Shown here: piece after piece, positions 1 to 64,000 of the stretch | How the letters are laid out: the number at the start of each line of letters is the position of its first letter | Position numbering within the stretch: position 1 is the first letter of the stretch | Origin: Hysterium pulicare CBS 123377 | Taxonomy: Eukaryota > Ascomycota > Dothideomycetes > Hysteriales > Hysteriaceae | Assembly: GCA_000467715.1 (NCBI GenBank) | Contig: AJFK01000202.1 | Span: 1 to 64,000 of the forward strand | Reading direction: 5' to 3' | DNA length: 64,000 nt | The notes under the pieces: model-generated | Seen by the model: the letters and a program-made list of their open reading frames with translations, nothing else | Told to the model about the DNA's origin: nothing | Databases searched by the model: none | Translations under genes and position numbers: made by a program

Positions 1-3
1 ATC

Positions 4-60
4 TAAAAAGAGAGCATTGAAAAGAGAGCGTTGAAAAGAGAGCGTTGAAAAGAGAGCACT
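4..60. repeat. 14-bp tandem repeat at window edge
   Basis: Four imperfect head-to-tail copies of AAAAGAGAGCGTTG (the first with ATTG, the last running into ACTAG) open the window. The array may continue upstream of the window. It lies just beyond the 3' end of the polymerase gene. I see no function for it. Confidence 0.8.
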
Positions 61-167
61 AGTTTCTATATTGGAGGTTAACTGTATTGAGCCAATTGTT
101 TATCCAACTCTCCAACCCCATCCAGAAGATCATCAATTTCGATCAAAGTCCCTCTGTATACAATCCT

Positions 168-2449
168 CTACCCAGTACACCTCTCGTCCGGCGGCACATA
201 CTCTAAACCCAACCCCTCAAAAACCTTCCTCTCCGCTTCCTCCGCCGTCCCATTCACTCCATTTGGCCCCTCAATCTCAACGACTTGTCCAGTGCCTCGA
301 TCCCTAATCCCACTGCTATCAAACTTCCATCCCCGTTCATACTTCGCATATCTCCTCAAATCTCGTTGGAAGGTGGTGCCACCACTCCACCCCATGACTG
401 CACAACCGACTGTTCGCCATGGACTTACAATGATATCGACTCGACGGTGTATGTTGGGATTCTTGGCTTTGGGATTTGAAGCGAGGTCTGCATCGCGGGT
501 AGGCCAGTTAGGATCTTGCCAGACAACGAGAGCTTTATCTAGAGTATCGAAGCCGTGGCCTGCAGCACCTGCGGTCCGGAAGGGGAGAGTAGCTTGTCCC
601 CTATGTGTACTATTTAACGATAATAAGAGCGTGTGTGTTATCCATCCTTCTGCTTCCAGACTAACGACTATATCTGTGACAAGGTTTGCGGTTTGATTGA
701 AATCAGGATGCGAGACGATCATGTCGACGTCACCGGAGTCGTCTTTACCCCTTCTGTAGCCGCCAACGATGGTGAGAGATATTCTGTCATTCCGAACGCG
801 AATGGCATGTTGACGAACGATGGAAGCGATGGACTCGACTTCCGGGCGTGGAATTGGGTCGAGAAACTCGTCATAGTATTTCACACCGATTTGTTGAACC
901 CGAGTCAGCATGTTCCATCCATACTCAACTACATCATCGAGGTCTTGCCAATGGTGCTTGAAATAGAAATCGCGGGCACCATTGTGTCCTACACCCCATA
1001 TGTCGTAGAAGAGACGTACGATCTTCAACTGCTCGTCACTTTCGGCGTCGTCGGCAGCTTTGATATGACCAGTGTTTTTAAATTCAACCCAGAGATTCGC
1101 GATCTTGACGTCGCAGCCGGGAAGGGCGAGAATTTCACGTGGGTGTGTGAGGTAATAGGGGTAAGCAGCAAGGGCAGCGATGCTGCAGGGATGTATTAGT
1201 ACGGGGAGAGTATTGGAGGAGAACGGGAGGGCTTCGCGAACCTAGTTGAGTAAGCACGGTTACCGATCTCATCACCAGTAAGGACACGAGCTTTTCTAAT
1301 CTTCTTAAGTTCATCGATGAAGGGGTCATTGGGAGAATTAGGCGGTGTGCGGCGTTGGCATGCGAATTTAACGCCCCGTTTAACCCATTCTGGTGGCACG
1401 GGGACGTCACTGTCTTCGCCTTCGTATTCGCTCGTTGTTTGTTGGAGCAGGTGTTGTATTTGAGAACCTTTATGGTGCACAAAAGTCCTATCTTCAAAGC
1501 GACGGGAACCGTAACCAGTTGATTCCTTGTGGCGAGAACCAGTTGCCTTTGCACGTGCTCCAGCGGCATCGGCTTTTGCTCTTTCCAAAATTTCATGGTT
1601 TGTCGAAGGTGGCGCAGCTATAGTTATTCGTGATGCGGGAATCATCTTGGGTACTGATAGCGAATTGAACGATGATTGTGTGGGAGCAAAAGGAGCTGTA
1701 GGTCTTTTTAACACATTGCCATGATAGACCAAGTAATCTCCCAATGGCAGAAGTTGACCGGCAGTCATTGAGTCCTGAAGCCAATCAAGTTTTATGACCC
1801 AAACAACATCTTGTCCTTCGTCATCCTCGAAAAGAGGAGGGGAAGGAGACACGTGGTTTTTGGGATCTGCAGCTATTGTTGGCGAGCGAGCCCCCTTTCT
1901 GGCAGCTTTGAGGATAGAAACAGATTCGTCTTCCGTCTCTCCCTCAGTTGTGGATTCATCGTTGCGTGGTATGGATGGGTGCTTGTTCGACCCGGACTTG
2001 ACTTGGACACGCCTCCTTTTAGCAGGACGTTCTTCCGTTTCACCGTCGGTCGTAGAATCATCATCGTGAATCACAATTGGATATGAAAGTAGTGAAGGCG
2101 TTGCGCCAACACTCTTCTTGTGCCGAAGAGGTTGGACTCCTTGGTTTGATTTCGATAATTCTTCCGGTCGAACAATTTCTTCCGTTTCGAATCGCCGTCT
2201 TCGAAGCTCGAATTCTGCTCTGCGTTTCGTACCAACCTTACCAATGAAAATGTTCGCCTGAGATGCATCCGCAGATATTGAAGCACCTTGCTTACGCAAA
2301 GTCTCCTCGACGTTATGCACCTCGTCCTCTTTGAAATGAGCGGAAAGAACAAATATCTTAGGCAGATTGCTGAGTTTTAGAGTTGAAGAAGCTTGCTCTG
2401 GAGGAGGTGAGCTTCCTGCTAGAGTTTGCGACGAAGGTAACTCGTCCAT
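168..2449 (-). CDS. pol4: DNA polymerase family X (Pol4 / polymerase lambda type)
   Basis: This is a gap-filling repair polymerase of the lambda/mu/Pol4 group, expected to act in the nucleus in non-homologous end joining and base excision repair. There are two exons, 2449-1242 and 1182-168, joined by a 59-bp intron (1183-1241). The joined reading, 740 residues, restores the family string AYSTSIAALAAYPYY. In order it has an N-terminal BRCT domain (about residues 25-240, ending with the VWVIKLDWLQDS helix) and a Ser/Arg-rich linker. Then comes the 8-kDa/helix-hairpin-helix region with LTGDEIGNRAYST, followed by the palm. The palm shows GGYRRGK, DVDMIV (two catalytic Asp) and RRVDIIVSP (third Asp), and a GWSGG thumb motif follows. 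The start chosen is the first ATG. The frame is open further upstream but without an ATG. The 3' end is complete. Confidence 0.93.
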
Positions 2450-3636
2450 GATTAAAACGTTACTCAAATAAGATGAATAGTTGGTGGTTTTGGACGAAGC
2501 AAGGGAGGAGCTAGGGAGTACCAATAAACCGACACTTTAATTTTCCAATGCGATATATCCAATACCGAAATTGATGAAGGCGCATTTTTAGGGAAAGAGT
2601 GATTACAAAAGAAAAGCGAAACCAAAACCAGTAGATGAAAGTTTGATGAGGGAAAAGTCACCCAGATAGTGATGCAGTAAAGACCTCGGACGTCTCGAAG
2701 ACGTCTGAAAGCGATATGACGTCGGCGAGATCTCGGGAGCTAGCCTTCTCTTATCCTAGTTTGTTTGGCATGTTTAACTACGGCATTCACAGCTTCAGTT
2801 TAACCCTTCACCAATCTTCGCCCCAACTATCAGAACCCTAATACTCTCACAGTGACTCTCATTCTGTGACAGCTGATGTGGACAGATAATGTCCTGCTGG
2901 CACCCCACAAAAGATATGCTGACGGAGTCATGGGACCCCCGCATGGCAGAGATGTTCTACCCTTTACGGCCAGAGGTACGCATCGTGAGGATTTATCACT
3001 TGTGCAAGTGTCTTTTCCCCATCATTTTTATGTAATGCATTGAAAATGGCTGAGACCTGAATGAATCTGGACGACAGTATGTTCTGGCTGTCCTCCCTTG
3101 CTTGGCTCACGCTTTCCCAACCACCATCTCCACGCGTTCATACGCGAAAAGCCCTGCATATTGCGGCCAGAATCTTGAAAATGAGGGCAGGAACTTGAAG
3201 CACTTCAAATTCCTCTCTTTGCATGCTGTTTTGTATCCACCAAAGGGCCGAAAAGCGGGAGGGTAGACCTCGTGCGGAGTGGGATTTGTCTCTCCTTACT
3301 GTCGATCCCTTATGCTTCTCTTCCATTTATGGAAACATTGAAGGGATGAGTGGTGGACTTATGCAGTATAAGATGAAAGGTGTCTTCGAGGCTTCACCGC
3401 AGCTGGGCCACTCCTTTCCACTGACTGTCAGTCCCCCAGAGGACTTGACATTGCTTTCCTTCATCTCATCCGTCGGTCCCTATGATTTTCCACTTGTTAA
3501 AAAAAATCCTTCGCTCTACTAGGAATCTTACCAAGAGTATCAAGCCCAGTTACTCTCGTCCCCCTCCTCCTCAGTTCGAACTGACAACTTTGGAAATCAC
3601 TGTCCTACAGACTACTTCTAACTGCGTCTGTTGACG
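2450..3636. other. Divergent intergenic region
   Basis: About 1.2 kb separates the divergently transcribed polymerase and secreted-protein genes, so it should hold both promoters. A CT-rich stretch precedes the secreted-protein start (about 3540-3630). Short open frames here have no recognisable content. Confidence 0.6.
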
Positions 3637-4187
3637 ATGCGTTACTTTACTACTGCAACCGTAATTCTTTCGGTGGTGCCGCTTTTAGTCGGAGTTTCAG
3701 CAGTCCCAATCACTCCCGCTGCACCAGATGCACAACACTTGGCTGAACAAATGAGAGCCGAAGGCGCGTCCGAGGTAAGAAAGCATTTCTTTATCATTCT
3801 TCATCTCTCCTGAGACCCTGATCATGTCATTTCGTTCATACTAACATTCCCTAGCAAGACATAGCCACTCGTCTATCCTCCCTTGATGGCGAACTTTCTG
3901 CATCTTCCTTGGGCGTAAAGCTTCACTCCTTCTTTGCCGCGCCATTTCATTCCGAAGGCAAGCGGGACACCTCAGGCGACATTTCTCCTAGCTCTCTCGA
4001 AGCCCCGGAAATGCTTCCGCGTGTTGCAGCCCCAAAATCTCTTACTGATCAGATTACTGCGACGATTCATACTGTTTTGAACGGAGACTATGAGGCACGG
4101 GACTTTGCTTACGAAGGAAAGGAGGCCGAGCTGCGGAGGCCTCAGGGAATGAGGCATTGGGATCAGTTGGGCTACACTTGGGTTTGA
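3637..4187 (+). CDS. Small secreted protein, cysteine-free
   Basis: I do not recognise a family. There are two exons, 3637-3774 and 3855-4187, around an 80-bp intron (3775-3854, GTAAGA...CTAG). They give 156 residues. The first ~20 residues form a clear secretion signal: a hydrophobic core TVILSVVPLLVGVSA followed by a Pro-rich start of the mature protein. There is no transmembrane segment after it and no cysteine, so it is not a disulfide-type effector. A dibasic Lys-Arg pair lies at about residues 82-83, a possible Kex2 site splitting the mature protein in two. The first ATG in frame was chosen. The gene converges on atg3, whose stop is 303 bp away. A secreted or cell-wall-facing role is inferred only from the signal peptide. 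Confidence 0.7.
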
Positions 4188-4489
4188 TCGTGTCGCGAAT
4201 GGTTTCCCTTAGTGCTATTTGTCCTCTCAAGTAATGGCGGGATGGGTACCTTGATCACCTCCTGATGGAACAAAATATAGTCAAGTGTTTGCTATGTTGG
4301 GCGTGGGTCAATTCAAAACGCCGCACCAAATCCTGCTATAAACGCCCGCTTCCTGACCTGTTTACTAATATGACATGGACGCCTCATCATACCCCAAAAA
4401 GGACAACCATGTAATCTCCCAAAACAGCAATAATAATAGTCATCTACTCATGACAGCTGGCGTCTCCGACTCAATGTAACCCTAGAAGT

Positions 4490-5670
4490 CTAAACGCCCA
4501 TCGTGAAATCATGTTCTATACCTGGAGTAACACTTTACAAAGTCCATATTAGTTTTGCTTAGAATGGAAGGGAAGCTTGCTTACCTCGCCATGAACTTCA
4601 AGAAGACGACTAGATACTGGTCGACTCTAATCGCAACCTCGTCCTCTTCAGGGCCACCTTCTAACACTTCCCACTCCTCTGCGACTTTGTCCTTACCCCC
4701 CTCTTCACCATCTTTAGACTTTGCGTGTTCCGTCAATTTCAACAGTTTGGTGTCGTCGACCAGACCCTCCATGCCACTGTCAACCTTGCCTACATCATGA
4801 CCGGCCTTCAATTTAGCAAGACGAAGCTTGAGAGCGGCATCGGCGCGGTCTAGCAGCACCTTCATGACAGAAGCGTGCTTGCATGGATGCACGGAAGCTG
4901 TCTTGATGGAGTGCTCGAAGAAAGGGAAATCTTCGATTGTAACGGTCTTGTCTTTGTAGTCGCCGACGATATCTTCCATCATCTGCTGGGGCTTTAGAGG
5001 TTCCGATGATGAGCCATAGCCGGATAGATAGAGGCGAGGGGTGCGGTAATGCGCAGAGTAGGTTATGTAGAGGGTATATGTACGGGTTGGTCTGATGATC
5101 TGGTCAGTGACTTGGCCGTATCGAAGAGGGACAGAAAGTAACGTACGCTGATGTATCAGCGCCGGCTTGTGGTTCTCGAATGATAGCTTCCTCATCATCC
5201 TCTTCATCTTCCATGTCAGGAATCTCCTCTTCCTCCTCGGCAGCGCCTAGGTTGCCGCTCTCATCTACTGTTCGAACATCTCGTACTTTAGCTTCCTGGC
5301 TAGCTGCCATACCGCCTGTTCTGAGCCAGCCGTCATCATCGGCTTCGCCCTCGCCAGCAGCAAAACCATCCCGGACAAGAGTTTCATCTTGCCCCGCATC
5401 TCCAGCAAAGTTATCGTCGAGGCGTCGGTGACATGGTACGCCTCGTGTTACTAAGAACTGTTTTCCTTCCGGGAGATACGGTACTCGCTTTGAGGGAGAA
5501 GAGGCGTCAGCCCACTGCCAGGAAGGAAACTTGAATACCAGAAAGTCACCGGCGAGGACGAACTCCTCGGGAGTTATCTGCCCAGTCTGGCGAAATGTTG
5601 AAGTATGCGATATCTGGGCAGTGCGCTCGCGGAAGGTATCTATGTAAGATCGAACGAAGTTGTAGGCCAT
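4490..5670 (-). CDS. atg3: Autophagy E2-like enzyme Atg3
   Basis: Atg3 transfers Atg8 to phosphatidylethanolamine during autophagosome formation in the cytosol. There are three exons: 5670-5147, 5091-4585 and 4532-4490. The introns are 55 bp (5092-5146) and 52 bp (4533-4584). The product has 357 residues, a normal length. The N-terminal region holds [11 protein letters not shown] and [11 protein letters not shown], followed by the acidic flexible loop. After the first intron comes [20 protein letters not shown]. The catalytic [10 protein letters not shown] motif has its active-site Cys at about residue 245. The last exon supplies the conserved tail [14 protein letters not shown], which confirms the second intron. 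The start is the first ATG of [15 protein letters not shown]. It is divergent from the oxygenase gene, with 274 bp between starts. Confidence 0.97.
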
Positions 5671-5944
5671 GGTAGTGGTTTCGCGATAGGGGTTGGCGGT
5701 ATCTTGTAGATGTTGTCGTGGTGTTGGCTTCAAAGCTGCCTTGTCAGTGTCACTTGGAGAGCTGCCTCCAAATTGGCCCGAATTTCTCCCGGGGCGGTGA
5801 ATCTGACGTTGGGATCATCTGCGGGCAACGGCGCACGCGCATCTGCTGCAGGAACTCTCTCTTTTCTTCACCATGTCTTGGAATGACCGTGTATCTTGGT
5901 AAGGCTCAATAGATTAAAGGTCATCTACCCCACGCTATTCACCG
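5671..5944. promoter_or_regulatory. Bidirectional promoter region, atg3 / 2OG oxygenase
   Basis: Only 274 bp separates the two divergent start codons, so both promoters and leaders must fit or overlap here. I see no clear TATA box. This is inferred from spacing alone. Confidence 0.5.
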
Positions 5945-7222
5945 ATGCCCTCAATGATGCATCAGGAGTCAGCCGCTTCTCCTTCCTTACCTATTCTCGA
6001 CTTGTCCTACGCAAACGATCCCTCGAAGCGCGCTTTATTGCTTGAACAACTCCATGACGCCCTCTTCAATGTGGGCTTTCTCTATGTCAAGAATCATGGA
6101 GTTGCGCAAAAGACAATCTCGGACTTGGTCTCCATGCTGCCAGCGCTGTTCGACCAGCCAAACGACGTAAAAGCGAAGCTGTCGAAGTTGAACTCGCCAC
6201 ATTTTCTAGGCTACAGCGGATACGCTGAAGAAACCACCCTTGGTGAGAAGGATCTGCGTGAACAATTCGATCTGGCGACAGAGCTCCCTGTCATACTCCT
6301 AGCCAGCCCATCCAACGGCTGCGACATCACGAACTCTGAAAGAGATATGACTAAACCCTATTGGAGACTTCGTGGTCCCAATCAGTGGCCCCCGGAAGAC
6401 GTTGTACCAGGCTTTCAAACAGCATTCACAAAGTCAGCACTAGATGTTCGCCAATATTGCACGGTGACTGATGCCCGAAAGATATCATGATGAAGTACAG
6501 GCGCTCTCCTACCGCTTCGTGCATCTCGTTGAAGAAGCCTTCGGCATCGCAACAGGGACGTTTGATGCATTCTTTCTTCCACGGCACTGCGTCTCAAGTA
6601 GTACACAACGCGGATATATCCCGCCGCAACACCGCATAAAGCTTGTCAAGTATCCCCCGAGTCCTAACGGTAACCGTGGGCAAGGTGTAGGTGCTCATAA
6701 AGACTCAAGTGGCTGGCTTACGTTCCTCTATCAGGTCGGCCAAGAAGAAGGGTTGGAGGTACTGAGCCCTGAAGGAGACTGGATCGCAGCACCCCCACTT
6801 GAGGGGACCTTTGTGGTAAACTTCGGGAATGCATTTGAGGCGGCTACGGAAGGTGCTGTGAAAGCAACCATCCATCGGGTGAAAGTTCGTTCCCATTGGA
6901 GTCGAGCATATCCCAAATGGTGACTAACCTGTTCAATTGCCAGGCACCCCTCTCGACTTCCAACCCAAGATATTCTATTCCATTCTTTCAAGGTCTTCCA
7001 CTGGACCTCACTGTGTCAGAAATCCAGTCTTACATCCCAGATTCTGTTCGAAAGCTTCGTCATAAATCTGAAAACCTAGGCAACGAAAGCACTGTCTCTT
7101 GCTTTCTGGACCCTCGGTGGGACAGCCTCGGAGAGTCCCAACTACGAAAGTGGATCAGGAGCCACGAAGACGTGGCTAGGAAATGGTACGGCGATACTTT
7201 GGTGAAATTTTATCTCGATTAG
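5945..7222 (+). CDS. 2-oxoglutarate/Fe(II)-dependent dioxygenase (isopenicillin N synthase-like)
   Basis: This is a soluble non-haem iron oxygenase of the isopenicillin N synthase-like superfamily. Its substrate cannot be told from sequence. There are three exons: 5945-6432, 6482-6884 and 6944-7222. The introns are 49 and 59 bp, and the product has 389 residues. The N-terminal DIOX_N part contains GFLYVKNHGV and an FLGYSGYAEE turn. The catalytic core has the iron ligands His and Asp in GAHKDSSGWLTFL, the third His in ATIHRV, and the 2-oxoglutarate anchor RYSIPFF (Arg-x-Ser). The second donor could be four codons' worth of bases ambiguous (GTGAAA versus GTTCGT). I chose the site at 6885 because it keeps the HRV motif. 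The metal and cosubstrate residues are all present, so it should be active. Confidence 0.93.
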
Positions 7223-8488
7223 CGATCTACAATGGGTGAGGACTACTCGCAGCAAGTCGATCTCGAACATGTACCTGGTCTCTCCGTCAGCTCTATCTGT
7301 TCGACAACTCTTTGGCCGGTTATCAAGCCAAATCGCTGTGTTTTGACTCGACGTATTCCAGGCGTTACGGTATATTCTGCACTTATCCGTTAGGCATCCT
7401 GCCTTCGAAAATCAGAGCTGAAAATTGAAGTTGCACATCCCCAGCTTTGCTGAGAGGTGGGTACAGCAGACGGATGCATTCTCTCGAGGCTTGCTGCGTG
7501 CATTGAACCTTGTCCCACGTGACCTGTCATATCCGGCTTGCTCGAACCTAATCAATGACACCAATCCATTGAAAGGCCGTGATCATGTCTCGGCTTGGTC
7601 CTGAAGAACACAAAGGGAAGGTTACTTCTCCAGGTTTATTTCTCCGCCACGCTAAAAAGTCCATTACAGATGAACAGTATGTAGCAGTGCTTTGAATATT
7701 TAGAGATAACTACAGGCAGGCTTTTACCGCTTTTTCTTTGATTGAAATTGCTTGTAATTGCAAAACTGCAAAGGTGGATATGAAAAAGGTATATTTAGCT
7801 CTGTGGGGGCCCACTGAAACCTGATTGTAAGGTATGGTTGATGGCGGATTTTACTACAGGTGAAGCTGACGTTCCATCCAGATAATAGGGAATGGCCCGA
7901 GTTTGGAGATGTCGTTTAAGGTCCTACAAACATTCGACCTGCAGTACACAATCCAATCGGAAGGCTTCCAAGAATACCACGAACGTCGATCACAGGACAG
8001 CGATTATCTCCGAAGGATTTCTGTAAGGCTGATAAGCGCGATTTCAAGGAACCTCCGCATATTACTGATCTTGCGTCAGATTAGGGCTGCGTTTCGTTGA
8101 ATGAAGTATCATTTTCGTCTTCAAAAGGCAAAATGAGGATGCACAGCAGCCGACGCGGAGTCTGCATTGCCCAGTTAATATTTAGGTGAGGTTACATGCC
8201 ATCACCTTGGGAAGGGAACCCTCCGGTCCGGTACATTGTACTCCCACACAAAATCAACAAAGGAAGTTCCAGATATGATGGCTCACTGGCTCAGTGAGAG
8301 ATGCATTGAATGCAGCGTTCATGATCCTCAGCTACTACGTATAAATATAGAAGTTTCGTTTCCACTCAGACGAGTCCATCTCCCAATTTCATCATTCCAC
8401 GCACCTGAACACCCTGCAATCTTTGCTCAGTTCGGATTAAACTCCTCATCATCGTTTTCCTCAAAAGGGGGTACTTACCATCAGCCCC
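7223..8488. other. Intergenic region, no clear gene
   Basis: I see no convincing coding sequence in this 1.3-kb stretch. A TATA-like TATAAATATAG near 8340 followed by a CT-rich leader leads into the tentative small gene at 8489. Confidence 0.5.
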
Positions 8489-8784
8489 ATGACCCGTCCA
8501 GGCGCCACTTCACCTCCAGCTCAGAGCCGAGGCCAAAACACGCAAAGCACTACGAATGGTACTTCTGGCCAGGTACGAAATGATATACACTTACAACAAA
8601 CCCTGCTAAGAGTGGCCCTGTTCAATAGCGTCAGACTGCCCAGGGTAATGAGCAGAAGAACACTGGTTGTGTCGGATCAACCTCCGTAAACGGGGCTCAT
8701 ACCAACGGCGGGAACTACTCAATGGGACGCTGGCTTGGAGAAGGACCTACGGAGGAGCCTTATCATGGTGCTGGACGTCCATGA
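8489..8784 (+). CDS. Tentative small spliced gene (77 residues)
   Basis: This is a prediction from gene-like signals, without homology. Exon 1 (8489-8572) ends at a CAG|GTACG donor. A 62-bp intron (8573-8634) contains a TGCTAAG branch-site-like sequence and ends in GTCAG. Exon 2 (8635-8784) continues in phase to a stop. The product is hydrophilic and rich in Gly, Asn, Gln, Ser and Thr, with a Pro-rich N-terminus, no signal peptide and one cysteine. It ends in a more ordered segment, MGRWLGEGPTEEPYHGAG. A TATA-like box (about 8340) and a pyrimidine-rich leader lie upstream at sensible spacing. It could also be a chance reading. Confidence 0.4.
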
Positions 8785-9196
8785 GACTGCAGAACGTACT
8801 TACTGAGGTATACAAGGTGGCAATTAAAGAAGTCATTATGGTCATGACATGAAATTTGCATTTCCATTTATCAGTCCTTGCAACATATGGTTTTGCCCGA
8901 CGAGGACTGCCTATCATTTGTGGCAAGTGCCTATAATTGTCTTCATGGTTATCAAGAACCCGAGACCATCGATGTCCCAGTCCCAGGCGCGGAAGCCGGT
9001 AGCCCAAACTGGCCTTGGCAAGCCCGTAAGCAAATGTTTCGCCTGCCATTGTGTGACAATGCGACGATGCTCTCGGGGACAAAAGAAGCTTTAAGATAGT
9101 TTTATGCAACCCGGGAAAGAACCATGTTCGTCCGATCCTGAAGGTTTTGAAGTTTGAATCTGGAAATCTGTAGCAGCAGAGCACGTGCACTGGAGA

Positions 9197-9246
9197 TAGC
9201 CCTGCCTTAAGCCCGACGGGAGGTAGCTCTGCCTTAAGCCCGACGT
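9197..9246. repeat. Short direct duplication
   Basis: The string CCTTAAGCCCGACG occurs twice within 50 bp, each preceded by a related TAGC(C/T)CTG or TAGCTCTG. This gives two ~26-bp imperfect tandem copies about 200 bp upstream of the oxidoreductase start. Confidence 0.7.
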
Positions 9247-9421
9247 ATGCCATCATACATTTCTTTACTTTTACGCTTTCCGGGCTGGTTTCCTCCTTTT
9301 ACCCACAGAAACTCCGTATAGCGAGCACTATTAAAGATGGTATTTCAAGCTCGCCATTTGGCCGCGAACATCTCAATCCCACTCACATACATTTCATCAC
9401 AAAACACCCTTTCCTTTCACC

Positions 9422-10664
9422 ATGACCAACCAAGCAGCTTGGATTTCTGAGGCTAAAGCCCATCCATTCAAAATTGATGCTGCACCGGAGGCCAAAGCTG
9501 GACCGGGAGAAGTCGTCATAAAGAACGCTACCGTGGCGATAAATCCAGTAGATTGTTAGTTGCCATGAAATTTCTCGATTTGCGCATACTGATTAAGGGC
9601 AGGGAAAATCCAATTGTATGGTGGGCTTTCTTTGGCAGCGCCAGCCACGATTATGATTCTAATATATCTCAGGCATGATTCTCCAGAAGTATCCCAACAT
9701 TCTTGGTACCGATGTAGCCGGCGAGGTTGTTGAGGTTGGCGAGGGAGTCACGAATGTTAAGAAAGGCGAGCGAGTTATTAGGTGAGTTCATCTTTGAGCT
9801 TCCATACCTTCAGAAGGATGGCATCTAACGGTGAACTCTTACAGTCACTGTATCTCATTGATAACAGGAGAACCGAAGCATGCTGCCTTTCAATTATACA
9901 CTGTTACCAGCGCCATTACAGTGGCTCCAATTCCTGATTCTCTGTCTTATGAGCAAGCTGTCGTTCTTCCTCTCGGCATCTCTACGGCCTCCACCTTACT
10001 TTTCAAGAACTACCTTGGCCTCCCGTACCCAAGCATGTCTCCCAAGCCGACTGGAAAGACTATCCTGATCTACGGCGGTTCATCGTCGATGGGCTCCTGC
10101 GCTATACAATTAGCTGTAGCTGCGGGCGCTACCGTTGTTACAACTGCGTCGAGTCACAATATTCAATACGTGAAGTCCCTCGGAGCAAAACACGCATTTG
10201 ATTATAAGTCTAGCAGTGTTGTAGACGATATTGTTTCGATCGTTGAAGACACCGGTTTCTATGGCGTTGCAGATTGCATTGGTACTGTCGACTCTGCGGA
10301 GACGTGGGGCAAGATCTTTGCGAAGCTGAAGTTGCCTGGAGGTGGCAGGTATTCGTCTGTGACGCCAGATGCTCCAGGAATCCCCAAAGGTGTGACAGGC
10401 GGATCAGGTAATTGTTCAAACTCCTCTAATCGGTCTGAAAGTATTCTGATTTGGGGACTAGTCATTGCTTTAACCGTCATTGCTGATGACAAGGATATTG
10501 GCGAAGCTGTTTGGCAGAAGTTCATACCTGAAGCTTTAGCTAACCGCCAATTCCAGGCCATGCCTGAACCTGTCGTTATTGCTGGGGGTCTTTCGAAAGT
10601 TCAAGAGGGAATTGACCAGTTAAAGAACGGTGTTTCGGCCAGCAAAATCGTCGTCAAGTTGTGA
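9422..10664 (+). CDS. Medium-chain NAD(P)H oxidoreductase (zinc-free, enoyl-reductase-like)
   Basis: This is a medium-chain dehydrogenase/reductase of the fungal group that includes ToxD-like and trans-acting enoyl reductases. It is expected to be cytosolic and its substrate is unknown. There are four exons: 9422-9554, 9603-9620, 9673-9781 and 9845-10664. The product has 359 residues. The N-terminal GroES-like fold has INPVDWKIQLYGMILQKYP, then LGTDVAGEVVEVGEGV. The Rossmann domain has YGGSSSMGSCAIQLAV and the A-T-T-ASSHN strand end. It lacks the structural-zinc cysteine cluster of true alcohol dehydrogenases. Exon 2 is only 18 nt but is required to complete the WKIQLYGM segment. All four joins keep phase. 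A catalytic role in secondary metabolism is possible, but no synthase is nearby. Confidence 0.9.
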
Positions 10665-11615
10665 AGATGAAAAGATGAGAAAAGGACCATCGTTAAAGTC
10701 GACGGAAATTTAGATAGAAAGCGTTTTAGTCCGGTCACACACCCTGCTTCCTACTGCAACTATGGTGCGATCGTTCAATACGTGAAACTGACCACTTTGG
10801 GACACTTTTGCAGTCATCCACCTGGCGCAGTTGGCCTACGTGCCCACAAGTTGGAGCTATGTGGCCGCTGCATGCAGTCCTCGATTTTCTCCATTGAAGA
10901 TATGCTCTTTCCCTTAACGATTCGAATTAAATTTGGAGCTAAATCCTTTGAGAAACCTATTAGAAATGACCGCACCAAAAAAATCCGACCGACGCGAGAC
11001 TCTGTCTCACATGCCCGGCACTATTGTATCTATAATGCTAGTACAACCTACGTACCATTTATCGCTTCGCTGACATGAAGATTCGGCCTCCCTCGCTGTA
11101 GCTGACTAAACACGCGGGATTCAAACATTCAAACACCGATCCGCCACTGATTCTTGGACTTTCAGCCGAAAACTTCAACAGACCAATGATATAATCCATC
11201 GCCTGAACTGGCGAACTCCGTCGTCTAGACTCTTAGGTTGGGGCGCCCCAGGTGCGCCACATATTTATATAAGCAGTGGTATGTCGTAATGCCGAGAGCC
11301 CGAGAGCGCGAAGGATGTAGATGTGCCAGGACGGTCACCATGGGAACTAATTAGTAGGTGCTATGGAGTTACTAATGCAACGGAGGCCAGTAAACGCCGA
11401 TGTGCTCGAGATTGAAGGGGCGTATCATCGGTTAGAGAGGCTGCCAGTCGTAATACTTGATCTTTGCGGATATCGAAGTATAAAGAGATGTGAAGGGCCG
11501 GGATGAAGGGAGCCATCAAGCACGAAACATCATTACAAGAAGAGTTCAATTTAAGTTATCAACATATCGACCGAGTATATCTACTAAAAGAAAAACGCAT
11601 ACGAAGGCTGTAGTC
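10665..11615. other. Intergenic region with TATA-like box
   Basis: No gene is seen. A TATA-like ATTTATATAAG lies at about 11263-11273, just after a GC-rich palindrome GGGGCGCCCC (about 11241). That is about 340 bp before the NmrA-like start and probably marks its promoter. Confidence 0.5.
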
Positions 11616-12775
11616 ATGGCCAGCAAACTTATTGCGATTGTTGGGATCACAGGAAATCAGGTATGTCACCTTCCTTGTTATCTTATTCATTAGCTAACCT
11701 ACATCAAGGGCGCATCCGTGGCTGATGTTTTCATCAGCGAACCTGGCTGGAAAATTCGTGGAATCTCTCGCGACCCACACAAAGAATCATCCAAAGTATG
11801 GAGTGATAAAGGAGTGGAAATGGTAGCCGCAGATCTCGATGACGTTGAAGCTCTCAAGAAAGCTTTTCACGGTGCCGATGCCATTTTTGGTGTCACAGAT
11901 TTTTGGGGCTTCATGAAAAATCCGGCCAATCATGAACGGGCTCAGAAGGAGGGCCGGACCATCAATGAAGTTTGCTTCGATCTCGAAGTCCAGCAAGGAA
12001 AAAACGTTGTCGATGCCGCTGCAGCGACGGTGGACTCGTTAGATAGGTTCGTGCTGAGCACTTTGAGTGACTCTAAGAAGTGGAGTAACGGTGCTGTGAC
12101 CTTCAACTTCCACTTCGACGCGAAGTGGAAGGCGGTGGAGTATCTAAGGGAGCAGTACCCTGAATTAGCCAAGAAGACGGGCTACGTGCAGATGGGGTTC
12201 TTCGCAACCAACTGGAAGGGTGGCATGGGGGCTCCCAGTAAACAACCCGATGGGACGTACAAATTGAGCCTTCCGATGAGCGGAGATTCCAAGTTTCCTA
12301 TTGGTAACCCAAGGGCGGATATGGGTGAGTAACATTTCCAGCTGCGGGTGGCTGCAGCATCTCGTGGCGATATTTGACTGATTTGATTCAGGGTACTACG
12401 CCAAAGCCTTACTCCAGGCGCCTCCAGGCACGGTTCTCATCGGTTGCGGTTCGTACTTAAACTGGAAAGAGTGGTGCGAGATCTGGGGAGGTGTGCAAGG
12501 CAAGAAAATCGTCTTCGAAGAGTCAGATCCAAAGCAATTGGAAGAAGCGATGCCTGGTGGTGTTGGTAAAGAACTAAGAGACATGTTCAAGTACATTGGA
12601 GAGTATGGTTACGATGGGCGCGACCCCGACGTTGTGTATCCATGGAATGTAAGTACCCGTCCGGCACGAGGTAATCTAGGTTCGCTACTGACCACCATCA
12701 TAGCTCGGGTTCGACGTAAAATACACGACAATGGAGGAATACATCAAGAGCGAGGATTGGTCCTCCGTCATGTAG
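11616..12775 (+). CDS. NmrA-like family NAD(P)-binding protein
   Basis: This is an atypical short-chain dehydrogenase fold protein of the NmrA-like family. Members act as redox-sensing regulators or as reductases, and which applies here cannot be told. There are four exons: 11616-11660, 11709-12324, 12392-12648 and 12704-12775. The introns are 48, 67 and 55 bp, and the product has 329 residues. The dinucleotide-binding loop GITGNQGASV is split by the first intron exactly after GITGNQ. It is followed by WKIRGISRDP, VAADLDDVEALKKAFHGADAIFGVTDFW and RFVLSTLSD, all typical of the family. The last exon adds a short tail LGFDVKYTTMEEYIKSEDW. A TATA-like box lies upstream. Confidence 0.92.
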
Positions 12776-14210
12776 GTCCTTGGATGCATCCAGGCCAAAA
12801 CCGGGAATAAAGAGTGCTATAAAGGACTCCACGGTGTTTAGTATAGTACAACACATAGACAACAAATTGTGAATTCAACGATGAAGTTCACATACACAAA
12901 TATATCGAATGTCAGATTTGGGTGCTGATGGAATATGATTTGATGAACTGCTTACTAAGTCCAACTTAATCAATTTCACCGCCTCCTGACTTCTGCAACG
13001 ACAAAGTTTTCCTCTGTGCCATGTCTACATAAGATTGCTCCCATCCTCTCAATTAGCGGTACAACAACGAAGTTGCTTTTGCTTGTTCAATCAAGCTGTG
13101 TGCTTCGCCTACCCAAAAGCTCGGCAATGCCGATTTCGCGATCGTCAACCACGTTGAGCAACCCTTTCGCTGGCAGCCACGCTTCGCCCTGAAAGCCTCA
13201 GGAGACCGGAACGACTGCTCCGCTCAACGATAGGAGTCTTGCTAGGCAGGCGTAATCCGACAATCATGCAGTTTACGCATTGCAGTAGGCTTCGGCATCG
13301 GAATTCAACCACTCCTAAGAACTGTCGAGCACGTTGAGATGTATTGTCGTCAACCCACATGTCGCAGTGGTCCGACCGGGAGATTTGGCCTCGAAGAGGG
13401 TATCAAAAGCTCCAATAGCCTCCTGGCAGTTTCGCGGGACTTCAACTCAGAGCGCGCCAAGTAGTGCTGGGCAAGAGGGATGCGATAATAGCCGGGAGAT
13501 GTTGCGCAATGAAGCGGAAAAGAGGTGGACCTGCAGGCAGACTTTGGGTCAGGTCTAGGTACACGGCGACAAAGAGGACGAATGAGATGTGAACCCAAGG
13601 GTGAGGGCGAGCGGAACTCTTAGGGATTCCAATACCGCAATTAGGATAGCAACATGCTCGCTAAGCCCAGCTGGGGAGAGTGTTGATCATGATGCAGAGG
13701 CTCTGGGCCCATGATAGATAACTCGCCCTACAGGATAAGTGGCCTTCCTTGCATTCTCCGTGCCTACAATGCATTCTGCATCGTCGAAGTAGTCGTCAAA
13801 TTGGCCCTAGATTATTGCGTCTCGTTCATTTTCCTTTTTCGGTCTGCTGTCCTGCTTTCATCATTCCTATCTCTCGCGCCTCCCAGGCCTCCCCCGCTTC
13901 TGCTCGTGATAAGAATATCTCAAGCCACCTTCTCCCCACTACTCGTCACGCATGTGTTCAGGCGTGCGAGTTCTGGCTTGCTCATAAAGGCTGCTCTCTC
14001 TCCTAGCCTAACGGATTGTTTGCTTCCAAGCTCCTACCACTAGTTGTTCAGTTACTGCAGTGGAACCCAGCCGTTTCACGCCTCTTTCGGCACCGCCGAC
14101 TCTCCGAATATTACCTTCGCAATTCTTGATATTCAATTGATATATTCTTAGCTCTCGGGCCTTCGTAATCGTCTATCACCGACCTCAGTTTCCTTTTTTC
14201 ATCAACCGGC
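12776..14210. other. Intergenic region / long CT-rich leader
   Basis: No gene with recognisable content is seen. From about 13790 to 14210 the plus strand is strongly pyrimidine-rich, which fits the promoter and 5' leader of the DUF3445 gene. Confidence 0.5.
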
Positions 14211-15799
14211 ATGGGTGGCTTCCTCTTGCTGCTCCTTGGGGCGGCCTTCTTCATCAGCTCTCTATCCCTCATTCTATTCAATCAGAGAAGACGGGATGTT
14301 GTGCTCGATCGGTTGCACTTTCATCGTCGCCGATTCTCCGGATCCAAAACACCACCCCGATCGTTGTCGCCTGGCAAGAAGCAATTGGAAACTCCTGTTC
14401 CGCCTGACTACACACTCGCATTTCCTCCGTCTCGTCGACACACGCTGGCAGAAATTCAGTCTAACTTACCGGCTGTCCTGGGCAAACCTTTGAATGTGTT
14501 GGCAGCTTCACCTGAAGACTCTAGGAAGGCATGCTTGCCTCTCACCACCTCGTATCTGGATGCGAAGACTCCCATGTTCACCGCTACAGAATTCTCGACT
14601 GAGGAGATCAAGGCGCTTGGGGACTTCCCTGACTATGCTACTCTCAGTGGTGTTCCTCTACCGCAGCCTTATCGGGAGTTCGATATCAACAAGGCACGAC
14701 CGCGGCCGTATAGACCTTTTAGGTGGTCATATCATCAGACCATGTGTAAGTCAGTCTGACAGAGGAACGGGTTTTGGAGCATGACTAATAGGAAATAGCA
14801 TTGACGAAGATGGAGCCCGACTGGTGGCTCGAGCTCGACAATCTTTATGTCAAGCGGATCAAGCAACGACAAGACCTTTTCGCCCAACACAGAAAGAATG
14901 TTCTCGCATCTCTCCCTGGCTCCGAGCTTGCGTGCAAAGAATTGATGGAAATGTGCTTGCAATTCCTGTGCGCACGGTATCCACATTACTTCCGATTAGA
15001 CAAGGAGAAAATGGTTTTCCACAACGGTATCCTGAACACCGAGGCGGACTTGAAGACGGCTCATCCCCTCCATGTCATGTTGAACAACGTTCCGGAGGAT
15101 TTTGCGATCATGCTTCGTGATCCGGCAACAGGCTATTACTTCTTCCGTGCAGGCATGATTTGCAGTGCGCTTGGATGGAACGTGGATACCAAGATTGGTC
15201 TACAGCTTCATGAGATCCATGCGCCTATTCCAGATTACAAGGAAAAGATGCAATTCTCAATGGACCGGTAAGACGACTCACTTCGCTTGACAGTCCATCC
15301 GCTGATCAGGACGAATAGATACTTCACAAAGAAGCCCACCGACAAACCCATTCAACGTGGATCCTGGGGTCTGGAAGTCGACGAACCGCTCTATATGCCA
15401 CCTGGCGATCCTCATGAAAAACACCGAGATGTCCAGCATGCCGACCTTGACATCTCGCGCTGCAATCTTCGAGTTGACTGGCAGACCCTACGACGGCTTC
15501 CCCTTTCCGGCGCCGTGGTCTTCAATTTCAAGGCACTCTTTACGTGTGTCCAGGACTTTCGCGATGAGCCCTACATACCTACGCTCCTACTAAAAGTCTT
15601 GAAGGATGGCAAGAGGAGTCTTATGGAGTACAAGAATACTTGGCATACCGAACACGTGGTGATACCCGCATTAGAAAAATATGCAAAAGAGCAAGTAGAA
15701 AAAGGATGGGTGCCGAAAGATTGGGAGCCACATACACTAGAGGAGAGTCCTTGGTTCCCGAATTGGGAGGAGAAATGGCACCGTGAGCAGGGCTATTAG
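14211..15799 (+). CDS. DUF3445 protein (haem-dependent oxidative N-demethylase-like), membrane-anchored
   Basis: The protein belongs to the DUF3445 family, related to the haem-dependent oxidative N-demethylase subunit. The substrate of the fungal members is not known to me. There are three exons: 14211-14745, 14799-15267 and 15310-15799. The introns are 53 and 42 bp, and the product has 497 residues. Residues 3-23 (FLLLLLGAAFFISSLSLILF) form a single N-terminal membrane segment followed by a basic stretch, so the catalytic part probably faces the cytosol from the ER. Family landmarks are RPFRWSYHQTM, EPDWWLELD, the KIGLQLHEIHAPIP helix, the RVDWQTLRRLPLSGAVVF strand, and the C-terminal EYKNTWHTEHVV and PWFPNWEEKWH. 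The first ATG after the CT-rich leader was taken as start. Confidence 0.93.
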
Positions 15800-16755
15800 A
15801 CGAGGACTGGGCATGGATTTGTTCGAGAGCGATTTTTGGAGAGATTTGGGAATTGGATTCTTGAATAAAGCGATTGGATATGCATGGTTCTTAAAAACGG
15901 CCGTCCTACGAAGGGCTTACATCAGCGATATTCAGTTTACCTGCATATATGATTGGTTTCTTTTATTGGTTCCCCCTGCCGTACATGCTCCCATCAAAAG
16001 AGGAGCTCAGCTCACGGTGGGAAGGAGGCCACTTTAGTAATTCGGCAGCAAACTGATAGGCATGTCCTCCAACGAGATGATGATTAGCAAATCGAGTCAA
16101 CAATGTGCAAGAACCCCTCCGGCTCCTGATAGCGCAATACCAAAGCCAGACGAGCTGTCGTCCCTTGCCTGTTTCCCCGGGACGTCTCCGCAATCACAGC
16201 GTCGGAGGGTTTCCGCAATCACAGCGTCGGAGGGTTTCCGCAAGAGCCCCGGAATGTTCCCGCAATAAGAGCCTCGGATCTTCACCCGCAAATTTCCCCA
16301 CACTTCCACCAGAGAGTCGGCCTTGACATGGTCAGAATACTCAATGCAGTGATATGTCACGAGCCGGTTGACCTACCATAGCCTTTGCCCGGGGGCCCCG
16401 ACAGCATGGCATGGCTGCTCGACTTAAGAGTTGTAGGTGGATCTTGGCTGGACTGGTTTTGGGGCGGGCAGGTAGTAAGTTAAAGCGAGTAATGAATGCG
16501 CTTACCTAGGTACTCTGGTCCTCTCCCTGTCTACCTAGACTATGTTGACGGCGGAAAGGAAGGGTGGGTCGTGGGCAGGAGCTGGGGAGCTCGTTCTTTG
16601 AACTGTCTGCAGCTGGTTCCACCGTATTTAGTCCACCCTACTTCTACTCGTTACCTAGGTGTCTGCTGTACGCGTTTGCCTTGCATACCCGTCTGCCCTC
16701 TCGTCCTTGACACAACCCTCTCCTCTCTGCTCACTTACCAACTGGACGCTTCAAG
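15800..16755. other. Intergenic region with duplicated 25-mer and CCTAGGT motifs
   Basis: No gene is seen. The segment contains a tandem 25-bp duplication (listed separately). It also has ACCTAGGT-type motifs at about 16504-16511 and 16653-16660 and an incomplete one near 16531. A CT-rich leader runs up to the monooxygenase start. Confidence 0.6.
16187..16236. repeat. 25-bp perfect tandem duplication
   Basis: Two identical adjacent copies begin TCCGCAATCACAGCGTCGG. They are followed by two more diverged relatives starting TCCGCAAGAG and CCCGCAATAAGAG, so the array decays over about 90 bp. It lies in the intergenic space between the DUF3445 and monooxygenase genes. Confidence 0.8.
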
Positions 16756-18890
16756 ATGGGTGGTTCAAAGCCCTGGCCACAAGTCCCGGTCGGAAATAAG
16801 GATCACACCAATGCTGCCGTGGTGATTATTGGCGCTGGTTTCTCTGGTACCGTGTTCTTTCTAGTGCTCTCATGAGCAGTCTCGAGTATGAGGGAACTGA
16901 CTTGGCTTAGGCATGTGTATGGCCATCGATCTGATAAAGCAGAACAAGTGCCACAACTTCATTCTTCTTGAGAAGAGCTCTGGAGTCGGTGGAACATGGC
17001 AGTGAGTGTCACGGTCCAACACAATAGGATGCATGGTAATCAATTGCTGATGACTCCACAGTGATAACAAATATCCTGGATGTTGTTGCGATGGTAAGGA
17101 ATAGCGTTGAAGCGAAGCGGAGAATATGAACACTGATTGAGGGAACATAGTGTGGAGCATTCTCTACAGCTATTCATTCGAACAAAATCCAAACTGGACA
17201 AGAGAATATCCGGGACAGGAAGAGATCCTTGTAAGCTTCCTCTCACCATCATCTACTTCCAACTGTTGTCATCACCCGTTTTGCTCACCAATCCTTCCCC
17301 ACTCAGGACTATCTGCAAACCGTCGCTCAAAAATACAACTTATACAAATACATCCGCTTCAACACCTCCGTCGAATCCGCCGTCTGGGATGATGCGTCTC
17401 TCAAATGGAAGGTCAACGTCAAGGTCTCAGGTGATAAAGATGCGGAGTTCAGTCCCGAGTATGCCATCAACTGCGATTACCTAGTCTCGGCGGTTGGACA
17501 ACTTAACCAGCCTCAATACCCCAAAATCCCCGGAATCGCAGACTTCAAAGGAAAGATGATGCACTCCGCACGCTGGGACTGGAGCTACGGCTTAGAAGGC
17601 AAGAGAATTGGTATTATTGGCAACGGTTAGTTTTCCTTTTCGTATCATCACACTTCCTATTGTACCACGAAGTCTTTCCTTTGCGATCGTGTACTTACCT
17701 TTCTCTCCTCAGGCGCCACCGCAGCTCAAATCATCCCTGAAATCATCAAATCCGCCGCCCACGTAACAGTCTACCAACGGACACCCAACTGGATCATGCC
17801 TCGCGACGACAAACCCGTGTCCCCTCTCAAGCGCGCCCTCTACCGCTATGTTCCTCCCCTACGTTGGCGCGTCCGTGCCACTCAAATGGATTTCCGCGAA
17901 TCATTCTACTCCGCCGTCACGGACAGCGACTCTGACTTCGCGGGCCTGGTCCGAAAATGGTGTGCCGCGAGAATGAGATCACAGATACCGGGACGAGAGG
18001 ACCTATGGGAGAAGCTGACGCCCAACTATGCGCCGGGATGTAAGAGGGTAATCATCTCAGATGATTTTTACCCAGCATTAGCATCACCAAAAACGACGCT
18101 GGAAACTCGTCCCATCTCTCGCATCACAGACTCCGGCATCGAGGTCGAAGGAGGCGATCACACGGATTTCGATCTCATTGTCCTAGCAACCGGTTTCCGC
18201 ACCGTGGAGTTCATGTATCCGATTGAAATCACGGGTGCACACGGTAGACCATTGGAGGAGATTTGGGGAGACGGTGCAAAGGCGCTTTATGGAACTTGCG
18301 TTGAGGATCTACCCAATTTCGGCATGTTCTACGGGCCGAATACGAATCTCGGTCACAATTCTATTGTCCTTATGATCGAGGCGCAGAGTCGATACCTCAA
18401 TACCTTGGTCAGCAAAGTCCTTGACGCCAAGCGCAAGAATGAGGGCAAGGGAGCTGGACTAGCATTTCTACCCAAGAAACAGAAGGTTGAATCATACAAC
18501 GAGGAGATCCAGGCCGTGCTCAAGAAATCCAGTTTCGCAGACCCGAATTGCGCGAGTTGGTATAAGGATAAAGAAGGCAGAATCACGAATAATTGGTCGG
18601 GCACTGTGGTTGACTATCAAAAGATGCTTTCGCAACTTGATTGGGCTGATTACGATGTCATTCTTGCGGATGGGGAGAAAGGAACGAGGAGAGGGGAGAG
18701 GAGGGATAGTGCTGTTGTCTTTGGTGGATTGAAGCCAACGAAAATTGGAAGGGTGAAGGAGGAGACGAGTGTCAGTAATACGACGTTGGCGGTTGGAGCT
18801 TTGGGCGTGGTGGCTGCGGTGGGTGGAGTCCTTTTCATGGGACAGGGACAGATTGGGAATACTATTCGGAGGGCCAAGTTTTGGGGATAG
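16756..18890 (+). CDS. Class I Baeyer-Villiger monooxygenase (FAD/NADPH), C-terminal membrane tail
   Basis: This flavoprotein is expected to insert oxygen next to a ketone, or to hydroxylate, using NADPH. The substrate is unknown. There are six exons: 16756-16846, 16911-17001, 17062-17093, 17151-17230, 17307-17625 and 17713-18890. All phases agree and the product has 596 residues. The FAD Rossmann motif VIIGAGFSG is near residue 25, followed by GVGGTWHDNKYPGCCCDV. The Baeyer-Villiger fingerprint F-x-G-x3-H-x3-W is present as FKGKMMHSARW. The NADPH motif GIIGNGATAAQ follows, then the ATGF motif (LATGFRTVEF). Near the C-terminus TTLAVGALGVVAAVGGVLFM forms one hydrophobic segment, suggesting a tail anchor, followed by a short basic end. 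This tail is not part of the core family fold. Confidence 0.96.
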
Positions 18891-19359
18891 ATGAGTAGGG
18901 AGGGATTCGATAAGATACGTGTATGTGCAGCTGACAGACAGAGTCTGGCTTATGTATTTTGTTAAGATACTTCTCCTTTCGGTGCTGATATAAAGTCGGG
19001 TCGCAATACAAGTTTTCTCCGCCACAATTGTACAGTCGGATTTCATTCCTCGTCGTCATCTGCCTGCAGACTTCGACGTCGTAAAGATAGTGAAACATAA
19101 CAGGGTCTACGAAGTATAGACGATGCCCATAATGGCCCATTTCAGTACGCCGACTTCGCTATCGCCTCACCCGCTCCTCAATACCACTTATTCAACATGT
19201 CCAAACTCAAAAACCTCCACCTCCTTCGCCCAGCTTACTCTCTTCTTCCGCCGTACACATCTCACACTTAACCAAGCCGCTAGCATCTGTTTCGCAGGGG
19301 GTCTATTCCGTACACAAGAAGCTTTCGTGCATCCAACTGAGATCCTCGTAACAAGGACC
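18891..19359. other. Intergenic region
   Basis: This is the 3' flank of the monooxygenase. No gene is supported. Confidence 0.4.
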
Positions 19360-19812
19360 TCATAGCGCGTACGTCGAGGATGCGAGCACGTCGGCCACGG
19401 GAGCGACTCGTATATAGCCTTTGACGGATCGAGTTGAGAATGGTAATGGCTGTGACTGTGGCTGTGGCTTTCGGTGCGATGTGTCTTTGGTTCTCGTTTG
19501 GGTTTGCTGTAGGGTGGTGCTGGGATCTGAGCGCTTCGAGGCTGAGGCTGAGACTTCGGTTTCGGCTTGGGGATTGGTGGAGGGGGTGGTGCTGGGATGT
19601 GGCGGAATGATCGAATTGGTATGGATTGGAGATACTGATGGCGGAGATGGCTTGGATGCGTGGGGATGTAGCGGAATTTGATTCGATTGTTCTCGTGGTG
19701 GCGTGGGTCCATTGGTACCGCGTGCTTGGTGGGTAGATTTAGAGCGTATGAGAAGCAATAGATGCAGAAGTGTTAAGTAACACGTTAAAGATAGACGTTG
19801 TCTTGAGAGCAT
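19360..19812 (-). CDS. Hypothetical Pro/Ser/Gln-rich protein with signal-like N-terminus
   Basis: I do not recognise this. A single 150-codon frame starts at an ATG. The hydrophobic segment LTCYLTLLHLLLLI after three basic residues looks like a secretion signal or membrane anchor. The rest is low-complexity and rich in Pro, Ser, Thr and Gln. An overlapping frame on the same strand (about 19712-19188) is also open, so the true exon structure may differ or the frame may be a composition effect. No homology can be claimed. Confidence 0.3.
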   Translation of the reverse strand: MLSRQRLSLTCYLTLLHLLLLIRSKSTHQARGTNGPTPPREQSNQIPLHPHASKPSPPSVSPIHTNSIIPPHPSTTPSTNPQAETEVSASASKRSDPSTTLQQTQTRTKDTSHRKPQPQSQPLPFSTRSVKGYIRVAPVADVLASSTYAL

Positions 19813-20066
19813 GACTGGAAAGTTGATGCTCCGCCAAGTTCAAGTCGCAGTTTCAGAGACCGTGCCTTGAAATGACTAACATAGGAGAAGCTTGTTCTAT
19901 GAAGCAGCGCGGACATTCGGTATCGAAATGGCATTTGTAGGAGTAATGATACTAGCTATTACAAGTAAGAGCAAGGAAAAAGCTATTGTGAGGATCAAGA
20001 TAGAGTCGAATATTGATATGATGTATGAAGCAATCAGCCTTCGGTGGATGGGCCCGTGTTTATACA

Positions 20067-20265
20067 TTGACAGTGCTGAATGATAGATAAAAATTTATCC
20101 GTTGACAGTGTTGAAGGAGAGGAAATAATCCATCCATTGACAGCATTGAAGGATAGAAAAAGACCTATCCATTGATAAAGTGTTGAAGGATAGAAAAAGA
20201 TCTATCCATTGACCAAGTGCTGAAGGAAAGAAGAAAATCTATCAATTGACAGAATGTTAAAATGT
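20067..20265. repeat. Minisatellite of 35-37 bp units with internal hairpin
   Basis: There are five tandem copies and a partial sixth. Units begin TTGACAGTGTTGAAGGATAG and continue through an A-rich linker to CTATCCA. Each well-kept unit carries GGATAG and CTATCC as inverted arms 8-9 bp apart, so a unit can fold as a small hairpin. A related copy lies at about 51905-52020. Confidence 0.85.
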
Positions 20266-22425
20266 CTGACTGTCTAGCTGACCGGCACAAGAGCATAACG
20301 AGCATTATCCCCTGAAAGTCCGGTCGTCGTCATAAGACGAGTAGAATTAGGTTTTGAGATACTTTCCAAATCCAGTTCGTGCCTGTACGAGTACGACTGG
20401 ACTCCGTACCGCTCCTAAAGTCCAGTTCACCACCTCGAGGGCGTGAGGGAGTATAACCACGATCACAAATGCAGATATGAAGCCTTCCACTTGCCTGTGC
20501 AGAATGTTAGCATCACTCATGCGGATATAAGAGTCCCCATGTTTAGTGGGACAGCAAGGAAAATATCATATGGGATGCGATGCTCCCCGTAACTGTCTCC
20601 ATCGAGATCCCACTAGCTCAAGGAAATTGGTGGTATGTTAGTGAATCTGGACTAAGTGCAAGGCCTCAGGCCGATTGTCTCGATGCTCTCATTATTCATT
20701 GCGGGGATGGGTTTGGAGATCTGATTGAGTTTTCGAGACCCTTGTCTCCGGGTCCCCAAGTCGAACTTGTCAACATTCCTTGCTCTTCTGACAACATTTT
20801 TCCTTGTGTCATTCATAACGTATGTCATGAAGGTGGCGACGACATCGGCTGCATGTTGATGTTGCACTGGGATGCCCTGACGGCAATATTGTTGAAACGC
20901 GGGTTGGCGGATAAAACGTTGCTGACCGACCGAACTTTTGGTTGTGACCTCCGCGGTGGTAGTCATAAGTTTGGGCAGTGCATCATCCTTGTCACAACTC
21001 TTCTTGCTGTCCGCATGTACTGTCTGATCTCAGTAACGTGGTCCTAGAGGAGTACCTAGCCCAAGCGGACATCAAAGATGCTGTCGTATAACCTTCCACT
21101 GTTATATACGCAGGGAAGGTGAACCAGGAATCTAGTGAACTATCACACCCCAATGAATGACATCCTGGAGTATGGCAGACGCAGGACAGAAACAAAGGCG
21201 TTTTCGGCGTTCTCAGCATCAGAAACAGACTGTGTCGGGTGGCTAAATGATATCCAAGACAGATGTCGGTGATAGAACCGATGGCTTTATCGAAGGATGA
21301 GACGATGGGTGGCAACTTCTCTCTGCAGCGAGGGTTTCAAGGCCTTGCACAAGATATGCAAGTAACTCGAGCTAGATATTTGACAGGTTGACAGTAGACG
21401 CAGGATTGTGAGCGAAAGATGCACCTTGTGGCAGGTCATACTCGAATAATGAATTGCCAATAAGGAAGTGCATGGGCTGTAGAAGACGAAGAATCACGCA
21501 ATCAAGCCGTGACCAATACGAACGACAAAGGAAATGGAAGATGGGAGTATTTGTTTGTGCTTTTTCGGGCGGTGGCTTTGAACTATTTGAAGCACTGATT
21601 TGAAGCTTCGGAAAAGTCGACGCCGTGGAGGGTTCGCTCCGAAGTGGAGGATGCAAGCCAAGACGGAATGGAGCGAGCAGCCGCTGGTTGCATCGCTGGC
21701 GACGCCTCACGGGACAGCTGAATCAATCTCTCCATCGTTATCATTGATGATTATCGAACCAGATGGACATTTGCTGTGGTGTTTTGACGCGTGAAAAGGG
21801 ACGCGTGAGGGTGGTCGTGGCGATGATGGGTGTTGATGGGCGTGGTTCGTGCAATTGGATTTCGGGGACTGACTAGCACGGGCGAAGGCGTCGACGGTGG
21901 TTCTGGAAGGCGCGGGTGTGATTGCTGGCCTGCGAGTGTGGAGAGCGGCCACACGCCAATGTCGCTCCCCCAGGCCCGCTCCTCCAGCAGCCATACGCGC
22001 CACCAAGCGACAAGGTTCAGTCCGTCCGGGCTGTCGATTGGCCTCCAAGCGTGTTTGACCCCGAACAAGCTCCCCAGTCATTCGAGGCCTGCGAGGACGT
22101 TTGGCCCTTCCTTGTCCCCTAGCTGCGGTTCTGAAACATATCAGCTCCTGGACACCTCCATTTCTATTTTCTGCCTCTTCCGCCGCTTTCATTCTCCATC
22201 ATAACCCCGTGCCACATGCCCTCTTTCCTGCCGTTGCATTCTTAAAACACCCATCGACTCCGCTGACCGCCTTCATGCCGGCACCGGCCTGTTCATCGGC
22301 TCATCTTCCCTCCAGCCTCGCGCTTGCTCCGGCTGCATCGCTGCTGTAGAACCCCATCTACACACCATTCACCCGCCTGGTGCAAACCAGAGTGCGCACT
22401 GCAGACATCGTCCCCTCCTCCCACC
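20266..22425. other. Gene-poor region
   Basis: Both strands have open frames of 100-160 codons (for example 20580-21047 plus and 21372-21710 minus), but none shows a domain, a signal or coherent exon joins. From about 22100 the plus strand becomes CT-rich, as expected for the leader of the gene at 22426. Confidence 0.4.
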
Positions 22426-24295
22426 ATGAAGCGGAAGTTCTCCTTCAGCCTGGCACCTGTCGTAAGTATTCCTGATCTCTCTGTGGCACTTCCCACTGCA
22501 GACACCTTGAGTATCTAGGACTAACTCGTCCCAGAAGGTATCGCCCAAGACAGAGACCAAGACCACCAAAGACCCAGGCCCTTCTCGTAGAAAAGATAGA
22601 AGGGGCAGCATATCTCCGCCTCCTTCACCTTTCATCAACCGTCGCCCACTCACAGCAAAGACCGAACACCAGTTACGCGAGGCTTGCGCCCTTATATTGC
22701 AAGACTACAAGCCCTCTGGTCATGTATTTGAAGATCAAGCGAAACCAAAGCTAGACTTTGATGGACTAAATCGGTCCATGAAGGAGAAGAGAAGTGTTGC
22801 TGTGAGGTTGGATCCCGCCGATCGGCCAAAAGTTGCCGCGCGCACTCAAAACTCCGGGAACAATGGCCTAAAAGTCTTTCCGGACTCGGATCGTATAGGC
22901 CCGGCCACGCAAGGAAGCGCAAGCCATCGGAGGGAGGATCAACACGCACATGTCGCGGACAAAGAGCAGACGCGCGCATCAAGAAAGGTGCCCAAGTCCA
23001 TTGAACTTACAAAAGTAGTACCGATCCGCGTTACCATGGATTCCGACGATACAGAAAGTGTCCATACCCCACTCACAAGCTCAACCGAGAATCATTTGAA
23101 CAATGCCTCCACAGCCCCAACGTCAGTGGCCGTTATCTCGTCCAGAAGTTCAAAGAGAGCTTCCCAATTCGAGAATCCGGCAGCTGTTGCTGACGCAGCA
23201 GCTGCAGAGTGGATGCGACAGCAACAGGAAAGGAAGAAGCAGGAAATAGATGCCCAAACCTACCTAAAACCGCTCAGTCGGCCTCCAAGTCGTTCAAGAA
23301 GCATTAGATCTGAAATTCGAGAATACATATTTCCAGGTTCAACCACTTTAAGCCGATCTGCATCCCGAGACTCAATGCGAAGCCCAGAGTTCACCGAGGA
23401 GCCCAGGGCAAGCGGCTCTTCCCACGGGTGGCGAAGCTGGGGTCTACAACGCAAGGTCAGCCTAAGTAGTATGAGAGGCAGCAGACCAAACAGTTCAAGA
23501 GGTCGCGCTGAGACTCGAGAACCCGAGTCGAAGAAACAGGAGATCAACTTAAACAGAGAGCTGCCGCCTTTACCAAGCCTTGATCAGTGGAACGAGCAGG
23601 GGCAGGAACAGTCTCGCAAGGAGCCAAGTAAATCTGCTCAAACACAAGGGACCCATATTGCGAATCTGATGCGCCCGAGAGGCCAAGATCAACAGGATTA
23701 CGCCGCAGCTGTCCGTCGTCATCATCGACGAAGCATGCCAGAGTCGATAGCAAAGAACATGGCAAAGGATTTTGACGAGGCTTTGCCAGCGCCGACATCA
23801 AGACCCGCACACACAAGTCATGGATCTCATCGTCCGACTAAGACTTCATCTAAACAGCCCGGGCAAGACACAACAAACGACTTTGATCATTTCATATCGA
23901 CCGCGGGCCAGAACGGCAACACGGACAAGACCCCGGCTCAGAGGCATGCTCATACTCGAAGCATCAGCGCCGTATCTGCTTCACAGAGTGGGAAAGTCAG
24001 TATCGATCATTATCGATACGATCCTCCGAATTTCAGCAGAAAGATCAGCGTCGACATCACAGCACATAGCCCTAATCTTGCTTCTTCGTACCCTAATATT
24101 GTTGAAATCATGGCCGAACCCAGAACACCGAAGGAGGAGAAATCCTCCAGGCTGCGGAGGGTCTTCAGTGGTTGGATGCTTGGAGGAAAGAAGGAAAAGA
24201 AGGGAAATTGGATGGACCACGTCGAGCAAAATGGAGTCAAGGGGGGTATCATGATTCAGGATGAAGTCGCGCTTCCTCCTGTTGTAAGGTACTAG
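22426..24295 (+). CDS. Uncharacterised basic, Ser-rich protein (598 residues)
   Basis: I do not recognise a named family. Exon 1 is only 12 codons (22426-22461, beginning MKRKFSFSLAPV). A 73-bp intron (22462-22534, GTAAGT...CCCAG) precedes one long exon, 22535-24295. The protein is mostly low-complexity and probably disordered. It has many Arg-Ser and Ser-Pro pairs, a Gln/Lys-rich helix (AAEWMRQQQERKKQEID), and several RSISAVS- or RRSMPE-like basophilic phosphosites. The best-conserved-looking parts are the N-terminus through LTAKTEHQLREACALILQDY, which may be a short helix, and the C-terminal RLRRVFSGWMLGGKKEKKGNW followed by EVALPPVV. Nothing shows an enzyme or a membrane segment. A scaffold or cell-polarity role would be guesswork. 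Confidence 0.75.
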
Positions 24296-25615
24296 TAACA
24301 TTCAAGAGATATATGGAGGAGGAACGCTTGACTTGACGACGCAATGAAATGACGAGTACGGCTTTGATGGAGCACATTCTTGACTACGTAATTCGGAGGG
24401 GAAGCTATAACATTTTTAATGAGGCATTGATTGTCTTTATCTTTGGACAAAAGCATTAGGAGCCCAGTATGATCCAGGTTCAGAAGCTAACAATGCATTG
24501 AACCTTTCTGGCTTTCTCATTACTCTAAAAGCATACCTCAGATGTAATATTGTGTCGTGCGTTCCTTTCAGCGTATGTGATCTTTTAGGATGATGGGAGC
24601 TAGGAGACACCCGACACTCCTTCCTATTTTGTTTCAGCTCCGGCTTTCTGCTCTCGTTTAGTTGCCTTCATTGTCGATGGGCTAGACGCCAGGTCAAGTG
24701 ATCTCGTGAAATATTGCTCACGGATCTGACGTCATGGCGTCTGGCTTGTGACGCTGCCTAGGTAGATGGATAGGTAGGTGGAGGCTCACTCGAGGACTTT
24801 GTCGCACCAACACTCTCTACTCTCACCTCAACCAGCTCCATTCCTTCGCTTCATTTCCAATCAGTCTTTCCTTTCTACCTCCACGACCAATCGAGATCCT
24901 GACGCTGTCTCCGACAAACTTGGGTTGTTTGGCACTTGGAACAACATTTCAAGCTCAAAGCTGTCGTGGCAGTGTTTACCCTACCACATTCATTTCATAC
25001 TCATATTATTCACGACGACATGCACTTTCTTTCGGTCTTCACTATTTCTTCTATCCGGTCTCCGACAGTTCATGACCCAGGTCGTTGTTGAGCGAGTTGA
25101 AGTCCTCTTCAAGCTAAATTTTGGACGCGAGATGTTTGGAAAGGCAGTCTGCCACTCCTAAAGCTCTTCTTGCGCCTTCATACCTATTATACCTGCTTCT
25201 CATAGGTTGATCTTGGTGTATCATCTCAAAGATTCGAACCGCTCTAGGGCCTCGTCTTGGTTCTCTCAATCTCTTCTTACGACTCTACAATTACCACATT
25301 TGCTTAGGCCAGGTTGCGCTTGGCGCAGCGGCCCACTCATCTCAATTCTCTCATTCTCGAGATCACAAGGATCTTACCTGGGTGACTAGGAGGGACTCAA
25401 TCAAGTCCTAGCTCACACAATACATACGACTCCTCACAAGGTTTTGGCAAGAACGATTTCTTATTGTCAACGTCAAACATTCAGTGACTGCATTCTGTGG
25501 GGTTTCGATCATGCTAACTTAAATTGGACCTCAGCTGGACTGTTGACGGTACGTGAACCCGATATTCTTTGGATGACCGATTCCGTCATGAGGTTGCTAA
25601 ACGTCGGCAGAAATC
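24296..25615. promoter_or_regulatory. Intergenic region with AGGTAGG motifs and long CT-rich leader
   Basis: GCCTAGGTAGATGGATAGGT and further AGGT repeats lie at about 24756-24780. They are followed by about 650 bp of pyrimidine-rich plus-strand sequence up to the next start codon at 25616. This looks like a promoter with a long transcribed leader. Confidence 0.5.
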
Positions 25616-27121
25616 ATGTGCAAAGTACTAAGATACGATCACGCTTGCGGGCATCACGCTCGCTACATGTTATCTCGCTGTAGAGGTACTTACCACAAGC
25701 GGACTAGGGACGGGCTGGTCAAACACGCCCTTTGCGATGCCCTCGAGTATATATCTCTTCGATCTACGACCCCATGCGGACCTTGTCAACTTCGAGAATG
25801 GGAGATGACCTGGCAGAGAAAGATCCGGCGGGCGCGACAATTCCAGAAAAAGGTGAGTATTGACAACACAACGGCAGCAGAACATGTTGCAGACTTGGTA
25901 TCGGCTCTGGAAGAGGAACATGACTCTGGTTCTTGGAGCATTCGCCGACTGTTTCCTCCTAACCTAAGACCACATCCTGGAAGAGTTAGATGGCGAGATT
26001 GGTCTTCACAAAATTCACCACTAAGCAAAGAGCTCATTCCAGAGGATTTGCTTTCAGATCAAGCGGACTATGACGCTTATGATGACCTGGACGAGCAATT
26101 CCCAACCTTTCAGTCCTGGCATCGATATCTCTATGGTTACATTGGACCAGACCTTGCTCCGCCACCTCCACTCATTGAAGCTTCAAATTCAGAGGAAACC
26201 AATGTCGACCCAGTCTGGAGTACCGATAACTCAGGGGAGACTACTTGGGATGATAGCGCCACGTCTCAGGATCTGCCGCTATGCAATGAACACAACGTAC
26301 CTGAGACCTGGAACCCGGGAGATCAAGATGATTACCACAACATGGAAGACACTACCTTGAGTCATGCTGAGGACCCACTTGCTGAGGGCGAATATCCATC
26401 TTTCGAGGACGTCAACGTCCAACATAATCCACGATTACTTGCAATGGGCCCTAGAGCAGATGGTGAACCATATAACAGCGCCATCGCTGTCATGAAATTT
26501 CTCGAACTTGACTCAGACTACCTCAATAATGTGACCGAGATATTCCGACGTTTCATTGAAATTGATGATTCCGCTCTTCAAGAGGAAGATGAACATGTGC
26601 AGAATGGTTGCGCAACGGATATCACTTTCACAAACGGCTCTTCCTACAATGACGACGGTTCGGCAGCAGCATACAACTTCTATCAATTGCATACTAGCTC
26701 TACCACACCTGCAGAATTTGATCCAGATCTATCTCGAGCATCAACGCCAGCTCCATTACTTACGACACCTACTTCTATTTTCGATTCGACACCGGAGATA
26801 TCACCACAAGCACCAGCACCAGCCCCTACGTCTCTAGCATACTCTGAACCAACGTATCTATCGGCAGATACATCTATATCATATCCAATGCAGTCCAAAG
26901 AAGGCAGTCTCAGAATCCCGATCCCTACACCAGCGTCCTATTGCCTAGTGCACCAAAAGACACCGGCAAAATACCTAGATGATATGCGTTGGAAGGCTAA
27001 GGAAGCTGAGACAAAGAATCCTTGGAAGAGAGTGATTCCCTTACCTTGTGTGGCTACCAAAGCGAAAGAAGAGCAAGAGAAAAAGCGAAGGAGGGGGTTT
27101 GTTGTCCATGCGATGGGATGA
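25616..27121 (+). CDS. Uncharacterised protein with N-terminal Cys/His cluster (501 residues)
   Basis: I do not recognise a named family. One uninterrupted exon begins MCKVLRYDHACGHHARYM. The first 60 residues hold a Cys/His pattern (C2, C11, H13, H14, C22, later CD and CGPC) that could bind zinc. A basic helix (WQRKIRRARQFQKK) follows. The middle is acidic, rich in Asp, Glu and Trp, with PTFQSWHRYLYGYIGPDLAPPPPL. The C-terminal third is Pro/Thr/Ser-rich and ends in a basic segment. The fold pattern is common among unstudied ascomycete proteins with short Cys-rich N-termini. A GTGAGT inside the frame near 25854 is not an intron, because removing it breaks the frame. The long leader suggests regulated translation. 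Confidence 0.7.
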   Translation: MCKVLRYDHACGHHARYMLSRCRGTYHKRTRDGLVKHALCDALEYISLRSTTPCGPCQLREWEMTWQRKIRRARQFQKKVSIDNTTAAEHVADLVSALEEEHDSGSWSIRRLFPPNLRPHPGRVRWRDWSSQNSPLSKELIPEDLLSDQADYDAYDDLDEQFPTFQSWHRYLYGYIGPDLAPPPPLIEASNSEETNVDPVWSTDNSGETTWDDSATSQDLPLCNEHNVPETWNPGDQDDYHNMEDTTLSHAEDPLAEGEYPSFEDVNVQHNPRLLAMGPRADGEPYNSAIAVMKFLELDSDYLNNVTEIFRRFIEIDDSALQEEDEHVQNGCATDITFTNGSSYNDDGSAAAYNFYQLHTSSTTPAEFDPDLSRASTPAPLLTTPTSIFDSTPEISPQAPAPAPTSLAYSEPTYLSADTSISYPMQSKEGSLRIPIPTPASYCLVHQKTPAKYLDDMRWKAKEAETKNPWKRVIPLPCVATKAKEEQEKKRRRGFVVHAMG

Positions 27122-27759
27122 AGATAGCGTTACAGAACTCAGAGGCGGCTAGGTTAGTTGAAGAGTTGCCACTGGAGTCGAAGAGCAGGAGAAATAGTGC
27201 GGCATTGTACCGCCAGGTGAGTCGATGGAAAGAAGCTGCTGTCTCAAGGGGTTGGATTAGGTGACCTCCTGGAGAGCCTTGCTCTTCTCCATTCTTTCAT
27301 TTCTGGTTTTTGGGTTTATTTGGTATCATTGGATACCTTTTCATCCAGGGTTTTTCTACCAAGTTCCTTCAATCTCCGATTCATGCTTCACTATGCATAA
27401 CTGTACAGTACTAGGTAGCGTCGAAGCCCTCAATTCCATCTGAATTGCTTTCGAAGAAAATGACCTTGCAATGCGGTCTGGCAAGTGATCCTGTGCTAGT
27501 TTTAATACGCACTTCACTTCTCCAAGCCCTGCTTACGCTTTTGATTACTTGATTCAAATCATCTGATGAGGTGGAAGAGTTCTTCCATTCATGACTCTAT
27601 GTCATTGCCATATACATCTATTAGACCCAAAAACGCCAAGCTATGCTCATTCATCCATGCCGGAACGCTAAAGAGCAACTGTCGTCCTCACCCGAAGCAT
27701 GCCAATCGTCATCGTCTCGTGGAACATACGCCGAAACGGCCTGGAGCGTAGAAACCATG
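27122..27759. other. Convergent 3' region
   Basis: This is untranslated or spacer DNA between the gene ending at 27121 and the convergent CSN6 gene. No further gene is seen. Confidence 0.4.
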
Positions 27760-29233
27760 CTAGCCCCATCTCTCAACATTGGCCCCTCTCTCCCTGAGCA
27801 CTCTGCCATCCCCATATCCGCTGGAACCGCCACCCATGACAGTGTCCAAATAATGGCCGCTTCCACCATTGGGATCGAACGATCCAGTCATCATTCCTGC
27901 CATCATGCCTTTCCGTCCTTGGTACCGGGCGTGTTCCACAACACCATACTTCCGGCCGGCTTCCTTGGCAGCTTGTACGGATCCAGTTATTGCGGATAGC
28001 AAGGCGACGAGTTGGACGTCCGATTGCTCTTCTAGGCTCTCGCGGGCAAAGGCTGTCAGGTCTGGAGGTGCGAGAATGGGTATACGAGAGAGGAGGGCAG
28101 AAATAGAGCGGAGGATGGGGTGGTCGAGGGGTAGCTTATTCGGGTCTTGTGGCGATTCGGAGGTGAATGGGAGGGATGGATCTGAAAGGTAGGAGGGCGG
28201 AAGAGAAGCGAGGTATGCGCGGAGGAGAGTTATGCGGCTGGAGAGCATTTTGATGGCGTTTGATTTTGCCGTTAATGAGGAAAGAACTGAGATCGTCAAT
28301 TATCGTAGGAGATGGAGTCAATGAGAAGGAGGTAGCTTACGTTCTTCATCTTCCGCGGTCAACACTGTTGATTCGTCGATTCGACCCTCCTCTCTTGAAG
28401 AGTCTTTCGCCTTGCCTTTACCCTTCTTTCCACTCTCTTCCGCCGCCTCCTTCGACGCCGTTGGTTTGGTCCCATCAACGGCAGTCGCGTTTCCACCACC
28501 CCGCGCCACAAAGTCCACACCGATCATCTCCGCCTCACCCGTCTCTACAGAATATACCAATTCCCGAAATTTGAGGGCTTTGGCAGGAGCTGCTCCATCA
28601 ATATCCATAGCCTTGTCACTCTGAGAATTTGGAGCAGTCTCATCGACACTTTCGTATAAGGTGAGGGGGAGCTTGCCACCAGCTGTAATCTCTGAGCGGG
28701 CGTCCGAAGGATGAAAGAGGAAGAGTATAGGAGACTCATTGTAGATTTCTTGTATTCGAGTGTGTATTGGAAGATGGTGAGGTTCGGGTCCGGTGGATGA
28801 GCCAAGAGTAAACCAGCCGACGAGGTCGAGTGCGGGGGATTTGTGAACGTCCTTGACTAGAAGGTTCCGATGTCAGCTTCTGAATCCACGACAGAAAGCA
28901 ATGGCAAACAAAAACAGGTATAAAAGTATAAAGGGACATAGAATAATCCTACTTACAGTCATCTAACCGCTTGCTAAACCAATCGTCGTCTAACACCACC
29001 TCTCCGGCCGCATTTTGAGTGAGCTTTGCTTGGAAAGCTACTTCCATTGTGATGTCCTGTCCATTTTGCTGGCCAATGATAGCTCCCACAATAGGACCTT
29101 GTTGCTGTCTTAACGTATGTCGCGTGATGCAGTCGGATATGGTGAGTAGGACTAGAGGATGTAGTTGAACGGTAGGGCTGGTATCCGAAGCTCGTGCGGT
29201 TGAGAGGAGCGGATTGGCTGATGCTTCTGCCAT
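27760..29233 (-). CDS. csnF: COP9 signalosome subunit 6 (CSN6), MPN- domain
   Basis: CSN6 is a structural MPN subunit of the COP9 signalosome, the nuclear complex that removes Nedd8 from cullins. In fungi the complex links light response, development and secondary metabolism. There are three exons: 29233-28957, 28856-28341 and 28286-27760. The introns are 100 and 54 bp, and the product has 439 residues. The MPN domain opens with VQLHPLVLLTISDCITRH and QQGPIVGAIIGQQNG. It has DLVGWFTLGSSTGPEPHHLPIH instead of the JAMM zinc motif, so it is catalytically inert, as expected for this subunit. A low-complexity Lys/Glu insert is followed by the helical C-terminal part starting LLSSLTAKSNAIKMLSSRI. 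The symbol follows Aspergillus naming. Confidence 0.92.
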
Positions 29234-30032
29234 AGTTGTGGGCTGTGAGTGTAGAAGAGTGTAGAAGGAATGGAGTGGATGTAAGTTGGAACGTAGTGGT
29301 GGGTTTCAGAGCTTGATGTTATGTGTGGGGAGCTTTGGGTGAATTGGAAGTCTAGGCAGCCGAGGCCGCGGACTGACGTTTTTCCGCAAAAGCGAATAGT
29401 GAAAAGATGACTGATGAAACCTGCAACACCACGCTTTGCATCGTCAGTTGAAGTATTCTCCGGAGCAAATAGTCTAACCTCAACACTTCAGTCGCATTGA
29501 CGATACGAAATTAATAATGCGATAATCAATGCAACATCTCCTTCGGACCTGGATCCCGCGGGAAGTTTGGTTGTTGCCGTTGACTGCTGACTTGACGAGG
29601 TTAAGGTGCTCATGCCCACATAAGTCATGTTCTTCTGATGTCCTTCGGGCATTGCAGCTCTTCGAATATTCTCGAACCTTTCACGAGAAGTAGTTCTTCG
29701 CATACTATCAAGGCATTGCCTGTCAGGGCTTCATAGATGCAGTATTAATCCTATTCATTATCATCAAAAAACCTCTATGGCGTTCTACCATTGTCAAATT
29801 TCCATCTCTAATATCCAATTTTCCTGTCTCAAACCAGAAACAATCCGAATTGATCAACCCAAGTACCCATTGGTATCACTGGTCATCCCTTGAACAACAT
29901 CCAAACGCCTAACCGTTCGCTTTTGGACCGGAAGCCGAAGCCGATCTAAAACTTTCTATCTTATCGTAAGATCGTAAGATTAACGGTCTACATCGCTGGA
30001 AGCAAAATCAAATTCCAAGACTAGAGAAGGCT
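29234..30032. other. Intergenic region
   Basis: This is the promoter side of CSN6 and the 3' side of the dehydrogenase. No gene is supported. Confidence 0.4.
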
Positions 30033-31410
30033 TCAGTTCTCCACAACGACTTTAATGACTAAGTTGCCATCTTTGTCGACCGTCTTGCCGGCGAGTTCGA
30101 AAGCTTCTTTAGCAGCGGCAAGCCCTTTGAAGCGGTGCGTCACCATGTTGTCAAGACTTGGAAGTGCGCCAGAAGAAAGGATCTTGATGCCGATAGGGTA
30201 GGTATTGGCATAACGGAATATGCCCTTGATATCGACCTCTTTCAGATGAGAGGCCGACATGGGTAGTGTTTGTATCGGAGTTCCCATACCGACCATGATG
30301 AGCTGACCGCCGGGTCTTGTTGCCTGAACATAGGGTTAGTTTGTAAACGTCACGTGGTGAAGTTTATAACTCACATAAAGGCCAGCTTGCATGCAGATTT
30401 CCTTTCCAGTGCAGTCAAAGGTCACATCAGCACCTTCAAAATCTGGCTCGTTGACGCAAGCGATTTGAGTGATGTCATCAGCAACATCTTTCGCGGCAGC
30501 AAGCTTCTCGGCGGTCTCATTAAGATGCCGACGAGGTGTAACGATATACCCTCTTGTGGCGAAGCCATTCTGGAGGGCATAATTAACTCGGCCATTGTCG
30601 ATGTCAGCGATTACGACGGTGGTGGCGCCAGAAAGCTTCGCCATGGCTGCAACGAGTAGTCCGACGGTGCCTGCACCGAAGACGATAGCAGTATCGCCTT
30701 GCTCTAATGAGGCTCTTCGAGTCGCATGGATGGCAACAGAGAGTGGTTCCAAAAGGGCAGCAGCATCCAGCGAAACATGAGCAGGTATCCTAGATTAAGG
30801 TTAGTGGCCATCACATTTCTTTTTCTGTTATGCAAGACATACTTATGGCACCACTTTGCGGGGTGATTGATTCGTTCCTGGAGCGTTCCCTGGTAGTGAG
30901 GCACACTCTTGGCACTACTTCGGAACCTCATCTTAGGGCAAAGGTTGTATCGACCTCGTTGACATGACCGGCAACTATCACAAGGCACACCAACCTCTAA
31001 CGCGACACGTTCGCCGATTTGGAAGCCGGTGACCGCCTCGCCCATGGCTACGACGATACCAGCAGACTCGTGACCGAGCGACAGCGGTGCACAGGCTTGC
31101 AAATCGCCATTTCGGAACTTGTTGTAGTAAGAGACATCACTACCGCAAACACCGGTAGCTTTGATAGCTATCTGGAGTTCGTGCGGTGCGGGATCTGTGA
31201 TGTTTCGAGTTTCCTAAATGATATTTAGCTGTGTTGGTGACACAGGAAGTGCCCCCACGAAGGTGGGAAATGTGGGATGGTATGAACGGAAAGGGAAAAG
31301 CATACGAGCCGCAAATCCCTTGGCCCATGCAGAACAGAAGCGTGAATAGTGGTTTTACTGTAGTGCCTTGCTGGGATTGGATAGATATCCGCTAACGCTG
31401 AAGGAGCCAT
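30033..31410 (-). CDS. Zinc-dependent polyol dehydrogenase (xylitol/sorbitol dehydrogenase-like)
   Basis: This cytosolic NAD-dependent medium-chain dehydrogenase probably oxidises a polyol such as xylitol or sorbitol to the ketose. The exact substrate is not determined. There are four exons: 31410-31306, 31213-30843, 30789-30375 and 30323-30033. The introns are 92, 53 and 51 bp, and the product has 393 residues. The catalytic-zinc region shows GVCGSDVSYY and LGHESAGIV. The structural-zinc cysteines are in PCDSCRSCQRGRYNLC. DAAALLEPLSVAIHATRRA is diagnostic for the polyol branch. FGAGTVGLLVAAMAK binds the dinucleotide, and DIDNGRVNYA after the strand suggests NAD preference. The C-terminal third after the last intron begins ATRPGGQLMMVGMG. 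Confidence 0.93.
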
Positions 31411-33455
31411 TACGATAGAAAGGTAGGTTGGAACTTCAAAGGTTTGTAAATGAGAGGAAATGTGAATAAGTCTGATAACCCCACGGGAGCGTGGAGGCTG
31501 ATATACATGTGGGAAAACCCACGATCAACATAGGAACGCACAGGAGCGCACAGGAGCGCACAGGAGCGAATGCTGGCTGCTCGTTCTCTTTCGTGCATCG
31601 GGGAGATAGTGGCATCGCATAAGCCTGAGCATCCACGTCATTACTAGCTGGGCGGATCAATCTGGCGTGGTACATGGACCCGCTTGGATACTGGCGTCTC
31701 TTTTTCTTTTTCCCGTTACTCTGTATATATTTGAGGCTAGATCTCCATGTGGAGCCCCCAGAAGCATCACCTCACTTCTACCGGATCAGCAACTTGGGAC
31801 TCCGAGAGCCACAGCACGTCAGTTCCAGTTGGCCCTTTCCACAGGCCGTGCTCTCTATCAACAGCGTTGTGAAACAGCGATAAGGCAAGTGTTGAGAAAC
31901 TTGCAGTGGAGCCATTCCTTAGCCACACGTTCAGGCTGATATCCAACCGATTTGAAAGAGAACCGGGGAACGACATCTGTGGCCGCCTCTTCGAAGCCCA
32001 TGTGCAAGGTGCTGAAAGCCGTCCGTCTACTGGCCGAAAATGAGGTCCCGGAATTGCTCAACCATCTGCCGTTCCCGGCAGCAATATCTCAAGGGGCAAG
32101 GCCCTTCCTGCTCTCTGCATCCATACAGAGAGTGGTGGAAGCACGTATGCAGTAAACTACTGCTACCGAGGGCTTGATTTCATCTCAAGTTAGGGTCCCG
32201 ACATGCTGGAACATCGTGCAGCGCAAGCTTATCAGAGCTCCAGGGCCTATGGTCCCCCAGATACGCAAACCACCTGGATCACCTGGGTTTGGCTCTGCAG
32301 GACGCTCGAATGAGGCGACAAACTGTCGGCACCGGGCAGCGGTATGTCGGCTGTCAGATGGCAGCGCGACAGGTTGAGGCGGTGGTGATGCAGCCTGGAA
32401 CAGTTGAAAGCACTCCGATTGACCGAAATTAGCTCGTGGGGTACCTAGGTAGGCGGTCGAAGGACGATGCTAGGTAATTAGGTTACTAACGAGGGCGGCG
32501 GTACTGATAAGGAGTGCTGGTTTATATTGCTGGTTCGCCCAGATCAGCAACTACAGGACCCTCCCCAACGCCTTCATCCGAAACTTATGCAGGTCACGAT
32601 GCTTCGAGAAGGCGGTGAGGGCGAGCATCGGGCATTTAGCACCTGAAACGGGGGGCAGAGGGCAGGAATACCCGGTCCCGACAGCGTCTCTGCAAGCTGG
32701 CGACGTATTTGGCTGCCAGGTACGAGCGTGAACGGGATGGCGGAGGTTTGGTTCCGCAGCCTGCATTTGGGAGCACGACGAGGACGGGGAGCGACATTGC
32801 AGCATTATCTGGTGCCGTTAAGCATCGAAACCACCACAGGGCAGAATTCCACGTTTCTACTGGTCCAGGGCTCTGGATCAACGCTAGAAGCCGTGCTGCA
32901 CATGGGTGTGCAGTTCATCCGACGCTTCCTCAAGCCCTCAGTTTTGAGCCCATCGCGACGACCTACTGGCGACGTATCCTCGCAGCCCACCGGCAGGCTG
33001 ACTGTTGAATCTATGCAGCTTGTAGCTTTGTTCACGCCGTTTCCTCGCCGTTCATTCTCCTTTCACGCCCCGTTCCTGCCGAGCAGTGGGAAAAGGCGTC
33101 GGTATACCTTTGTAACCGAGCCGAATCCCACGCCTATTCCGAGTCAAATTCCTGCACCTCGTTACCGTTGCGGACTACGCTCTTTGGTGGTTGGATCTTG
33201 TGCTGCAACCATGGCGGCCCTTCAATAGCACCGCTGGGGTGCAAACATTATTGCTAAGATTTGCGCCCAGGACGATATCAATATCCTTTTCATCTCCGGA
33301 GCCTCTCTCGCACGCATTGCCTAGGTAAATTTGAATCGAATCTATTCCGATATCGCTACATCTCTCACACCTTTCAGCTTGCCTCTTTATCTACTGCAAC
33401 AAATCCACATCGCGGAGCATCAGCGCATCTTCCCGGACTGCTCACCGAAACGGGG
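31411..33455. other. Gene-poor region
   Basis: About 2 kb without a supported gene. Open frames such as 32728-33228 (plus) show no domain. A short 10-bp repeat lies near 31540, and CCTAGGT motifs occur at 32443 and 33320. Confidence 0.4.
31532..31570. repeat. 10-bp tandem repeat
   Basis: About four copies of GAGCGCACAG (the first variant GAACGCACAG) lie about 130 bp upstream of the polyol dehydrogenase start. Confidence 0.7.
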
Positions 33456-35097
33456 TTACAAGGAGCTCCTGGTTGATCCAAAACCCACTTTTTCCAGCCA
33501 TTTCTTGACGATAGCGTTAACCTCCTCTGGTTTTTGAGTCAAAGCCCAATGCGTCGCCTCCACCTCCCCTCGAGTCAAAGTTTTCAGATGTTTGTCCATT
33601 CCCCTGGACATTGCTGGTTGCAAGACGGAGTCGTACTTTGCCTGCACGAAAAGCGTTGGAATGTCTATCGATTTCCGATCGAGAAGTCTGGACAAGATCA
33701 GCACCACGAGCAACGTCTGGTTTACTGTTTCTTCTACATACTCCTGTTCTTCTTCCCAATTGATCTTTCGCGCTCGGTACCAGTTTACTAAGACTGCGTC
33801 AGCTACACCGCCTTAAAGAAAGGCTAGTTCAACTTGCAGGTTCCGTGCATTCCATTTTGGGAATACTGGTTCACATAATAATCTAGTTCCTGTGCATCGA
33901 GTCAGTACCTTAATCACCTTCGAGAGATTGTCGTGTTTCCGGGACCAGAGCGCAGCCCACAGCACCTCAGCGCTCTTCCTCCTCGCCAAGTCTACAACAT
34001 AGACTTGATATAGCCATCGTAGAAGATGGAGTGATCATCTCCCTCCTCACCGGAACTTACCATTTCACTGAAGAGTTTGCTCTTGCCAATCTTTGGCAGG
34101 TTCTCAATGAGGACACCTTTAGCCGGATCAAAGGCCAGTTCGCCGTTTGGTCCTTTGCCACCGTATAAGCCACTCAGGAACTGCTTGATGCTCTCCTCGG
34201 AACTGACGGCGGCTTCTACCTCTGGCGAACAGAGATGAATCTGGTAGCCGAATTGTGGCAAACGACCCTTGACAAGCTCTTCTAGCGAGTTGTACTCTTT
34301 TTGGGGCGCCGTGTAAGGCGTGCACACAGAGAAGACATGCGTAATTAGCTCTGGATACCTAAACAACGTCAGATATTCTCAAGTGGTTCAAGATCGTCTT
34401 TTTGGTTCCGCTTGTTCTTACCACTGGGCTGTTCGCCACACAACGAATCCCCCCCTTAACTGGTCAGCAGCGGCACCTATATCAAATCTGCCAAAAGCAA
34501 CAATACTCACCAGTCGTGGCCCCCAAGTACGATATTCGGCGCACCCAGTTGCCTCGCTAACTCCGCAATGTCATCCGCGGCTCTCTTGATGCCGTACAGA
34601 TTGATGGGATTTGGAGGAACCCTGGGTGCATCCTAAATACGAAACTCAGCTTGCAGTTCTTTGAGTGAAATTTGGTAATGATCGAAGCCTCTTCGCCTTC
34701 GAGCAGATCTTCTGATCACAACTGATGAGGATTGGCAAGTGATGGACAGAGTACATACAGTGCCTCCAAACCCCATTAAGTCCGGGGCCACGATTCTGAA
34801 CCCCATGTCCAGTAAGAAGGGTATCTGATAGCGCCACCCCATGGATAGATCCGGCCAACCGTGAATCTGCGAATCAGCAGGCCATCAGCACTTAGTTCCG
34901 ACTTCAATACTACTCTTTGATACCACTGATTTACCATGGGCTGTTCTAGAGCTAGAGGGACATACTAAGAATACGGTAGCTTTGAATTTTCCGTCTGGGG
35001 GCACTCCATAGAGGTAATGGTACGTGTATCCATTCAGAAGAGCCGTCTTGTGCTCGATGCGGGCATCCGAGACCACATCGATGGGCTGAACGGCCAT
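33456..35097 (-). CDS. Epoxide hydrolase (alpha/beta hydrolase), eight exons
   Basis: This is a soluble epoxide hydrolase. It opens epoxides to diols through an Asp-ester intermediate. The exons are 35097-34966, 34866-34759, 34632-34511, 34454-34422, 34358-34061, 33889-33838, 33787-33742 and 33687-33456. All phases agree and the product has 340 residues. IHGWPDLSMGWRYQ gives the oxyanion HGxP. GGHDWGGFVVWRTAQW holds the nucleophile Asp. The lid Tyr appears in LNWYRAR. AKYDSVLQPAMSRGMDKH gives the acidic residue, and EATHWAL the catalytic His. Exon 4 is only 33 nt. The intron at 33788-33837 has a GC donor (T|GCAAGT). Without it the frame ends early, and with it the conserved HGTLNWYRAR appears. 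The intron at 33688-33741 is 54 bp without a stop, so its retention would keep the frame. Confidence 0.9.
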
Positions 35098-36125
35098 CGT
35101 GGATTTCCTTCCGGATTCAAAGAGTGAGGCGACCAACAAGACTGGGCATGACAAGAAGTTCGACGTCGCTCACTCGCGTTAATATACAAGACCATAAGCA
35201 AAGATCAGTTGTTGTACGGCCGAACAAGCCGAGGCATCGCCGGGAGGGGAACCAACTCCATTCAACCTTCACATCTCGTGAATAACGACTCTCTGGACCT
35301 TCACATCGCCATTTCCTAGCACTAGACAACTTCTACAACAGTGCGGGCACAATATCCCTGGATCACGATGTCATACAGCTATGGTACCACATTCAATATA
35401 GCTAATTCTCTCATGCAGCGATCTGGAACTTCAAAATGACATATTGCCATGCTCGCTCCCACACTAGTCTGTGGGGGTCCTTGTCATGCTTTCCAGTCTG
35501 CTGGGCCGTACATGTGAGACGGAAGGGAACTGCAAGCTCAATATTCAGTTCGTCAATTTGAAGGGGAGATTTACCAAGATTGCTGCAATAAGATGTCGGC
35601 CGCCATCTGTTATTTGCCGGCATTCATGCATGCATCCACGGGCATCATACGGTATTGGATGTTCGAAGCAATAGCGGACTGCACTGCATGGTTTCAATGC
35701 GGTTGACCCGGTTGTTTGGGACTACTAGAAGGAATGCCAATCTTCCTATCTTTTCGCCCATGCAATATGATTCGAGAAGAGATTACTAACCCGCATCTAT
35801 CCGAGACGTTTGGGATACGCAAGCTCCGAGGAGCTGAGAAATAGTGGTGCTGGATTCTTATTAACTATCCGCTACTCTGAAACTAGTCTATCCTATCCTA
35901 TGTGCATCTGAAAAATCCTGGTGCACAGCCTCCACTAGACGCTAATAGCGCCATATCTCAACCCAATGGTATCATAAGATACAGAGTATATGAGGGTTGC
36001 TGGCTCTTTAAGCCGAAGGGAATTGCTTCTTGGGCAAACACGACCAAGACAGCTGGCTAGGGATCCCTAAGGAGGAACTCCCGAAGGAGGAATCAGGCGA
36101 GCGAAAAAATGCTGCATGCGCTCCT
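35098..36125. other. Intergenic region
   Basis: This holds the promoter of the epoxide hydrolase and the 3' flank of the pinin-domain gene. No coding content is supported. Confidence 0.4.
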
Positions 36126-37235
36126 TCAATAGATGACCGTATCTTCTGCAGCCTCGAATACTTCCTCCCCGTTCTCGTCTATGGTCTCTTTGACCACTTC
36201 CTCTGCTGGAGTATCATTCATACCATCTATCTGCTTGTCGTCAACGATTGCCTGTTCGCCGTTCACCGTCTTCTCCGCATCCGTCTCATCCGCATGATCT
36301 TCCTTCGGTTCCTGGTTGTTGGGTGGGACAGATTCACTATCATTAGTAGCACCATTTGTTTTACTAGCGCCGGTTCCTTCATTCTGGTTACCCACCAATG
36401 TTCTACGATGCGACGCATCTTTATCAAGCTCCATGTCACCATCACCGGATGGCTCCCGTTTCCGCGAATCCTCCCGCTGCGCCTCGAAATCCTCTGACTC
36501 CTTATCAACAGTTGCCTGTGCATCTGCAACTTGCTCATCAATTCGATCCTCCTCCTCAGGAGTGAGTTCCCAAGGCTTATAGTACTATAACAGAGTCAGC
36601 GTATCATAGTATGACTGCATATGTAGAATCCTCCATACGCGGAGTGACTACGTACCAGTCTAGGTTCAGTCTTCGTATAGAGGAAGTGTGCCATGTCTAG
36701 CAGATTGACGTGCCGTATCCGCATCTATCCCATCCATGTCAGTGCCATGAGTGCAACCATTGAGAGGGTTCCTTACTGATTGCTCGTCGAACTTCCTCTG
36801 TTCCATCCTTCGCATGGCCATGAGCTCGTCCAGCCGCTCCTTCTTCCTCTGATCATTTTCTTGATCTTGTAACTTGAGCTTTGCTTGCTGCTTTTTCTCG
36901 ATCTCGGCGCGACGTCTCTGTGCTGTCGAAGATGAGCCTTGTGAGAGAGCCCCTAAAACCGCACCAAATAATCTTTTTCCGCGTGTCCGTTCCTTAACAT
37001 CGACCTTTGTACCACTCCTCCGTCTCTCTGGTACCATCTCTAAATTCGCGCTGTCCGCATTTGAATCTCGCCGAATCTCATTATGGTTGTCTGTGCTTAG
37101 ACGACGGCGTTTGCCATCCTGTTCAGATACTGAGGACTGTCGCCTCTTGTGGCCGTTCGAGGGTGAGGCGGCTTGGGGGGTTGGTGAATCTTGGGGTTCG
37201 GGTAGAACTACAGCGGACGCAATGGCGGTGTCCAT
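36126..37235 (-). CDS. Pinin/SDK/MemA-domain protein (splicing-associated)
   Basis: This nuclear protein of the pinin/SDK/MemA family is linked in animals to the exon-junction complex and splicing. There are three exons: 37235-36777, 36724-36656 and 36584-36126. The introns are 52 and 71 bp, and the product has 328 residues. The N-terminus is Ser/Arg-rich and disordered with basic nuclear-localisation-like runs (GHKRRQ, GKRRR). The conserved domain begins GKRLFGAVLGALSQ, continues through a charged helix RAEIEKKQQAKLKLQDQENDQ, and crosses two introns. It ends with MAHFLYTKTEPRLYYKPWEL, the signature that fixes both joins. The C-terminal third is acidic and low-complexity. It lies back to back with PHF5A. 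Confidence 0.92.
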
Positions 37236-37549
37236 AATTGTCTCATATGTGTCGAAGAAATTCCTCGGAGGTGATGATATTGTTAATAGTTGCCGGCCAT
37301 TGTGAAGTTGTGATGGGAAGGCTGAGAGGAGCTCATCCTGTCATCCAAAAAGCTTGGATCACCGAAGCTATCCCGACGCGAATTTAGTTAGCTTAGCTGA
37401 TCATCAATTATCAATTCACCACCTCCAACTTCGTGCCACCTCTCATGCACTGAACACTCACAGCATCTTGCCAACGACCGTACATCTTTTATACATCGAA
37501 GAACGCAAGACAGATTTCGAGCTATATCCCCACCTGACCTCAGACCACA
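37236..37549. promoter_or_regulatory. Shared promoter region, pinin-type / PHF5A
   Basis: 314 bp separate the two divergent start codons of two splicing-related genes, so they very likely share a bidirectional promoter. No TATA box is obvious. Confidence 0.55.
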
Positions 37550-37989
37550 ATGTCTCGCCATCATCCGTGAGCTTCTCCCATCTCAAAGCTCCTTGACTCT
37601 CACTAACCGGCACCCTAGAGATCTCGTTATGTGCCGCAAGCAAGCCGGAATAGCCATCGGCCGTCTCTGCGACAAATGCGACGGTAAATGCCCAGTCTGC
37701 GACAGCTACGTGCGCCCCACCACCCTCGCCCGAATTTGCGATGAATGTTCTTTCGGCAATTTTCAGAACAAGTGTGTTGTTTGCGGTGGCGAGGTGAGTT
37801 GCACTCTTCATCCTATGAAACTACAGCCTGTATGCTAATTTGAATTATGCATAGGGTATTTCAGACGCTTTCTATTGCTTCGAATGCACGCGACTCGAGA
37901 AAGACCGAGACGGTTGTCCGAAGATTATAAACTTAGGTAGTTCGAGGACGGATCTGTTCTATCAAAAGAAGAATTTCAGGAATCACTAA
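37550..37989 (+). CDS. rds3: PHF5A/Rds3, SF3b complex subunit
   Basis: PHF5A (yeast Rds3) is the small zinc-knuckle subunit of the U2 snRNP SF3b complex and contacts the branch-site region. There are three exons: 37550-37566 (17 nt), 37619-37793 and 37855-37989. The introns are 52 and 61 bp, and the product has 108 residues, the usual size. The product begins [20 protein letters not shown]. It keeps the CxxC pairs ([25 protein letters not shown]) and the [11 protein letters not shown] tail motif. The first intron, close to the start codon, follows codon 5. Conservation with the human protein is very high throughout, so identity is certain. Confidence 0.98.
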
Positions 37990-38514
37990 CAGTAGTGATG
38001 CCCGGCCTGGTGGAGACCGTGGCGGAGGTGCTTGGCTTTTGATATTCATATAAAGCAGTTGTAGCTGCTCAGACAAGGTGTTGGAAGGCCATGAGGCCTG
38101 AAACCATGATTACTACGGACAGCGGTATGCATTGGGCGGAGTTAGGATACCATCAAATGGAAATGACATTGACTTCTTGAACCAGTTTTATCAACCATTC
38201 ACATCACGTGCGCAACGAGTGCAGATTTGTGGTGCCCTTGAGCTATTTGCGCCACCTATATCGCAACATTAATTTGGTTCTCGGAGAGGTTTCATCTCTG
38301 TGCAGTATCAATGTTCTGTTTCCTTCTCCAGATGCGCTTAAACGGTTAGAAAGTTTGTACGGCTGGCCAGATAATTTCATGACCGGTCAGATTTTCTTGA
38401 ACAATTAGAGGACTGGGTTACTAGGACGCTCCGGCCACAAAGTAATTGACATTCTGTAAAGCCTCGACCGATGGCCGATGGACGTCAAATAAGACATCGT
38501 TAGGCGGAGCTTCC

Positions 38515-38531
38515 GAGAAGCTTAGCTTCTC
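38515..38531. repeat. Palindrome GAGAAGCTTAGCTTCTC
   Basis: A perfect 8-bp inverted repeat around one base lies at the left edge of the degenerate repeat region and could form a small stem-loop. Confidence 0.7.
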
Positions 38532-38559
38532 TTACTGTTTCGCGATTTCTTAAAATCCG

Positions 38560-38925
38560 TCTCGGAAGCGTTGCTTCTGAGAAGGAAACCTTCTCACTTA
38601 TTTTTTAGAGTGAAGGGAAAAGCTCTCAGACGCGCCGCGCCTAGGACATATTCCGTCTTGTTCGATTCTAAGACCTAATGGAAAAGCTCTTCGACGCGGA
38701 GCGTTTAAGAAGTATCTCTTCCTATATGATTGTCAGACTAGATATAAAAGCTCTCAGACGCTCTGCTCCTAGAAAGATTTCCTTTTTGCTTGATTATTGA
38801 AGTGGATGAAAAAACTTTTAGACGCTCTACATCTTGTGCGAGTTCTTCCTTAAGCCTTCCATTAATTGCTAAAAACTGTTTCGGAAGCATAGCCTCTAAG
38901 AGGGGGTTCTTCTCCTCTCTCTTGT
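38560..38925. repeat. Degenerate ~65-bp tandem repeat array
   Basis: Four copies beginning near 38616, 38680, 38746 and 38808 share GAAAAGCTCTCAGACGC, an A/T-rich middle and a CTTCCT- or TTCC-like end. Related pieces flank them on both sides: CGGAAGCGTTGCTTCTGAGA near 38563 and CGGAAGCATAGCCTCTAAGA near 38880. The copies are diverged, so the array is old or mutated. Confidence 0.75.
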
Positions 38926-39141
38926 TACGGACGAACATCTGCTTCTAGAAGCAAATCGCAGAAATTCACATCAGATCAGATTCTCAGCATAATCGCGTCA
39001 TTTAAAGGGATGGTCTCCTAAAAATTGGATGAACCATGTTCTCGTATCTATATACATGAAAGATATCTACGTCCTTTGTAACATCTTTGGACTACAAATC
39101 ATCCATTTATTTATGTGGAGTGGGTAACCGAAGGCCCAGGA

Positions 39142-40099
39142 TTATTTCCAAAGAACGCCATCGGCAATGGCTCTATTGGCCCTATACATGTTGTAGGCAG
39201 CAATCATACGACCACCCTGGCAAGGGGTGAACTCGTGCGAGCAATCAGTGTAGTCCATCTAGGCAAATCAGCATGATGAAATCTTTCAGGTCGTTTGGGG
39301 ATCTCTTACAAAGTTATTGACATTGTCTAGTCCAGGTAGAGTAGGGCAACTGTCGGGAGCAGGACAGCTGTTCAAGTCTCCCGCAATGGACATCTTTCCG
39401 TATGATGGCACATTCTGAGCGGCTGTGTCATCACAGTAATCCGTGCCGTTGCAGCCACCTTGGAAGACGTGATAAAGACCAAACCAGTGACCGACTGTAG
39501 AGTGTTAGCAACTTGTTTTTGAGGCCGTCAGTTTAGGAGGATAGGTACGTACTTTCATGCGCCACAGTCCCTGAGGAATTACTGATGCCTGTGCTAAGGG
39601 GAACGAAGCAGCCATCTCCATCAAGTGTCGTTTGATCGACTGGCGCTCCTGACGAATCTGGGAGCGAGCAGACTCCACTCGTGGCACCCTCAACAAGATA
39701 GACATTCAAACTCTTGTAGTCACCACGATGAAGTTGTCTCATTTTCTCAAGTTTATCCGAGTCGATGTCGGAAGCCCACTCTGCGTTGAGGGCATAAGAG
39801 ATTGGCTTAACTTGGAACTGGATGTTCCATGGGCTGTAGTGCGTATTCAGGTAGTCGACTTGTTGAAGGATCCCGGTGGCATCGACGTATCCATTGGCTG
39901 CTGTAGGACCAGAAACGAGGAGGTGGATCCAGAGGTCGACAGTGATGGTATCTCGAGTAATGAGATTCAATAGACTGCGCCTGGATTCATGAGCTGGGAT
40001 ATTAAGAACATCGCTATCGAAGTCTTCGTTAAGGCAAGGAGTTACAGCTGAAACCGCAAGAGGAGCTAGGAGGCTCAGAAGGAATGAGTTTGGCTTCAT
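39142..40099 (-). CDS. Secreted M43-family metalloprotease (MEP1-like)
   Basis: This is an extracellular zinc endopeptidase of the M43 cytophagalysin/pappalysin-like group, seen in many ascomycetes as MEP1-type proteases. There are three exons: 40099-39553, 39494-39310 and 39258-39142. The introns are 58 and 51 bp, and the product has 282 residues. A signal peptide (MKPNSFLLSLLAPLAVSA) is followed by a short propeptide-like stretch. The zinc motif is rebuilt across the first intron as HEIGHWFGLYH, with three His ligands and the catalytic Glu. The Met-turn appears as NNFMDYTDCSHEFTPCQ. Cysteines occur in pairs, as expected for a secreted protein. All residues needed for activity are present. 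Confidence 0.94.
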
Positions 40100-42986
40100 G
40101 GCGAAAAGAAGAAAGAAATAAATTCTATAAATCAAGATAAGAGTTGAGATGCGAAATCACCTCAAAGGGGGGGGATATCATTATGGAAATGAAATACAAA
40201 CATCTGTATATAATCCTAAAATTAAGATGAGGCCTCATGGACTTAGATGGTTGCATTGGCAAAAGTTATAAGGGAGATACAACAACTTCACGTTGATGAT
40301 TCGTATTTTGAAGGGCCTGATTGGGGCACAGCAGAGTCTTGAATGGAAATAGGTCGCCAGGAGTGCCATACACAGCCATTTGTGGGCCGCCTTATAGTAA
40401 GTTAATTGGCTCTTATTGGTCCAGGATTCCGAAGGATGTATACCTTGAATACATTTGTACCTTTCATCTCTTAACGCGGAGACAACGCAAGTGGTTCAAG
40501 TCCGGGTTCAGCTTGAGGTCCCTTCATCGGCTTTCAAGGCATTCAGTCGGCGTTCAAGAGACAGCAGTCTTGTCGAAAGGTCTGGTTATTGGCTTCTGCA
40601 GAATCAAGAGACATTTCGGGATGCTCTATTGATTTCTGAAAAGAAACGGATACTTAGCATGGAGTTTAGTCGTAGCGCAGATATGTAAGAAACAGGCAAA
40701 ACTAAGCCTTGTCCAATGATGTTTAAGGGAGGATATACTAGGCTTCCCAAGTCATCCGCAGTGAATGAAGAGCGACTTTCGCCCATGGAAGTTGGTTGAA
40801 ACTTGTGACCTCCCAACGATCGTCGGATTGCAGCAGAACAGCCCCTGCCAAGGAGTTTTGCAGGGTTGGCATTACTGGCTTTGTGGCAGTACACCATTGC
40901 TATTTTAAGAGCTCCGAAGCTACAAGCGTGTGAAAGTGAAGCGTTTACAGGCATAACGAAGTTGCACCAAGTCTGATGAAGAGCTTCTTTCAGAGCAAAA
41001 ACGGATGAACGGTCGATATACAATTTGCCAAGCATTAGAGCTTCGGAACGGAAAAGGTTTGAGCCGCCTTGTCGAGAATTTTCGCGCGATTTTCCTTCCA
41101 GATGATCAATTGATCATGAACCAAGGACAGACCGTCACTGACACAAGTAATCCAGAGATACCGTACCCATCAGAAGGCTGCTTCATCCTTATCTTTAGTT
41201 CGCAAATTTCCAACTTTGTTTTCCTGCAAGCATCGTCTTCTACGATGAAACATTTTCCCACATTCGCAGGTAAACGCAAGCCATCGCCTAGAATCCATAT
41301 CTAGATGGTATATGAGCGTCAAACCTTCCTTGGATGTCTGGCTAGAACAGCGAGTTTTATATAGTCCGCACATGTTATGTCTTTGACTCTGCTGACCGCT
41401 CTCATCAGGATGTTCGAAAGATGGACCCAAATCGTGTTGGAATGCCTGGACAACTAATCGGAATACCTCGGGCTCACTCACCCCGTAATGAATACCAACA
41501 TGAGCCACGCGGTGCAATCCATCTTTCTCTACTGCCAAAGCGTGCGACGATACTCTGAAAGCATATGCTGTGACATGGTTGCGCGTAAACTAACAAGCCT
41601 TCTCAAGACCATTTAGAAAGGTAAGGTAGAAGGCGGTAGTAACGGAATCAAGATACCACGATGCCTGTCATGCAAAGGCTTGGGACGCCACGTTAGTTCA
41701 AGCTGAAGACTTGAACTGATGAGCAGGGTACTTGTATATTGCTTGTAAGCCTGAACTTTTTCGAAAACAACATGTGTACAGGCTTGTATACCTAAGCACC
41801 TTCCAGATAGTCTTAGTGAGGGCAACTAGCTTTGATGGCCTTCACCGAGTTGAGTCGATCTGTGCAGACTCGGAGCACCGGAGTTAACAGGGGCCTCAGG
41901 TTAGTTTTCACGACAGATGAGACTTACATGCTCTATTACGAGCACGGTGCTGTCAGAAGTTTACAAGCAACATACGCGCACACGTTGGAAAAGCGAAGGT
42001 TAGGCTTGCTATGAAGGGGTACGTTCTTCCTCCAGTGTTGTTTTGAACTCTGGAACCCGTAAAGTTACCAGATATCCGTTGCAAGGGAATGATTCAAAGG
42101 ATTCCATGTAGATGTGGAGTACTGGATCTCCTTGGAGGCCGTCTTCATCGATGGTCAGGCGCTAAAGGTTTCTGAAGGTTAAAGGAACCTCGAAACATGC
42201 CTTGGCTTCAGACAACAAAGCGCTTCCAGGCTGTTTGTCCATGTCTGACCATTACTCATTCTGCTCGCTGTGTGTCTTTGTCGATGGGGAAGTCTTCGTA
42301 TTTTAGGTGCATAGGAAATCCGTAAACCGTAAACCGTAAATAGCACTGCCAAGGCTCTCGTGTCACATAAGCACAGGGCTCGGTGTCCTTGGTTAGATTG
42401 ATCGAAGCCTAGAAAGCTTGCAACGCTCAAGCAAGACTTAACCAAGGTACCATTGTATAATACAATCATACAGAAAAGCACGTCGCGGCCTTCATCTGGA
42501 TACATTGCAGCCGTGAATGTTGGATTGGACGGGGTGGAAAATCAAATTCGCATATCCAAAACAAGAGAAAGACACATGGTTGGCGGCTTTGAAACGCGCC
42601 TGACTGGACCCTCTCTAACTTACCCTTGTCAAGGGGCGCACGTCACATTTCACACAGCCTCGTTCGTTGCTGAGCGCCGCTGAGTTACGGACAAGCTGGA
42701 ATCCTCATCGCCAGCCCACCACAACACCTCGTCCACTGCCACAGCACTTTATTCTGTGCCACCCTCCCAGCTATCGCACAGAATACCACGCTACCCTCAG
42801 CCGTACAAAGGACCTAACAGAGCTTCACCTCCATCAGCTTACACCACGCCGCTCGCTCGCCTGCAGCCCACTTCTTCACTCCTACCACGACGAACTTTCC
42901 GCCCGAATGCGCCCTTCGTAGCGCTTGAGCAAGAGTCTACATCACTGTTATCGCGATTGCGCATTCCCAAGACCCAAAAGGACAGA
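40100..42986. other. Long gene-poor region, possibly with decayed coding sequence
   Basis: About 2.9 kb without a convincing intact gene. The minus strand at about 41170-41600 keeps a 122-codon frame lacking an ATG. It contains a zinc-finger-like piece (TCECGKMFHRRRRCLQENK). Another 143-codon frame follows at 40604-41035. These may be remains of one gene. From about 42660 the plus strand is CT/CCA-rich, which fits the leader of the DUF300 gene. Confidence 0.35.
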
Positions 42987-44748
42987 ATGCCATCCTGCAA
43001 CACCACGCTCTCCGATGAGAAAAGTGAGACGCCAGAGAGCTCGATGAAATGATGCTTGCTAACGCTTGGGTATAGTCGAGGAGGATCCCATCTTTCATGA
43101 ACTAACCTTCCATCATTTGGGCCTTATCCTTTCAGCCGCGTTTGGCTTGATAGCGGTTGTCATTGCGCTGTTCATGATCCTTAGGCATGCTACACACTAC
43201 TTGAAACCATGGGAGCAGAAGCAGTATGTACAGACAAGTTCGCGCGCATCGCATTGTTGCTAACTAGCTACGTAGCATCATACGAATTCTCTTCATGATT
43301 CCAATATACGCCACCGTATCCTTCCTGTCGTATGTACACTACCAACATGCCATCTACTTCGAGGTTCTGCGGGATTGCTATGAAGCGTTTGCAATCGCAA
43401 GTTTCTTCACCCTGATGTGCCATTATATCGCGCCGAACCTGCACGACCAGAAGGTTTACTTCCGCTCACTAGAACCTAAAAACTGGATATGGCCGCTTCC
43501 ATGGTTCCAGAAGTGCTTTGGGGGCCAGAACAAGGGTATCTTAAGGAAGCCCCAGAGCGGCCTGACGTGGTTCAACGTGAGTAGTTTCCGTTCTCCATAG
43601 TGAGAGAGCGCTAACTGGTCTAGATAATATGGATCGGCGTCTTCCAATACTGCTTCATTCGCGTCTTCTTTACCGTCGTTTCTGTTCTGAGTCAAGCCAC
43701 GGATCGATACTGCGAATCATCGCTGAACCCGGCATTCGCACATCTCTGGGTCATGCTATTCGAAGGAGGTTCAGTATCTATCGCCATGTATTGTCTCATC
43801 CAGTTCTACTACCAGCTCAAGGGCGATCTTAAGCCCTACCGACCCTTCCTCAAGATCGTCTGCATCAAGCTCGTCATCTTCTTCTCGTTCTGGCAAAGCT
43901 TGGTTATATCGTTTCTCAGTAGTTCGAACGGCCCCTTGAAACCTACGAAGAAAATCGCATATCCCGATATCAAGGTCGGGTTCCCCGCAATGCTTATTTG
44001 CGTTGAGATGGCCATTTTTGCAACTATGCATATATTTGCCTTCCCCTGGAAACCGTATGACAAGGCGAAGTACCAGGACCCAGTCAACGCTCCTCATGAC
44101 GGACTTAGCGGACCAGCTCCAGCGACTTATGCCCATGGCCCGGTGCGCGCTCTTGTATCTGCTTTCAACCCGTGGGATATCATAAAAGCTTGCGGACGGG
44201 GTTTCCGCTGGCTCTTCGTCGGCAGGCGACATCGGAAGACCGACATATCGTATCAAACGAAACTAGGTTCTTTGGCCAGCGACACCAGCTACCCAACGGG
44301 TCCCACCTTCGCAGGAAACGGCGAAGCAGCAACCGAATTCGCGAAACCGCCGTACGGAGATGGCAAGAAAGCAGGCAGTGGAAAAACTGGGTTCGAGGAC
44401 TCAGATACCGCAGGCTTATTATCTCACGCGCAAGCTGACCCATACGGTCGGCAGAACTCCTTCTCCCGCTCCCACTCCTCCTCGGACGTAACGGCTTATG
44501 ATCCGGACAACTTACCCTCAGCACCTTTGCCACCACAATACCACCGAGATCAGGAGTATGGTGTCGACAGGAGAGGAAGACCGGGCGAGTTTGAACCCCA
44601 GGATACGGGTTATCATAGAGCGAATGATAGCCCAGCAAGGAGGCCGCAGGTCCAGGAGCAGGATCTGGGAAGGCCGAGTACAGAGTGGGATATGTTTGCG
44701 GGTGCGAAGCCTAGTGGGAAAGGTGGAGCACCGCCCGGTATGCTATAA
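42987..44748 (+). CDS. DUF300 / organic solute transporter-alpha (TMEM184-like) membrane protein
   Basis: This is a seven-helix membrane protein of the DUF300 family, related to organic solute transporter alpha and TMEM184. It probably sits in the plasma or vacuolar membrane, and its substrate in fungi is unknown. There are four exons: 42987-43023, 43076-43223, 43276-43576 and 43624-44748. The introns are 52, 52 and 47 bp, and the product has 536 residues. LGLILSAAFGLIAVVIALFM is the first helix. It is followed by the motif EQKHIIRILFMIPIYA, then helices up to AMLICVEMAIFATMHIFAFPW. FEVLRDCYEAFAIASFF and VFQYCFIRVFFTVVSV are family landmarks. The last ~190 residues form a hydrophilic Ser/Pro/Gly-rich cytosolic tail. 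Confidence 0.94.
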
Positions 44749-45145
44749 AACCTCTTTCTTATTATTAGTCTATTTATTTCTCCATCGTCTCAATGTCCTT
44801 CCTCATGTTTTTGGCTTGGGTACCAGGTGCACGCGTACAGGCCGCATGGTGTTTTGGTGTTGATGTGTCGTTTCTTCAAGATGAGCAAACTCGATTTTGG
44901 TTAACGAGAGATGTTGAAGAAATGTAATGTTGGTGTCTTTGCTCATTGATACCCAACCCAGGGGGATTAAAACAACCGCGTAGTTCTGGAAAACTCTCGG
45001 CTTGTTGTCGGTCCTGGTCGTGCAAGGTACGGGATACCATAGCTAGTTTGTGAAGTTGAATGAAGTAATGCAATTCATACGTAATGAAGCTGAAGTTCTC
45101 CTATTGCTTCGGTATCTAGAGTTTCCCTCTTCTGAGGTCTAAGCA
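44749..45145. other. Convergent 3' region
   Basis: This is spacer between two convergent genes. Nothing else is seen. Confidence 0.4.
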
Positions 45146-47059
45146 TCAAGCCTTCCCAAAGCCGGCTTCTTCCACTTCGATATCCAAATCCTCCCCTTTA
45201 TCCTCCACGCCATTCCCCTCGTGCTGCGCCTGCGCGACCACAGCCTTCTTCGCTTCTTCCCTCTCCCTCTCCTTCTTTCTAGCCCCCGCCTTTAACTTCT
45301 CCCACTGCTCCCTATACTTCCCCAATAGCCGATTCTGCCTTTCGTTTTCGCGCGCCAGGGACTCTTTATCCGTGGTCAGGGTACTAATCGTCTGCATCTG
45401 CGCCTCCAGCATAGCAGAAAGTTCAGCAATCTTAGCCTCGTGATCGGCGACCTGGACTTTAGTTACTTGCGTGTCCGTGGTGGCTGAGCCCGACGCGGGA
45501 TTTATGGAAGGATTTGAAGGACCTTTGGAACTCGGCGGGGTGGCGGTGGGCGAAGAAGAAGGCAGAGGTGGGATGGGTGGTACGGAGCCAGTGGCCATGG
45601 CCTGCGCCAACGCACTCGGGTCCGATACTGTGCCTTTGAGGCTTGCGGGCGTGCCTCTGGCGCGGAAACTTTGCGCGAGCGCCATGGAGGAGGATTGGGA
45701 TGTTGCTTCCCACATTTGAAGACGCTTACTTTGCTGGTCTAGCAGTTTGCGCAACGTTTCGTTTTCGAGTTGCATTTCTTCCATTGTTTTGAGCCCAGCG
45801 CCGCGACCTGCTGGGATCGTGCGCGACGAAGTTGATGAGTGCGGCTTTGAGGTTCGTCGGACGTGGCGCTGGGAGGTGGGAGAGGGAGGGAAGGGTGTTT
45901 CGGATGCATCGACGAATTCATCATGCGCACTGCCTCGATCTGACGCATCTTCTTCGATAACATCTGGGAGATGTGCTGCTTGTGAAGGTTGGTGAGAGAT
46001 GATGTTGGCGTAGGAAAGGGTGCCGCCCGAGGTAGGAACCACGTAGAAAGATTCCGCGCTCGCAAAGGGGCCAGAAGGACCTTGATCCTCTCTTAGGGCA
46101 CGTAGGGCCGGCTTGGATATCAAGGAAGTATAGTCGGGATCGGATGTGGCGGAGGAGCGGGAGAGTGTTGTAGAGGGCGGAGGAGTAGGTGGAACAGATG
46201 AGCGCGTTAGTGGAAGACTTGCGAAGGCCAGGGGAGCTGAGATGGCAGAGAAGACGTTCTCGAAGGTTGCGTAAAATTTCTGGAATCCTTCATCTGAGGG
46301 TGGAGATGCAGGCTTTGCAGGTTGGACTAGGGACTTGCTGGTAGGCTGGTCTGAGGTCTGCTTGTTTTTGGTTGTGGTCTGCAAGGGCTGAGGAGATTCG
46401 TCTCTTCTTTTCCCACTGTCCTCCAACCTCTTTGCTTGCCTCTGTAAGGCATCCTTTAGTGGGGAGTCCTGATCCACCCGGCTTTGCCTTTCTCCACGAG
46501 CGGTTGCAACAGAAACAGAAGGCGAAGCTGGTGAACCCGGTCTGCGCGACTGACCTCCTGGTATTCCCCGGGCTGTTGCTAGATTACTCGCTATAGACGA
46601 GGAGTGGTCACGGGGCGGCCTTCGGCGAGATGGTTGTCGAGGGGGTGATGATGTGGAAGGTGAAGGAGAGGCAGATCGAGGTTCTGCAAGATTCCCTGGA
46701 GAGGTCCCGGCTGGCGGACTGGCTGGAGGATCTGGAGTTTGAGAGGCCGTATCATGCTCTTTACCACCCGAGACTGCAGCACGGCCGGCAGGAGATTTGA
46801 TTAAGTTTGCTAGGCGGTGATGGTGACTCTCAAGAAGTGCCAGTATGCGGAGTGCCTGTTTATCTAGTTAGATCTCTGGACGTTGCAACATATAAGACAG
46901 CATGCTTACCTCGACATTCGACGTGTCTCTAGCGGCGCTCGCAAATTCCGAAGCAGCCTGTTCATGCTCTGTACTAGCCGTGGTGATAGTATTATTCCAG
47001 GTAGCGACGGCGGCATTTCGGACATGATCGTGAGCGTGGACTAGGTGCGCAGCCTCCAT
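45146..47059 (-). CDS. Uncharacterised protein: N-terminal helical domain, C-terminal coiled coil
   Basis: I do not recognise a named family. There are two exons, 47059-46910 and 46855-45146, around a 54-bp intron. They give 619 residues. The first ~75 residues (HLVHAHDHVRNAAVATWNN, then ALRILALLESHHHRLANLI after the intron) form an Ala/His-rich helical bundle that resembles a MIT-type trafficking domain, though this is only an impression. The middle is long, Ser/Pro-rich and disordered. The C-terminal part has a coiled coil (AKIAELSAMLEAQMQTISTL and on through RLLGKYREQWEKLKAGARKK) followed by a basic then acidic end. A role in membrane trafficking or the cytoskeleton would fit the architecture but is not shown. 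It is divergent from the GRAM/VASt gene, with 497 bp between starts. Confidence 0.75.
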
Positions 47060-47556
47060 AGTGTCTGAAGCTGGGAGCTGATATTTGCTGTATAGTGTTC
47101 ATCGCAGATTCATGAAAGGGGGGATATGGAGGATATTGGGAAGTTTGTGGTGAATGCGCTGGAGGTTTGCAAATGATGAATGACTGGGCACGGGCTTCGA
47201 GGTTGCAGCGATGATCAATGGTGGCTGGCACGTGAAAGGCGGGCAACACGAGGTCAGCCAGCCTCTACCCGGAACACTGCATTCTTTCGATTCATCCTCT
47301 TCCAGCTGATACCCAGCTGGCTTTTTCATCCTGTGCATATATTTGCCTCCTCAGTCTTGCAATCGTCGGTTGCCGAGTGTATGATACCCACAAGACATAA
47401 ACGTCATGGTTATTCCCACAATTAGCTTCCCCCAAGCCACCTAGACGCTTCGCAATGTCAGTTTGGCCTGCATTGAAACATATCAGTACATCCAGAGCCT
47501 GCGATACAAACTGTCCAACATCGACTGCGCGCATACTTCGTAGCCTTTGAGAGGAA

Positions 47557-50500
47557 ATGGAGGCTTCCATCGATCGGGCCCCGAGCACTGCTCCCTCTGC
47601 AGGCCAAACGAGCAGTGGCCAGAGTGGGCTGACGGCAGTCAATGGCCGGCGCAAATCGATAGCGAAAAGCCTGAAGCCAAATAACTCGTCTTCGTCCATT
47701 GCGAGCAGCGATGCGCGTCGTGATAGCACCAGCGGGTTGGAATCGTCCGTCGATGGCACGTTAGACAAGCTCAAAAGTCGCATCTCAGAGGAGGCACACA
47801 ACAGGACCAGTGGAGAGACACGAAGGAAGATGTCAAAGCTGTTCAAGGGCCGGCGGAGGAGAAGGAAGTCGACTTCTCCAGACGACCGCTCACAAGTCGA
47901 CGTGGACGAAGACATCCCCCCGCTCCCAGACACCAGCTTGTTGGCGATGGACCAGCCAAGTCCGAGCGAGGAATCGCTGGGAATGCACAAGAGCGTGGCC
48001 AGCAGTCTTGTCACCGAAGACTCCGATACAGACTCGTAAGTAACAAGCATTCCCTTTGATACAACGTCGACTCTTTAAGCAGAGACCCACAAATGGCTTC
48101 CTTCCATGGGAAGCGAGACATTTGGCAGTCGTTCGCGGACCAGAGCTTGGACGTCTGGAACATCAACCCAGACTTCTCCACCATCCCCGCCCATCATCGT
48201 CCCAAACATTGCCACTACACCGCTGGCGGTCGCTCGTTTCTATATCCCTAGTCGTCGTCTGTGATACCCTGGAGCGTTATGATCTATTCTCTTTGTTTTC
48301 CTTGACTCGTCACAGGCGTGCGCGTCTCCGCTAACCAGCCGCAGACCACCAGTTCGACCGTCCATCTCTCCCCACGCCTCGCATATTGGATACCTGACCC
48401 TCTCTTCTCCGCTGATCGCATCCGAAACAGTCGAATCTCCCCCGAATACAGCTTTCCTTGTTGATTCCGCAGCACCCGGTCCAGCTACTTTGGCTCCCAA
48501 GCACGCGAACACACTCGACGTCAGCTCTACACAAAACAGAACTCCGTCACCTGTAGGGCGGCTCAAAGAGGCCTTTTCGCCGACAAGGAGGTCCACATCA
48601 CCAAAGACAGCTGGCGAATTAGACCCAGCCAGACCTAGCAGCAGTGGTGGATCGCTAGGAGGATTTCTCGGAGGGGTGGGGAAAAGGCCAGGCTCTCGGC
48701 GAGGTTCGAAGGTATTTGAGGAGCTACCAATTCACGCATCACCGCCGCAAATCCACGAGCCGGAGGAGACTCGGTCTACCCATGTGCTTTCCACCCCAAA
48801 AAGCATAATTACAAACCTACCGGCAACTCCTCCTAACCTTGGCGAGGCCCCTCAAACCTTAGTCACACCGCCAACGCCGACAGACACAAAGCCCTCGCCT
48901 TCCGACGAATTAACATCTGATGAGAAAGCAGATTCGAGACACCAGTCTTCTCAGTCAAACTCGAACATTTTCACGTCTCCTTCGGGGCACATGATATCGC
49001 ATAGACGTATACGCTCAGCCACAAATCCTCCAAGCAAATTATCAAACTCTATATCTGCGCCCCTTACGCCTACTATCGAAGAGACCAAAACTCCTGGGGG
49101 ATCTCTAACCAGCCCTCAAAGCTCAGGCGGGTTCTTTTCATCTGTATTTTCTGCAGCCCAGAACGCCGCGACACAGTTCAGCAGCACTATCGCAAACACA
49201 TCCATCGCATCTGGGTCGAAAGGGAAGACCGGAAAAGAAAGCCTCGAAGAAAAGACTGGCAAAATTGGGGGAGAGGAAGTAATCGGACCTGAATCTGCAG
49301 ACCTAAATAAGGAGACCCCAGGAAACGAACGACGGCAACTAGCTGTAGAAACTCTTGGATCCGGAGATCTTAGTCTTGCTCAGCTTGGAATATTGGAAAG
49401 CTCTGACCCCAGCCCAATGTCTTCCGCGGTCAATTTGTCGAACGACCAAGCTGCAGCGAAAGTCGAGGATGCTGCAGCTGCACAGGCAGTATCAGCAGCC
49501 TATGCCGGGGAGAAATCACCCGTACTGACTGCTGTTGATCGACCACGCTCACTCACGACATTGTCAGGGGTATCTGGCACCGCCTCACCACCTCGTCCGC
49601 CGAATGAAACGGATTCTCCCGGCGTCCCTCTGGGGCGAACAGGCAGTATCAGAAGTCGTATCAGCGGCGGAAGGAAGAGGCGACATCGCGGTAGTTCCGC
49701 AACGACAGGTAATACTATAGGGGCGGCTATCAGCGCCAGTACAACAATGCTCGCAAACCCAACTGCCCAGAGTAGTGCCCAGCGTTTAAATGGAACCGGA
49801 TTTGCCGTAGCATCGCCTAAGCGGAATCGAGATTTCCACAATCTCTTTAAGAGTGTGCCGGAGGATGATTATCTAATAGAAGACTACAGCGCGGCTCTTC
49901 AGAAGGAGATCTTGCTACATGGACGACTATACGTTTCCGAGGGCCACTTATGTTTCTCGAGTAATATTCTAGGCTGGGTAACGAATTTAGTCATCAGCTT
50001 CGATGAAGTTGTCTCCGTGGAGAAGAAGTCAACTGCCGTTGTCTTTCCCAATGCCATCGTTATCCAGACTTTGCATGCGCGGAACATTTTTGCCAGTTTC
50101 CTAAGTAGAGATTCTACCTACGACCTGATTATTGGCATCTGGAAGATTAGCCATCCAAACCTCAAGAGCTCTCTGAATGGCGTAGCATTAGACGGATCCG
50201 GCACCGGTGACAAGACTGAGAAAGCCGAGTCTGTTGCTAGTGAAGATGCTTCGATTCAAGACTCAGATGATGAAGTGTACGACGAAGATGCAGAGGAAGA
50301 GGATGGCTTGGGTAGCTTTATCGATACAGGAGAAGGCAGCCTGGCGGGAAGTGAGGTGGAATCAATCAAGGCAGAAGTGCGGAAAGTATCTGCAGCCGCT
50401 GTTGGGGCTCCTATTAACGGTGGCAATGCGAAGGCAATTGAAAATGTCGTCGAAGCAGTCAATGGTGCGATAGCAACTCAGGACTTCCCAGGCCCATCTA

Positions 50501-51719
50501 CCCACGCAGCTACCGACTGCGGTGATGGCAGTAGTCATTACGACAAGCTTTTAATCGACACTACGATTCCTGCTCCCCTTGGAAAGATCTATACCATGAT
50601 GTTCGGTCCTGCCTCGGGGGTCTTCATGCGTAAATGGCTGATTGAAGACCAAAAGTCAACAGAGCTTGAAATGGAAGACGATAAGCAAGGCCTAGGCGAG
50701 AACAAGAAATCGTTCAGCTTCTCTTACATCAAACCGCTCGGTGGCGCCATTGGTCCCAAGCAAACCAAGTGTATCACTAACATGACTCTCGAGCAATTCG
50801 ATCTGGAAAAAGTGGTGACGGTTTTGTGTTCGACGCAAACCCCGGATGTTCCGAGTGGCAACATCTTTTTGACCAAGACAAGGTATTGTTTAATGTGGGG
50901 TCCGGGCAACAGCACGAGGTTGATCATGACATTTGCGGTTGAGTGGAGTGGGAAGAGTTGGTTGAAAGGTATACTAGTATTCCAGTGAAGTGGATTGTTT
51001 TGACACTAATGGAATTAGGTCCTATCGAAAAGGGCGCAAACGACGGCCAGCTCTCCTATTCCAAGGACATCACGACGGCTCTCCGCGCCGCTGTTTCCAC
51101 GAAACCGCTGCTTAGGTCCGTGCCAAAATCCCGCAAGAAGGGTAAGAAATCTCAACCTCTAGACGAAATTGGCGTCTCTCGTGATGGTCCGGGCGTAGAC
51201 GGTGTCAGCGAGAAGAGCAAGAAGAAAGAAACGGATTGGGGAATGTTAGAACCGATCCACGGCCTGTTAAAACCTGTCATTCAAGTCTTTGAAGGGAATA
51301 GCACCGCAGTCATCAGCGTGTTGTTGATTCTAGTGCTCTGGCTGTGGTTTCGTACACCCACATACGCGGCATATGGCCGCGGCTCCCTAGGACTACCCGG
51401 CATGCCAACCGCGCACCGCATCGCCGCATACGATGAGATCTGGCGGTCCGAAGAAAGCGATTTGTGGAAATGGCTGGAGGAAAGAGTATCCATGGATCGC
51501 GCTTCAGGTATGCCCGGCCCAGGAGGAGACGAAGCGTGGAACCGGAGACAGAGAGCTAGAGAAATGGAGGCGAGGCTGGCTGACCGTGGCGCCGTAGGAG
51601 GTATGAGTGAGAGGCAGATGGACGAAGCGATTCGGATCACGCAGGAGAGGCTGGAGGCTTTGAAAGATGCTGTGGAGAGGAAGAGGGAGAAGGGGGAGGG
51701 AAAGGATACCAGTGTATAA
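47557..51719 (+). CDS. GRAM/VASt sterol-transfer protein (Lam/Ltc family)
   Basis: This is an ER-anchored protein of the Lam/Ltc (GRAMD1-like) family, which moves sterol at contact sites between ER and other membranes. Exon 1 is 47557-48036 (donor TC|GTAAGT). The main exon runs from about 48345 to 50968. A 50-bp intron (50969-51018) leads to the last exon, 51019-51719. Between 48037 and 48344 there is probably one more small exon. A likely final intron there ends CGCTAACCAGCCGCAG, with a branch site, but I could not fix the join, so the total (about 1,300 residues) is approximate. A Ser-rich disordered N-terminus precedes a GRAM domain at about nt 49830-50160 (HNLFKSVPEDDYLIEDYSAA). The VASt/StART-like domain is at about 50540-51080 (FGPASGVFMRKWL). 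A membrane helix STAVISVLLILVLWLWF and a C-terminal coiled coil follow. Confidence 0.92.
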
Positions 51720-52382
51720 ATAGCGCCGGGGGCGTTCTGTATCGGCATATTGCTTTCCAAGGCGAAATATGAATTCATGAAGTTTGGAGCAGGTGCTTTG
51801 ATCCTGCTCACATGCAATCAACTCTCATCTCCCACCACTTCTTTAGCCGTGTTTCTTAACAAGTGCATAGGAAGGCATCGTTTAGATTTGATAGTCTCAT
51901 CGTTGACAGTGTCGGTTTTCAGGTTTGGAAATATAATTTTGTATAGTGTCGATGGATAGAACAAAATCTATCCTTTAACAGTGTCATGTTAATGGATAGT
52001 CGAGAGTGTTAATAGTTAGATAAGAACGCAGAGGTTTCGACGTCCTAGAGACGGTTCCAGATCCTTTAAAACAAGGCTTCTCGTGGAGCTGAATTCTCAT
52101 GCTTTTGATGGTATACACGAAAAGTTGTCCTGACATTTCCCAGACCCTATTGTGACTGACCATGCGGAGGCCGTCAAGACCATATGGCTACTCCAAAAGG
52201 TGTGGTAGCATGTTCGTCTTTCCCAGCCGCCAGAATCTAAACGCCAGAATCTATATCCAACAACGGCATAGAAGGGGGAACCGTGCAATCCGTGCAAGAT
52301 AAAAAGCAGGCATTAGTTCTGCCCACGAGGTGATAGATCGTAAAACAAGACAAGAAACTTTTCAACTCAGCTCCTTCGATAA
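51720..52382. other. Convergent intergenic region
   Basis: No gene is seen. It contains a diverged copy of the minisatellite unit (listed separately). Confidence 0.5.
51903..52022. repeat. Dispersed relative of the 20-kb minisatellite
   Basis: TTGACAGTGTC near 51903 and GTGTCGATGGATAGAACAAA followed by ATCTATCC near 51946-51974 match the unit seen at 20067-20265. The same GGATAG/CTATCC hairpin arms are present. The rest is decayed. Confidence 0.65.
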
Positions 52383-54382
52383 TCATCTCCACCCACCACC
52401 ACGCCCACGATATCCAGCACGGCCACCAAATCCTCCGCCTCCGCCTCCGCCTCCCCTACCACCCCTAAACCCTTCATCTCTCCTCTCGGCCCAGGGTCCA
52501 AAATCGAACCCCAAGTCGACCAATCTGTCACCCTCAAATGCAAACCTCCTCTTCTCATCCAATCTCCCTCTCCCCCGCCCTCTCACTCTATCCTCGGGCC
52601 TCCAATCTCGGCTAGTCTCCTTGTCCAGCTCATCTAATCTAGATTTCGCCAAGTCCGGCTCAACAGGGAGGAAATAGAGTTTTGGTTTCGCTGTTGTGAA
52701 GCGGAAAAGTGTGTCGAGAGTTTGGAAAGACTTATCGGAGACTTGTTTACGGTCTGCCAGGGCGGAAGGATGTGTTTCGGGTCTTGAAGGACGACGTCGT
52801 TCGGTTGGGGAGCGAGGACCTGATGGAGCACCTGCGACACCTGCGCCAGGTATAGACGTGTTGCGAGCTGAGGGCCGGCTTGGGAAGGCACCGGCTTCTT
52901 GGAAGACGGCTACGACGCCGTCGGGGGCTTCGTCATAAATGACTTCCCACTTCTTGGCCGGGCCTGTGGGTCGGCCTTCTGCGCGCGCTTCCTTTTCCTC
53001 CCTAGCGGCATCTTCTTCTTGCTGTATCCAACCTTCTACCCTGTCCTCGGGCACGAAATCGACCCAAAGCTCCTTACGGTCGCGTTCAGGAGGCCAGATC
53101 GCACCGTGTAGACTCGCTCTTACTCTAGACGCAGCGGCGGTAGAGGTGAATAATGCCAGAGCGTGTGTCCGCATGCTATCTAAGAAAAGGGATTTGAGGA
53201 TAGATTGATCGGGAGAAGAAGAAGGGGGCGACGCGAGGGAAACTAGATGGGACCGTAGAGGGGCATCGCGAAGGGGACGCATGAAGTTGCGTATGTATAT
53301 GGCAGGGGTTGCGGGATGTTGAGCGGGCGCAACAGGGCGATCGTCTGCTGGTGCGATTTCCGTGCGGGCAGACGCAGGAGCGGCGCCAGCGGGCTGAAAG
53401 AGGGATTTGTAGCGGGCGTCCTTTTCTTTCTCTTGTAAAGGTTAGCACAAGGGATCTAAAAGGTGCAATGAGATGCGACCTACTTTCAGGAGCGGCTGAT
53501 TTGCCTTCCTCCACAAGGTCTGCGGTATCCATGCCGTTGATATCCTCAGGGCTTCTGTCCATTGGCCTCTCCATGTTCGCAGCCCCGTCTCTCATCTCGA
53601 CGTCTTGCACCGAATCATCTTCTTTCAAGTGTACCACATCAGCAGCATTATCTATCTGTCGCGCTTTCTTCTCCGCCGGAAATTCAGGTGTGGCACTCCG
53701 CCTCTTCCTTTTTCTTGTGTCGGCTTCCAATTCCTCAGTATTCAGACGCGAGGCTTCGACTGAGATGTCGACCGGTTTGACTATCACAGGCTCAGGCTTC
53801 TCCACGGATGGCGCCTCGTTTAGAGAAGAGGAAGGTGTTGGGTCCTTGATGGTTGAATCAGCTTCTTGGGAAGGCTCAGGCGCAAGTTTCGTCGCTTCAG
53901 CATCAGATTCGGGGACCTCCGGTGCAGGCTGTGTATCTTCAACAGCCTCAGGGCTACCATCTTCGGGAGCAACTGTCACGCTCGACGTGGCGGAAATGGG
54001 TTGTTCGGTGAGTGGCTCTGGCGATGGTGCTTCAGGAGCAATCGTGGTCTCTGTAGCTTGAGGCGCAGGTGACGCTTCGGCGGCAGGGGCGGCTGGCGGA
54101 GTTTCTGCTGGTGAATTAGCAGCGTACCAAGCAGGGAATGAACGAGTGCTCTCTACCTTCCGTGGCCGGCTCATCCTGGGTCGCAGAGGGCTCTTTGGGA
54201 TGCGGCTGCGACGCGCCTGGCACGTCTTCCGCTGGCGGGGCTTCGGGAGCATTGCTAGCCTGATCAGCCTCCTCGAGCTTCGCGACTATATCTGCCTTGC
54301 GCGCAAGACCAGTAGAGGGGATGCCGCGCTCCTTGAGGAGCTTGCGCAGATTTGCAACGGTGGATTTGTTGTAATCAGTCAT
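52383..54382 (-). CDS. Acinus-like SAP/RRM/RSB protein
   Basis: This nuclear RNA-binding protein resembles acinus, the scaffold of the ASAP complex (acinus, RNPS1, SAP18) that joins the exon-junction complex. There are three exons: 54382-54157, 54107-53484 and 53431-52383. The introns are 49 and 52 bp, and the product has 632 residues. A SAP domain at the N-terminus (VANLRKLLKERGIPSTGLARKADIVAKLEE split at its end) is shown here only by its pieces VANLRKLLKERGIPSTG and ADIVAKLEE. A Pro/Glu-rich linker follows, with a KRKRR-type nuclear signal. The degenerate RRM begins IYIRNFMRPLRD and contains ASLHGAIWPP and LWVDFVPEDRV. The RNPS1-SAP18-binding motif is LDTLFRFTTAKPKLYFLPV. The C-terminus is an RGG/Gly-rich box. 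The length and order match fungal relatives of acinus. Confidence 0.9.
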
Positions 54383-54836
54383 GTTGAGGACGCAGCGCGT
54401 GGACGGCTGCCTTGAATGGGAAAGAATGATAGCTGGTCTCACTGTGGCCCAACATTCGCAGAGGAGAAGGCAGCTCCGGAGCAATTCGTGCGGGTTGGGG
54501 AGGAGCGTCGAGCGTGTTCAACCTGTGCGAATAAAGAAACCGCAACCGCGACAGCCCAAGTCTTGGCATACGCTTCGGTGCCGCGGGTCTGTCATTGGTC
54601 TTGGCAGGCCCAATCACGCGACAAAATCTTCTTGTTAGGACATGTAGGCACGCACTCAGCGTCGCGGTTCATCTGGAGAGTATGCTAGCATTGTATGGGT
54701 CATGAACGTATATATTTCAGATTCGCTTTGAGCACTAGACAGCAAGTAACAACCGTGACAGACGCCTTGAACGACCGAAGCACGATAAAGCCAAACCATG
54801 CCAGTCGCCGCCTGTGCAATCACATTACGACTGCAG

Positions 54837-56330
54837 TTAAGCAGAGACAGCAACCTGCGCGGGCTGTTGGTTGATGACGGGCGCCGGCTCGCTCTTTCCA
54901 ACCGCATGTCCCTCAAATTCCCCGTCGCTGGGGTGGACACCAACCCGTTCCTTGCTCAACAAATCCACCAGAAGTGGGCTGGGCTTGGTATCCCTATCGG
55001 ACAGGGTAGCCTGGTGATTCTTGTACTTTTGCACGCTCTCGACATACTTGTCGAAGAGGTATGCCGAGTCCATAGGTCCGCCCTTGGCCTCGGGATGGAA
55101 CTGAGCACTGAAGATGGGTCGCGAGTTGTGGATCAACCCCTCGTTCGACTGGTCGTTCAGGTTGGTGAAGTATTCCCTCCATCCATCTGGCAGAGTGGTC
55201 GCGTCAACAGCGTATCCATGGTTCTGAGAGGTGATATGGCATTTGCCCGTCGTGAGATCAAGCGCTGGAATGTTGTGAGCGCGATTTCCATACTTCAGCT
55301 TGATGGTTTTGGCGCCTGCAGCAAGCGAGATGAGTTGATGACCCATACAGATGCCCATAATGGGGATTTGAGAGGTTTCCATCAGTTTGCGCAGATTGTA
55401 AACGGTGGACAAACAATGCGTTGGATCACCCGGCCCATTGGAGATGAAAACGCCATCGAAATGATGCGCAACCTTATGAATGGGATAGTCAAAAGGGAAG
55501 GCAGTGACGCTGGCACCTCGAGCAACTAGACTACGAAGGATGTTCTCTTTGACTCCGCAATCGATCAGAGCAACGTGCATGTCGCCAAGTCCGGAGCTCA
55601 CGTGGAATGGTGCCTTGGTGCTAACTCGGCGGACCAAGTTGATGGTCTCAGGGTCGATGTACGCTTCATCTTCGTCGGCGTCGTATTCTTCGCCAATGGT
55701 CATGCGAGCAAGAGAGGAGCCCTGCTCACGAAGGTAGGTCACAACAGCACGTGTATCAACTCCAGATATGGCCGGAACACCTTCCCGAGCACACCACTCG
55801 GCCAAACTTTCCACGGCAGTCCAGTGACTGTGTTGAATCGCGTAGTCTTGCACCACAATACCCGCAGCCTGGATGTGTGGAGATTCAAAGTATCGGAGTA
55901 AGCCATATTCGTCTCGGGCGGAGGAGGGTACCCCGTAATTACCGATCAGGGGTTGTGTGAATACCAAGATCTGGCCACGATAGGACGGATCGGTCATAGA
56001 CTCAGGGTAACCAACAAGGGAGGTGGTGAAGACAGCTTCACCAGAGATGTTGGCCTTTGCACCAAACGACTTTCCGGAGAAGATTGGCCCATTCTAAGGA
56101 AAAGCGGTGAGTGACATGTTGGAGACGAGATAAGGGGAAGGGTAGTGCGTATGTACCTTGATGGTAAATGTAGCGCGCTCAGTAGAGATTGCTGTAGATC
56201 GACGCGCGGGAGAAGGCTGTTGACGAGCTGTGTTGGTTTGGACAGTGGCCATGAACCTACGTGCTTTCATCGCTTGCCCCAGGACGTTCCCGGACCGCAT
56301 TGCGGAAGGCTTGAGGAATTGAGAGATCAT
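54837..56330 (-). CDS. cpa1: Carbamoyl-phosphate synthase, arginine-specific, small (glutaminase) subunit
   Basis: This subunit releases ammonia from glutamine for carbamoyl phosphate made for arginine, in mitochondria (Neurospora arg-2, yeast CPA1). There are two exons, 56330-56157 and 56093-54837, around a 63-bp intron. They give 476 residues. The first ~40 residues are basic, Ser/Arg/Ala-rich and lack acids, typical of a mitochondrial targeting sequence. The small-subunit N-domain starts [13 protein letters not shown] and includes [13 protein letters not shown]. The class I amidotransferase domain has FISNGPGDP, the nucleophile Cys in [18 protein letters not shown], and the His/Glu pair in [12 protein letters not shown] spliced arginine attenuator peptide uORF precedes it, ending 58 nt before the start codon. 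Confidence 0.97.
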
Positions 56331-56388
56331 GTTGAGTGGAGATTCGAAAGTATTCGGAGATTGTTATGTCGTATGGATGTGAGGGAAT

Positions 56389-56704
56389 TCAGTTTACTGA
56401 TGCCTTCCACAGGTGGTCTAAAGAAGCGGTTAGTGATGCTTCCTAGGCCGTTTGGATCCGGGATGTTTGTCGAAGTATGACATACCTGAGATGTAGTCCT
56501 ATTCAAAGCAATTAGCCCTGGTCATAAGATGCAGGAAACGAGCATGGAGGAGACAGGCATCATAATGTACGAAAGGTCAAGACGATGGCAGTACAGGGCG
56601 TGAAATACACGGTGAGAAGTGGGCAAAGATAAGGGCGGATTTGCTGAAGCGAACAGTCACGGTGGACTTACCTGGGAAGTAAAGGCGGTTTGAACAGCAC
56701 GCAT
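56389..56704 (-). promoter_or_regulatory. Arginine attenuator peptide uORF, split over three exons
   Basis: This is a leader uORF of 24 codons that should stall ribosomes at its stop codon when arginine is high and so lower translation of the CPS subunit, as established for Neurospora arg-2 and yeast CPA1. The pieces are 56704-56672 (11 codons from ATG to FTSQ), 56498-56486 (13 nt) and 56417-56389. The introns are 173 bp (56499-56671, GTAAGT...AATAG) and 68 bp (56418-56485, GTATGT...CTTTAG with a CTAAC branch site). Joined, the core reads FTSQDYISDHLWKA and the stop falls at codon 25. This matches the Neurospora attenuator FTSQDYLSDHLWRA in sequence and in its length of 24. Unspliced, none of the frames gives the core. 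Confidence 0.95.
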
Positions 56705-57543
56705 AAGCGCGATATAAAGCAGTACCGTTGGGGACAAAATAGAGGAGCAAAGATGCTCTGTTTGTGAGTGGCAGCAGGCGGAGACACGTACAGAGTTTTG
56801 TTGACGGAGGACTGTGGTAAGAGTTTATCACGGTGGGGTTTTGCCAGCCTAGATCGGAACATTTCTGCGCTAGGGCGAATCGAGGCGATGGGCCATGACG
56901 CATGAAAGAAATTTTCTGAATTGCACGAGTTGCAAGAACCACAACCGTCGCCATTGTGATAGCAAAGCCAATTGGGGTGTCGCCACATTCGCTGTATCCC
57001 CGCTACGAAGACGCAATTCACATTTCAGCTGCCGGTATCTGGATAGCCGTGCTAAAGACAAAATCTACATTTGAGTGCTCCGATCTTATCTGCGCACGGG
57101 CTTCCCGTGATGACGATGCGTTCACGACTAGCAATTCTCGTAAAAATCTACATGATATATTCCCCATCTACGCGGACTCTGCCCTAGAAATCTATTTACC
57201 AAAGTTATTGCGTGAAAGAGGCTTTCTGCGGCCCTCTGATTGGATAGAATCATGCTGTGCCGAACCGCGGAAAAAGCACGAGGCGGAGCGCGTCAACTTG
57301 TCAAAAGTTAGCATACTTCAAGCACTATACAGGGCAGATTGCGTGAGATGGATTGATGCCATGTTATAATGTACGGGCCACTATGCAAGTGTACGGATTG
57401 GAACATCGCCACAGTCCATCAAAAGCGCTTTAACTGGATTTCTCGAAAGACTGTCATTTGGTAAAGCAATATATACAACGAATGTTGATTGGCCTACTTT
57501 CTTTTCTTCGTTCTTTGGACCGTTGTTCTACATTTATCACATA
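56705..57543. promoter_or_regulatory. cpa1 promoter region and GH3 3' flank
   Basis: It contains the promoter of the CPS subunit gene. A TTTATATCG sequence lies about 10 bp before the uORF start, too close to serve as its TATA box. No further gene is seen. Confidence 0.4.
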
Positions 57544-60282
57544 TCAGACCGTGATGGTTCCATTCAGCCTGATATCCCTGGAGCTTGCTCCGACAGAGAC
57601 AGCGAAGCTGCCACTGGGAACAACCCATTGCTGCCTTCCAGAATCCCAGTAAGAGAGATCCTTCCTCCTCAGGGTGAAGGTCGCTGTGCCGCTTGAGCCT
57701 GCTGTGAGACTCAGTTTGGCAAACCCTCTCAATTGTCTAGGGGCCGTTGCAGGAGCCGACGCAGGCAATCCGATGTAGAGTTGAGCAACTTCAGCACCTG
57801 TCACGCTGCCGCTGTTCTGGATCTTCGCCGTAACTGTTGCCACGGTGTCATAGAGATCGCTGGCGCCACCAGGAGCTTTGGTACTTGCGGCTGGCCCCGA
57901 AGTCGCCTTCGAGTCGACAGTCAAATCCGAGTAAGTGAAATTGGTGTATGCTGGCAATATTGTCAGTGAAGCCTAGGGGTGTGACGAGATCAATGCTCCT
58001 TACACAATCCGAAACCAAACTCGAAGCGCGGAGCAATATTGCTCTTATCGAAATGCCTGTAATCGATGTACAAGCCTTCCGCATAGCTATCATCGCCGTT
58101 GGCAATATTCGTGCCATAGTCACTGGCTTCTTTTGCAATCGTGTATGGTAGCTTGCCGCTCGGCGACGTAGAGCCAAATAGGACATCAACAAGACCGTTT
58201 CCAGACTCCTGCCCAGGCAAGCCCGCCCACACAACGGCTACCACATTAGGATTATCAATGAAGCTTTCTAGAATTAGAGGTCCGACGCTATGGATGACGA
58301 CAATAGTCTTTTTGTTCACGGCCGCGACGGCCTTGACAAGATCGTTGCCTATTTTCACATATTAGCAATGGACTGATTTTCTTTTGAACAGTCGGAGAGC
58401 TGGGCATGTGAGCTTTCTCACCATTGTGCCAGGGATCAAGATTAAGACGGTCTCCTGCATTCTTTTCAACAGTGATGTAGCCCTCGCCAGAGTCAGCATT
58501 TATAAAGACAAGAGCTGCTTCGACGCTCTGCGCTGCCGAAGCCCCAGAACTGGTGGAATCGGTCGTCGACGTTGTAATCGTTGTTCCTTGGGCCTGCGCT
58601 TTGATGGCGTCCAATGGTGCAACAAGATACTATAACAGAGTTTGTGAGATCGAAGACAAGACGAACGGGAGTCGAGCAAACCTACCGGAAACTCTGCTGT
58701 TCCTGAGCCCCAGCCCATTGCGAGTGTGCCATCGTCGCATTGCCTATCAGCACAAGCGTTTGCGCCTTTCGGATTCACGATAGCATCCTGGCCAATGACA
58801 GCTAGACTCTTGGGCTTGTTCAATGGCAAGGCATTGCCAGTGTTTTTGAGCAGAACAATACCATCACGAGCGATAGCCCTGGCAACCGTCTTGTGAGTTC
58901 CTTGGACATCGTGCGTTCCAATGTTCCATGAATCGAAAGTGGCTGTTGGATAGCCGCTATCTTGCCCTACCAGATACCATGATGCAAGAATCCTGCGGAC
59001 CATATCATCGACTCTGCTTTGAGATATTTGTCCACTACTGACCGCACTTTGGAGCGCCGAGCCCCATAGAACATTCTTCTTGTTATAGTCGCTCCCCGGC
59101 ATTGTCATGTCCAGTCCAGCATTGGCACTCCCGGTCGTCGTATGTTGAGCATTCCTCGCTCTTCGTAAGTTTTTCACTTTACTTAGGCTGGATTTTAGAA
59201 AACTTACCAATCGGACATGACGTACCCCTGGAAGTTGAGCTCGTCCTTCAATAGGCCATTCAAAATCTTTCCATTTTCGCAAGCCCAGGTAGAGTTGATC
59301 TTATTGTAACTGCACATCACGCTCGCCACCTTCGTAACATACATTAGCATGGCATATTCTTCCAAAGCGGAACGGAGATCTCGTACATTAGCTTTCACGG
59401 CGTCCGCAAAAGGCCAGAGATATAATTCGTGCATAACACGATCCGCGATGTTCGCACTCATCGTGTCCCGATTCCTCTCTTGCTCATTGCCAATAAAATG
59501 CTTAGCATTAGCCTGAACACCCGCTCCTTGCATGCCAGTGATAGTTTGCTGCATAGCAATACCAGTCAAATAAGGATCAGGAGAGAAACCCTCCCAATTA
59601 CGGCCTCCGGTTGGTATCTTTCCTAGTGGGCCTGCGACAGGGCCGAGCTGCACATGGATACCGAGGGCTTTGCATTCTTCACCGAGAGCCGCCCCTCGCT
59701 GGTTCATGAGCGTGGTATCCCAAGTCGACGCGGCTTGAACGCCAGCAGGGAACGCAGTAGCTCCTTTGACATATCTTATACCGAGAGGACCGTCCTGAAG
59801 ACAGAGCGAAGGGAAACCTATAGAACCCGCCGGTTTAGTATTGCCAACGCACTTGCCGCCCTGCCAACCTACTCCCGTCACTATTCCAACCTTGTCGGAC
59901 ATCGAAAGCTAGGAAAAGGATCAGTCATTGAATAAAGTACCACGAAGCCTTGCGCTCGCAATACCTTGGCAAGGGCCGCATTAGCTTTTGTGTAGGCAGA
60001 AGCCCAATCTCCAACGGCTCCAGTGATACTCGCGTTGGCGGTCGAGCGTTTCGACATCCAGGATGGGTTCGGTACGCATTGAGAATAGTATTGAGTACTT
60101 TTTGAGCAGTAGTATCCGGACACACATTCTGTCGATCCAGTGTATCCATCACCTCCGCCTAAAGTAACTATTAGTGAGTTTATAGAAACATATAGCTTTG
60201 AAGACATACATTGGCTCCAAGCAGATTGCTCAGCTAGTGCGAGCGAGGCCGCGAGAAGTAGAGGTACAATGAACTCGCGCAT
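57544..60282 (-). CDS. Secreted beta-glucosidase GH3 with N-terminal CBM1
   Basis: This extracellular glycoside hydrolase family 3 enzyme probably releases glucose from cellobiose and other beta-glucosides. There are seven exons: 60282-60210, 60158-59965, 59908-59208, 59154-58686, 58629-58422, 58348-58004 and 57950-57544. All phases agree and the product has 798 residues. A signal peptide ([17 protein letters not shown]) is followed at once by a fungal cellulose-binding CBM1: [26 protein letters not shown]. The GH3 N-domain follows with [23 protein letters not shown] and [12 protein letters not shown]. The nucleophile Asp is in GYVMSDW, at an intron junction. The C-domain has KSLAVIG and [10 protein letters not shown]. 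The fibronectin-III-like end runs from [14 protein letters not shown]1 on the N-terminus is less usual for GH3 enzymes. Confidence 0.96.
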
Positions 60283-61647
60283 CGTAACAAATCTCAAAAT
60301 GAAAAGAGTAATCAGAAATAAGCCGCTCAAGGTCCGTGATCAAGGTTCATAAGGAATGTCATGCTTTTAAGTAGATCTCGAAGAACTTGGAGCGGAGCCC
60401 CAATTACCGCATAAAAGTAGGATCCAGATTGCTCTCTTGGCCGATAATACAAGCGACTCGGCCCTGTGACAGCATGACTTCTTGAGCGGTATCGCGGCTC
60501 AAATATATTGAAATTTGAGCGGCATGATCAAAATTCGTGGGGAACTGTAATGTTCTGTATGGGGTTAGGTGTGGCTAACGCATGACGGGCCGTGTCTCCT
60601 TGGATTTCATTCCGATGGGCAAGGATTGCCCTGTCCCGATCGAATAAGATGGTCCTTTAAGGCTGCCCTTACAGGTCGCCTCATCAGGAACGAGAGTTCT
60701 TCCGGTTAGCGTGGCGTTCTTTAATACCGAACCTCAGCCATCTCGAAAACCGGGGAGTGTTGATGCGAATATCAAAGGGTGCAAGTACATACGAGACCGA
60801 TTGGAGAAGTAGAAGAGCAGTTTGGAAGATTAATTCCCGTTATTGCAATATAACGTTGGTTTCGCTATTGGAGAGACAGTTTTTATTTCTACTCGTGCGT
60901 AGGATAGACGCAATTCCAAGGGTCACGACGGGTCTTAATAGGGAAAACGCCACTGTTGCCCTTCGAAGCATCAATTGACAGCATTGTAGAGCTTCCAAGC
61001 TTCGTATAAGATGCCTGTATCTACCCGACTCTGTGGAGTAAATCCCAGGGGCACACAAGCCGTTGGTGAGAAGTGGAATGGCGGGTGCCACAACACAGAA
61101 TGGTGCAGTACCAACAAGAGTATGACTGGATATGGCATCGCATTCTAGAGGTGAAAGCAAAAGCAAAGCAGTTTCGCTATTGCATCTATACGCAGGCACG
61201 GGAGTGGCATCTTCCCTCGGTGGACCAAAACTGCAGATCGGCGACCGGTGCAATATTGAGATTTGTAACAAATCTACCAAGGTAACAACGATCGGAACGT
61301 ACTCGGTCATGAACTTCGAAAACGTTGTAAACCAGGTTGAATATACTGGTGTAATAATTTACGGGACCTGTGACCCAGTTAAGGACTAGCTTGTGACGGT
61401 GAGGTACCTAAAGGCTGGTGACGTTGACAAGTGCTGCAACAACCATTGCGACGCTGTTCGGAAGGGTGGAGTGCCGTAAAGACGGCAAAGAGAGTTTGAC
61501 GGCCGCGTCTGTAATGGCTGCCGAGGTGGTTGACGGGATCCTGCGGAAGCGGGAGACCCTTCGGCGCCATCATATCTTAATCTTCAATACAAGTACCCCC
61601 AAACGACCCCGCAGATGAATGTGCCCATTCTCTGTGCGGCAAGTGTA
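60283..61647. other. Intergenic region
   Basis: This is the promoter of the glucosidase and the 3' flank of the zinc-cluster gene. Open frames at 60840-61310 (minus) and 61132-61389 (plus) show no recognisable content. Confidence 0.4.
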
Positions 61648-62979
61648 TCAAGGTGAACCTGGGTATTCGCAATCCTCAGATACCCTGGTGCAGTAGGAAC
61701 ACGAAGGTTTCGATTCATTGCATTTCCGCTTTCGTCGTCGACAATTGAGACAGCCCGTCCTGCTACGTTTGTTTACGCCGTTCTCTGCATACTGACAGAA
61801 TTCAGATGCTGCAACACAATTACTGCAAGATGGCTTGCTTCCATCACACTTTTTCTTATTTTGGCGGCACTTGGTACATGCGGTTCCTGGCCTCATTTTC
61901 TTTGATTCTTTTGTGGCTGAGCCGCCAGTTGAGTCGGTGCTATTTGCTTTTGAAAACTCTTTTGACATCTCTCTTTCTTGGGATGTCCCATCTGGGACCT
62001 GGCTTTGGGCTGAGACTAGGTTCTCTTTGCGGCGTCTCTTCTTCTGTGGCGTCGGTTTGTCTTGCGACAGGCCTGACGTGCTTGTCTGAGCTCTCTTTAC
62101 AGAACTTGGAGCAGCTGATGGGTCAAGTCCTGCGTGGATAAGGGAAGGAAGCTCACTGGGACAAGTCAGCATAAGTGCAAATATAGATGTTACGGCAAAG
62201 CCCCAAGCATCAAACATAAGACAGTTGCCATCTAAAAGACGGACATTTGTTCTTCCATTATACGTCGCTCGTAATGAAGTAATGACTTAAGCTTACCGCG
62301 CTGATGTTGTAGCAGTATGGTCATTCGCATGACGAGTAGATGTATCTCGATGAATCGGATTATGTCGATAGACCACATCTATGCATTCTTGCTTGATTGA
62401 AAACTTGATATGGATTGAACCTCCACAATCATAAGTTGGAAGGCGACTCGCAAGGGGCTGTTTGTCGACCGCATCGAGAGCTTCACCATCCTCATTCTCT
62501 TTCTTGTTGCCTCGGTTCTTCATATTCGCGGCTCGATCTCTATTTTGAAGAGAATCACTACATACGAACTTGAATCTGGTTCCGTCATCGGCGGCGTAGC
62601 CCCAGACTTGTCGTTCAGTGTACCGAAAACTGTCTGCATTCTGAACAGCATTGACGATACATTTCGCTAAGATTCTTTGCGGTTTTACTCTTTCTTTGCC
62701 ACTGATGGTCCGATAAAGGGTCTCGGCCACGTGGAGTCGCGAAACATTGCTAGGGAGAAGACCTAAGGATTCAAGACTGTTTTGGTCATCCAAGGATAAG
62801 TCGATGAATGAGCTCATAGAGAACAGGAACTGAGCCGCAATTGTTTCCGGAATAAGTGACCTGGACCCGCTCTGTAATTCATATTGAAGGTAAGAGCTCA
62901 GAGCTTCGAGATTTTGGCACTTGTATGTTGTCGATGGATTCGGACCTTTCTGGTATCGATGACGAGCACTGGCATTCAT
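61648..62979 (-). CDS. Protein with two tandem C-terminal Zn2Cys6 clusters
   Basis: This is a putative transcription factor. There are two exons, 62979-62297 and 62155-61648, around a 141-bp intron (62156-62296, GTAAGC...GCTGACTTGTCCCAG). They give 396 residues. The N-terminal ~225 residues form an unnamed domain ending in YDCGGSIHIKFSIKQ and VVYRHNPIHRD, a string I associate with unstudied fungal proteins. A basic linker (KPTPQKKRRRKEN) precedes two complete zinc clusters. The first is CTKCRQNKKKC with CSNCVAASEFC. The second is CLNCRRRKRKC with CSYCTRVSEDC. Both have exact C-x2-C-x6-C-x6-C-x2-C-x6-C spacing and are separated by about 11 residues. Zinc clusters are normally single and N-terminal. 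There is no fungal-specific transcription factor domain. Confidence 0.85.
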
Positions 62980-64000
62980 TTTGAACAGCCAGAATAACAG
63001 TTTGCCGACCTTAAATGGACCGGAAGAAATTCATGCTAATACCAGGCTCTTAAAGCATTCGGGAAAGGTGGTAGGGCGGAAAAGCTATTTTTCCGTGAAG
63101 CAAGGATCTGACAAAGGGTCGAGAGCGCTTCGAACACTCGTAAAACGCTAGCCACGAACTGAACCTTGGAATCCAAAGCATGCAGTTGCATAATCCGCCA
63201 TCTTATATAGAAACGGTATCGAGTGCTACCGATTCTTCATGGCTTGGCATGCGGCCTTAACTAGGATGAACAAACAGCACTCTGCAAACGTTTGCTTGCG
63301 CATCTGCACCACCAAGTCAAACATGTCAGCGTTTCTTCAATGCCAAGTTCGAAGTGACCAAACGGCTCGAATTGCAGAAGCTGTGGATAAATGCTGGCTT
63401 CAGCTTTCAATGCTCGTGTTCAAAATCATGCTTCAATCTAGCTGATGTTCGACTTTTGACGGATTTTAACGTCCAAGGAGACCAAACCACATTTTGTGTA
63501 ACCAATCGTATGCTGCTATCCATCACCAAGACGGTCGAGTCAGCGTGCCTATCTTGACGAATGACTCGGTTCTTCAATGAAATGGAACATTGACTCCTAG
63601 GGCTGCTGCATGAGACTGTGATAATGAAGAGCATTCGAGAAGGAGGGTGTTCTGAATATCGCGGTACCTAGGTATGTGCCTACCTAGGTATTGGGGAGGA
63701 TTGGCTAGGTAGGTATAGGGCTGGTGGGAAAATAAAATACCTACCTAGGTATCGATGCATGTGTAAAAAAGACGCTGTGCCGTATCGGGCTGGCTCTGAT
63801 TCCGCCGCGCCAGACCACACCTGCAACTCACAATCTCTCTGCGCCTCATACACCACGACTCTCTCTCTTTGATAGTACTTCGATTCAGCGCTGCTCCGAC
63901 TATTGCTCTAAAACTGTTCATCAAAATACCGATAACCCGACCCTCGTTCCTCGCCGATCGTTCGCTCCGCCTCCCGCCTTGAAACCTCGACCGCTCTGAC
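62980..64000. promoter_or_regulatory. Promoter and leader of a gene beyond the window
   Basis: The left part is the promoter of the zinc-cluster gene. At 63661-63753 there are at least five CCTAGGTA/TACCTAGG motifs, some overlapping. They are followed by a pyrimidine-rich plus-strand stretch to the window end, as seen upstream of other genes here. A plus-strand gene probably starts just beyond 64000. Confidence 0.5.

Follow-up and report, generated by a model that had tools for sequence, protein, structure and literature searches.

A putative arginine attenuator peptide split over three exons, the middle one of 13 nt, upstream of the carbamoyl-phosphate synthase small-subunit gene of Hysterium pulicare

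The arginine attenuator peptide (AAP), a textbook case of a nascent-peptide sensor, is mostly drawn as a plain uORF. In Neurospora crassa arg-2 and yeast CPA1, this uORF lies upstream of the CPS-A small subunit. PMC7969011 describes arginine stalling by the AAP and reports that the yeast D13N (Asp-to-Asn) change abolishes arginine regulation. According to PMC7049704, the mRNA of a Cryptococcus CPA1 homolog rises in a upf1 mutant; the paper cites Hood et al. 2007 on how the CPA1 gene and its uORF evolved. Splicing has its own precedents in fungi. Xlr2 of Trichoderma virens has a 20-nt microexon whose inclusion is seen in low glucose, and some transcripts of the T. reesei ortholog keep intron 1; before the Xlr2 exon, functional microexons were undescribed in filamentous fungi, according to PMC11121469. 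Fungal leader splicing can also decide uORF content, as PMC5882874 describes, the Neurospora NMT1 TPP riboswitch (Type I) being one such case.

Here we describe a leader from H. pulicare CBS 123377, found in a stretch of 64,000 nt of contig AJFK01000202.1 (the window; Table 1). As in arg-2 and CPA1, a uORF lies upstream of the CPS-A small subunit, and its peptide carries an FTSQDY-SDHLW core like that of PDB 2xl1, but the H. pulicare coding sequence runs over three exons with a middle one of 13 nt, Neurospora being compared by peptide alone. Joined on the minus strand, the three exons give a uORF of 24 codons plus TGA, encoding MRAVQTAFTSQDYISDHLWKASVN. The AAP coding sequence is very probably cut by two introns, with four core residues on the 13-nt exon. 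The sequence-only reading had proposed that the AAP uORF of the CPS-A small subunit exists only once two introns are removed, one on each side of this small exon, and both the frames and the peptide agree with it. Asp12, which we take to correspond to D13 of the yeast AAP, is encoded by the opening codon of the 13-nt exon, and the uORF stop follows codon 24. In Xlr2, too, a tiny exon encodes a portion of a functional core and had escaped the gene model; that exon differs in being 20 nt long, in lying within a transcription-factor coding sequence and in having an RNA-backed glucose dependence (PMC11121469), whereas the H. pulicare exon is predicted from sequence. The likeness to NMT1 is that 5'-leader splicing sets the uORF content of a feedback-controlled biosynthetic gene. 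There, a ligand-binding RNA picks the splice site, whereas the H. pulicare leader has no Rfam match and its sensor would be a peptide (PMC5882874). The Rfam search covered 56100-57543 without a match at E <= 1, and a leader-splicing riboswitch was rejected on this result, no known aptamer being found in that stretch.

Table 1. Positions of the leader and gene features in the window.
Feature	Position	Strand	Remarks
uORF exon 1, 33 nt	56672..56704	-	codons 1-11, MRAVQTAFTSQ
Intron 1, 173 nt, phase 0	56499..56671	-	GTAAGT donor, CTAAT branch-like site, TAG acceptor; 4 ATGs
Microexon, 13 nt, GACTACATCTCAG	56486..56498	-	codons 12-15 (D Y I S) and first base of Asp16
Intron 2, 68 nt, phase 1	56418..56485	-	GTATGT donor, CTAAC branch-like site, TAG acceptor; 1 ATG
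uORF exon 3, 29 nt	56389..56417	-	remaining Asp16 bases, HLWKASVN, TGA stop
Spacer from uORF stop to main start codon, 58 nt, without ATG	56331..56388	-	
Arginine-specific carbamoyl-phosphate synthase small subunit (476 aa)	54837..56330	-	one CDS intron, 56156-56094, 63 nt
Sequence around donor 1 with complementarity to the beginning of exon 3 (10 bp, one bulge)	56666..56683	-	lead only

The spliced uORF peptide matches Pfam Leader_CPA1 (PF08252) at 44.2 bits (cut-off 18.5, E 1.2e-11). Its sole PDB match at E <= 10 is the arginine attenuator peptide 2xl1 (E 6.5e-6), also of 24 residues and with the same core; we take the 2xl1 peptide to be of Neurospora origin. For a chance test, all ATG-started peptides of 16-40 codons with 0-2 introns were enumerated, allowing a loose donor, a branch-like site and YAG, and each candidate was scored against 17 residues of 2xl1. 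The 1214-nt real region yielded 6 candidate peptides with a top score of 74, and the top score over 60 dinucleotide shuffles was 16. Among 3465 candidates from the window and 200 kb of its contig (264 kb, both strands, 528,000 bases), the AAP scores 74; retaining its intron 2 lowers the score to 31, and no unrelated peptide exceeds 24. A six-frame Leader_CPA1 search of the 37.2 Mb genome found no unspliced AAP copy. Its one sub-cut-off match at E <= 10, C161:250558-250584, spans 9 profile positions at 16.8 bits, below 18.5 (E 0.31), and was taken as chance; it lies about 194 kb from the AAP on the same contig. Judged on peptide and position, the uORF is likely to be the AAP of a fungal arginine-specific CPSase small-subunit gene, with its two introns removed, probably constitutively.

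The large CDS exon of the downstream gene, translated from an internal start, matches GATase (PF00117, 179.2 bits) and CPSase_sm_chain (PF00988, 100.5 bits). Among the best 120 of 7999 scored proteins, the named homologs are fungal and similar in length, and several bear the name of an arginine-specific small chain (or subunit). Many of these 120 are labelled 'Multifunctional pyrimidine synthesis protein CAD', a label that their length does not appear to fit. The one other PF00988 match in the 37.2 Mb genome is on another contig (C454:56548-56961), and this small-chain domain is probably that of the pyrimidine (CAD-type) enzyme. A 243-codon ORF at 54798-55529 on the plus strand runs antisense to the CPA1 coding sequence, and nothing marks it as a gene. 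Upstream lies a glycoside hydrolase family 3 gene in the same orientation (57544-59902, minus strand; PF00933 and Fn3-like exons), separated from the uORF start by a gap of about 840 bp. A TGCGTCA sequence at 56902 on the minus strand, some 200 nt ahead of the uORF, presumably resembles a general amino-acid-control binding site; TGASTCA is absent from 56331-57543.

Both uORF introns have donors that rank high for this genome and standard branch-like sites. GT hexamers were ranked by their excess of intron-like tails over the 264 kb, within which intron 2 itself lies. On this measure the donor of intron 1 ranks 2nd and that of intron 2 ranks 3rd, with intron-like tails at 20/106 and 15/125 sites against 1601/38524 (4.2%) control sites; by fold enrichment GTATGT (2.89) falls below GTGTAA, GTAAGC and GTACGT and outside the top three. 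The donor of the CDS intron, GTACAT, ranks 29th by excess. The branch-like sites begin 13 and 12 nt before the ends of introns 1 and 2, respectively, and in neither intron does another AG intervene between the branch-like site and the acceptor. A coding-bias intron set comprised 4 introns, too few for site ranking, and served solely to locate the branch-like sites in this gene's three introns. Intron 1 is much longer than intron 2. With simple repeats and very common words skipped, each intron matches nothing but itself in a genome search at E <= 10, and a repeated (introner-like) family was rejected. Together with the frames, the peptide family and the architecture, these splice signals are what can be read from the sequence itself.

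AAP pieces were sought in the first 200 residues of 121 proteins (the best 120 of 7999 scored plus P0121) and occur in four of them, P0021, P0050, P0111 and P0121. The Lineolata gene model P0050 starts MRAAPTIFTSQ, by eye identical to H. pulicare exon 1 at 8/11 positions, and continues with H. A retained GT intron would read V at this point, so we take it as a predicted junction; the AAP piece of P0050 has no Pfam Leader_CPA1 match. The Coniosporium gene model P0021 aligns to Leader_CPA1 from profile position 12 on (24.3 bits, cut-off 18.5) and reads DYISDHLWKAS uninterrupted, either spliced or intronless, and neither model is informative on intron 2. Both come from Dothideomycetes, P0050 from Lineolatales and P0021 of uncertain order, and as unverified, misfused models from outside H. 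pulicare they are consistent with an intron that separates residue 11 from residue 12, as intron 1 does here. The core is unbroken in the Pseudogymnoascus model P0111 and in P0121, neither of which informs on introns. P0050, P0021 and P0111 fuse AAP pieces onto the enzyme N-terminus, a sign of annotation pipelines mishandling the leader. A search with residues 1-40 of P0111 kept 2 of 5 candidates, P0111 and P0121 themselves, and a composite AAP query for further AAP-bearing models kept none of 3.

At the DNA level, with the 418-aa CDS exon as query, none of four pattern matches in viral contigs was confirmed. In genome contigs, 124 relatives were confirmed, and the best 80 of these 124 are all bacterial or archaeal and of no use for the leader. 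We also built a tree from the H. pulicare CPSase small subunit and 22 of the 121 proteins, three Leotiomycetes included. The H. pulicare protein belongs to an 8-row clade (support 100/99) that includes the Pleosporales Parastagonospora, Didymella and Pyrenophora. An earlier suggestion that the host belongs to the Leotiomycetes is not borne out, as the enzyme groups with Pleosporales and apart from the three Leotiomycetes.

Mis-splicing would alter the peptide in several ways. Skipping of the 13-nt exon leads into another frame and gives an 18-codon peptide, MRAVQTAFTSQTTCGRHQ, and retention of intron 1 truncates the peptide to 15 codons, MRAVQTAFTSQVSPP; the sequence-only reading had predicted the 18 codons and a truncation by intron 1, and the joined frames agree. 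Retention of intron 2 alone gives 33 codons, and use of an AG inside exon 3 as acceptor gives a 17-codon form in which Asp12 is kept and DHLWKAS is lost. The microexon ends in CAG right before GT, so rarer use of that AG could yield the skipped form in two steps. The complete core is absent from skipped, retained and exon-3-AG forms alike. Since a uORF is still present in every mis-spliced form, with retention bringing up to five extra AUGs, the outcome would be a loss of arginine sensing rather than simple derepression of the main ORF.

The uORF start (CTT-ATG-C) has C at -3 and thus no purine, and the main start (AAC-ATG-A) has A at -3. This pairing is what leaky scanning would lead one to expect. 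In the mechanism that we propose, both introns would be spliced out, probably constitutively, with the 13-nt exon providing Asp12-Ser15 and one base of Asp16. The leader would then work like those of Neurospora and yeast, some ribosomes initiating at the weak uORF start and the rest scanning past it. When arginine is plentiful, the nascent AAP would stall the ribosome at the uORF stop, and this stall would reduce initiation at the main start, 58 nt further downstream, and expose the mRNA to decay. An AAP core with its essential Asp would depend on two splicing events. The splicing as drawn, its constitutive nature and the stalling by the peptide are what we infer here.

Splicing of this leader may be read in other ways. 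It could set the level of expression and not the arginine response, with intron retention as the usual failure and unspliced leaders decayed. The ATGs in intron 1 and intron 2 (four and one) and the truncation of the uORF by a retained intron 1 are consistent with such a role, and the CDS junction 232 nt past the uORF stop is, from general knowledge, a possible fungal decay signal. Both donors are good for this genome, however, and we consider this reading rather unlikely, while noting that it is compatible with our best explanation. Far less probable still is that the uORF is a relic, with transcription from downstream of 56704 and a peptide that is rarely made though its sequence persists. 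The TATAT at 56716-56712 begins 12 nt before the uORF start, with 7 nt left between, and is so near that transcription from a promoter centred on it might begin within the uORF. Against this, an intact 24-codon AAP across two introns would imply continuing selection, and a pyrimidine-rich stretch (23/30 bases from 56755 down) would suit a transcription start upstream of the uORF.

Constitutive removal of both introns also has to be weighed against regulated splicing, which the sequence-only reading had proposed as an arginine switch. In that case, conditions would decide whether the 13-nt exon is included, or whether intron 1 is retained, and so turn an arginine-responsive leader into an arginine-blind one, and pairing with exon 3 could hide donor 1. 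General knowledge suggests that two spliceosomes should be crowded by a 13-nt exon, and the Xlr2 20-nt microexon of T. virens and the intron 1 retention in T. reesei serve as precedents; even for Xlr2, however, PMC11121469 has no reads joining exons 1 and 3, and plain skipping is not seen there. The predicted duplex between donor 1 and the start of exon 3, a pairing present in the pre-mRNA fold, has an energy of -15.7 kcal/mol, equalled by 1/1000 synonymous recodings, but it is also equalled by 12/400 nulls if the top-scoring of four splice sites is used, in a test chosen after the fold was seen, and 23/2000 are as good when the exon-end CAG is kept. For donor 1 against the whole region, 6/400 nulls are as good, and the other three splice sites are unremarkable (38, 243 and 391 of 400). 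The donor 1/exon 3 complementarity is a weak, post hoc lead only. The overall pre-mRNA fold was rejected as a cause, since 55/100 shuffles fold as well (z 0.20), and so was structure in the spliced uORF, where 429/1000 synonymous recodings are equally stable. The good donors, the standard branch-like sites, the lack of an Rfam match and the ordinary fold all argue against the proposed switch, and we regard condition-dependent splicing as improbable. There is equally little to be expected of the more specific idea of a regulated 13-nt exon, controlled perhaps via the donor 1/exon 3 pairing, such that splicing decides whether the mRNA senses arginine. If true, regulated inclusion would form a second, nuclear layer above the nascent-peptide sensor.

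In the literature searched by AAP-core strings and split-uORF wording, with Hood et al. 2007 outside that set, we found no description of a split AAP uORF. The study of Hood et al. is reportedly a comparative one of the AAP uORF. It may already describe introns in the uORF, and we do not claim the split AAP as unreported. As far as can be told from sequence, the split leader of H. pulicare is real, and it amounts to a variant of a regulator already known. If the AAP core depends on a 13-nt exon, it would be missed by uORF surveys of unspliced leaders and by gene finders blind to tiny exons. The AAP is a small, well-understood peptide, and inclusion of a tiny exon could here be read out as loss of the arginine response. 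As a predicted arrangement, the split AAP would put the accuracy of splicing ahead of an amino-acid feedback loop.
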